Made by a program: the position numbers and the translations under genes. Under the pieces are notes generated by a model. The model did no database searches. It was not told the origin of the DNA and was given only the letters and a program-made list of their open reading frames with translations. DNA of 41,948 nt from Acidobacteriota bacterium (GTDB taxonomy: Bacteria; Acidobacteriota; Terriglobia; Acidiferrales; UBA7541), in the NCBI GenBank assembly GCA_018268785.1, contig JAFDVY010000022.1, positions 1 through 41,948 of the forward strand, read 5' to 3'. Positions 1-41,948 of the stretch are shown here, piece by piece; position 1 is the stretch's first letter; the number at the start of each line of letters is the position of its first letter.

Positions 1-854
1 TTTCGAATGCGATTGCAGCTGCGGCGCGAGAAGCTGGAGTGGAGATCAGGACGAAGGCCGCCGTTTCGAAAATTATGGTGAAGAACGGACGCGTTGCGGG
101 GGTTGCGCTGACGAGCGGGGAAGAGATTACCGCGAATGTGGTTTCGTCGAGCGTGGATCCGCATTTGACGTTTGAAAAATTCCTGGAGCCGAAGGAATTA
201 CCTGCTGAATTTCTTGAAGATGTGAAGCGATACAAGTTCCGCGGATCGTCGGGAAAAGTGAATCTGGCACTGGACGCGCTGCCGGAATTGAAGTGCATGC
301 CGGGTGACGGGCCGCATTTGCGGGGAGCGATTTCGATCTCACCGAGCGTGGAATACATGGAGCGCGGGTACGACGATGCGAAGTACGGAAATTTTTCGCG
401 CCGGCCGTATGTGGACATGGTGATTCCGAGTTTGACCGATCCGTCCGTGGCGCCTCCGGGGAAGCATGTGCTTTCGTGTTTTGTGCAATATGCGCCGTAC
501 AAGCTGGCGGAAGGGACTTGGGACGAGCAGCGCGACGCGTTTGGCGACAACGTGATTGATACGCTCAGCGAGTACATGCCGAACCTGAAGAAAATTATTG
601 TGGGGAAGCAGGTGCTGACACCGCTCGATTTGGAGCGAGAGTTTGGATTGACGCAGGGAAATATTTTTCAGGGCGAGCTGTCGCTGGAACAGCTTTTCTT
701 TTTGCGGCCAGTGCCGGGCTGGGCGTATTACAAAACTCCGGTGGATAACCTTTATATGTGCGGGTCGGCGACGCATCCAGGCGGCGGGATTATGGCCGCG
801 CCGGGGCGAATTGCGAGCCAGGTGATTTTGAAAGAATGGAAGAAGGCGAGCTGA
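1..854 (+). CDS. Phytoene-desaturase-like (PYROXD2-type) FAD oxidoreductase, 5' truncated
   Basis: The reading frame is open from base 3, and codons upstream of the first possible start (GTG at 39) already encode family-like sequence, so the gene begins outside the window and only its C-terminal half is seen. The visible part has the CrtI/PYROXD2 layout: a beta-rich stretch with 'VAGVALTSGEEI' followed by 'SSVDPHLTF' (FAD-domain return), and the C-terminal FAD-binding motif 'MCGSATHPGGG'. It is clearly paralogous to the next gene, sharing 'YKTP', 'GELSLEQLF' and 'CG..THPG.G'. The TGA stop at 852-854 is 2 nt before the next ATG, so the two are co-transcribed. The family performs FAD-dependent oxidation or desaturation of hydrophobic or amine substrates; the substrate here is unknown. 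Confidence 0.85.
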   Translation, partial: SNAIAAAAREAGVEIRTKAAVSKIMVKNGRVAGVALTSGEEITANVVSSSVDPHLTFEKFLEPKELPAEFLEDVKRYKFRGSSGKVNLALDALPELKCMPGDGPHLRGAISISPSVEYMERGYDDAKYGNFSRRPYVDMVIPSLTDPSVAPPGKHVLSCFVQYAPYKLAEGTWDEQRDAFGDNVIDTLSEYMPNLKKIIVGKQVLTPLDLEREFGLTQGNIFQGELSLEQLFFLRPVPGWAYYKTPVDNLYMCGSATHPGGGIMAAPGRIASQVILKEWKKAS

Positions 855-856
855 CG

Positions 857-2455
857 ATGCCCCTCGGACAAAAAGTGATTTTTGTTGGCGGTGGGCATAA
901 CGCGCTGATCGCTGCGTTTTATCTGGCGAAAGGCGGATTCAAGCCGGTGGTGCTGGAGCGCCGCGAAATGGTGGGCGGCGGCGCGGTGACGGAGGAATTT
1001 CATCCGGGATTTCGCGTATCGAGTCTGGCGCACACGATTGGACCGCTGCGCGCGGATGTCGCGCGGGATTTGCAAGTGGAGAAGTTCGATTGTGAGATCT
1101 TGCGTCCGGACCCGCGTGTGTTTGCTCCTACTCCCGATGGGCGCGCCATTCTTTTTTATGACGATGTGGCGAAGACAGCGGGCGGGATCGCACGGATTTC
1201 GGCGAAGGATGCCGCAAGTTATCCGAAATTTGCGAAGGCATTGGAAGAAGTTGCCGGAGTGTTCTCGCAACTGACTTCGATAACGCCGCCTGCGATTGAC
1301 AAGCCGACGCCGGAAGATTTGTGGAATTTGCTGAAGACCGGGCGCGGCGTGCGAAAACTCGGAAAGAGGCGGATTTTCGATTTGCTGCGCTGGGGCCCAA
1401 TGGCGGCGGCGGATTTTGCGGCGGAATTTTTTGAGACGGAATTGATTCGTGCGGTGATTGCGGCGCGCGGGATTTTTGGCACGGCGCTGGGGCCGTGGTC
1501 GGCGGGATCGACGGCAGTGTTGTTGTTACGAGCGGCAGCGGATGAGAATCCGGTTGGGCCGGCGGCGTTTGTGCGTGGCGGGCTGGGGAAATTTACGCAG
1601 GCGCTGGCGGAAGCTGCGAAGAGCGTGGGCGCGGAGATTCGAACGAATACGGAAGTCGCGCAGATTCGTATGAAGGACGGCGCGGTTGCTGGAGTTGTGC
1701 TGGCCGATGGCGAAGAGATTGCGGCAGAGGCGGTGGTTTCTGGCGTCGACCCCAAGCGCACGTTTTTCAATTTGGTGGATGCTTCGCAGCTCGATCCACG
1801 CTTTGCGATGCGGATGAAGAATTTCCGGATGAACGGAACTGTGGCGAAAGTGAATCTGGCGCTGGGGGACTTGCCGGGGTTTCCGGCCCTGGCTGGCGCG
1901 GTGGGGCCGGATGGATTTCATGCGGCGCTTTCTGGAAGGATTCACATTGGGCCGGAGATTGACTACCTGGAGAAAGCGTTTGACGCGTCGAAGTATGGTG
2001 AATACGCGAGAGCGCCGTGGCTGGAAATGACGATTCCGACGATTCTGGATCCGGCGCTGGCTCCGGAAGGGAAGCATGTGGCTTCGGTGTATGTGCAGTT
2101 TGCGCCGTATAAATTGAAGAACGGGAATTGGGAGACGCAGCGCAAGGAATTGGGGCAGACGGTGATCAAAACGCTGGCGCAGTACGCGCCGAACTTGCCG
2201 TCGCTGGTCGAGGGCGTGCAGGTAATCACTCCGAGAGATTTAGAAACGGAGTATGGGTTTACCGGCGGGCATATTTTCCATGGCGAGTTGGCACTCGATC
2301 AGATTTTCACGATGCGGCCTGTGCTGGATTGGGCGAGGTACAAGACGCCGGTGCGCGGATTATTTTTGTGCGGGAACGGGACGCATCCAGGGAATGGGCT
2401 GACTGGCGCGAGCGGGGCGAACGCGGCGCGCGAGATTATTCACGAACTGCGGTAG
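857..2455 (+). CDS. PYROXD2/CrtI-like NAD(P)/FAD-dependent oxidoreductase
   Basis: This encodes 532 residues from ATG 857. That start is chosen because it lies 2 nt after the preceding stop and places the FAD motif 'VGGGHNALIAA' at residues 10-20, as expected for an N-terminal Rossmann fold; the frame is open further upstream but that would add an atypical extension. Other family marks are 'LERREMVGGGAVTEE', a mid-protein 'GGLGKFTQALAEAAKSVGAE' FAD-domain stretch and the C-terminal 'CGNGTHPGNGLTGASG' motif. It is full length for the family and a tandem paralogue of the truncated gene before it. CrtI-type carotenoid desaturase is possible, but no phytoene synthase is adjacent. The aminotransferase and aldehyde dehydrogenase downstream suggest amine or amino-acid oxidation instead (inference). 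Confidence 0.9.
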   Translation: MPLGQKVIFVGGGHNALIAAFYLAKGGFKPVVLERREMVGGGAVTEEFHPGFRVSSLAHTIGPLRADVARDLQVEKFDCEILRPDPRVFAPTPDGRAILFYDDVAKTAGGIARISAKDAASYPKFAKALEEVAGVFSQLTSITPPAIDKPTPEDLWNLLKTGRGVRKLGKRRIFDLLRWGPMAAADFAAEFFETELIRAVIAARGIFGTALGPWSAGSTAVLLLRAAADENPVGPAAFVRGGLGKFTQALAEAAKSVGAEIRTNTEVAQIRMKDGAVAGVVLADGEEIAAEAVVSGVDPKRTFFNLVDASQLDPRFAMRMKNFRMNGTVAKVNLALGDLPGFPALAGAVGPDGFHAALSGRIHIGPEIDYLEKAFDASKYGEYARAPWLEMTIPTILDPALAPEGKHVASVYVQFAPYKLKNGNWETQRKELGQTVIKTLAQYAPNLPSLVEGVQVITPRDLETEYGFTGGHIFHGELALDQIFTMRPVLDWARYKTPVRGLFLCGNGTHPGNGLTGASGANAAREIIHELR

Positions 2456-2577
2456 GTGCAGGCTTTCCGCACTTTGCCGAGTGGCCGTGTTGCGAAGTAC
2501 AGTGTGCTTTCTGGAGAAGAGGGCACGATATTCCGGCTGCTGCGCGGAATCTTCGATATCGCGTCCCGACAAGATCC

Positions 2578-3930
2578 ATGACTACTATCAATCGAAAAAA
2601 ACTGAAAGAACTTAGTATGCGGGAAGAGCACCGCTTCGTGGCGGAGCATCCGCGGTCGGCCGAGCTGTACGCGAGGGCGAAAAATTCGCTGCTCGGCGGC
2701 GTGCCGATGAACTGGATGAAAAAGTGGGCGGGCGCATTCCCAATCTTTGTGGCGCATGCGAAGGGCGCGCATTTCACGGACGTGGATGGACGCGAGTACG
2801 TGGATTTGTGTTTGGGCGATACGGGCGCGATGACGGGACATTCGCCGGAAGTCGTGGCGGAGGCGATCGCTAAGCGCGTGCGAGGCGGAATCACGCTGAT
2901 GCTGCCGACGGAAGATTCGCTGTGGGTCGGTGAAGAGTTGAAGCGGCGATTTGGATTGCCTTTCTGGCAATTCGCACTGACGGCGACGGATGCGAACCGG
3001 TTTGCGATTCGAATAGCGCGGGAGATTACGCAGCGGTCGAAAGTGCTGGTCTACAACTATTGTTATCACGGGACGGTGGATGAATCGTTCGCCACGGTGA
3101 ACGAAGGAGTAGTGGGGCCGCGACGAGGAAACATTGGGCCGCCGGTGAGTCCAGCGGAAACGACGCGGGTAATTGAGTTTAACGATTTGAATGCTTTGGA
3201 AGATGCGTTGAAGCATCACGATGTAGCCGTGGTGCTGGCCGAGCCGGCGATGACAAATGTGGGAATTATTCTGCCGGATGCAGGATATTGGCAAGCGGCG
3301 CGGGAATTGACACGACGGTATGGCGCGCTGCTGATTGCGGATGAGACACACACGATTTGTGCCGGGCCGGGCGGTTGTACACGCGAATGGAAGCTGGAGC
3401 CGGATTTTGTGGTGTTCGGAAAGCCGATCGGGAGCGGGATTCCGGGATCGACTTACGGCGTTTCGGATGAAGTTGCGCAGCGGATTACGGCGCGGATTCA
3501 TCTGGAAGACTGCGATGTGGGCGGGATTGGGGGGACGCTGGCGGGGAATGCACTTTCGTTGGCGGCAATGCGCGTGACGCTGGAAAAAGTCTTAACGGCG
3601 GCTGCGTTCGAAAAAATGATTCCGCTGGCAAAGCGGTTTAATGAAGGCGTGGCCGGGGCGATTCGGGAGCGTGCGTTGCCGTGGAATGTGATTCAGCTGG
3701 GCGCGCGCGCGGAGTATCACTTTACGAAAAAGCCGCCGCGGAATGGCGGGGAGTCAGCAGCCGCGGCGGATTTTGAGCTGGAGCGTTTTTTGCATTTGCA
3801 TGCACTGAATCGCGGTGTCTTGTTGACGCCGTTTCATAACATGGCGCTGATGAGTCCGGCGACAACGGAAGCGGATGTGGATTTGCATACGGAGATTTTT
3901 GCCAGAGCGGTAACGGAGCTTTTTGGATAG
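2578..3930 (+). CDS. Class III PLP-dependent aminotransferase (GSA-aminomutase-like)
   Basis: This encodes 450 residues from ATG 2578; ATG 2617 is an alternative, and neither has a strong Shine-Dalgarno. The fold-type I landmarks are visible: 'NSLLGGVPMNWM' near the N-terminus, 'VDGREYVDLCLGDTGAMTGH', the PLP-aspartate in 'LIADETHT' (about D255) and the Schiff-base lysine in 'VFGKPIGSGIPGS' (about K282). Overall similarity is to glutamate-1-semialdehyde aminomutase and beta-amino-acid transaminases. The usual 'DEVM.GFR' is replaced by 'DETHTICAGPGG', so true HemL function in haem synthesis is unlikely. The neighbouring oxidoreductases and P5C dehydrogenase point to a catabolic transaminase. 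The ORF is open far upstream (from 2128), but that part overlaps the previous gene and is not protein-like. Confidence 0.85.
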   Translation: MTTINRKKLKELSMREEHRFVAEHPRSAELYARAKNSLLGGVPMNWMKKWAGAFPIFVAHAKGAHFTDVDGREYVDLCLGDTGAMTGHSPEVVAEAIAKRVRGGITLMLPTEDSLWVGEELKRRFGLPFWQFALTATDANRFAIRIAREITQRSKVLVYNYCYHGTVDESFATVNEGVVGPRRGNIGPPVSPAETTRVIEFNDLNALEDALKHHDVAVVLAEPAMTNVGIILPDAGYWQAARELTRRYGALLIADETHTICAGPGGCTREWKLEPDFVVFGKPIGSGIPGSTYGVSDEVAQRITARIHLEDCDVGGIGGTLAGNALSLAAMRVTLEKVLTAAAFEKMIPLAKRFNEGVAGAIRERALPWNVIQLGARAEYHFTKKPPRNGGESAAAADFELERFLHLHALNRGVLLTPFHNMALMSPATTEADVDLHTEIFARAVTELFG

Positions 3931-3971
3931 GAGTACACTAAGTGTTTGCGAGCACGAAGGAGAAGCGCGCC

Positions 3972-5549
3972 ATGGCGACCGCCGAAGCTAAATTGCAGAA
4001 GCCGGAATTTACGAATGAGCCGTTTGTGGATTTCTCGAAGCCGGAAAATCGTACGGCGATGGAAGCCGCGCTGAAAAAGGTGGCGAGCGAGTTTGGCCGC
4101 GAGTATCCCATGTATATCAACGGCGAGAAGGTGACTACGACCGAGAAGATCAAGTCGACGAACCCGTCACACCCATCGCAGGTAGTCGGCGTGGTGCAGA
4201 GTGCCAGTGCGGAACAGGCACGGCAGGCGATTGAATCGGCACACGCCTATTTCCATACGTGGAAAAAGGTTCCAGCGGAGAAGCGGGCGGAGATTTTGTT
4301 TCGCGCGGCGGACATCATCCGAAAGCGGAAGTTCGAAACGTCGGCGTTGATCTGTTATGAGGTTGGAAAGTCGTGGGCGGAAGCGGACGCGGACACGGCG
4401 GAGACGATCGATTTTCTGGAGTATTACGGTCGGCAAATGCTGGAGCTGGCCGGACCGCACAAAGTGGTGCCGTACCAGAATGAGCGGAATTTTATGGTTT
4501 ACATCCCACTTGGAGCGGGAGCGGCGATTCCACCGTGGAATTTTCCGGCGGCGATTGCGACGGGAATGACGGCGGCGGCCTTGGTGGCGGGAAATACGGT
4601 GGTGCTAAAGCCGTCAGAAGAGTCTTCGGTGATCGCGGCGAAGATGGTGGAGATTTTGTATGAGGCAGGAATTCCGAAACAGGCGCTGCAATTTGTAACG
4701 GGCCTTGGAGAAGTCGCCGGAGATGCGATTGTAAAGCATCCGAAGACACGGTTTGTGGCGTTTACGGGATCGAAGGATGTGGGATTGCTCATCAGTGAAG
4801 CGGCCGGGAAGCGGCAACCGGGGCAGTTGTGGATCAAGCGCGCCGTGCTGGAGATGGGCGGCAAAGACGCGACGGTGGTGGATGAAGAGGCAGATGTGGA
4901 CGCGGCAGTCGAAGGCGTGGCGCAAGCGGCGTTCGGGTATCAGGGGCAGAAGTGCTCGGCGTGTTCGCGCGCGATCGTTTCGGAAAAAGTGTATGACTCG
5001 TTTGTCCAAAAATTGGTGGAACGCGCGAAGAAGGTGACCGTTGGGCCAGCGGAAGACCCGGCGAACTATATGGGGCCGGTAGTGAGCGAATCGGCGATGA
5101 AGGGGATTTTGAACTACATCGAAGTTGGGAAGAAGGAAGGGAAGCTCGTGTTGGGTGGAGAACGGGCGCCAGGCGACGGTTATTTTGTAAAGCCGACGAT
5201 CATTGCGGACGTGAGCCCCATGGCGCGGATTGCCCAGGAAGAGATTTTCGGTCCTGTGTTGGCTGTGATCAAGGCGAAAGACTTTGACAAAGCGCTTCAA
5301 ATTGCAAATGACACTGAGTTTGGGCTAACCGGTGCAGTCTATTCAAAGAACAAGGCAAAGCTCGAAAAAGCCGAAGAGGCGTTCCACGTCGGCAATTTGT
5401 ATTTGAACCGCAAGTGCACGGGCGCGATGGTCGGCGCGCATCCCTTTGGCGGGTTTAACATGTCCGGAACGGATTCAAAGACGGGCGGAAAAGACTATTT
5501 ACTGCACTTCCTGCAGGCGAAGTCCATTTCTGAGAAGCCGATGAACTAA
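3972..5549 (+). CDS. rocA: 1-pyrroline-5-carboxylate dehydrogenase (L-glutamate gamma-semialdehyde dehydrogenase)
   Basis: This aldehyde dehydrogenase-fold protein of 525 residues oxidises glutamate semialdehyde to glutamate with NAD+, the last step of proline and arginine breakdown. Visible signs are 'YPMYINGEKV' near the N-terminus, 'PPWNFPAAIATGM', 'TGSKDVGLLI', the general-base glutamate in 'LEMGGKDA' (E294), the catalytic cysteine in 'GQKCSACSR' (C328) and the terminal 'GGFNMSGTDSKTGG'; these are RocA/PruA-type rather than generic ALDH. Start choice: ATG 3972 has AAGGAG 9 nt upstream, but GTG 3942 in the same frame also has AGGAG 8 nt upstream, so two starts 10 residues apart are possible. 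Its TAA overlaps the stop of the convergent permease gene by 4 bases. The rocA/pruA name is by similarity. Confidence 0.92.
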   Translation: MATAEAKLQKPEFTNEPFVDFSKPENRTAMEAALKKVASEFGREYPMYINGEKVTTTEKIKSTNPSHPSQVVGVVQSASAEQARQAIESAHAYFHTWKKVPAEKRAEILFRAADIIRKRKFETSALICYEVGKSWAEADADTAETIDFLEYYGRQMLELAGPHKVVPYQNERNFMVYIPLGAGAAIPPWNFPAAIATGMTAAALVAGNTVVLKPSEESSVIAAKMVEILYEAGIPKQALQFVTGLGEVAGDAIVKHPKTRFVAFTGSKDVGLLISEAAGKRQPGQLWIKRAVLEMGGKDATVVDEEADVDAAVEGVAQAAFGYQGQKCSACSRAIVSEKVYDSFVQKLVERAKKVTVGPAEDPANYMGPVVSESAMKGILNYIEVGKKEGKLVLGGERAPGDGYFVKPTIIADVSPMARIAQEEIFGPVLAVIKAKDFDKALQIANDTEFGLTGAVYSKNKAKLEKAEEAFHVGNLYLNRKCTGAMVGAHPFGGFNMSGTDSKTGGKDYLLHFLQAKSISEKPMN

Positions 5550-6952
5550 GCCGTCCCCCCCACCGGCTTAGTCGGGCGATTCGAAGCCCAGCGCAACGCA
5601 AGAAATACCGGATAGCTCAACACCAAAAGTCCAAGAGCCAGCGGCACGTTCTCACGATCCGTGGCAATCGAGCCAATCAAGAAAGCAACCGAGCCAAAGA
5701 GTGCGAGGCCCGTTGTGAAGGGGTATCCCCACGCTTTATACGGACGTTCCACATCTGGCTCGCGGAATCGCAGAACGAAATGAGACAGGTAAGAAAGGGT
5801 ATAGTTCGCCACAAAGAAAAAGGACAACATCGCGATGACCCGCTTGAATGTGCCAAGAACGAACAAGATGCCGACGATCGTACTGAGAAGGAGTGAGAGG
5901 GTGGGAGTGCCGCCGGAGTTGACCCGGGTGAAGGGCCGGAAGAAAAGACGATCAGTGCTCATGATGTAAAGCGTGCGTGTGCAAAAGAGCTGATTCGCAT
6001 TGAGGCAGCTGAGCATGGAGACAATCATTATGGAACGAATGATGGGGTCGCCAAGCGAGCCGAAAATTCTATTGGCGACGGTGCCGAGTACGAACGTGTT
6101 TCCTGCAATCTCTTTCATAGGCAGGATGTACAGCGAAACAAGATTCAGCAACAAGTAGATTCCCATAACAGAAAAGACGCTGCCGAATATGGCACGAGGC
6201 ACGTCCCGTCCAGGATTGCTGACTTCCCCGCCAAAGTAGATAACGCCATCCCATCCGTCGATAGTGTAAATGACGGCCTGCAACGAAAGCAGAAGGGCAA
6301 CGGCGAGTGGCCATCCCGATGGCAAGGCAAGAGATGATGAAAGATTAGTCTGGACTGCTTGGGCGTGCGCAGCCCCTCCGCGAATGAGGCAGGCGATCAC
6401 CAGCAAGAGAAACGCAGCGGTTTTTAGTCCAGCCGAGTACAATTGGGCGCTCTTGCCCCATTGGATACCGCTCCATTGCAAGAGACCAAAGCCAGCAATG
6501 ATCGCCACGGAAAGAGCCCTCATCCTATTTTCCCCAGCGAAGACGGGGAAAAAATAGCTGGCATATTCACTGATGACCAAAGAAACGCTCGCGGCTGTTC
6601 CGCAGGTGGAAAGCCAGTCGCTCCAGCCAACGATAAAACCAGGATATTCACCGAGGGCACGGCGGGAGAAATTGTATTGACCGCCACTTCTCGGAATGAG
6701 CGCCCCAAGCTCAGCCATGGATGGAGCCCCAACGAGAGCGTAGAAGCCGCCAATAATCCAGACCCCGATGAAGTACCACGGGTTAGGCAAGCTCTGGCCG
6801 ATTTGGCCAGGCGTATACACGATGCCAGCGGCAATCGCGTTGCCGATAGCCGCGGAAATGCCGAACCACACGCCAAGGACTCGCAACAGCCGCCCACGGT
6901 TGTGCACCGGTGCATTACTCGCGCTGGAAGATGAGTCGGCAGTAGTGGACAA
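5546..6952 (-). CDS. APC-superfamily amino acid permease
   Basis: This encodes 468 residues with about twelve hydrophobic segments and the amino acid-polyamine-organocation signature early on: 'GVWFGISAAIGNAIAAGI' in TM1, then 'WIIGGFYALVGAPSMAELG' and 'PRSGGQYNF' in TM2-3. The start is TTG at 6952, supported by AGGA 6 nt upstream; no ATG or GTG is nearby in frame before TM1. The N-terminal 20 residues are Ser/Ala-rich and cytoplasmic. It is expected in the inner membrane, importing or exchanging amino acids. It ends tail to tail with the P5C dehydrogenase gene (4-base overlap of stop regions), and a link to the same amino-acid catabolism is reasonable but unproven. Confidence 0.9.
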   Translation of the reverse strand: MSTTADSSSSASNAPVHNRGRLLRVLGVWFGISAAIGNAIAAGIVYTPGQIGQSLPNPWYFIGVWIIGGFYALVGAPSMAELGALIPRSGGQYNFSRRALGEYPGFIVGWSDWLSTCGTAASVSLVISEYASYFFPVFAGENRMRALSVAIIAGFGLLQWSGIQWGKSAQLYSAGLKTAAFLLLVIACLIRGGAAHAQAVQTNLSSSLALPSGWPLAVALLLSLQAVIYTIDGWDGVIYFGGEVSNPGRDVPRAIFGSVFSVMGIYLLLNLVSLYILPMKEIAGNTFVLGTVANRIFGSLGDPIIRSIMIVSMLSCLNANQLFCTRTLYIMSTDRLFFRPFTRVNSGGTPTLSLLLSTIVGILFVLGTFKRVIAMLSFFFVANYTLSYLSHFVLRFREPDVERPYKAWGYPFTTGLALFGSVAFLIGSIATDRENVPLALGLLVLSYPVFLALRWASNRPTKPVGGTA

Positions 6953-7077
6953 TAGAAATCCTGACGTGACCCAAGAGCCGCCATCATACTGGTGGCTTCA
7001 AGAATTGCAAGCCGGAAGAAAGAGATTCAATCCTTCTCCGGCGTTTTGTTTACCAAGAGAGTAAACAAGGAGCGAGC

Positions 7078-8271
7078 GTGGGCAGCGAGCAGTTCCCAGT
7101 CGAAGTTTCCGTAGTCATCCCCTGTCTCAATGAGGTGAAGTCCCTTGGCTTTTGCGTCGAGAAAGCACTCGCTGCCTTTCAGTCTGCAGGCCTGCGCGGC
7201 GAAGTGGTGGTGGCCGACAACGGTTCCACGGATGGCTCCATTGAATTAGCTACTAAACTCGGCGCCCGCGTAGTTCTCGCTAAGCAGCGTGGTTACGGCG
7301 CGGCTCTTCAAGCTGGCATTGCGTCTGCGAAGGGCGCCTTCATCATTATGGGCGATGCGGACGACAGCTACGATTTCACAGAGGTTCCGAATTTTGTTGC
7401 GAAATGGCGCGAAGGATACGAAGTCGTTCTGGGAAACCGGTTTCGCGGCGGCATCAAGCCGGGAGCAATGCCTCCGCTTCACAAGTATTTTGGAAATCCC
7501 GGGTTGACGTGGCTGATAAACCTCTTCTTCGATGCAGGTGTTGGCGACGGCTATTGCGGGATGCGCGGGTTCACTAAAGACCTTTATGACCGGCTAGACT
7601 TGCGCAGCACGGGTATGGAATTCGCACTGGAATTTGTGATTAAGGCCGCGCAGGCGAAAGCGAAAATCACAGAAATTCCCGTTATTCTCTGGCCGGACAA
7701 GCGTGGTCGTCCGCCTCATCTGCGGAGTTTTCGCGATGGGTGGCGCAGCTTGCGCTTTATGCTTATGTACGCCCCGAACTGGTTGTACGTTTTGCCTGGT
7801 CTCTCCCTTTTCATTCTGGGGCTCGCAATTGTCGCTTGGCTCCTTCCCGGCCCGCGCCAGATTACGCCCCGGATTACCCTGGATATTCACACCTTCACGT
7901 TCGGTGTACTGTTTACCTTGCTCGGTGTACAAATTCTTTCGACGGGCGCTTTCGCCAAGGTTTTCAGTTACGCGGAACGTTTTGACCACGGGGCCATGTC
8001 ATTGAAGCGGCTGTTGCGCCGCATCACCCTGGAAACTGGATTGTTCCTTGGCGCAACCTTGTCACTGGCGGGGCTCGCGGGCTCCGCCTGGATCACCTGG
8101 AAATGGGCGGCGAGTGGATTTGGACCTCTCCAAGCGATCCGATGGGTACTTTTCTGGGCGATGTGGTTGTTTATCGGCGTTCAAATCATTTTTTCGTCTT
8201 TTTGCCTGAGCATGCTGGGCATCAGTCGCGATACGTATATTGGCGACTACCAGCGGCGCAAGGACGGCTGA
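7078..8271 (+). CDS. GT2 family glycosyltransferase with C-terminal membrane helices
   Basis: This encodes 397 residues. The start GTG 7078 has AAGGAG 5 nt upstream. The N-terminal 230 residues form a GT-A domain: 'VSVVIPCLNEVKSLG', 'VADNGSTDGS', 'GYGAALQAGI', the metal-binding 'GDADDSYDF' (D93-D95) and 'GYCGMRGFTKD'. The C-terminal part has about four membrane spans starting at 'LYVLPGLSLFILGLAIVAWL'. This is the layout of bacterial dolichyl/undecaprenyl-phosphate sugar synthases (DPM1-like), which load a sugar onto a polyprenyl phosphate. It precedes galE and a methyltransferase on the same strand, and the two GT-C-like membrane proteins nearby would be plausible users of such a lipid-linked sugar (inference). 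Confidence 0.9.
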   Translation: MGSEQFPVEVSVVIPCLNEVKSLGFCVEKALAAFQSAGLRGEVVVADNGSTDGSIELATKLGARVVLAKQRGYGAALQAGIASAKGAFIIMGDADDSYDFTEVPNFVAKWREGYEVVLGNRFRGGIKPGAMPPLHKYFGNPGLTWLINLFFDAGVGDGYCGMRGFTKDLYDRLDLRSTGMEFALEFVIKAAQAKAKITEIPVILWPDKRGRPPHLRSFRDGWRSLRFMLMYAPNWLYVLPGLSLFILGLAIVAWLLPGPRQITPRITLDIHTFTFGVLFTLLGVQILSTGAFAKVFSYAERFDHGAMSLKRLLRRITLETGLFLGATLSLAGLAGSAWITWKWAASGFGPLQAIRWVLFWAMWLFIGVQIIFSSFCLSMLGISRDTYIGDYQRRKDG

Positions 8272-8317
8272 GAATACTGTATTGCGAATCGAAAACTGAC
8301 GACGAAGCGAAGGGAAT

Positions 8318-9313
8318 ATGGGGCAAAAGATTCTGGTTACCGGCGGCGCGGGCTATATCGGTGCAACCGCTGTGCGTTTGTTGCTGAAGCATGGGCACGA
8401 GGTCACGGCACTCGATAATCTTTCGCAAGGTCACAGGGAAGCTGTGCCGGACAGGGCGCGGCTCGTGCTGACAGACCTTTCGAACCGGGAGGCGCTTGGG
8501 ACGCTGTTCAGGGAAAGCAAGTTTGACGCAGTGATGCATTTTGCGGCATCGGCGCTTGTGGGCGAGTCCATGCAATTGCCAGAGAAATATTTTCGCAACA
8601 ATGTGACCAATTCACTGAATTTGCTGGAGTGTTGCGCGGCGAACAAGGTTTCGCGCTTCGTGTTCTCGTCCACGGCTGCTACGTTTGGCGACCCGCAGAC
8701 TTCTTTGATCGACGAGAATTCTCCGAAGAACCCGCTGAATCCGTATGGTGAATCGAAACTGCAGGTCGAGGCGATGTTGCACTGGTTTCAGAAGATTCAT
8801 GGTGTGCGATATGCAGTCCTGCGGTTCTTCAATGTTGCCGGCGCGTGGGATGGACATGGCGAGCATCACGATCCGGAATCGCACCTGATTCCGATTGTTT
8901 TGAAGGTGGCACAGGGAAAACGCGAATCGGTTTCCGTGTTTGGCTCGGACTATCCGACGCCCGATGGAACCTGCGTACGCGACTATGTGCACATTTACGA
9001 TCTGGCGGTGGCGCATTTGCTTGTGCTGGATGCACTTAAAGAGCGCGATGCTCTTGCCTACAATTTGGGAAATGGAAACGGGTTCAGCGTGCGCGAAGTC
9101 ATTGAGGCCTCCCGCAAAGTTACTGGCCGGCCCATACCGACCGTGGAATCCCCTCGCCGTCCGGGGGACCCGCCCGTGCTTGTGGCGAGTTCCGCGAAAA
9201 TCAGCAAAGAACTGGGTTGGAAGCCGCGATACGACAAACTGGAAGAGATTATTCAGACAGCTTGGGATTGGCATCAGAAGTATCCGAACGGATACGAAGG
9301 GAAGAAAGAGTGA
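8318..9313 (+). CDS. galE: UDP-glucose 4-epimerase
   Basis: This encodes 331 residues of the extended short-chain dehydrogenase family, interconverting UDP-glucose and UDP-galactose with bound NAD+. The start ATG 8318 puts the nucleotide motif 'TGGAGYIG' at residues 8-15. The catalytic set is present: 'FSSTAATFG' (Ser/Thr), and Y143 and K147 in 'NPYGESK'. 'LRFFNVAGA' and 'GTCVRDYVHIYDLA' are characteristic of GalE. The length matches the family. It lies 46 nt after the glycosyltransferase and 7 nt before the methyltransferase, consistent with one transcript supplying activated sugars for surface glycans. Epimerase paralogues acting on UDP-GlcNAc are not excluded. Confidence 0.92.
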   Translation: MGQKILVTGGAGYIGATAVRLLLKHGHEVTALDNLSQGHREAVPDRARLVLTDLSNREALGTLFRESKFDAVMHFAASALVGESMQLPEKYFRNNVTNSLNLLECCAANKVSRFVFSSTAATFGDPQTSLIDENSPKNPLNPYGESKLQVEAMLHWFQKIHGVRYAVLRFFNVAGAWDGHGEHHDPESHLIPIVLKVAQGKRESVSVFGSDYPTPDGTCVRDYVHIYDLAVAHLLVLDALKERDALAYNLGNGNGFSVREVIEASRKVTGRPIPTVESPRRPGDPPVLVASSAKISKELGWKPRYDKLEEIIQTAWDWHQKYPNGYEGKKE

Positions 9314-9320
9314 TTCGAAA

Positions 9321-9965
9321 ATGCGAGCTGGCTGGTTGCAAATGAGCACGTTTCCCGGAATGAGCGTGCTCAGCAAACTGCACGAAACGCTCGTGCATCG
9401 CCGCCGAGTACGAATCACTGCGCAATTGCTTGCGGGAGAGATTCCACAAGGCGCAAGCGTGTTGGATGTGGGCTGCGGAGACGGTTCGATCGCAGGTCAG
9501 ATTGCGCAGCTTCGACCGGACATTTCCATACGAGGAGTAGAGGTAATGGCAAGACCCGGCTGCAAAGTGGCTTGCCAGGATTTTGATGGACAACATCTCC
9601 CGTTTGCCGATGGTTCGTTTGATGTTTGCCTCATGGTGGATGTTCTGCATCACACGCCGGACGTGGCGGTTCTGCTGAGGGAAGGGCGCCGAGTTGGCAA
9701 AAGTTATATTTTGCTGCGGGATCACTTAAGTGAAAATTCTCTCGATCACTTTACCCTTAGACTCTTGGACTGGTTTGGGAACCGGCCACATGGCGTTCGG
9801 CTCACCTACAATTACCAGAGCCGCGCGATGTGGGAGCATGCGTTTGCGCAATGCGGGCTTGAACTGGAGCACTGGCGCGGCGATGCATCCACGTATCCGC
9901 CGCCGGTTGATTGGGTCGCGGGGCGCAAGTTGCACTTCATTGCACGGCTGAAAAAAAGACTTTAG
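9321..9965 (+). CDS. Class I SAM-dependent methyltransferase
   Basis: This encodes 214 residues from ATG 9321, 7 nt after the galE stop; ATG 9342 and ATG 9360 are alternatives. The SAM-binding motif I 'VLDVGCGDGSIAG' starts at residue 47, followed by an acidic end of strand 2 ('GVEV'), motif 'LPFADGSFDVCLMVDVLHH' and 'LLRDHLSE', the Methyltransf_11 arrangement. The reading frame is open upstream through galE, but that part is a shadow. The substrate is unknown; the position after a glycosyltransferase and galE suggests methylation of a sugar or polyprenyl-linked intermediate. It is convergent with the next gene, whose stop is 13 bp away. Confidence 0.88.
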   Translation: MRAGWLQMSTFPGMSVLSKLHETLVHRRRVRITAQLLAGEIPQGASVLDVGCGDGSIAGQIAQLRPDISIRGVEVMARPGCKVACQDFDGQHLPFADGSFDVCLMVDVLHHTPDVAVLLREGRRVGKSYILLRDHLSENSLDHFTLRLLDWFGNRPHGVRLTYNYQSRAMWEHAFAQCGLELEHWRGDASTYPPPVDWVAGRKLHFIARLKKRL

Positions 9966-9978
9966 AACGGTAGAAGAT

Positions 9979-11649
9979 TTAATTGACGGGTAGGGAATAG
10001 CGCCGGGGTGGAGAGGACATCCGATCCGCATCGATTGTCCAGACAGTGCGGTCTTTGTAATAGTCCAACAATTTCTGGTTTTGTCCGCGGTCCAGGTCGC
10101 GCGCCCATACGATTTTCGAACTATCGGGGTCTGCCGCGTTATATACCCATTCGTCGTGGACGTTGTGGTCTGGCGCATACTGAACGATGACCAGATGCTT
10201 GCCGGGCAAGGTTTGTAGTTTCTTGATTAGAGCGACACGATCCTCGAGGCGCACGCCGCCGACTCCAGCCGGATCTTCATTGACGGTCACAACTGCGTTG
10301 GCCGTTTGGAGAAGAAGTCCGAGCACGAGCATGCGCGAAAGAAAAAGTCCCATGTTGAGGCCGCGCCAATGAAAAAGCCGCAGATGGCGCATGCAGGTCA
10401 CGATGATCGCAAAGACAACGCACAATGCAGGCGCAATGTAATGTGGAAAGACCCAAGCGAGAAAAAAGAAGGCGGCAACGGTAAAGAGAAATGCGGCGTA
10501 AAGTAGGCGAATCTTTTTTCGCTTCAGCAGATGGAAAGCGGCTGGCACAAGCAAAATCAGGTCCCACCACAGGAAGATCAGAACGAATGACTTCTCTTTT
10601 TTGAGCGTAACTGTCTTTATATCGTCCCAACTTGGCTTGTACAGACTGCGTACCCAGCCATTATAGAAGACGTCAAATTCGTGATTGTTCTGCGGGATGG
10701 GAGGCTTTGGAGATTGCCAGAGGAAAATTGCACCGGGATTGTACCGTGCTTCATAGACAGCAAGTGGCATCGTCCGAGGGTTTCCGGTAAGCCGCCAGTT
10801 GTAATAGCCCATGAAGACGAAGTTAGCCAAGAGCACCGCGGCAAGGGGAAGAATCACTTTCCGAAAACGTTCCGGAACCGTCTCCGGCCTCTTGGTCTTG
10901 CCTGCCAGCCACCAGAGTAAAGCTATCGCAATGGGAACACAGAATGCTGCCCCTTCGTATGGACGGCTGTTTGCAAGAATGGAGATTCCTAGACCGAGAG
11001 TAATTGCGGGTCCCGCAGCGGGCCGACGATAGATTCTTGCGAGGCTTCCAAGCGTTATTGCGCCGCCGATGGCCGCTGGTGCTCCTCCCCAAAATGAATT
11101 CATCCAATAGGAAGTGAAACAGAGCTTTACTCCCGCAAGAAAAGCTGCAAGAAATGCCCAGCGCGCTGGTATCCAGACCCGCAGCGCCCAATAAAAAAGC
11201 GCCACCATTGCTGCCGCGCTCAAGACTACTCCGAACCAAGGATTTCCGAGCCATTGGCCGATTGCGAGAAAAAATCCTTGTGCTGGCGGATACTTCGAAC
11301 AATAGGTCGGAGAGAAGAGTTCGTGAAACGTTTCGAAACTCTTCCACAGCGGGTGAGCAGGATTAGTAAGCCGCAGATGTGCAAGCGTGTCTCCGAGAAG
11401 CAGGTAGCTGAATTCATCGTGTTTTTCCGGAGTGGGAACCGGCAAAACGGGAAGGAGCGCGATTCGCAGCAGAATCACACCGAAAAAGAGAGAAAAAAAC
11501 GTGGCGAGTGGTTTCGCCGAGAGGTTGGAAAGCCGTCGCTCCAAGCCAGTAACGAGTGCTTCGTACTTTCCCCGGCGGAGCATGGCAAAGAGACACAAAA
11601 AAACGGCAAGTAAATAGGCGCCCGAAGTGAAATAGACGGGATTCACCAC
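9979..11649 (-). CDS. Polytopic membrane protein, GT-C glycosyltransferase-like (paralogue 1)
   Basis: This encodes 556 residues with about ten hydrophobic spans. After the first span cluster comes a periplasmic loop with 'HDEFSYLLLGDTLAH' (D78, E79), resembling the catalytic acidic loop of GT-C enzymes (PMT/ArnT type). 'PARWAFLAAFLAG', 'FTSYWMNSFWGGAPAA', 'ILANSRPYEG' and 'FMGYYNWRLTGNP' are shared with the paralogue at 11860-13512. The soluble C-terminus is the most conserved part between the two: 'PGKHLVIVQYAPDHNVHDEW', 'DSSKIVWARDLD', 'KDRTVW'. The start is GTG 11649 (a second GTG follows directly) and the Shine-Dalgarno is weak. The glycosyltransferase role is inferred from fold-like features only. 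Confidence 0.75.
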   Translation of the reverse strand: MVNPVYFTSGAYLLAVFLCLFAMLRRGKYEALVTGLERRLSNLSAKPLATFFSLFFGVILLRIALLPVLPVPTPEKHDEFSYLLLGDTLAHLRLTNPAHPLWKSFETFHELFSPTYCSKYPPAQGFFLAIGQWLGNPWFGVVLSAAAMVALFYWALRVWIPARWAFLAAFLAGVKLCFTSYWMNSFWGGAPAAIGGAITLGSLARIYRRPAAGPAITLGLGISILANSRPYEGAAFCVPIAIALLWWLAGKTKRPETVPERFRKVILPLAAVLLANFVFMGYYNWRLTGNPRTMPLAVYEARYNPGAIFLWQSPKPPIPQNNHEFDVFYNGWVRSLYKPSWDDIKTVTLKKEKSFVLIFLWWDLILLVPAAFHLLKRKKIRLLYAAFLFTVAAFFFLAWVFPHYIAPALCVVFAIIVTCMRHLRLFHWRGLNMGLFLSRMLVLGLLLQTANAVVTVNEDPAGVGGVRLEDRVALIKKLQTLPGKHLVIVQYAPDHNVHDEWVYNAADPDSSKIVWARDLDRGQNQKLLDYYKDRTVWTIDADRMSSPPRRYSLPVN

Positions 11650-11859
11650 GCGCCATTTCTACGGAGTGACCTGCTTGCGCGCAGGCCAGAAGAATTTGTG
11701 TCGCAGCAAAGCAAGAACGCAATTCCTCGCTTGTGTAGCGTGAGGGTGCTTCATGATAAGGGAGAAACAAAGACCAGGAGCGCGTTTCAAGGCTGCCTGT
11801 GTTCAAACGCAACAGATTTACTGTTAGGCGAAATATAAGCGACCGCTGCGCAAAGAACG

Positions 11860-13512
11860 CTATTTGTCTTCGGATATTTCGTAAGGCCGGAACACGAGAT
11901 GCTCATCATCGGTAGTGGCGAGCCAAACTTTCCGGTCCTTGAAATATTGGAGCAACTTCTCGTTTTGCGCTTTGTCCAGTTCCCGCGCCCAGACGATTTT
12001 CGAGGAGTCAATATCTGCCGAGTTGTAAACCCATTCGTCGTGAACGCTCAAATCGTCCTCGTTATAGCGCACCATCACGAGATGTTTTCCAGGCTCGGCC
12101 TGAAGCTTTTGCAAGACAAGTGTGCGGCTTACATCGCCAGTGCAAGTCCACTGGAGCGGATCGCATTCATGGTGAATCGCGGCAGCGGAGGTGTCCAGCA
12201 CGAGCAAAAGCACCGTAGCGCGCGATAGCGCCTTACCCAACGCAAAACGCTTGTTGCCCAGAGTTCGAAGATAGCGCAACGATAGGGTTATCAGCGCGAA
12301 AATCAGACAAGTCGCAGGAGCCGCGTAGTGCGCGTTGGACCAAACCACCGCATAGACCGAGACGGTTATGCACAATAGCGCAACCCAAAAGACTCGGAAC
12401 TTCTTGTCTCTTAACGCAGGGAATAATCCTGGAAGAACAAGCACCAAGCCTTGCCACAGAAATGCAGATGCAAGCCGGGTAGTTTTCGTATTTGAGATTT
12501 CACGGAATTTGCCCCACCCGCGCGCGTATTCCTCGCGTTCCCACACGTTGTAGAATTCTTCGAACCGGTCGTTGTTGTAGTGTTTTTCCGGCTGGGGCTT
12601 CTCCCACACGAAATTTGGAACGCTTTCATAATTGCGCTCGTTAAGCGTGTGCGGAAAGAGCAGCGCGTTTCCCGTGAGGCGCCAGTTGTAGTAACCCATG
12701 AACGTGAAAGTGAGGAAGAGCACGAGGGTTAGGGGGATAAGAACTCTCGTCCAAGGAATGTCATCGCCTGCCGAATGCGATTTTTTCCAGAGCCAGCGCA
12801 AAAAAAGGAATGCAGCGGGCAGACAGAAGACCAGACCTTCATAAGGGCGGCTGTTCGCGAGGATGGCGATGCCGAGACCGAGAAGAAGTGCATCTCTTAA
12901 ATTTGCACGTTTAAAGATTCGTGCTAGTGCGCCGAGTACCAGCGAGCCGCCGATTGCGGCAACAGCGCCGCCCCAGTAGCTGTTCATCCAGTAACTTGTG
13001 AAGCCGAGCTTGAGCGCGGCGAGCGCGCCTCCAAGAAACGCCCAGCGCGCAGGCATCCAGGCACAGAGCATCCAATAAATCGTGGCGCACATTGCGCCGG
13101 AGCTGAGCAACACTCCGATCCACGGCGAGCCCAGGACTTGCCCTAGGGCGAGCACGGCGCCTTGCGCCGGGGGATACATGGACGAATAGGTGGGGAACCA
13201 ATTGACGTGAAATGTTTCGAAGCTGCGCCACATCGGGTGCGTTGGGTTCGCGAGGCGGCCATGCGCGAATGTGTCGCTCATGAGCAGATAGCTGAACTCA
13301 TCGTGAATCCCGGGCACGGGAACAGGCAAAAGCGGGAGCAATGCGATACGGACCGCAAGCACTCCAAAAAACAAAAGTGCAAACGCCAGCAATGGCCGGC
13401 CACCGGTTTTGGCGAAAATGACTTCGACGAACCCGAAAAAGTGCTCCGCCGCACGAGGCGCGACCCAATGAATAAGCAGTAGAATGGCCGCAACGATGGC
13501 AACGAGAGTCAT
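11860..13512 (-). CDS. Polytopic membrane protein, GT-C glycosyltransferase-like (paralogue 2)
   Basis: This encodes 550 residues from ATG 13512. It is a tandem copy of the gene at 9979-11649 with the same plan: a membrane-anchored N-terminus, an acidic loop 'IHDEFSYLLMSDTFAH' (D71, E72), 'PARWAFLGGALAALK', 'FTSYWMNSYWGGAVAAIGG', 'ILANSRPYEG', 'FMGYYNWRLTGN' and a soluble tail with 'PGKHLVMVRYNEDD', 'VHDEWVYNSADIDSSKIVW' and 'KDRKVW'. By analogy with PMT/ArnT proteins it may move a sugar from a polyprenyl carrier to a periplasmic acceptor. The gene is 33 bp downstream of the S10 peptidase on the same strand. Divergence between the copies is spread over the loops while the tail motif is kept, suggesting the tail is functional. 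Confidence 0.77.
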   Translation of the reverse strand: MTLVAIVAAILLLIHWVAPRAAEHFFGFVEVIFAKTGGRPLLAFALLFFGVLAVRIALLPLLPVPVPGIHDEFSYLLMSDTFAHGRLANPTHPMWRSFETFHVNWFPTYSSMYPPAQGAVLALGQVLGSPWIGVLLSSGAMCATIYWMLCAWMPARWAFLGGALAALKLGFTSYWMNSYWGGAVAAIGGSLVLGALARIFKRANLRDALLLGLGIAILANSRPYEGLVFCLPAAFLFLRWLWKKSHSAGDDIPWTRVLIPLTLVLFLTFTFMGYYNWRLTGNALLFPHTLNERNYESVPNFVWEKPQPEKHYNNDRFEEFYNVWEREEYARGWGKFREISNTKTTRLASAFLWQGLVLVLPGLFPALRDKKFRVFWVALLCITVSVYAVVWSNAHYAAPATCLIFALITLSLRYLRTLGNKRFALGKALSRATVLLLVLDTSAAAIHHECDPLQWTCTGDVSRTLVLQKLQAEPGKHLVMVRYNEDDLSVHDEWVYNSADIDSSKIVWARELDKAQNEKLLQYFKDRKVWLATTDDEHLVFRPYEISEDK

Positions 13513-13545
13513 GCCGCCGCTATTCCCGCGCGCGTAGCCGTATGG

Positions 13546-15111
13546 CTAAGGCTTGGTCGCACTATCAATGAACGCCGCCACATTGGCTTTCAGTTTAGCG
13601 AGGTCTTCATCCCTCACGTACATCATGTGGCCAGCTTCGTAATATTTCAGCTTCAAATTCTTGCGTAGTTCATCCGGAATTCCGAGATGTTCCATGCTGT
13701 ATTCGGTTTCCATGAAAGGGGTGGCGAGGTCGTAGTAGCCGTTTTCAACTTCGACTTTGAGTTTCGGGTTTGCAATCATCGCGCCCGCAAGATCGAGTAC
13801 AACGCTCGGCGAACCTGGAAAATAGCCGAAATCCCCGTCATGCTTCCAATCCCAATGGTGTCCATCAAAATTCGCGGCAACTTGGTAGTTCTTGTCCTGG
13901 CCGAATTTCAGCTCTTCACGAAGGTAGCCGTTGAAGGCGCCGACGAACGCCCCGCTGATTGCAGTTTCCTGCGGGTCATAATCGGCTGCTTCGCCGATTA
14001 GGTTGTAGGTTGGCCCTTCAAAGCGTGCATCGAGGCGGCCCGTGGTCAATCCACGGTCGCGCTGCAATTCCTGCATGAATTGGAAGAGCCGCACGCGCAG
14101 CTTTGCCTTAACGAGATAGTCCTCGCTCAGTCCCGTGTATCTTGACAATTTTTTCGCGACGGCGGCCTTCTCTACGGCGCTGACCGCATCGCCCTTCATG
14201 AGTGCCGCCGCGTATTCGCCCTTGGCGAACGCGCGAACCTCATCGAGAAAAGCGGTCAAGTTCTCGGGGCGATCCTTCAAAACCTTGTGATACCAGGCCG
14301 TGGCTGCGTAGCTCGGCAGATAGAGGACGTAAGCGAGGTCCTGCCCGGGATAGAACGATATCGTTCCCAGATCGATCACGGAAGAAATCATCACGATGCC
14401 GTTGAGATAGACGTTTTCGTTGCCCTGGAGGTAATTCGCTAGGGCGGCGTTGCGAAATGTGCCGTAGCTTTCGCCGATGAGGAATTTCGGCGAGTTCCAG
14501 CGATTGTTGCGCGTGATGTAAATCTTGATGAACTGCGCGAGAGACTTGACGTCGGAATCGACGCCCCAGAAATCCTTATTCTGCGATTTACCGACGGCCA
14601 CGCTGAAGCCAGTGCCGACTGGATCGATGAACACCAGATCCGATCGATCGAGCAAACATTCGGGATTATCAAGCAGCTTGTAAGGAGCGGGAGGCGTGAT
14701 TCCGGCATTTACTGTGACGACGCGGCGCGGCGCAAACGAGCCCATGTGCAGCCAGAGAGATGAAGAACCCGGCCCGCCATTGTAGAGAAACGAAATCGGC
14801 CGGGTGCTTGGATCTTTTACATCGCTGCGCGTATAAGCCGTGGAATAGACCAGGGCAATCGGCGCCCCTTTTTCGTCCTTTAGCAAAATCGTCTGTGCGG
14901 TCGCCTTGTAGGGAATCGTCTGGCCGCCAATCTTGATTGCATGTTCAGTGACGGAGATTTCCTCTTTAGGTTTTTCGCCTGTGTCCGCGGGTTGTTCGGT
15001 TTTCTTGTCGCCGCCTTTTTCATCCTTTTCTTGGGCAAGCGATACGCTTAGCCAAAAGTTCGTGCAGGCAAACATTGCCGCCAGAATCCCGAGCTGGGAC
15101 ATCTTTTTCAT
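13546..15111 (-). CDS. Secreted S10 family serine carboxypeptidase
   Basis: This encodes 521 residues. ATG 15111 is preceded by AGGAG at good spacing. The signal peptide spans residues 1-26 with a likely cut at 'SLA|QE', followed by a charged Lys/Glu-rich linker (residues 27-52). The alpha/beta-hydrolase core shows 'FLYNGGPGSSS' (oxyanion region), 'FIDPVGTGFS', the nucleophile in 'GESYGT' (S215), the acid in 'GYYDLATPF' (D461) and the base in 'EAGHMMY' (H495), a complete S10 catalytic triad. It would act in the periplasm or outside the cell, removing C-terminal residues from peptides. The neighbouring HAD phosphatase is 65 bp upstream and the GT-C-like genes downstream may share its transcript. 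Confidence 0.93.
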   Translation of the reverse strand: MKKMSQLGILAAMFACTNFWLSVSLAQEKDEKGGDKKTEQPADTGEKPKEEISVTEHAIKIGGQTIPYKATAQTILLKDEKGAPIALVYSTAYTRSDVKDPSTRPISFLYNGGPGSSSLWLHMGSFAPRRVVTVNAGITPPAPYKLLDNPECLLDRSDLVFIDPVGTGFSVAVGKSQNKDFWGVDSDVKSLAQFIKIYITRNNRWNSPKFLIGESYGTFRNAALANYLQGNENVYLNGIVMISSVIDLGTISFYPGQDLAYVLYLPSYAATAWYHKVLKDRPENLTAFLDEVRAFAKGEYAAALMKGDAVSAVEKAAVAKKLSRYTGLSEDYLVKAKLRVRLFQFMQELQRDRGLTTGRLDARFEGPTYNLIGEAADYDPQETAISGAFVGAFNGYLREELKFGQDKNYQVAANFDGHHWDWKHDGDFGYFPGSPSVVLDLAGAMIANPKLKVEVENGYYDLATPFMETEYSMEHLGIPDELRKNLKLKYYEAGHMMYVRDEDLAKLKANVAAFIDSATKP

Positions 15112-15176
15112 TCTGCTCTCCTGAAATGGAAACCTGCCCTACATGCGCGAGCACAGATTCTAGACGCGAATCGCGA

Positions 15177-15857
15177 TTAACGAAAGGCCAACGGCCTGTT
15201 TTCCAGCCCGAAGACGAGTTTGCCGTTCGAAGCGGCGGAGACAAGTTTCATTGCGGAACAGTCTCTTACGATGAAGTCCGCTCCCGCTGCGTGCAGAAGT
15301 TCATCCCGTTCCGTCGTTTGCAGCGCTATAACTCGCGCTCCCGCGCCCTTCCCAGAGCGGATTCCGGCTGGCGCATCTTCCATCACGATGCAATCCCTGG
15401 TGGAGAACGAAAGTGCTCGCGCACCCTTTATGTACGGCTCTGGATCGGGCTTACCGTGCGTAATGTCATCCGAAGTCACCATGACTCTCGGCTCAGGCAA
15501 TCCCGCCGCGCGAATCCGTACATAAGCCAGACGCTTTGTACAGGAAGTCACTATCGCCCATCGATTGAGTGGTAGCACTTGCAGCAATTCCATCGCGCCA
15601 GGCAGGGGAACAACCCCCTCCACGTCTTCGATCTCGCGGCGTTCGACTTCACTGTTTTCTTTTTCATGGTCCGCGTGCGGCAGAAGCTCGCGAATCGTCG
15701 CGATGCTCGGTCTGCCATGCGCCTTGCGAACGGTTTCTTCCGGGTCGAAACCATGTTGTTTCGCCCACCAGGCCCAAACGCGAGCCACCGCTGGTGTCGA
15801 ATCCACCAGAACGCCATCGAGGTCGAAAAGAACGCCTTCACACTGAATATTCGCCAT
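15177..15857 (-). CDS. HAD-superfamily sugar-phosphatase-like hydrolase
   Basis: This encodes 226 residues. The start is ATG 15857 rather than further upstream, because the four HAD motifs then sit as usual: motif I 'LFDLDGVLVDS' (D12 nucleophile, D14), motif II 'IVTSCTK', motif III lysine in 'THGKPDPEPY' and motif IV 'MEDAPAG'. The small helical cap between motifs I and II, together with 'GKPDPEPY', places it with subfamily IA phosphatases such as glycerol-3-phosphate or sugar phosphatases (GPP1/YfbT-like). The substrate cannot be decided from sequence. It is divergent from the aspartate kinase gene across 142 bp, so that interval should carry both promoters. Confidence 0.88.
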   Translation of the reverse strand: MANIQCEGVLFDLDGVLVDSTPAVARVWAWWAKQHGFDPEETVRKAHGRPSIATIRELLPHADHEKENSEVERREIEDVEGVVPLPGAMELLQVLPLNRWAIVTSCTKRLAYVRIRAAGLPEPRVMVTSDDITHGKPDPEPYIKGARALSFSTRDCIVMEDAPAGIRSGKGAGARVIALQTTERDELLHAAGADFIVRDCSAMKLVSAASNGKLVFGLENRPLAFR

Positions 15858-15999
15858 GCCTACATGATAGACAAGATTCCCAAAGTCATAAAACCGGGCT
15901 GTCCGCTGCCTGCGAAGCACACTTGCGTAAGTTTTGCGCCTGCTGCAAAAAGCCGAAACGGTATCATTGACGATTAGTTCACAAGCGGAAAGAGCAAGC

Positions 16000-17427
16000 A
16001 TGATGACAAAGCCTCTTCAAGTGATGAAATTCGGCGGCACTTCCGTTGGAGACGCCACGTGTATCGCCCGGTCCGCTCAGATCGTAGCCTCAGCTGCGAA
16101 GGGAATGAACGTCGTGGTCGTTGTTTCCGCTATGAGCGGCGTGACAAACCGCTTGATTGACGCAGCGAAACGCTCCGGCGAGGGCGGCACAGAGGCCGGC
16201 AAGACGCTGATCGAAGCTCTGCGAAAGCAACATCATGCTGCGCTTACGGAACTTGTTCCCGAAATAGATTCCCGCGCGGCCATTGAGCACAAACTGGAAG
16301 AGGTGCTTGCAGAAGGGAAGCGTTTGTATGACGGCACGGCAATGCTGCGCGAACTCACCCCGCGCACCCTGGATGTCATTTCCAGTCTTGGCGAACGTCT
16401 TTGCGCTCCCATGTTTGCAGGAGCACTGAGTCAATTGGGAGCCAAAAGCGTTTCGATCGAAGCGACACAAGTCATTGTGACTGACTCTTACCACGGAGGA
16501 GCCGAGCCACGCGCCGAAGGGACTCGCAAGAAAGCCGCTGAAACGCTATTGCCCATGTTGAACGCAGGAGAGACTCCAGTCGTTACCGGTTTCATCGGCG
16601 CAACGCCCGACGGGAAACTCACGACGCTGGGCCGTGGAGGCTCCGACTATTCCGCAACAATTTTGGGCGCCGCGCTCGACGCACATGAAATCATTATCTG
16701 GACCGACGTGGAAGGGGTCTTGACGGCCGATCCGCGCCTCGTGCCTGAAGCGCGTACGATTCCCGAAATCTCTTACCGCGAAGCGGCCGAGCTGGCCTAC
16801 TTTGGCGCGAAAGTGCTGCATCCAAAGACATTGCGTCCCGTTTTGCCGGCCGGAATTCCCGTTTGGATTCGCAACAGTTTCGCACCCGAAAAGCTCGGCA
16901 CAAAAATCACCCAAAAAGGAAAAAGTATCGGCGGCGGTGTAAAAGCCCTGACCGCAATTCGCGACGTTGCCTTGATCAGTCTTGGTGGACCGGGAATCGT
17001 GGGTGTGCCCGACGTCATTGGCCGGACGTTCACGACGACCGCCGAACTGCGCGCCGAAGTATTGCTAATTTCGCAGTCCTCTTCGCAAAACGACATCTGT
17101 TTCCTTGTTTCAAAACCGCACGCCCACGCCACGGTCGATGCTCTGCGCAAGGAATTCGCGCAGGATCTTGCTCACGAAGTGGTGGATCACATTACCGTGG
17201 ATCCCAATGTGGCGATTATTGCTGTCGTGGGGGAAAATATGCGGGGAACACCAGGCGTAGCGGGAAAGACCTTCAACGCCCTCGGCCAGGAAAAAGTAAA
17301 CCTGATTGCCATCGCGCAAGGCTCTTCTGAAACCAACATTTCGTTTGTGGTGGATGAAAAATCGATGCAAGCGGCGCTGAAAGTGCTACACAGTGAATTC
17401 AAGCTGGGCCAATCGAACGGAAATTGA
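16000..17427 (+). CDS. lysC: Aspartate kinase (monofunctional, two ACT domains)
   Basis: This encodes 475 residues from ATG 16000; a second ATG follows at 16003, and a purine-rich GGAAAGAG lies just upstream. It phosphorylates L-aspartate, the entry to lysine, threonine and methionine synthesis. The kinase domain shows 'MKFGGTSVGDA' at the N-terminus, 'VVSAMSGVTNRLI', 'GFIGATPDGKLTTLGRGGSD' and 'WTDVEGVLTADPR'. The C-terminal third has two ACT modules, with 'ISLGGPGIVGVPDVIGR' and 'GSSETNISFVVDEKS', the AK I/III style of allosteric site. No homoserine dehydrogenase domain follows. The leader contains a short inverted repeat (TTTTGC/GCAAAA, 15932-15950), but no lysine-riboswitch core was recognised. 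It converges with the UBP finger gene, 15 bp away. Confidence 0.95.
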   Translation: MMTKPLQVMKFGGTSVGDATCIARSAQIVASAAKGMNVVVVVSAMSGVTNRLIDAAKRSGEGGTEAGKTLIEALRKQHHAALTELVPEIDSRAAIEHKLEEVLAEGKRLYDGTAMLRELTPRTLDVISSLGERLCAPMFAGALSQLGAKSVSIEATQVIVTDSYHGGAEPRAEGTRKKAAETLLPMLNAGETPVVTGFIGATPDGKLTTLGRGGSDYSATILGAALDAHEIIIWTDVEGVLTADPRLVPEARTIPEISYREAAELAYFGAKVLHPKTLRPVLPAGIPVWIRNSFAPEKLGTKITQKGKSIGGGVKALTAIRDVALISLGGPGIVGVPDVIGRTFTTTAELRAEVLLISQSSSQNDICFLVSKPHAHATVDALRKEFAQDLAHEVVDHITVDPNVAIIAVVGENMRGTPGVAGKTFNALGQEKVNLIAIAQGSSETNISFVVDEKSMQAALKVLHSEFKLGQSNGN

Positions 17428-17442
17428 AGAAGTTTTCACTCC

Positions 17443-17706
17443 TTACGGATCGACGAACAGTTCGTGCGTATAGCACCACATCCAGTGCTCGCCCGGTTCG
17501 ATGGACTGCACCACGGGATGCTTCGTGGCATGAAAATGCTTCGTCGCGTGTTTATTCTTCGAAGAATCACAGCACCCCACGTGACCGCACTCGAGGCAGA
17601 GCCGCAAGTGGACCCAGCTGTCCCCCATTTTCAGGCACTCTTCGCAGCCTTTCGTGCGCGGTTTGACTTTTTTTGCGTGCTTGATGTCTTCGCAGGTTTC
17701 GCTCAT
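17443..17706 (-). CDS. UBP-type (ZnF-UBP) zinc-finger protein
   Basis: This encodes 87 residues, essentially a single zinc-finger domain. Metal ligands are visible as C21-x2-C24, C37-x2-C40, C46, H53, H57 and H63, in the order and spacing of eukaryotic ubiquitin-tail-binding fingers (HDAC6, USP5). By-eye alignment to HDAC6 keeps 'N.H...H.....HP' (N51 to P64) and the aromatic pair of the pocket ('MWCYTHELFV', W77, Y79), while the ubiquitin-carboxylate arginine position is Ser48. The ATG at 17706 overlaps the stop of the kinase gene (ATGA), so translation is probably coupled and the product acts with the kinase and flavoprotein. Bacterial function is unknown; binding a C-terminal peptide tail is the natural guess. 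Confidence 0.88.
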   Translation of the reverse strand: MSETCEDIKHAKKVKPRTKGCEECLKMGDSWVHLRLCLECGHVGCCDSSKNKHATKHFHATKHPVVQSIEPGEHWMWCYTHELFVDP

Positions 17707-19160
17707 GCGGGGACTTCCTCGCTTTCTTCAGGTTGGCTCGATGGTTGCTTGAAGGGCAGCCGAATCGAAAAACAGGTTTTTCCAGGCTCTGATTCAACCT
17801 CAATGATTCCGTGATGCCGGCGGACGATGCGGCCGACCGCGTCCAATCCCAGCCCTGTCCCTTCTCCGATTCTTTTCGTAGTGAAGAATGGATCGAAAAT
17901 TCGCGATTGTATTTCTTTCGGAATTCCGGAACCCGTGTCTTCGATTTCAACTCTTGCATAGTCGAGTTCTTTGCAGGTTTTGATTCGCAATTCGCCTTTG
18001 CCCTTCATCGCATCGATCGCATTATCAATGATATTTGTCCAGACCTGATTGAGTTCACCGCCATAAGCGGTCACTTTGGGCAATGCCGGGTCATAATCAC
18101 GAACGATGGTCACGCCAGCCTTCAACCGGTGCCCAAAAATCTTCAGCGTGTTGTCTATGTCTTCGCGGATGTCCACTTCCTGAAGCGCCATCTGGTCCAT
18201 ATAGGAATAGCGTTTCACCGCCCCGACAAGATCGCTGATCCGTTTGGTGCTGTTCTCGATTTCTTGAATGAGGCCAAACATGTTGATAATTACGGCTACG
18301 CGACGAATTGCGTCGCTTAGAATTTCCGGCCCAACGATGCCAACAAATTTCTCGAGCTGCGGTTCATCCACACAACCTTCCGCCAAAGTCGCGGCGATTT
18401 TCCAGGAGTCCGGAATGTCGTGCTTTTCAAGCCAGTCCGCGACCCTCTCTTCGCGATCGCTGAGTTCGAGCGGGTCGGGCGTCTTCCCCATTTCCGCCGC
18501 GTAGCTTTTGCCGGCTTTCATCTCAAAATCAAACAATCCCGCGCGTTGTTCTTCCGTCGAGGCATGTTTGAGCAACCGCAGGCTGACGTCGCGAATTTCC
18601 TGGAACGCCCCCATCAGGCTTTGCGCTGCACGTGACGCTGCGGCAGCCGGATTGTTAAGCTCATGGGCCAGACCGGCGGAGAGCTTGCCGAGCGCCATTA
18701 ACTTCTCCTGCTGTGTCTCGAACCGCGTCATTTCGCGAATGCGGTCGGACATCAGGGCCACAAGACGCTCCGTAAGAAGCGGCATGCGTTGCACCAACTC
18801 TGGAAAATATTGCCTGTGCAGACGAATTGCCCGCGTCGGCATCACTGCGCGAGCGGTGCCTTTGAAGGTCTTCAGCCTGGAAAAGGGAAGCCTGCCTGCA
18901 ATTTCCCCGGCGACGACCACAAACACCGGCGACCCCGGAGCATTGAGCTGCGAAAACTGGACTTCCCCTTCCATCATCAGCGTCAAGTAGTCCACCGAAT
19001 CGCCTTGTTTCGCGTACAGCTCCCCTTGCGCGAGCGTCACTTCGTCCATGCGCTCGGCGAGCCAGTGAAGATCTTCTTCGGACAAGTCCGCGAAGACAGA
19101 AAACTTCTTCACTTCGCTGATGATGTGCTCTATTTGTGTTGCTTTTTCCGTATCCGCCAT
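17703..19160 (-). CDS. CNB-domain sensor histidine kinase
   Basis: This encodes 485 residues and no membrane helix. Residues 20-140 form a cyclic-nucleotide-binding-type beta-roll ('FADLSEEDLHWLAERM', 'GELYAKQGDS'), but the phosphate-binding cassette reads 'GEIAGRLPFSRLKTFKGTAR' rather than the canonical 'GE.GE..LL...R.A', so cNMP binding is doubtful. The dimerisation/phosphoacceptor helix carries 'LSAGLAHELNNPAAAA' (H166). The catalytic domain has 'NQVWTNIIDNAIDAM', 'DTGSGIP' and 'GEGTGLGL', all intact. The gene starts 1 nt after the flavoprotein stop and ends in an ATGA overlap with the zinc-finger gene, a textbook operon. Its natural partner is the receiver domain of the upstream fusion protein (inference). 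Confidence 0.92.
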   Translation of the reverse strand: MADTEKATQIEHIISEVKKFSVFADLSEEDLHWLAERMDEVTLAQGELYAKQGDSVDYLTLMMEGEVQFSQLNAPGSPVFVVVAGEIAGRLPFSRLKTFKGTARAVMPTRAIRLHRQYFPELVQRMPLLTERLVALMSDRIREMTRFETQQEKLMALGKLSAGLAHELNNPAAAASRAAQSLMGAFQEIRDVSLRLLKHASTEEQRAGLFDFEMKAGKSYAAEMGKTPDPLELSDREERVADWLEKHDIPDSWKIAATLAEGCVDEPQLEKFVGIVGPEILSDAIRRVAVIINMFGLIQEIENSTKRISDLVGAVKRYSYMDQMALQEVDIREDIDNTLKIFGHRLKAGVTIVRDYDPALPKVTAYGGELNQVWTNIIDNAIDAMKGKGELRIKTCKELDYARVEIEDTGSGIPKEIQSRIFDPFFTTKRIGEGTGLGLDAVGRIVRRHHGIIEVESEPGKTCFSIRLPFKQPSSQPEESEEVPA

Positions 19161-19161
19161 C

Positions 19162-20832
19162 TCACACCGTGCTCAAATACTGATGCACAAACTGTACCGC
19201 GTTTGCTCCTTCGCCAACCCCGGATGCAACGCGCTTCACCGAACGATACCGCACATCCCCCGCTACGAATACTCCCGGGACGCAAGCTTCCAGCAGCCAG
19301 GGATCGCGATCCAGCGGCCAGCCCGCGGGTCGCTTGCCGTCCGGCATCAGGTCCGGCCCCGTCAAAATAAATCCCTTTTCCTCGCGCAGCAATACGCCGG
19401 TAAGCCAATCCGTTCGTGGCGCAGCTCCAATGAACACAAAGAGATGCCCGGTCGGGATCTTTTGTACTTCGCCGCTTGTCGAGCACTTGATGGAGATCGC
19501 TTCCAGCCGTTCTTCGCCGAACGCTTCCACAACCTGGCTGTTCAGCTCGACGTGAATATTCTCCGTCTGGCGAATCTGGTCGATCAGGTATTGCGACATG
19601 CCTGCTTCCAGCGAGTTCCCACGAATGAGCATCACCACTCGCCGCGCGTGTTGCGAGAAAAACATCGCCGCTTGCCCCGCTGAATTCGCTCCGCCAACGA
19701 CGTAGACATCTTCGCCCTTGCACGTCGCGGCCTCAGTCATCGCTGCGCCGTAGTAGACGCCGGCACCTTGCACGCGTTCCATGCCGGGCACGTCGAGCTT
19801 GCGATAGGAAACTCCTGTCGCGATCACGAGGGCCTTTGCACCGATCTCCGTGCCGTCCGCGAGCATGACGAATTTTGACCCGCCATCCACGCGCAGTTTC
19901 GTTACTTCCTGTGGCGAAAGAATTTCCACCCCGAATTTTCTTGCTTGAGCCACCGCGCGCCGCGCCAGATCCGCTCCGCTCAGTCCAGCAGGGAAGCCCA
20001 GGTAATTTTCAATCTTGGAGCTCATTCCTGCTTGTCCGCCGGGCGCTTTGCCTTCAATCATAACCGTGCGCAGGCCTTCGGAAGCGCCGTACACGGCAGC
20101 ACCAAGCCCGGCGGGTCCGCCCCCAACGATCAACAAATCGTAAAAGGAAGTCTCGGCGCGCGTTCGCAAACCAAGGCGCTCCGCGATTTCTCCAATGGAC
20201 GGCTGCGAAAGGGAAGTGCCGTCCGCGAAAATCGTTACCGGCAGCTTTGCGCTTGCTCCGCCGTTTTCGTCGAGCATTTTCTGAATTTCAGGGTTGCGGT
20301 CCGCGGTCTCCACGTCGAAGAAGCGATACGGCAGTTGGTTGCGCGCAAGAAAATCGCGCACGGCATACGCTTGCGGCGACCAGCGATCCCCCAGCACTTT
20401 TACACCGTCGAAAATTGGTCTATGCGTCGCCTGCCAGTCGCTCAGCAAATCGTCCAGCACCGGATAGAAATTTTGCTCTGGCGGATCCCAGGGTTTCAGC
20501 AGGTAATGGTGGATTTTCGCATGGTTGATCGCCTGAATTGCCGCATCCGTGTCCGCATAAGCCGTTAGGAGAACCCTTCGCGCCTCGGGGAACACATCAA
20601 TCGCCTTGGCAATGAACTCAACCCCGCTCATCTCCGGCATTCGCTGGTCTACCAGGAAAAGTCCAACTGCTTCATTCCGTTTCTTCAGGGACTGCAGAGC
20701 CTGCAGAGCGGTTCCCCCCGAATTGGCGCGCACGATTCGGTAGTTTTCCGCATACCGGGTCCGCAAATCGCGTTCCACGGCGCGCAGCACTTCCGGATCG
20801 TCATCCACGGCCAACAAAACGGGCTTCGCCAT
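19162..20832 (-). CDS. Response-regulator receiver fused to thioredoxin-reductase-like flavoprotein
   Basis: This encodes 556 residues from ATG 20832, with GAGGGA about 10 nt upstream; an in-frame TTG at 20850 is less likely. The receiver domain (1-130) has D62 in 'FLVDQRMPEMSG' and K113 in 'LLKPWD'. Residues 140-225 resemble a glutaredoxin-like module, but the CxxC position reads 'DRWSPQAY' without cysteine. Residues 230-556 form a thioredoxin-reductase fold with FAD motif 'VGGGPAGLGAA' (237-), NADPH motif 'VGGANSAGQ' (380-) and 'VAGDVR' (524-). Where TrxB has CATC, this protein has AATC (A368, C371). It has only three cysteines in total (371, 450, 517). Redox-state sensing or FAD-dependent chemistry is more likely than thioredoxin reduction. 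Confidence 0.93.
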   Translation of the reverse strand: MAKPVLLAVDDDPEVLRAVERDLRTRYAENYRIVRANSGGTALQALQSLKKRNEAVGLFLVDQRMPEMSGVEFIAKAIDVFPEARRVLLTAYADTDAAIQAINHAKIHHYLLKPWDPPEQNFYPVLDDLLSDWQATHRPIFDGVKVLGDRWSPQAYAVRDFLARNQLPYRFFDVETADRNPEIQKMLDENGGASAKLPVTIFADGTSLSQPSIGEIAERLGLRTRAETSFYDLLIVGGGPAGLGAAVYGASEGLRTVMIEGKAPGGQAGMSSKIENYLGFPAGLSGADLARRAVAQARKFGVEILSPQEVTKLRVDGGSKFVMLADGTEIGAKALVIATGVSYRKLDVPGMERVQGAGVYYGAAMTEAATCKGEDVYVVGGANSAGQAAMFFSQHARRVVMLIRGNSLEAGMSQYLIDQIRQTENIHVELNSQVVEAFGEERLEAISIKCSTSGEVQKIPTGHLFVFIGAAPRTDWLTGVLLREEKGFILTGPDLMPDGKRPAGWPLDRDPWLLEACVPGVFVAGDVRYRSVKRVASGVGEGANAVQFVHQYLSTV

Positions 20833-21074
20833 ACCTGATTCGTCCCTCAAACAAATGGAAGCACAACTCTAGCGCTTGTGGTTCTTGGATGCACGCGGCG
20901 GAAAAGCGTCACACTGTTTCGCCTGGAGAGACAAAGCAGCCTAGTCCCGAATCTGCACAGGTCAGAGGCAAGAAGGCAGACAGGCATATAGCCCACTCTC
21001 CAGAACTACAAGAACCTTCATTAAGTTGCAGGAGGAAAAATCCAGGACTGAAAACTGAGAACTCAAGACTTTTT
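20833..21074. other. Spacer between receiver-flavoprotein operon and tRNA-His
   Basis: These 242 bp separate the operon start from the tRNA, both on the minus strand. It should contain the operon promoter, but no convincing -35/-10 pair was recognised. An A-rich stretch next to the tRNA 3' end (the minus strand reads CCCAAAAAAG) gives no hairpin of its own. Open frames here are short and include the antisense frame of the tRNA; none looks like a gene. Confidence 0.5.
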
Positions 21075-21151
21075 TGGGGTGGGAGACGGGATTTGAACCC
21101 GCGACATTCGGTGCCACAGACCGACGCTCTACCAGCTGAGCTACTCCCACC
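21075..21151 (-). tRNA. tRNA-His (GTG anticodon)
   Basis: The minus strand folds into a full cloverleaf: acceptor GTGGGAG/CTCCCAC, D-arm GCTC..GAGC, anticodon stem TCGGT/ACCGA with a 7-nt loop whose middle is GTG (histidine), and T-arm GCGGG/CCCGT around TTTGAAT. The identity elements of tRNA-His are present: an extra G at -1 (base 21151) opposite discriminator C73 (base 21078). The 3' CCA is genomically encoded (21077-21075). A possible -10 box TAAAAT lies at 21167-21162 (minus strand), 10 nt upstream; no clear -35 was seen. Confidence 0.97.
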
Positions 21152-21300
21152 ACACCTCTGCATTTTATCACGCACTCTTCCTCCCTGAAAGTGTGCCCTT
21201 TTTGCCAATCCTCTTTGCAGGGTGGAACCTTGTACCGACCTTCTCCTCTTCACGTCCTCCGCGCTTGTTAAACTACCCTGTGAAATTTGCGTCCCCGCGC

Positions 21301-22980
21301 ATGAGCCCCCATGAATCCGACCGCCGCCACTTTGAGCGGCAAGTCTCCATTGCGCGCCCGATCATCATCATTCTGGCGCTGCTGGCCGTTTTTGACCTCG
21401 GGCCTTCGCGCCAGGCTTCGCGTTCCGTTTCCTTTCTCATCGGCTACTTGATCTTTTCCCTGCTCGCGATTTTGGTCGAAGATTTTTTCCAGGATCGCGA
21501 TTGGCACGTGCCGCTCGTAATCGACCTCCTTGCCCTTGCCCTCTTCATCTATGTCTGCCCTTCGTCTGTGCCCATTTGGTTCCCCTATCTTTTCTTCTGC
21601 TATGCCGCGGGATCGCGTTGGGGCTTCCGCTTTGCCGTGCCCATTGCGGGCCTCTTCTCTCTGACGATTGTGCTCGTCTCTGCGGCCCGAACCGACATGC
21701 AGTGGATGCGGGTCGTCTCCTGGCTGGCTGCCATCGTTGCCACCTTTGCCGCGGGTGCTGGTGTCGCTTATCTCGGCGAGCGAAGCCGCAATTTTGCCTC
21801 TCAAAACGAATATCTTTCACACATCACGGCGACCATGCAGGTCGATCAGGGCCTCGCCGAATCGCTCCGCCTCCTGCTCGCGGAACTTGCCATCTATTTT
21901 CATTCGCCGGAAGCGCTGCTCGTTTTTCGCGATGCCGACCTCGAACGCATCTTCGTCTGGCACCTGAAATCGGGGGAAAGTGAGCGGCTTATTCCGGAAA
22001 GCCTGGCGCTCGCACGTTCCGATGGCTTCCTGCTGGACGACTACGATGCCACTCTTTGTTGGAATTCGCTTGAAGGTCCCGGCGCGGGCTTTGGCTGGGA
22101 TCGCCGGGACGGCCATATGCTGAAGATTCTCCCGCGCCTTCCCGGCCCCACGCAGCAGCAGTTCAGTGTTCGGTCCTTCATTTCTGTCGCATTCGATCAG
22201 GGTGGCAAACCAGTTGGCCGCATCTTTCTTCTGAACGGCAAAGAAGGCGGCAAGCCTTACACCAAGGACGACCTCACCTGGCTTGAGCGGGTCGCCCGCC
22301 ACGTCGGGCCCTCCCTCGAAAATCTGTTCCTGCTTCGCCATCTTAGGGCGCGCGCCATCGAAGCCGAACGCTCCCGCATTTCACGCGACCTACACGACGG
22401 CATTTTGCAAACACTACTTAGTATCGAAATCCAGTTGGATGTGCTCCGGCGGCGTGTTCCCACCGGGCAGGAGCAGCTTTCCGGTGGCCTCACCTCGCTC
22501 CAGCAAACCGTAAAAAACGAGTCCGCCGAGCTTCGTACATTCGTCACTGACCTGAAACCGGTCCGTGTCCAGTCTGCAGATCTCGTCGATTTAATGCGCG
22601 GTTTTGCCGAGCGCTTTCGCAATGAATCGCCTCTGGCGCTTGATTTATTGATCGATTCGGCGGAACTCCGAGCCCCGGACCGCGTCTGCCGCGAGCTCTT
22701 CCAGATTTACCGTGAAGCACTCAACAACATAAAAAAGCATGCTAAGGCCACCCATGTCGTGGTAAAACTTTCGCAGGACGACAGCCGTTTGCTTTTAGTC
22801 GTGGACGACAACGGTGAAGGTTTCAGCTTTGCGGGTCGCTTCACCGGGGATGAATTGGATCGTCTGCGACTGGGTCCCATTTCCATTAAGGAGCGCACGC
22901 GAACAGTGAACGGGGTTCTGACCGTAGAGTCGAACCCGGGGCATGGGGCGCGTCTAACGATAGAAATTCCGCTCGGCTAA
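21301..22980 (+). CDS. Membrane sensor histidine kinase (GAF + HisKA_3 type)
   Basis: This encodes 559 residues from ATG 21301; in-frame GTGs at 21280 and 21193 are alternatives, and none has a strong Shine-Dalgarno. The N-terminal third has about five membrane helices (for example 'PIIIILALLAVFDLG' and 'SFLIGYLIFSLLAILVEDFF'). A GAF-like sensor region follows, with 'VRSFISVAFDQGGKPVGRI' and 'DDLTWLERVARHVGPSLEN'. The HisKA_3 phosphoacceptor is in 'RSRISRDLHDGILQTLLSI' (H365). The ATPase domain has 'YREALNNIKKHAKAT', 'VDDNGEGF' and 'GHGARLTIEIPL'. This is a NarX/DesK-class kinase. The response regulator begins 1 nt after its stop codon, so the two form a cognate pair. Confidence 0.92.
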   Translation: MSPHESDRRHFERQVSIARPIIIILALLAVFDLGPSRQASRSVSFLIGYLIFSLLAILVEDFFQDRDWHVPLVIDLLALALFIYVCPSSVPIWFPYLFFCYAAGSRWGFRFAVPIAGLFSLTIVLVSAARTDMQWMRVVSWLAAIVATFAAGAGVAYLGERSRNFASQNEYLSHITATMQVDQGLAESLRLLLAELAIYFHSPEALLVFRDADLERIFVWHLKSGESERLIPESLALARSDGFLLDDYDATLCWNSLEGPGAGFGWDRRDGHMLKILPRLPGPTQQQFSVRSFISVAFDQGGKPVGRIFLLNGKEGGKPYTKDDLTWLERVARHVGPSLENLFLLRHLRARAIEAERSRISRDLHDGILQTLLSIEIQLDVLRRRVPTGQEQLSGGLTSLQQTVKNESAELRTFVTDLKPVRVQSADLVDLMRGFAERFRNESPLALDLLIDSAELRAPDRVCRELFQIYREALNNIKKHAKATHVVVKLSQDDSRLLLVVDDNGEGFSFAGRFTGDELDRLRLGPISIKERTRTVNGVLTVESNPGHGARLTIEIPLG

Positions 22981-22981
22981 T

Positions 22982-23647
22982 ATGGCTAAGACCAAACCAC
23001 AAATTCGAATCCTGATGGCCGATGACCACGCGATTTTTCGCGACGGCCTCCGTAAGCTCATTGACGGCGACGAGGACATCACCATCGTTGGCGAAGCGCA
23101 AAACGGGGCCGAGTGCATCAAGCTCCTCGCGAAACTGAAGCCTGACATTCTTCTCCTCGACTTGCGCATGCCCGAAAAAGATGGCCTTGCGGTCCTCGAA
23201 GAAGTGAATTTCGACACCATCCCCACTCGCGTTATCGTTCTCACTGCCGCAGAAGATGACCGCGACGTGGTCCGCGCCATGCGCCTCGGCGCTCGCGGCG
23301 TCGTGCTGAAGCAGTCCGCCACGGACCTTCTCGTAAAAAGCATCCATCGCGTGCACGCCGGCGAAATCTGGCTCGACAATCGCATGACTGCCGAAGTCAT
23401 GAAGGCCTTCGCAAAGTCCTCCGAATCCGGCCCGCGCCGCGAAAAACCGCTGCTCAGCGATCGAGAAAAGGAAATCGTGCAGCTCGTCGCGCAGGGCTTC
23501 CGCAATAAGGAAATTGGCGAAAAACTCTTCATCTCCGAGCAGACCGTCAAGAATCACCTGCACAACATCTTCGACAAACTCGGTGTTTCCGACCGTCTGG
23601 AACTCGCCCTCTACGCCATTCACCATAGGCTGATCGACCACTCTTAG
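22982..23647 (+). CDS. NarL/LuxR-type response regulator
   Basis: This encodes 221 residues. The receiver domain (about 8-125) has the acidic pair in 'LMADDHAIFRDG', the phosphoacceptor D60 in 'LLLDLRMPEKDG', and the conserved Thr and Lys in 'VLTAAED' and 'VLKQSA'. The C-terminal LuxR helix-turn-helix begins with 'LLSDREKEIVQLVAQGF' and continues through 'EIGEKLFISEQTVKNHLHNI'. The ATG is 1 nt after the kinase stop, so it is translated with, and presumably phosphorylated by, the HisKA_3 kinase, then binds DNA. Target genes are not indicated; the downstream hybrid kinase is 209 bp away on the same strand. Confidence 0.95.
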   Translation: MAKTKPQIRILMADDHAIFRDGLRKLIDGDEDITIVGEAQNGAECIKLLAKLKPDILLLDLRMPEKDGLAVLEEVNFDTIPTRVIVLTAAEDDRDVVRAMRLGARGVVLKQSATDLLVKSIHRVHAGEIWLDNRMTAEVMKAFAKSSESGPRREKPLLSDREKEIVQLVAQGFRNKEIGEKLFISEQTVKNHLHNIFDKLGVSDRLELALYAIHHRLIDHS

Positions 23648-23856
23648 TTCAGGGGTCGTTTTACCGTTCCGCCACCGCAAAGGGAATTTCTTAAGCGGTC
23701 ACCTGTACCAAAGCACCGTATCTCCTAGGAAAACGCTTATCACGCGCGTCTCATCGCCTGCCGTTCGGGCCCGTATACTCGGCTTATCTTGGGGCGGCGC
23801 GCTTCCTGCGTGTATGTATCCCGTGCCTGCCTCTCAAGTACAGGTTAGCCACATCA

Positions 23857-26154
23857 ATGACGCCTGAACAAACTGCCGGGCTTGGCGGGCTTCCTCAGCC
23901 TCCTTCGCGATTCGCAAAGAATCTCTGGATTCTCCCGGTTGCCCTGCTTTCCGTCGCCCAGATGACTGTTGTTTTCACTTGGGGAACGAAAATACCCGGT
24001 CCAGCTCTCGTGAACGTGGGAGATCTTCTCTTCAATCTCCTGTGTCTCTACCTCATTTTGAAGGCGGCGCGCCGCTCGACTCACCTCGCCCGGTATTTCT
24101 TTTACGTCGCAGCCGTCTCTGTCGGACTCTTTTGTGTCTCTGCCTTCATCAATTTCTACGTGTCTGTTACTCATTCTTCTCCCACTTTGGAAGATCTTTC
24201 CATCCTCATCTCGGTATTTTGGTTTTGTCCCACGAGCTTGACGCTGTTTCTCGATCCTGACTTCCAGCCGGGCCGCTTCGATCCTATTCACATTCTCGAT
24301 TTCATTCAGATTGTCCTGCTCTGGGTCGTCATTTATTTCTTCTTTCTTTACATGCCGTCCCATGAGGTTTCCGATTCGCCGTTCGCTCGAAGCAGTTGGC
24401 TGCACGAAACCTGGGTTGGCTCCTTGATGTATGACGGTGCCATGGCAGCCATCTTCTTGTTGCGCGCTCTTTTGACAAACTCTCCCGTGGTGCGCGCTCT
24501 GTTTGGCCGCTTTGGCGTCTTTCTTGTCTTCGTTTGCGCCGGCGATTTTTACTACAACTATCTCGGAGCAACTTTAGAGACGGGCTCGTGGTATGAAGTC
24601 ATCTGGACGTTTCTGAACATTGTTCCGATTGTCATTGCCGGCACCTGGGATCAAGAAAAAGTAGTCAAGTCCCCCGGGCGAATGTTATTCGGCGACCTGG
24701 TTGGCAATCGGCTCTTTCCGATTCTCTTCGGCTTCCTTGTTCTCTTTCTTTCCCTTTACATCGCCCGCGAACGGACCTTATTTGCGCTGGTCATCGTTGG
24801 CATCTCGTTTTCCGCTTCCAGCCTGCGCCTCGTTATCGCGCAACAACGGCAGGATCGTGTTCAAGCCGCGCTTCACGCCGAAATTGACGAGCGCCATCGC
24901 GTTGAGCAAATGCTTCGCCAAAATGAGGAGCATTTGGGCGAATTGGTCGCTGAGCGCACCGTAAAGCTCGAGGAATCGCAGCACCAGCTCCGCCAGGCGC
25001 AAAAAATGGAGGCGATTGGCCGCCTCGCCGGCGGCATTGCGCATGACTTCAACAATCTGCTGACCGTCATCCGTGGCTATAGTCGTATGCTTCTCGATCG
25101 CGCAACTGGACACGAATTTCGCGGCGGCCTCGAACGCATCGACGACGCGGCCGACCGTGCCGCCGCTCTTACCAGCCAGCTCCTCGCCTTCAGCCGTCGC
25201 CAGGTTTTGCAGCCCAAGGTATTCAACCTCAACGATCTCGTTCAGAACTTGGAAAAAATGCTGCGCCGCCTTGTCACCGAGAACATCGAAATGCGAACGA
25301 TGCTCGCCCCTGGCCTCGGCGCCGTTCGCGCCGACCGCTCTCAAATCGAACAGGTCGTCATGAATCTTGTCGTGAACGCAGGCGACGCCATGCCCAGGGG
25401 CGGTAAACTCACTCTCGAAACTTCCAACGTGTATCTCGATGAAGCCTACGCGCACAGCCACCAAACTGTGCAGCCAGGGCGCTATGTTCTTCTCGCCGTC
25501 ACTGACACCGGCACGGGCATCGATCCCGAAAATCTCACACGCATCTTTGAACCATTCTTCACCACCAAGGAATTTGGCAAGGGTACCGGTCTCGGCCTGT
25601 CCATGGTTTACGGCATCGTCAAACAGAGTGGTGGCAATATCTGGGTCTATAGCGAGCCGGGCCGCGGAACTTCCTTCAAAATCTATCTTCCTTTGGTCAG
25701 CGCACCCTTTGACTCAACTTCCAGCGCGCCTTCCGCCAACGCGAATTCCCGCGGCACGGAAACAATTCTCCTCGTCGAGGACGATGAACAAGTCCGCGAA
25801 CTCGCCAGCGAGGCTCTTTCCGCTTCCGGCTACAACGTCCTCGTTGCCGATACTCCTGACGCCGCCATCGCGCTGTGCCGCTCCCACAAAAATCGCATCG
25901 AACTCTTGCTCACTGATGTCGTCATGCCGCGCATCAGCGGCCCTGAACTCGCCGCTCAACTCATTCACATACTTCCCGAGCTCAAAGTTCTCTACATGTC
26001 GGGCTACACCGCACAGGCCATCGTTCACCACGGAGAGCTCGACGCGAACACATTCTTCCTGCAAAAGCCGTTCACCCCCTCCTCGCTGTCCGCCAAAGTC
26101 CGCGAAGCCTTGAACTCCGCGCTTATAGCACCTGGCCCCGGTTCCTCTTCCTGA
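23857..26154 (+). CDS. Hybrid sensor histidine kinase with C-terminal receiver
   Basis: This encodes 765 residues. The N-terminal 320 residues carry roughly eight to ten hydrophobic spans (for example '[20 protein letters not shown]' and '[17 protein letters not shown]'), probably a membrane-embedded sensor of unrecognised type. A coiled coil ('[19 protein letters not shown]') leads to the phosphoacceptor in '[20 protein letters not shown]' (H396). The ATPase domain has '[15 protein letters not shown]', '[11 protein letters not shown]' and '[11 protein letters not shown]'. After a Ser/Ala linker comes a receiver with '[15 protein letters not shown]' and D687 in '[12 protein letters not shown]'. 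No Hpt domain is encoded nearby. The upstream 209-bp gap suggests an independent promoter, none recognised. Confidence 0.93.
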
Positions 26155-26334
26155 AAAGCCCGCCTCGCTTCTTTCCACGAGGCACCTTCCTATTGCGTTA
26201 TCGCTATTTGTGATAAGCTCCGCACATTTTACGAGTTCGTACTGTCCGATTTAGTGCAATAACGCAGTCAGGCTTGTCCAGGTTTTTCTGCAGCTAATGA
26301 ATCGGTACGTCGTACGTTCAAAGGCCGGGTCAAA
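26155..26334. promoter_or_regulatory. Intergenic region with inverted repeats upstream of the giant exported protein
   Basis: A 6-bp stem GCCTCG/CGAGGC (26162-26183, 10-nt loop) directly follows the hybrid kinase stop; it lacks a T-tract, so it is a weak terminator at best. Two 8-mers, TGCGTTAT (26194) and ATAACGCA (26259), are inverted copies 57 nt apart. GTACG-T-CGTAC (26305-26315) is a compact palindrome 20 nt before the next ATG and could be an operator. No convincing -35/-10 pair was seen. Confidence 0.35.
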
Positions 26335-29300
26335 ATGCGCTTCCAACCTCGCAGCTGGACTCTCTCGTCATTCCTGCTTCTTGCCTTCAGCTTGACTTCG
26401 ATTCCACCCGCTATTGCTCAACAGACCGCGCCGGCCAATCCCAAGTCGACGAACTCGAAACCGCTTGCCAGTTCTGCTCAGGCGCAGCCGAAAGAGCCTG
26501 TTGCCTCCGTAGACTCCTCCCAATCAGAAGGGGAAGGCCCCGAATATCTTCGTCGCCGCGCCGAATGGTTTTATCGCCAGCGCGCTTCAGTAAAAGGACG
26601 CATTCCCGGCGGCGCTTACCAACGGGCATTCCAGCATCTTCAGAAAATGCTGGTAGCCGAAGGAAGATTGACACAAAACCCGGACGGCTCTTTCACTGCC
26701 GTGGCAGCCCCTCCACTTTTATCGTCCCTCGCGGTTACGTCCATTTGGAAATCTCTTGGCCCCGCGCCTGCCACTGGTGGGGAATTTTCTCCCGTCACCG
26801 GACGCGTGATGACCATCGCGATTGACCCTAGCGACTCCACTGGAAATACCGTTCTTCTCGGTGGCGCGATGGGAGGCATTTGGCGCAGCACCGATGCTGG
26901 CGCCACTTGGACTTCCGTTGGCGATCAGAACGCCTCTCTCGCCATGGGCTCGATTGCATTTGCCCCTTCGAACCCTGCAACCGTATATGCAGGAACCGGG
27001 GAGTTTTCTCTTGGTTTCGATACCTACTATGGTGCCGGCGTTCTCAAATCGACTGACCACGGAAAGACCTGGACGCAAACCTGTACTGTCGCCAGTGCCT
27101 CTTGTCCGTTCATCGGACCATACCTCGATGCGACAAATCCCGGCTTCGGTTTCCTCAATTTTGGCGGAGCACACATTAGCTACATTTCCGTCAATCCCAC
27201 GAATCCGAATTTGGTCCTTGTGGCCGTTCAGTTAATCGAAGAGGGACCCAAAGAGGGCGTCTACTGCTCTGACAATGGAGGGAACACCTGGTCAAACGTC
27301 CTGGCCGATGAAGAAGCCAGCTTTGTTGGATTCGCCTCTTCCACGGTCGCATACGCAGCCTTCGGCAATATTTTTGGAAGTTCCCAGGGCGCGCCCAATG
27401 GCAATGGCATCTACAAAGCAACGACGATCGGCGCCACCTGTGCCACTGTGCACTTTTCGCGCCTCACCTCCGCCACTCTTCCCACGCAAGCCTCCATGGG
27501 ACGCATTGATTTGGGGATCGCTCCCAGCGACCAGACGGGCAACACCGTCTACGCCTCAATCGCCGACGCTGGCTCCAACTCCGATTTGAATCTTGGCGTT
27601 TTTCTCACGACAAATGGCGGAACCTCCTGGATAAAGACCACTGCCCCGGACGTTTGTCAGCACCAATGCTGGTACGATAACGTCGTCAAAGTTGATCCCA
27701 CTCAACCGGGGACGGCCTTCCTTGCCGGTGGCGCTGTCGCGGATGGCAGCGGCAATCCCGCGTGGGTAGTTCGTACCACCAACAACGGCACGTCATGGTC
27801 TTCCGTCATTCCCAATATTCCGGCTGGTAGCGCGGCTCTTCCGCATGTGGACAATCACGCCCTTGCCATGTTCAAGCTGCAAAACGGCAAAGTCCGCCTT
27901 TATCTTGGCAATGATGGCGGCATCTGGCGTACCGACGACGCCGAAGCTGCTTCCGTCCAATGGACAAATCTCAATAACCCTTCGCTCTCAATCACCCAGT
28001 TTTATCCCGCCGTTTCTGTTCCCGTATCGAATCCAAACGCTGCCTTCGGCGGAACTCAGGACAACGGAAGCCTTATCTATCAGGGCGGAGTCTCGTGGGT
28101 GGATAGCCAGCTCTGCGGCGACGGCGGCTTCACTGCCGTCGATAATCAGATTCCAAGCACAATCTACGTTGGGTGTGTCACTGGAGCTCCCGTAAACGTA
28201 TCCGTTCAGAACGGAGCGCTGGGCACATTTTCTCCAGCATCCAGCGGCATTAATCCCGCTGACAATTCCAGTTTCGTGCCGCCTCTCGCTACCGACCCCA
28301 ATACACCGAACGTCCTCTATTTCGGCACTGTCAAGGTCTACCAATCTTTGGACGCAGGCACGACTTGGAACGTCATCAGTCCAGATTTGGTCGGAGGCAA
28401 CAATTGGCTTACAGCGCTAACAGTTGCGCCCGGCAATCCAAACATCCTCTACGCCGGTTCCAACACCAATGCCGGTTTTACGTTCACCAACATTTCGGTC
28501 ACGAATACCAATTTCGTCGGCGCAAGCTTTTGGAATCAGAGCGGAATTCCGCCTCGCCAAATCAACTCAATTGGTGCCGATCCATCTGACGCCACAGGCA
28601 TGACTGCCTATGTCGCATTCTCTGGATTTTCTTTTGTCGGCAACGATCCCTTTGGGAATGCAGTGAATGATCCGCTCGGTCACATCTTTAAGACAACGAA
28701 CGGCGGTCAATCTTGGTCGGACGTCAGTTGTTCCGTCGCAAATTGTTCCACGCCGGCCGCAAAAGACTTGCCGAATGTCCCTGTCAACGACGTACTCGTC
28801 GATCCGAATTTACCGAATACTCTTTACGCCGCCACCGACCTCGGCGTTTTCATCGGCGATTGTTCCACTTCGCCCTGCTCTTGGACCACCCTTGGCACCG
28901 GTCTGCCCCGCGTTGCAGTACTTTCGCTTCGCGTTCACGCAGCGTCCCGCACGCTCTTGGCTGGCACACACGGCCGCGGTGCCTGGACCATCGACCTGAA
29001 TAATTTCACATTTTCAGGTCCCCATATTTCTTCCATCTCGCCCGTTTCCGCAAACTCCGGAAGTGCGACCTTCACGCTCACAGTGAATGGTTCGGGCCTT
29101 ACCGGCGGGACAATTCAGTGGAATGGCTCTACGACGGGCGTTACGACGACGCAAGTTTCAGATTCGCAGTTGACGGCCAGTGTGGCTGCATCTCTCGTTG
29201 CTGTTGCCGGTGTTCCAAAGATCACCGCGCAGGTTGCAAGTCAGGCCAGCAATTCGCTGCCATTCTCCGTGCTGGCCGCAACACCCACTCTCACCAGTGT

Positions 29301-31455
29301 TACGCCGTCGAGCACCCCAGTCCAAACTCCGAATCCATCTACAAACATCACCGTAAAATTCATCGGAACGGGATTTTCAAGCTTAGCGAAAATTCTCTGG
29401 AATGGTGCGCCAAGCGGTGCCACCGTCGCAGCCCCCACCGCCTCTTGCCCCCTTCCCACTTGCTTAACGGCATCCTTGCCCGCCAGCCTCTTGGGCCCAT
29501 TTGGCAGCACCAACGACATCAGCGTGCTCAATACTCCTCCCGGCGGCGGTCAATCGAAACCGCTGACCTTTAAGGTCGTCGCCCCTCCACCTCCGAACGA
29601 TAACTTCGCAAACGCCATCATCATCACCACACTGAGCCTTGTTGATCTTCAAGACTCTTCCGGAGCAACAACTGAGTCGTCTGACCCTGTTCCTTCCTGC
29701 GCTACACAATTCACCGCCGCGCAAGGCAACACCGGTGGCCATCCCAACGGTGCCTACAACACCATCTGGTACAAATTCACCCCTCAGTTCTCCGCGAATT
29801 TGTCCCTTGATCTATCTAACAGCTCCTATGACACCGTCTTATCCGTTTGGCAGGGCACGCAGGGAAATCTCACGCAGGTTGCCTGCAACGACGACATAAA
29901 TCCGGGCATTGTTATTCAATCGCAGCTGCAAAGTGTTCCGCTGACCGCAGGCACCACCTACTACATTATGGTCAGCTCGTTTGGCCCTCCGGATGCCAAC
30001 CCCGTCGCCCTGGGTGGACGTTCCTTCTTGATTTTTAACTACAATGGCGGCGAATTCCCGACTCCAACTATCACATCCATGTCGCCGACAAGCGCCAACT
30101 CAGGCGATCAGGGGGCAACGTTCACTGTGAACGGTTCGAACTTCCTTAGCGGTGCGACGGTTCTAATTGTTACCAGCGAGGATTTCACCCCACAACCTCA
30201 ACCAACGAAATTCATTAGCTCCAGTCAACTCACTGCGAGTGTTCCGGCGTCTGCAATCGCCCTTCCTGGCCCTGGCACCTTGTTTGTACAAAATCCGCAG
30301 CCTTCAATAGGTTCTTCGAACACGCTAAGTTTCACGGTTAACGTCGGCACCTACCCGGTTCCAAAGTTAAACGGCATTTCGCCTGCCAGCGTCATTGCCA
30401 CGACACCTGGCACGGTGATTGATGCGGGCGGCGATTTCTTCGCTTCTAACGCTGTTCTTAACTTCAACGGAGTTGCTGAGCAGACCACAGTCAATAATCC
30501 AACGAGTCTCACCGCAATTATTCCTGCATCTCAGATTGGCGTCGCGAACGTCGGCACAATACAGGTCACCGTTTCGAACCCCAGCCCAGGTGGCGGGCCT
30601 TCGACCTCGATTCCGTTTACAGTCACGCTGCCAAATCCAATTCCGACCATTACTTCCATAAACCCGTCCAGCGTGCCCGCAAACCCATCGAATCCTCCGA
30701 CAGTAACCGTCAGCGGTTCGAACTTTCAACAAGGAGCTGCACTCTTTTTTTTCAGTAGCGCATCGAATAATTTCGTTCAGACTGCCACTTTCGTGAGCGC
30801 GACCCAACTCACCTTCGTGCCACTCGGTTATGTCCTCAATAGTCCGGCTTCCTACAGCGTCTCTGTTGTCGATCCTCCTCCGGGTGGCTACTCCAATTCC
30901 GTAAATTTTGCGGTCGTCGCACCGGACTTCACCCTCACTGCTTCCGGAACAATCTCCCAAACCGTCAACGCTGGCGCCACGGCAACCTACACAAACGTGC
31001 TGACGGTCTCGCCTCAAAACGGATTCGCTTCCACTGTGAATCTTTCTTGCTCCGTCATCGCTACCGCCACACACTGTTCCGTTAACCCAACATCGCTGAC
31101 TAACGGCTCCGCCACGGTTGCCGTCACTACAACGGCTCGTGCGCTTATGCCGCCGATATTCCGCACTCCTCGACCTTATTGGCCGTTGCCGGTCTATTTG
31201 TTCCTGATCGCAGCAGTTCTCGCCGCGATTTTGTTGGCGCTTCGTGCGCGGCGTTTCCGCCTCGCTTTCGCGATTCCGTTCGCAGCGCTTGCGCTCCTCT
31301 TTGTTCTCCATTCCGCCGGTTGCGGCGGTGGCAGCTACTCGCCTCCTCCGCCCCCGCCTCCGACCGGCACTGCGGCGGGCACCTACACGATCAACGTGAC
31401 CGCCACCTCCGGCACCTTAACGCACACAACCACGCTCACCCTGGTCGTGAATTAG
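26335..31455 (+). CDS. Giant exported Asp-box/IPT-repeat protein with split C-terminal domain
   Basis: This encodes 1706 residues. The signal peptide is about 1-28 ('IPPAIAQQ'). Residues ~130-880 contain many sortilin/BNR-type Asp-box motifs ('STDAGATW', 'STDHGKTW', 'SDNGGNTW', 'TTNGGTSW', 'SLDAGTTW'), implying beta-propellers. Then come IPT/TIG immunoglobulin-like repeats ('ISSISPVSANSG', 'LTSVTPSSTP'), a pre-peptidase-like beta domain ('NTIWYKFTPQFSANLSLDLS'), and three more IPT repeats ('ITSMSPTSANSG', 'LNGISPASV', 'ITSINPSSVP'). The final Ig-like domain is interrupted by two hydrophobic helices (about 1615-1662), a cysteine-glycine stretch 'CGGG' (C1663) and a proline run, then resumes with 'GTYTINVTATSG'. 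It is probably a surface or secreted adhesin or glycan-binding protein; no catalytic residues were identified. Confidence 0.88.
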   Translation: MRFQPRSWTLSSFLLLAFSLTSIPPAIAQQTAPANPKSTNSKPLASSAQAQPKEPVASVDSSQSEGEGPEYLRRRAEWFYRQRASVKGRIPGGAYQRAFQHLQKMLVAEGRLTQNPDGSFTAVAAPPLLSSLAVTSIWKSLGPAPATGGEFSPVTGRVMTIAIDPSDSTGNTVLLGGAMGGIWRSTDAGATWTSVGDQNASLAMGSIAFAPSNPATVYAGTGEFSLGFDTYYGAGVLKSTDHGKTWTQTCTVASASCPFIGPYLDATNPGFGFLNFGGAHISYISVNPTNPNLVLVAVQLIEEGPKEGVYCSDNGGNTWSNVLADEEASFVGFASSTVAYAAFGNIFGSSQGAPNGNGIYKATTIGATCATVHFSRLTSATLPTQASMGRIDLGIAPSDQTGNTVYASIADAGSNSDLNLGVFLTTNGGTSWIKTTAPDVCQHQCWYDNVVKVDPTQPGTAFLAGGAVADGSGNPAWVVRTTNNGTSWSSVIPNIPAGSAALPHVDNHALAMFKLQNGKVRLYLGNDGGIWRTDDAEAASVQWTNLNNPSLSITQFYPAVSVPVSNPNAAFGGTQDNGSLIYQGGVSWVDSQLCGDGGFTAVDNQIPSTIYVGCVTGAPVNVSVQNGALGTFSPASSGINPADNSSFVPPLATDPNTPNVLYFGTVKVYQSLDAGTTWNVISPDLVGGNNWLTALTVAPGNPNILYAGSNTNAGFTFTNISVTNTNFVGASFWNQSGIPPRQINSIGADPSDATGMTAYVAFSGFSFVGNDPFGNAVNDPLGHIFKTTNGGQSWSDVSCSVANCSTPAAKDLPNVPVNDVLVDPNLPNTLYAATDLGVFIGDCSTSPCSWTTLGTGLPRVAVLSLRVHAASRTLLAGTHGRGAWTIDLNNFTFSGPHISSISPVSANSGSATFTLTVNGSGLTGGTIQWNGSTTGVTTTQVSDSQLTASVAASLVAVAGVPKITAQVASQASNSLPFSVLAATPTLTSVTPSSTPVQTPNPSTNITVKFIGTGFSSLAKILWNGAPSGATVAAPTASCPLPTCLTASLPASLLGPFGSTNDISVLNTPPGGGQSKPLTFKVVAPPPPNDNFANAIIITTLSLVDLQDSSGATTESSDPVPSCATQFTAAQGNTGGHPNGAYNTIWYKFTPQFSANLSLDLSNSSYDTVLSVWQGTQGNLTQVACNDDINPGIVIQSQLQSVPLTAGTTYYIMVSSFGPPDANPVALGGRSFLIFNYNGGEFPTPTITSMSPTSANSGDQGATFTVNGSNFLSGATVLIVTSEDFTPQPQPTKFISSSQLTASVPASAIALPGPGTLFVQNPQPSIGSSNTLSFTVNVGTYPVPKLNGISPASVIATTPGTVIDAGGDFFASNAVLNFNGVAEQTTVNNPTSLTAIIPASQIGVANVGTIQVTVSNPSPGGGPSTSIPFTVTLPNPIPTITSINPSSVPANPSNPPTVTVSGSNFQQGAALFFFSSASNNFVQTATFVSATQLTFVPLGYVLNSPASYSVSVVDPPPGGYSNSVNFAVVAPDFTLTASGTISQTVNAGATATYTNVLTVSPQNGFASTVNLSCSVIATATHCSVNPTSLTNGSATVAVTTTARALMPPIFRTPRPYWPLPVYLFLIAAVLAAILLALRARRFRLAFAIPFAALALLFVLHSAGCGGGSYSPPPPPPPTGTAAGTYTINVTATSGTLTHTTTLTLVVN

Positions 31456-31503
31456 AACGGGTACTCTGCAATATTTGGCGAGACCTTGGTCCGATCCCGG
31501 TAC

Positions 31504-33180
31504 CTAATTCTTGCAACTCTCGGGAATCGTCTGTTCCTTCGTGATCAATTTTTCTCGATGATCGATTCCGCCCGACGCCGCCACCTCTCCCACATTCAAT
31601 TGCCGCAAAAAGAAATTGATCGCCGTGTTGATCACCTGCGGCATCGAATAGCCCACTCCCACCGCAAGATCAATCGACAGCGTCGCCGATTTGCACATCT
31701 TTATCCCTAAATCTGACCCTCGCGTGAATCCCACCGATGCGATGTAGTTGATGTACGGCCCCGTCACAAATCCAAACGCACCGATTCCCACGATCACTTT
31801 TCCCGAATACGCCAGCACGATTCCATTCACTCCCACCGAAGCCCCGCCAATCGTGTTCACCAGCGATTTCTTCACCGAAAAGTCCATGGGTGCCGCCGCG
31901 GTCCACTGCCCGTTGATGTATCCCATCTGGAAGCTGCCCTTGAATCCGTAATCCGCTGTCGCCGTCAAAGACGCAGTCTTCGCGCTGAACGCTGTCTTCA
32001 GCAGAAATGTCTGCTTCAGCGTCGCCGCAAATGGCACTGCCAACCCCGAAATCGGAATGCTGAAATCCACGGGCAGCGCGATCTCTTTTCCCAGGTTGTT
32101 CAGCGTCGCGCTCGCGTCCATCGATGTCCCCGCTTCGAAATCGAACGTCAGCCCCGCCGCGCCTTTCAATTCCAGCGCCGCCGTCCGGATTTGCCCGCCC
32201 TTGATGTCCAGATTGAAATGCAGCGAAGGATGGTCCAGCTTGATCACCGCATACGCCAGAAACCGCAGCCCCGCCTTGTCGTACTGAATCTTCAGCCCGA
32301 TTCCGCCGCAGCAAAATGGCTTCAAGTTGAAGTCCGATAGCTGAATGTCCTGCGGCGGCCCTTTCAGTGGAGGCACACCCGGCGTGCCCGGCAGTTTCGG
32401 CGTTTGCGCGAACGAAATTTCCTTTGCCGTCGGATGCGTCGTCCCATAGAGCGCCAGATTCCGCACCGCCGCCACATCGCGATCTGTCCAAATCACCGGA
32501 CTGTCTTGTTCCGACAAATCTCCGGGCAGCGCTCTCTTCGTTCCGCGCAGGGACTGAAAGCCGCCGTCCGGCAGAATCAAGCTCACTCCCACGGCTCGTA
32601 CTTCGCCGCGGCCGCCAAGCCGTGGCTGGATTGCCTGAGTCAGTTTTGGCGCTTCCGCAACCGCACCCGGATAGTCTGGCGCCGTATAGGCAATCATCGA
32701 ATCCAGATCCAGCGGCTGATCCGTCGCCATCGTCGCATCTTGAATAATGTCCGTCAGCGCCACAGGCCCCAGCAGCAATGTCAGGTTGTTCCCGTCGCGT
32801 TGCGTCGCCAGAATTTTTCCCGCCGCGCGGCTCGTCAGAAACACGATCTTTCCCGTCTTCATCTGCGCCGCTTCCGGCAAGTTCGCGTCAATCGTGACGC
32901 TCACGCCATCCGAATTCGCCGATTTGATCGCGTCCGCGCCGTGCTCCACCACAATCACGTCCGGCTGGTACGTCACCTGGCTGTTCTTCGTCGGAGAAAC
33001 GCCGTACTTAAACTCGTTCTCACTCAGCTTCGAAGTGTCAAACGCTTTCCCCTGCCGCGCCTCGTTCCGCGTCTCTTCTGAAACCTCCTGCTTCTTGCAC
33101 CCCTCCAGCAATCCCCCCGGCCCCGCTACCATCACAAATGCCAGTATTCCCGCACTAATCCTCCGTCGCGATTCCCGCAT
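31504..33180 (-). CDS. Predicted lipoprotein of unknown function
   Basis: This encodes 558 residues. ATG 33180 has a strong GAGGAGAG Shine-Dalgarno. The N-terminus 'MRESRRRISAGILAF' plus 'GGLLEGCKKQ' is a lipoprotein signal with lipidation cysteine C28 (lipobox LEGC). The first half is mixed alpha/beta, including 'PDVIVVEHGADAIKSA' and 'GKIVFLTSRAAGKILATQRD'. The second half, from 'DIQLSDFNLKPFCCGGIGLK', consists of alternating hydrophobic and polar residues typical of long antiparallel beta strands ('LHFNLDIKGGQIRTAALELK', 'TASLTATADYGFKGSFQMGY'). I do not recognise the family. It is convergent with the giant exported protein (48 bp between stops). A role at the outer membrane is inferred only from the lipid anchor and beta character. 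Confidence 0.8.
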   Translation of the reverse strand: MRESRRRISAGILAFVMVAGPGGLLEGCKKQEVSEETRNEARQGKAFDTSKLSENEFKYGVSPTKNSQVTYQPDVIVVEHGADAIKSANSDGVSVTIDANLPEAAQMKTGKIVFLTSRAAGKILATQRDGNNLTLLLGPVALTDIIQDATMATDQPLDLDSMIAYTAPDYPGAVAEAPKLTQAIQPRLGGRGEVRAVGVSLILPDGGFQSLRGTKRALPGDLSEQDSPVIWTDRDVAAVRNLALYGTTHPTAKEISFAQTPKLPGTPGVPPLKGPPQDIQLSDFNLKPFCCGGIGLKIQYDKAGLRFLAYAVIKLDHPSLHFNLDIKGGQIRTAALELKGAAGLTFDFEAGTSMDASATLNNLGKEIALPVDFSIPISGLAVPFAATLKQTFLLKTAFSAKTASLTATADYGFKGSFQMGYINGQWTAAAPMDFSVKKSLVNTIGGASVGVNGIVLAYSGKVIVGIGAFGFVTGPYINYIASVGFTRGSDLGIKMCKSATLSIDLAVGVGYSMPQVINTAINFFLRQLNVGEVAASGGIDHREKLITKEQTIPESCKN

Positions 33181-33248
33181 CTCGCTCTCCTCAATTCAGT
33201 AATGTCTTTGGCGAATCCTTACTTCATTGCAAGAGATTCTAATGTAGA

Positions 33249-33274
33249 GCCGTCCTTCAAGGGCGGCATCTTTT
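33249..33274 (+). terminator. Stem-loop, possible weak terminator
   Basis: GCCGTCC (33249-33255) pairs with GGGCGGC (33261-33267), allowing one G-U, around a 5-nt loop, followed by a short T-run (ATCTTTT). On the plus strand it resembles a weak intrinsic terminator, but no plus-strand gene ends nearby. On the minus strand it lies just upstream of the lipoprotein start, so an interspersed repeat or leader structure is equally possible. Confidence 0.35.
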
Positions 33275-33568
33275 GTGGGCGGGCATACTGTATCGAAAGC
33301 AGGGTGAAGCGGAGAACAAAATCAAAATCCAAACTTAAACGGGAAATCCGCAGCACAACAGTCAGAAACGGTGCCGCATGCTTCGATTTTTGAAGCGTGC
33401 GAGTTTAGAGTCAACGTCATGCAAGAAGTAAATCGCCCCCAAGGTGCCCGGGCAGGCGGCGCATCTTTCCCTTTCACGAACTCCGCACCGTAAGATACCA
33501 GCGATGTCATGGAACTGAACACAAAAACCGCAAACGGTAGGCCACCCATCGTTGCAACTCGTTCAGTT

Positions 33569-33650
33569 GGACTCGGGGGACGACTCGGGACTCGACTCGG
33601 GGACTCGGGGGACGGGACTCGGGGGACGGGGACTCGGGGGACGGACGGGA
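33569..33650. repeat. G-rich tandem repeat with G-quadruplex motif
   Basis: The unit ACTCGGGGGAC occurs four times (33571, 33603, 33617, 33632), mixed with truncated units ACTCGGG. The last three copies create runs G5-AC-G3-ACTC-G5-AC-G4-ACTC-G5, which satisfy the usual four-run G-quadruplex rule with 2-4 nt loops. The complementary strand is correspondingly C-rich. Translation of the repeat gives only Pro/Arg/Ser/Val low-complexity peptide, so it is not coding. Confidence 0.85.
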
Positions 33651-33720
33651 CGTTTTCCAAGATTCGATTTTTGGGTTAGGCGGGTGCGAAATCCCTAATC
33701 GCTCAGAAAAAATTTCGCGT

Positions 33721-33759
33721 GGCCCATCCTTGCGCTTTTGTTTATGCAAGGGTGGGGCC
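33721..33759. repeat. Imperfect palindrome (REP-like stem-loop)
   Basis: GGCCCATCCTTGC (33721-33733) is nearly the reverse complement of GCAAGGGTGGGGCC (33746-33759): one bulged base and one G-U, with a 12-nt loop. There is no T-tract on either side, so a classical terminator is unlikely. The size and shape resemble intergenic palindromic repeats, but no second copy is visible in this window. Confidence 0.6.
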
Positions 33760-33884
33760 GGTTTTCGTAGGCTTCTTTATTCCTTCCGACCATTAGGAAC
33801 TGAAAATTGTTGACCTCTCGCTCTTGCTTCCTGCTTTTGCCCCCGCTCTTTTCCAACTTGCTTCCTCATTCGAATCTAGTTAAC

Positions 33885-33903
33885 TTGACACGTGTGTTAT
33901 AAT
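33885..33903 (+). promoter_or_regulatory. Extended -10 promoter-like site
   Basis: A perfect TATAAT at 33898-33903 is preceded by TGT, giving the extended -10 form TGnTATAAT. A TTGACA is present at 33885-33890, but only 7 bp away, so it cannot be the matching -35. Transcription would start near 33910, just before a small hairpin CAGCGG/CCGCTG (33918-33934). The next plus-strand gene is the PilZ gene, about 510 nt downstream, implying a long leader or a separate small RNA. Confidence 0.45.
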
Positions 33904-34418
33904 GAACTGTATCTCCGCAGCGGCCAGCCCGCTGTGAGTCGTTCTTTGAAAACTTGTCTCTTCCACTTGGTCCACTTTGGCTAACCCATTTGCTTTGTTA
34001 ATCTTGCACTTTGCTTGCAGGATAAGTCTTTTGTTTTGATAACCTTCTGAATTGCCCGGGGTGGTATCATCAAAAGGAATACGGAGCCCTTGTGCAGGCA
34101 TTCTGTCCGAGGACGGTTCCCGCAAACTGTACCCTACCCTCGCCCTAAGTCCTTTATTCCCCATACTTACGCAAAATCAGGGGGAGGGGGTATCCCAACA
34201 GTTGCGCCCGAGGCGTTTCCCGCAAAACACCCGGACGTACCCTCTCCTGGTCCTCCAACGCTGTCTTCCAATCTCCGGTCTCTGGACTCTCGTCCTTGCC
34301 TCTTTCTCTCCTAGTACGTCGGTACTTTTTTTGGCCGCTCCCTTTTTGTACCTCTTGTCCTATTGTTCCCCAGACCTCGCCCAGCTACACTGGCCCTTCA
34401 ATTCGAGGAGGTTTTCCC

Positions 34419-34751
34419 TTGACCGGCTCTGAACGCCGCACAACCCAGCGCTTCTCCATGCGGCTTCCCCTTACCGTTCGTTGGACTACTGGGGCCGCCG
34501 TTGGAGAAACCAGCACTGAATCCCGCGATGTCAGCTCCCGCGGGGTCTACTTTTACCTTGCCAAGGACGTCAAGGAAGGCTCCGCCGTTGAAATCCTTCT
34601 GACGCTTCCGAACGAGATCACTTTGGCCGGACCGGTTCGCGTCCGTTGCCTCGGCCGCGTTCAACGCACCGAACCGCGCGATGAAGCCTCCGTGGGAGTC
34701 GTGGCTGCAATCGAGCGCTATGAATTTTTGCGCGGCGATGAGGACAACTGA
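34419..34751 (+). CDS. PilZ-domain protein
   Basis: This encodes 110 residues. The start is set at TTG 34419 because a near-perfect GAGGAGG (34405-34411) sits 7 nt upstream; the frame is open further up but that sequence is not domain-like. The protein is a single PilZ domain: the c-di-GMP-binding arginine motif R7-T-T-Q-R11 (RxxxR) and D37-V-S-S-R-G42 (DxSxxG) are both intact, followed by beta strands 'GSAVEILLTLP' and 'VRVRCLGRVQR'. It should bind cyclic di-GMP and relay it to a partner, in motility, exopolysaccharide or other surface functions. The partner is not evident. A terminator-like hairpin follows, so it is probably monocistronic. Confidence 0.88.
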   Translation: MTGSERRTTQRFSMRLPLTVRWTTGAAVGETSTESRDVSSRGVYFYLAKDVKEGSAVEILLTLPNEITLAGPVRVRCLGRVQRTEPRDEASVGVVAAIERYEFLRGDEDN

Positions 34752-35055
34752 GCCGTCTGCCTTGTCGTTTTGAGTTAGTTTCGCGCGCGCGATTTCCTTG
34801 AGTTTAGCTGTCAAATCTTCCTACTCGCTCACTGCGGAGGCGGGCAGGATAAGCCGGGGTACCTCGGCCCCTCAGCGGAGCGCCCCGGCTCTATTTTTTC
34901 TGAATTTCTTGGCCGAACTTTTTTCTTCGGCCCGTTGTATTCCTCGCACGCCTGTCCTTTAGGTCAGGCGACAATTTCCCTCCCTTCAGCCATCATCGTT
35001 TCACCCAGCTCGGCGCGCCTTTTCGCGCGTCCAACAAATTTTCTGAGGGAAGACC
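34752..35055. other. Intergenic region with consecutive stem-loops
   Basis: This 304-bp spacer between the PilZ and pentapeptide genes has no coding frame of note. It contains the terminator-like hairpin at 34852-34899, then GGCCGAA/TTCGGCC (34911-34932, loop CTTTTTTC), then CGCCTG/CAGGCG (34949-34970, extendable past one T-T mismatch). The last two lie upstream of the pentapeptide gene and may be in its leader or overlap its promoter. Confidence 0.5.
34852..34899 (+). terminator. Rho-independent terminator after PilZ gene
   Basis: AGCCGGGG (34852-34859) pairs with CCCCGGCT (34883-34890); the 23-nt interior can form a short secondary stem. A T-tract (CTATTTTTT, 34891-34899) follows. The site is about 100 nt after the PilZ stop on the same strand. 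Confidence 0.6.
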
Positions 35056-37377
35056 ATGCCGGATTCGCCGGCACGAAACAATTTTGAAGCCCTGCGCAGA
35101 CTCGCCCACGATCCGGGAACGGAGCGCATGGCCACAAAAGAAGAATTAGTCGGGCTGCTCGAACGCGGCGCGGAAACTCCGTTGCCCTCGCCGGAACTTG
35201 CGCAAACGCAAGTTGTGCCTGCGCCGATCGCCGCCGCGCCTGCGCCGATCGCGCAAGTCGCGAACCAATCTGTCGCGCCTGTTCAAAGCGCCGAAAAAAT
35301 GCCAGTCGCAAAAATTCCCATGCAAGAAACCATCCCGGCAAAAACAGAGAAAAAAGAATTGAAAGAAAAGGAATTTAGAGAAAAAGAAATTGGAGAAAAA
35401 GAAATTGCGCCGGCGCGCGCGATTCCGATTCCCGATGAGGAAAGCCACGATCCGGGAACGCAACTCGATCTGGTGGAACTCGCCGCCATTCTCGATCAGC
35501 ACAGAATTTGGGTCGAATCCGGCGGAGACGAAGGAACGAAGGCCGATCTCAGCGGCGTGAATCTCGAAAGCGCGGATTTGACCGGCGTGAATCTGCAGGG
35601 TGCGATTTTGCAGCGCGCGAATCTGCGCAACTCGGATCTTTCGATGGCGAATTTGCGCGGCGCATCGCTGGTTCAGGCGGATTTGTGCAACGCGAATCTG
35701 CTCGGCGCGGAATTGCGCGGCGCGAATTTAATGGGTGCAACGTTATACGGTGCGGAAGGTTTGTGGCTCGGCAGGCTGGGCGGCGCGAATTTGTACGATG
35801 CGATGCTGCCGGAAACGATTTCGTCGATCGACGGATCGAAAGCGGTTTGGGAGGCGACGAGAACGGCGCGCTGGTTTTACTTTTTGATGTTGAGTGCGAG
35901 CGCACTCTGTTGCCTGGTCGTGGCGACGACTTCGGACGCGCGCCTGATTCTGGACGGCTCGACAATTCCGATTCGACGGCTCGGGAATTTGCTGCCGATC
36001 AATGCGTTTTATCTGATTGCGCCGATTGCCCTGCTGACGATTTTTGTGCGCTTTCAGTTTTTGCTGCTGCGCGTCTGGAGCAGCATGGCGGCGCTGCCCG
36101 CGGTTTTTCAGGACGGACAAACGGTCGAACGCGAAGGGCCGTGGTATTTGATGGGACTGGTGCGGCGGCATTTCCGCTGGCTGCGCGAAGCGAAGACGCC
36201 GGTGTCGCTTTTGGAAAACGTGATGGCCACACTTTTGGCGTACTGGGTTGTTCCCGCGACGATCGCGTTGATTTGGATGCGCTATCTGGTGCGGCAGGAT
36301 TTGCGCGGATCGGCTCTGCACGTTTTGTTTTTTGCGCTGAGCGTGAGCGTCGCAACGGGATTGCCCGCGGTGGTCAGTCGCGTCGTGAAGCCCGGAGAAA
36401 TTCGGCGGCCCAGCTCGAAGAGCATTTTGAAACTGGCGTTCGTGACGATGCGCATTCCAGTTGCGGCGGGACTCGTTCTGCTGCTGCTTTCGTTCGGCGT
36501 GATGTGGGGCGTACCGGCGGAAACGGAAGCATCGAAGAGATATTTCAGCGGAAGCCCGCGCCGCTGGGTTGCGGAAGGCTTCCGGTTTGTCGGCTACCGG
36601 CCTTACGCGGATTTGATTGAATCGTCGCTGGTGCAGCCGCGCAGCAAAGGCGAAGCTGCTTCGGAAGACGGCGCAAAATTGAATGAAGGAAGTTTGCGTT
36701 ACGCGCGCGCTTACCGGGCGTATTTGCCGAACGCGAGATTGTGGCGCGGCGATTTGGTGGGCGCGTATTTGACGGAATCGGATCTGCATGGATCGAATTT
36801 GCGCGAAGCGAAGATGCGCGACGCCGTGCTGGATCACACGAATCTGGAAAAGGCCACGCTGATTTCCGCGGATGGAACGTCCGCAAATCTGACGGGCGCA
36901 AATTTGCGCGGCGCCGATTTTACCTATGCCGTCTTTCCGCAGGCCTCTTTTGCGAACGCCAAGCTCGAAGGAGCTTCGCTCTACGGCGCGAATCTGCAGC
37001 AGACAAAATGGTTGCGGGCGGACTTGACGCGAACGGATGTACGCGACACGCAGATGCAAAGCGCGAACCTATCGCTATCGAATCTTGAACTGGCGGATTT
37101 TTCCGGCGCGAAGCTGAACGGCGCGTCGCTTTCCGGAGCGCAGATGAAAGGAACGATTTTCCTGGGCACAGATTTGCGCGCCGCCGATCTGCGAGGAGCC
37201 ATCTTCACCGGAACGGTTTTGCGAGATGCGATTCTGGAAGGCGCAAAACTGGATGGCGCCGATCTGCACGGCGCGCTCGGACTCACCGCCACGCAAGTGT
37301 GCTCGACGGCAAGTTTTGCCGACGCCCAATTCGATCCCGACGTGCAAGCCGCCGTACAAGCCCTCTGCAAGCGTTAA
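35056..37377 (+). CDS. Membrane-split pentapeptide-repeat protein
   Basis: This encodes 773 residues. ATG 35056 has GAGGGAAG upstream. Residues 1-95 are Ala/Pro-rich; 96-117 are a Lys/Glu run. A capping motif '[19 protein letters not shown]' (142-160) leads into the first A(D/N)LxX pentapeptide block (about 160-235: '[18 protein letters not shown]'). Then about five membrane helices (near 274-292, 312-338, 387-409, 420-440, 466-485) with a basic loop interrupt it, and a second, longer pentapeptide block follows (about 560-741: '[13 protein letters not shown]', '[13 protein letters not shown]'). The two right-handed beta helices would lie on the cytoplasmic side or on opposite sides, depending on helix count. 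Function is unknown; a membrane scaffold is likelier than a quinolone-resistance (Qnr-type) role. Confidence 0.9.
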
Positions 37378-37508
37378 TTCAAAAAAAATCAGCGCTTTCA
37401 CTCTACTAGTGCGTGCAAAACAGGTGTATAGTTGGCGCCATTTCGCAGGTAAAAGAGAAGCCCCCAGGTCAGGTTTTCTCCGCTGCGCCATCTTCAGGGG
37501 GACGTGTC

Positions 37509-40500
37509 ATGACACACATCTATGGGAGCAGTTTGCGTTTTGCGAGGCAAAAAGCAAGACATGCGATCGGGTTGTGGGCTCTGTTGGCTGTGTTCACGGC
37601 GGTGGCGGCGGGGCAATCGACGAGTCAATTGAATGGCAGCGTTTCCGACCCGTCCAATGCAAGCGTGGCCGGGGCGAAAATTACGTTGACCGAAACGGCG
37701 ACGGGGTTGCAGCGGATCACCGCCAGCAACGCTGCAGGGTTCTACCAGTTCCTCGAAATGCCTCCGGGCACCTACCGGCTGGAAGCGACAGCCAGTGGAT
37801 TTGCGTCTTTTGTGGATCCAAACGTCAAGCTGGTGGTCAAGACGCCATCCACGATAAACATTCAGCTTCAGATCAGCCGTTTGGCGACAGAGGTTATTAC
37901 CGTGGATAGCCAAACACCGCTGATCAACAGCACCGATGCGTCGATAGGCAATACGATTGAACAGAACCAAATCGAGGAATTGCCCATCGCGGACCGCAAC
38001 GTGGTGCAGTTGCTGAGCCTTCAAGCGGGCGTGGCGTACCTGGGTAACGAACTGGATCGAGATAAGGACACGCGGAGCGGCGCGGTGAATGGCACGCGCA
38101 GCGATCAATCGAACGTGACGCTGGATGGGATCGGGGTGAACGACCAGAATAATGGCTACGCGTTCAGCAGCGTGCTGAACATCCCTCCAGATTCAGTTCA
38201 AGAATTCCGCGTGACCACGGCAAATTCGAATGCGGACTCCGGCTATTCCAGCGGCGCGCAGGTTGCCATGGTGACCAAGAGCGGCACGAATGAGTTTCAC
38301 GGCTCGCTCTATGAGTACAACCGCAACACGATTTTCAGCGCCAACGATACCTTCCTGAAGGCGTCGCAATTGGGGAATGGCCAATCCAATACCGCGCCGA
38401 AGCTTTCGCGCAACGTGTTTGGAGTTACCCTGGGGGGACCGATCAAGAAGAATCGCCTCTTCTTCTTTGCCAATTACGAAGGACGACGCGACGCCGAGGG
38501 CAGCAGCATATTGCGGACGGTGCCAAGTGCTACGCTGCGCGCGGGCGATCTTGTGTACCAATGTGCAGACCCGACTCAGTGTCCCGGCGGTACGGTCAAC
38601 GGTGTTACTGGGGTAGCGCCAGGCGACTACGCGCTCGGGCCAACGCAGATCAAGCAGATCGATCCTCTCGGAATCGGCGTCAGTCAGGCCGTTCTGAGCG
38701 TTCTGCAACAATATCCAGGAGCCAATGAGAATGTAGGAGACGGCAGAAACACTTTGGGCTTTCGGTTTGGACCGGCTGTGGACCGCGGCTTTAACACGTA
38801 CATTGTGCGGGCCGATTACCGCTTGACGGCTAGTGGATCCCAAAGCCTGTTTCTGCGTGGGCAGACACAAAATTTCAAGCAACCTGGAGCGCCAGAATTC
38901 CCTGGCCAAGGGGCGGCGACGACAGGGCTGGACGACAGCAAGGGCTTGACGGTCGGACTGACTTCCATCCTGTCTCCTAGACTGAACAACGATCTGCGCT
39001 GGGGTTTCATTCGCCAGGGAGGTCAAAGCGCCGGCTCATCGCTGAATCCGGGGGTTTTTCTCAATGGAATCGACAACCTCGTTCCGTTTACCCGGTCGAC
39101 CAGTTTCTTTGTTCCCGTCAACCAGTTCACTGACAATTTGAGCTGGGAGCGAGGAAATCACACGCTTCAATTCGGCACGGATTTGTTTCTAATTCGCAAC
39201 AACCATATCAGCTACGCGAACTCCTTTTCAGATGTTCAAACCAATGCGGTGTATCTCAACACCGGCGGAATCGCCAATACTTCCAGTCCTTTAGATCCGG
39301 CAAACAACATAAACCCTGCGACGAATCAGCCCTATCCAGCGGTGGACAGCAACTTCGGCCCGAACTACGACAGTGCCGCGACCATCATCCTGGGCATTTT
39401 TCCCGAGGGAGACGGAATTTATAATTTTTCGCGTGACGGCAGCGCTTTGGGCCAAGGGACGCCGATCAAGCGGCGTTATGCGATCAATGACTATGAATTT
39501 TTTGCGCAGGACAGCTGGCGAATCAGGCCACACTTGACCTTGACGTACGGCCTTCGCTGGGTTCTGGAAGCCCCACCTTACGAAACCAATGGGTATCAAG
39601 TCTCTCCTTGTGTCCAGGCGGCGGGAGGTGGCTGCTCGAACCAAAACGTCGCAGACTGGTTTAATCACAGTGCGCAACTGGCCGCGCAGGGGCAACCAGC
39701 AAATAATGCAGGGGAACTCTCGTTTGTACTCGGTGGACCGAGAAATAGCGGTCCGGGCCTATGGAACTGGGACCGCAAGAATTTTTCACCCCGTGTGGCT
39801 GTAGCCTGGTCTCCGGACACCGGCAGCGGATGGATATCAAAGATCTTTGGCAAGAAAGACCAGTTCTCCGTTCGTGGTGGGTACAACATCATGTACGACC
39901 ACTTCGGAATCCCCATCGTGAACAGCTTTGACCAGCACGGCTCGTTCGGCCTCTCGACCGTTCTCGGAAATCCTGCGGGCGTTGTTTCCCCGTCGAACGC
40001 GCCACGATTTACGTGCCTCACTCCGGGCTCTGGCAACCAGTCCTGTTTGCCTGACCCCTGCCCATCCCTCAACGGCCCGGGCTGTTTGTTTGGACCCGCG
40101 CCGACGGGTGGTTTCCCCTATACGCCGGGCAATACGGCGTTTGCCATTAACTGGGGACTGGACCAAACGCTGAAGACGCCTTACGCACACGTTTTTAATT
40201 TCTCGATTTCGCGGCAAATCACCTCGCGTTCCTCGCTGCAAATATCGTATGTCGGGACAATCGCCCGGCGCCTGCCGATGCAGGTCGATCTGGCGATGCC
40301 CACCAATTTGAAAGATGCGACGAGCGGCATGACGTATTTTCAGGCGGCGACCATGCTCTCGAAGGCGGCGGCCACTGGTACGGACGTGAGTCAGATTCAG
40401 CCCATACCGTTTTTCGAGAATGTTTTTCCTGGCTGGGCCAGCGTGACCCAGAGCCAACTGCAAAACCAGAACCTTGCTTGCGCTCCGGGGGCGCTTCCCG

Positions 40501-41501
40501 CCAGTCCTTCCGCCACACAAGCGATTTATGAACTGTGGAACTGCTACCCGCATAACGAAACGTTCGCTCTATTCCAAATGGACCTTCCGAGTTCGATCAC
40601 TCAGGTGAACGTTCCGAACAGCAAGTTCGGGCCTTATGCCTTCTTCCACGACCAGTTCAGCTCGCTCTATGCCTGGCGCAACATCGGCACTTCGGACTAC
40701 AACGCGCTGCAGGTGACTTACAACGTGCGCTGGACGGGGAACCTGCAGGGGCAGTTCAACTATACGTTTTCAAAATCGTTGGACGAGGCTTCGGCGGCGG
40801 AACGAATTGGTCCGTATGAAGGAACCGGCGGAACGGGGAACGATCTGAATGGCGGCGGCATCGTTATCAATTCCTGGGACCCGTTGTCTTTGCGCGGGCT
40901 GTCGGATTTCAACGCTTTCCATCAGATCAACGCCAACTTGATCGACGAGCTGCCCTTTGGCAAGGGGCGCAAGCTGGCCGGAAATGCAGGCCCCGTGCTG
41001 AATGCTTTGATTGGCGGGTGGAAGGTTTCGGGGATTTTCCGGTGGACAAGCGGATTCCCCATTACCGTGAACAATGGTTTCACGTGGGCGACGAATTGGA
41101 ACATCGAGGGAGACGCGATGCTCAATGGCCCGCTTCCCAAGGCAACGAACCCAAGGCATGCCATCGTCAATGGCCAGGACATTGGCCCGGACATCTTTGC
41201 CGATCCGGCGGCGGCGCAAGCCGCGTTTCGCCCGGAGTGGCCGGGCGAATCCGGGGTCCGCAACAACATCATTGGCGACGGGATGTTCAACGTCGATACG
41301 GGAGTCAGCAAAAGCATCTCGCTTGGTGAATCCAGAAGGCTGGAATTCAGCTGGCAGGCGTTTAATGCTTTCAACTCGGTGCGTTACGATGTGCGGAGCG
41401 CACAACCTACGCTTTCCTCCGACGCGGCTCATTTTGGGAAATATCTATCAACGCTGACCACGCCCCGGTTCATGCAGTTCGCGCTGCGGTTTGCATTCTG
41501 A
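37509..41501 (+). CDS. Oar-like TonB-dependent receptor with carboxypeptidase-regulatory-like N-terminus
   Basis: This encodes 1330 residues. ATG 37509 is preceded by AGGGGGA at 7 nt; the frame extends upstream to 37413 but lacks a signal sequence there. The signal peptide is about 1-34 ('LLAVFTAVAAGQS'). Residues 36-125 form a CarboxypepD_reg-like beta-sandwich ('LNGSVSDPSNASVAGAKITL', 'YQFLEMPPGTYRLEATASGF'). The plug follows ('QIEELPIADRNVVQLLSLQA', 'VAMVTKSGTNEFHGSLYEYN'), then a large beta-barrel ending in phenylalanine ('MQFALRFAF'), as outer-membrane proteins do. It sits in the outer membrane for TonB-powered uptake or export of large substrates. The substrate is not predictable; no TonB/ExbBD genes are nearby. 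A strong terminator follows. Confidence 0.93.
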   Translation: MTHIYGSSLRFARQKARHAIGLWALLAVFTAVAAGQSTSQLNGSVSDPSNASVAGAKITLTETATGLQRITASNAAGFYQFLEMPPGTYRLEATASGFASFVDPNVKLVVKTPSTINIQLQISRLATEVITVDSQTPLINSTDASIGNTIEQNQIEELPIADRNVVQLLSLQAGVAYLGNELDRDKDTRSGAVNGTRSDQSNVTLDGIGVNDQNNGYAFSSVLNIPPDSVQEFRVTTANSNADSGYSSGAQVAMVTKSGTNEFHGSLYEYNRNTIFSANDTFLKASQLGNGQSNTAPKLSRNVFGVTLGGPIKKNRLFFFANYEGRRDAEGSSILRTVPSATLRAGDLVYQCADPTQCPGGTVNGVTGVAPGDYALGPTQIKQIDPLGIGVSQAVLSVLQQYPGANENVGDGRNTLGFRFGPAVDRGFNTYIVRADYRLTASGSQSLFLRGQTQNFKQPGAPEFPGQGAATTGLDDSKGLTVGLTSILSPRLNNDLRWGFIRQGGQSAGSSLNPGVFLNGIDNLVPFTRSTSFFVPVNQFTDNLSWERGNHTLQFGTDLFLIRNNHISYANSFSDVQTNAVYLNTGGIANTSSPLDPANNINPATNQPYPAVDSNFGPNYDSAATIILGIFPEGDGIYNFSRDGSALGQGTPIKRRYAINDYEFFAQDSWRIRPHLTLTYGLRWVLEAPPYETNGYQVSPCVQAAGGGCSNQNVADWFNHSAQLAAQGQPANNAGELSFVLGGPRNSGPGLWNWDRKNFSPRVAVAWSPDTGSGWISKIFGKKDQFSVRGGYNIMYDHFGIPIVNSFDQHGSFGLSTVLGNPAGVVSPSNAPRFTCLTPGSGNQSCLPDPCPSLNGPGCLFGPAPTGGFPYTPGNTAFAINWGLDQTLKTPYAHVFNFSISRQITSRSSLQISYVGTIARRLPMQVDLAMPTNLKDATSGMTYFQAATMLSKAAATGTDVSQIQPIPFFENVFPGWASVTQSQLQNQNLACAPGALPASPSATQAIYELWNCYPHNETFALFQMDLPSSITQVNVPNSKFGPYAFFHDQFSSLYAWRNIGTSDYNALQVTYNVRWTGNLQGQFNYTFSKSLDEASAAERIGPYEGTGGTGNDLNGGGIVINSWDPLSLRGLSDFNAFHQINANLIDELPFGKGRKLAGNAGPVLNALIGGWKVSGIFRWTSGFPITVNNGFTWATNWNIEGDAMLNGPLPKATNPRHAIVNGQDIGPDIFADPAAAQAAFRPEWPGESGVRNNIIGDGMFNVDTGVSKSISLGESRRLEFSWQAFNAFNSVRYDVRSAQPTLSSDAAHFGKYLSTLTTPRFMQFALRFAF

Positions 41502-41508
41502 GGCATTG

Positions 41509-41540
41509 AAACGGCGAGGCTTCGGCCTCGCCGTTTTCTT
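41509..41540. terminator. UUCG-tetraloop bidirectional terminator
   Basis: AAACGGCGAGGC (41509-41520) and GCCTCGCCGTTT (41525-41536) form a perfect 12-bp stem closed by a TTCG tetraloop. A-rich and T-rich flanks allow termination on both strands. It is 7 nt after the receptor stop codon. Confidence 0.9.
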
Positions 41541-41678
41541 TTGAGACTACTGCGCGGGGAATTTGGTTATTGGTTCCCAATAGTTGGTTGTCCCTTCTTC
41601 GGTCTGTTTCTCCAACATGGTAAGTATCGTCGGCGTACCCTCTGTGCTGGTATATTGTGGAAATCGGCGGAGGGAAGA

Positions 41679-41948
41679 ATGGTTCGAATCCTAGTTTTGT
41701 TGTCCTTTTTTCTGGTTTTTGGTCAGGCAGAGCGGGCCCAAACGGCTTCGGACCCCGTAGCGCTGGCGATTGAGCGAGGCGACCTGTACCAATCCAAGCA
41801 TAAGTACGACCTGGCGCTGGTGGCCTATCAGACGGCGGACAAACTTGCGCATCACCAATCGGCGGCCTGCATTCTGAAAATTGCGATTGTGGAGAAAAAA
41901 CTGGGAGATTTTTCTTCCGCGCTTGACGACACGAAGAAAGCAATCAAG
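41679..41948 (+). CDS. Exported TPR-like protein, 3' truncated by window end
   Basis: Ninety codons are visible from ATG 41679, which has GGAGGG 4-5 nt upstream. The N-terminus 'MVRILVLLSFFLVFGQAERA' is a signal peptide (probable cut after 'RA' or 'ERA'). The rest is helical and resembles tetratricopeptide repeats: 'AIERGDLYQSKHKYDLALVA' then 'EKKLGDFSSALDDTKKAIK'. The gene continues beyond the window. A periplasmic or secreted scaffold role is usual for such proteins; nothing more specific can be said. Confidence 0.8.
   Translation, partial: MVRILVLLSFFLVFGQAERAQTASDPVALAIERGDLYQSKHKYDLALVAYQTADKLAHHQSAACILKIAIVEKKLGDFSSALDDTKKAIK

Follow-up and report, generated by a model that had tools for sequence, protein, structure and literature searches.

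A terminal Ig-like domain split by a lipoprotein-signal-like insert, a putative C-terminal anchor of exported acidobacterial proteins

Introduction

How might a protein that is exported by an N-terminal signal peptide also carry a lipoprotein-like signal close to its other end, inside an Ig-like domain? The question is raised by a gene in a stretch of acidobacterial DNA of 41,948 nucleotides (contig JAFDVY010000022.1; here called the window). The original prediction, made from the sequence of the window, held that the last Ig-like domain of the encoded protein is interrupted by two hydrophobic helices and resumes with a single final strand. It also read the cysteine behind the second helix as an internal lipobox-type site and supposed that similar tails occur in other exported proteins of Acidobacteriota. 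We find that the tail is a real and recurrent feature. The family to which it belongs is already present in NCBIfam; the present work adds a description of how the tail splits the Ig fold, the finding that a second Ig family is split likewise, and a survey of the processing machinery.

Results and Discussion

A two-helix insert near the C terminus of an exported protein

The host open reading frame (positions 26335 to 31455; this and all features described within it lie on the + strand) encodes an exported protein of 1706 residues. It contains a Vps10/BNR-like region, five stretches that an NCBIfam profile search assigns to NF058597 ("choice-of-anchor Z"), and the split Ig-like domain at its end. 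By its sequence and a crude rule, the segment encoded at positions 26335 to 26418 is an N-terminal Sec signal peptide of type I-like character, which ends in PPAIA-QQ and has no lipobox.

Up to the insert, the terminal Ig-like domain spans residues 1529-1600 (positions 30919 to 31134), as delimited by profile, by AlphaFold2 and by uninterrupted sister domains, and the last strand of this part is VAVTTT (residues 1595-1600). Directly after this strand begins an insert of 77 residues (1601-1677; positions 31135 to 31365), which the sisters and the profile place in the loop leading to the last two strands. The insert opens with a Pro/Arg linker, followed by hydrophobic helix 1 (1618-1637; positions 31186 to 31245), which is seen in the AlphaFold2 model and in hydropathy. 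Then come a basic, Arg-rich loop, RARRFR (1637-1642; positions 31243 to 31260), presumed to be cytoplasmic, and hydrophobic helix 2 (1646-1660; positions 31270 to 31314), which in model and sequence resembles the h-region of a type II signal peptide. AG-C1663-GGG and seven prolines complete the insert, and the chain continues as GTYTINVTATSG...HTTTLTLVVN up to the C terminus. C1663 (positions 31321 to 31323; HSAG-C-GGG), invariant in the tail alignment, is the presumed site of lipidation and cleavage. A cut there would define a C-terminal fragment of 44 residues (1663-1706; positions 31321 to 31452) made up of a Gly/Pro linker and the last two Ig strands (1682-1692 and 1695-1705; positions 31378 to 31449). 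These strands complete the sandwich in the AlphaFold2 model and the structure matches; the predicted single final strand is thus in fact a pair.

The converging neighbor (positions 31504 to 33180, - strand) begins MRESRRRISAGILAFVMVAGPGGLLEGCKKQ, an N-terminal lipoprotein-like signal, and a Pfam search of it returned no family at E<=1e-4. Downstream of the tail gene, on the + strand, lie a pentapeptide-repeat protein (positions 35056 to 37377) and a large outer-membrane beta-barrel protein that carries a carboxypeptidase-regulatory-like domain (positions 37413 to 41501).

The window tail belongs to NCBIfam family NF058595

The window tail (residues 1592-1706) matches NF058595 at the C terminus of the protein, over model positions 2-113, scoring 95.8 bits where the cut-off is 37. 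This family is named invert_tail and described as a "lipo-invert putative C-terminal anchoring domain," and the window tail is a member of it. Its name likewise points to an anchor of inverted, lipoprotein-like type, with the anchoring itself called putative, and the library entry makes no mention of a split Ig fold. A literature search by family name, accession and related phrases, which covered listings and the beginnings of abstracts, returned no paper about such a tail; judging by titles and abstracts, the literature on a "C-terminal lipobox" appears to treat ordinary signal peptides.

The family model also reaches other kinds of protein. Two uninterrupted Ig domains (L058 and L059) score 37.4 and 37.2 bits, attaining the cut-off through the C-terminal piece alone, and an N-terminal lipoprotein (L057) scores 38.7 bits; a second such lipoprotein (L143) scores 32.4 bits. 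Hence, NF058595 can name proteins that have no C-terminal tail. When the window's own genome was searched at E up to 1, the 22 matches included three tails, one uninterrupted strand pair and, reading by eye, about 11 N-terminal lipoprotein signals. Such signals are matched by the half of the model that holds helix 2 and the Cys.

The insert interrupts one Ig-like domain at a fixed loop

We assembled a set of 88 tails, consisting of the window tail and 87 others picked by hand from matching rows in genomes of the phylum; the many rows outside this selection include those of G163, a near twin of G094. A profile of 108 positions was built from 32 distinct uninterrupted domains, with the tails left out. 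The window domain matches it in two collinear pieces, at profile positions 3-74 (51.6 bits) and 78-107 (28.9 bits). All 88 tails match before the insert and 78 of them match after it as well, the second match being absent in 10; none of the 88 gives a single match spanning the insert. In 79/88 tails the first piece ends at model position 74-86, and in 76 of the 78 the second begins at 66-84. Insert lengths in the set range from 59 to 97 residues (median, 72.5).

Does the sequence behind the insert perhaps belong to a separate, complete domain? In other families of the phylum, uninterrupted relatives run ...STLSVTTAGTTPAGTYTLTITGTSGALSHSTTVSLNVQ as one domain (L058, and likewise L059, L140 and L141). 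A tail profile freed of the insert found 44 full-length matches without interruption in the fetched DNA, each with both halves as one unit, and some open reading frames carry tandem uninterrupted copies and end in a split copy (for example, L071 and L101). Because these sister domains show the contiguous form, the insertion point is fixed. Together with the two-piece profile match, they led us to reject a separate complete domain after the insert, the finding by which the original prediction was to fall. In nearly all tails tested, the insert sits in the same loop of the fold.

Structure prediction agrees. AlphaFold2, run on the window tail with 87 relatives, gave a model of mean pLDDT 87.9 consisting of six strands, two helices in the insert and two further strands. 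The Ig parts mostly reach 92-98 and the strands after the insert about 97-98; the helices are lower, in blocks of about 69-87, from a program that has no notion of a membrane. Range 20-195 of the model aligns to contiguous solved domains of about 100 residues, among them the Vpr fibril form (Z 12.1; 98 aligned residues) and residues 404-502 of Micromonospora sialidase 1eut (VIA Z 11.1; rmsd 2.0; 94 aligned residues). Since the model aligns with contiguous domains of this size, the sandwich is closed by the last two strands, with the insert as a loop outside it. A plain Foldseek search with the window model was weak (best E, 3.7e-3), as may be expected given the long insert. An uninterrupted sister from L071, modeled with a mean pLDDT of 96.8, shares its eight strands and its best structure matches with the split domain.

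The fold is a beta sandwich like that of the Micromonospora sialidase domain, which we take to be of the NEW3 type, and so is NEW3-like. The split domain likewise resembles PF10633 (NPCBM_assoc/NEW3-like), whereas known PF10633 domains are uninterrupted; two uninterrupted sisters score 14.7 and 15.9 bits against PF10633, below its cut-off of 24.4. We conclude that the terminal Ig-like domain is indeed interrupted by a two-helix insert, as sisters, two-piece profile match and model all indicate.

A second Ig family is split at the matching loop

One low-scoring tail in the window's own genome (G000:C40; L011/L209) carries the same module, helix-Arg-helix-GC-Gly, within a Big_3_5 domain, and four relatives of this type were found in other genomes (L210-L213). 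Known PF16640 (Big_3_5) domains, which these split domains resemble, are uninterrupted, whereas PF16640 matches all five tails in two stretches, four of them above the cut-off. Among the matches listed, the first parts end at model position 52-56 and one second part begins at 62 of 88. In the 5/5 tails examined, the split point again precedes the last two strands. That two Ig families are split at matching loops suggests that position in the fold matters, beyond common descent of the tail. Against NF058595, the five score 28.8 to 40.5 bits, and since two of them fall below the cut-off, that model partly misses tails of this type.

The invariant Cys lies in a lipoprotein-like context

No alignment column but that of the Cys is invariant in the 88 tails (88/88). 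The script that extracted its context favored a Cys preceded by G, A or S; alignment A1, made without this preference, gave the same 88/88. The preceding residue is G in 62 tails, A in 17 and S in 9. The following residue is G in 62, S in 15, A in 8, N in 2 and T in 1, and Asp in none. In every tail, including AG-C1663 of the window, the G/A/S-Cys pair closes a hydrophobic stretch that comes after a basic region: positions -36 to -12 from the Cys hold 386 K/R and 4 D/E across the set. The last K/R stands 14-23 residues before the Cys (median, 18), compared with 11-21 (median, 16) in 23 N-terminal lipoprotein-like rows from the same DNA, a set that includes some doubtful rows and in which one protein or more occurs in triplicate. 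A PROSITE-like lipobox pattern fits 69/88 tails and the strict form [LVI][ASTVI][GAS]C fits 31/88; HSAGC of the window fits neither, and one tail from a named genome (L157) has Asn before the Cys. Of 315 further internal hydrophobic segments in the fetched DNA, only 4 have [GAS]C[GSAN] at their end. Given the NF058595 score of 95.8 bits (cut-off, 37), the Cys in 88/88 tails and this background, the tail is beyond chance. The reading of its Cys as a lipobox-type site is supported.

Ordinary N-terminal lipoproteins, processed by Lgt and LspA (type II), share the basic region, the hydrophobic stretch, the G/A/S-Cys pair and a Gly/Ser-rich continuation. In them, however, the signal is at the N terminus of the precursor, whereas here it is 44 residues from the C terminus (with 43 residues behind the Cys in the window and 34-55 across the 88 tails), and an exported passenger and an extra helix precede it; this helix would restore the orientation. 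The N terminus is type I-like in 73 of the 80 tail open reading frames with a complete 5' end, by a crude rule that chose both start codons and signal peptides, in a set that includes close copies (L051, L056) and some probable non-genes (L017, L030); five "lipobox-like" calls appear spurious by eye.

A proposed scheme for lipid anchoring through the C-terminal end

From these sequence features and the model we infer a topology, with lipidation, cleavage and stapling to follow. The N-terminal type I signal peptide would export the protein until helix 1 halts in the inner membrane, which would place the Arg-rich loop in the cytoplasm. Helix 2 would then re-enter the membrane oriented like a lipoprotein signal (basic, hydrophobic, lipobox). 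The general Lgt could lipidate C1663 and LspA could cut before it, to yield a 44-residue lipopeptide whose two beta strands would stay in the terminal Ig sandwich. In this way the Ig fold would staple the large passenger to its lipid anchor, and a 44-residue lipopeptide bound to the passenger is the prediction of the scheme. We give a probability of roughly 0.58 to the reading of the tail as a C-terminal lipid-anchoring module that combines an internal lipoprotein signal, Lgt/LspA processing and Ig stapling. For the single step of lipidation our confidence is somewhat higher, and we regard it as probable.

Would one cut be enough? After a single cut the passenger would stay in the inner membrane, because the two-helix hairpin remains on it, and for the same reason the lipid would add little, since the hairpin already holds the passenger there. 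Arrival at the outer membrane would require a second cut in the linker before helix 1, which is speculation. It is possible, though we think it doubtful, that the insert is excised at both ends, by LspA at the Cys and by another protease in this linker; what would be left is a complete though nicked Ig domain, the last two strands of which lie on a separate, lipidated peptide. If so, a passenger would be held on a lipid by beta-strand pairing alone, possibly at the outer membrane, and C-terminal lipid anchoring without a dedicated sortase would serve several proteins per genome in much of the class. No motif for a second cut was found in the linker before helix 1 in the 88 tails. A Pro column there (81/88 in a MAFFT alignment) was considered as a conserved sorting motif and rejected; it has no fixed context, and we treat it as an alignment effect of a Pro-rich linker.

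Alternatively, the tail could be an uncleaved two-helix anchor that loops out of the Ig domain, the chain staying whole and the Cys being at most S-acylated or otherwise kept. Two hydrophobic helices with a basic loop are enough for anchoring, a single chain accounts for the completed Ig fold with no need of stapling, and the lipobox is degenerate in many tails, as the strict count shows. Such an anchor nevertheless leaves unexplained why the Cys alone is invariant, why G, A or S precedes it in all 88 tails and a Gly/Ser run follows, and why the Cys half of NF058595 matches N-terminal lipoprotein signals. We consider the uncleaved anchor unlikely.

Processing machinery of tail-bearing genomes

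If the lipid-anchoring scheme holds, the enzymes it calls upon are the common ones. LspA is single-copy in all 26 tail-bearing genomes tested. Lgt (PF01790) has at least two matches in 21 of them and one in G000, G023, G121, G210 and G216; because these five have a single match, a second Lgt is not required. These counts led us to reject a dedicated LspA or Lgt paralogue. Genomes of family f2 (for example, G094, G225 and G241) commonly show, in addition to their main PF01790 match, a second Lgt-like match to the same Pfam family with a lower score.

Perhaps a dedicated enzyme is at work instead? Helix 1 and the Arg loop could act like a PEP-CTERM or MYXO-CTERM tag, the cut being made by a dedicated intramembrane enzyme, either close to helix 1 or at the Cys, and the remainder being discarded. 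The order linker-helix-Arg does resemble that of tripartite C-terminal sorting tags, an invariant Cys is likewise present in MYXO-CTERM (PMC11980579), and exosortase (PF09721, E<=1e-5) matches in 21/26 tail-bearing genomes tested, the window's own included. Exosortase, the enzyme surveyed, has no match at this threshold in the tail-bearing genomes G007, G023, G179, G225 and G216, however, and hence the tail as a kind appears not to need it; exosortase dependence was rejected on this count. The linker moreover has no fixed motif, and a discarded end would have no need of conserved Ig strands. Processing of the sortase type thus seems improbable to us.

That the last strands are instead a mini-domain of a fused small lipoprotein, lying by coincidence behind an Ig domain that is complete or degenerate, might be supposed from the ability of the C-terminal piece to reach the NF058595 cut-off by itself, yet this is already contradicted by the 44 uninterrupted matches with both halves as a unit, by the two collinear pieces in 78/88 tails with none in one piece across the insert, and by a model that closes one sandwich, and we give it next to no weight.

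Comparison with other C-terminal tags

PEP-CTERM/exosortase and GlyGly-CTERM/rhombosortase are C-terminal sorting systems whose tags, a short motif and one helix, occur on many unrelated exported proteins. The tail is like them in being such a tag and unlike them in having Ig strands behind it. GAIN/GPS domains of adhesion receptors cut themselves and keep the cut-off strand in a beta fold. A cut strand kept in a beta fold is also what the lipid-anchoring scheme would produce, whereas here LspA would do the cutting and the strands would bear a lipid; the comparison is one of analogy, and no homology is claimed.

MYXO-CTERM, as described in PMC11980579, is a C-terminal tag with an invariant Cys, a helix and an Arg run on proteins with an N-terminal Sec signal, and its lipidation is proposed, in an "inverted topology" without a defined lipobox. 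MYXO-CTERM runs Cys-helix-Arg at the end of the protein, whereas the tail runs helix-Arg-helix-Cys and then has two Ig strands, and so does not end in the Arg-rich manner of MYXO-CTERM. Compared with that order, the extra helix would turn the chain round again, so that Arg-helix-Cys takes the normal orientation of a lipoprotein.

Distribution and passengers

Similar tails do occur in other exported proteins of Acidobacteriota, as scans of the phylum, the class and named genomes all show. In the phylum scan, 35 of 247 genomes matched NF058595 at E<=1e-6, 30 of them above the cut-off; 26 belong to the class of the window and nine lie outside it. Among these nine are one true tail (G216), five uninterrupted Ig domains (L058, L059, L140, L141 and L142) and two N-terminal lipoproteins (L057 and L143), the remaining one being L144. 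Hence, the tally of 35 overstates the tail, since most matches outside the class are not true tails. In the class scan, 184/299 sampled genomes matched the tail model at E<=1e-8, most of these matches being uninspected individually. Families f1, f2 and f79 account for most of the matching genomes of the class scan, and among its matching rows f77, f78, f80 and f82 are unrepresented. The richest genome of the phylum scan has at least 17 tail-model matches, and copy numbers per genome are lower bounds in both scans, which scored up to 17 (phylum) and up to 14 (class) candidates per genome. A scan of named genomes gave 50 loci, 48 with insert and Cys and two without (L185 and L192); carriers include Granulicella mallensis, Silvibacterium bohemicum, Candidatus Sulfotelmatobacter and MAGs of gp1, gp2 and gp13, and the closest to the window are three gp2 MAGs. 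A tblastn search of plasmids with the tail gave no match.

The passengers are diverse. Among 47 tail open reading frames with a complete 5' end, one of them without an NF058595 match, we counted SBBP propeller in 17, DUF7948 in 17, Big_3_5 in 10 and pro-kumamolisin in 7, besides others. Against NCBIfam (E<=1e-5), the same 47 gave LipL53-type SBBP lipoprotein in 17, choice-of-anchor D in 7 and the PEP-CTERM family TIGR03118 in 1. Going by the family names, passengers from families named for other anchors would be as expected of an interchangeable anchor.

The tail probably anchors many exported acidobacterial proteins to a membrane by their C-terminal end. With matches in 184/299 genomes of the class and at least 17 in one genome, it may be a main route by which these soil bacteria attach large exported proteins. 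If the lipid-anchoring scheme is correct, the common lipoprotein enzymes alone could attach a lipid to a Sec-exported protein at its C-terminal end, one added helix restoring the orientation and the signal sitting in an Ig loop that tolerates cutting.

Tails were also seen in MAGs of Candidatus Aminicenantes (L153, L161) and in MAGs labeled Gammaproteobacteria (L175, L183), which may reflect spread, misbinning or mislabeling. In some genomes, two or three tail-bearing genes stand close together on one strand (G241:C1:3934131-3941153, L069; G084:C13, L065; G147:C13, L097). Finally, the window's own genome holds a normal-order counterpart of the tail: L014, on contig C244, is an N-terminal lipoprotein in which lipobox and proline run are followed directly by an uninterrupted Ig domain of the same family.
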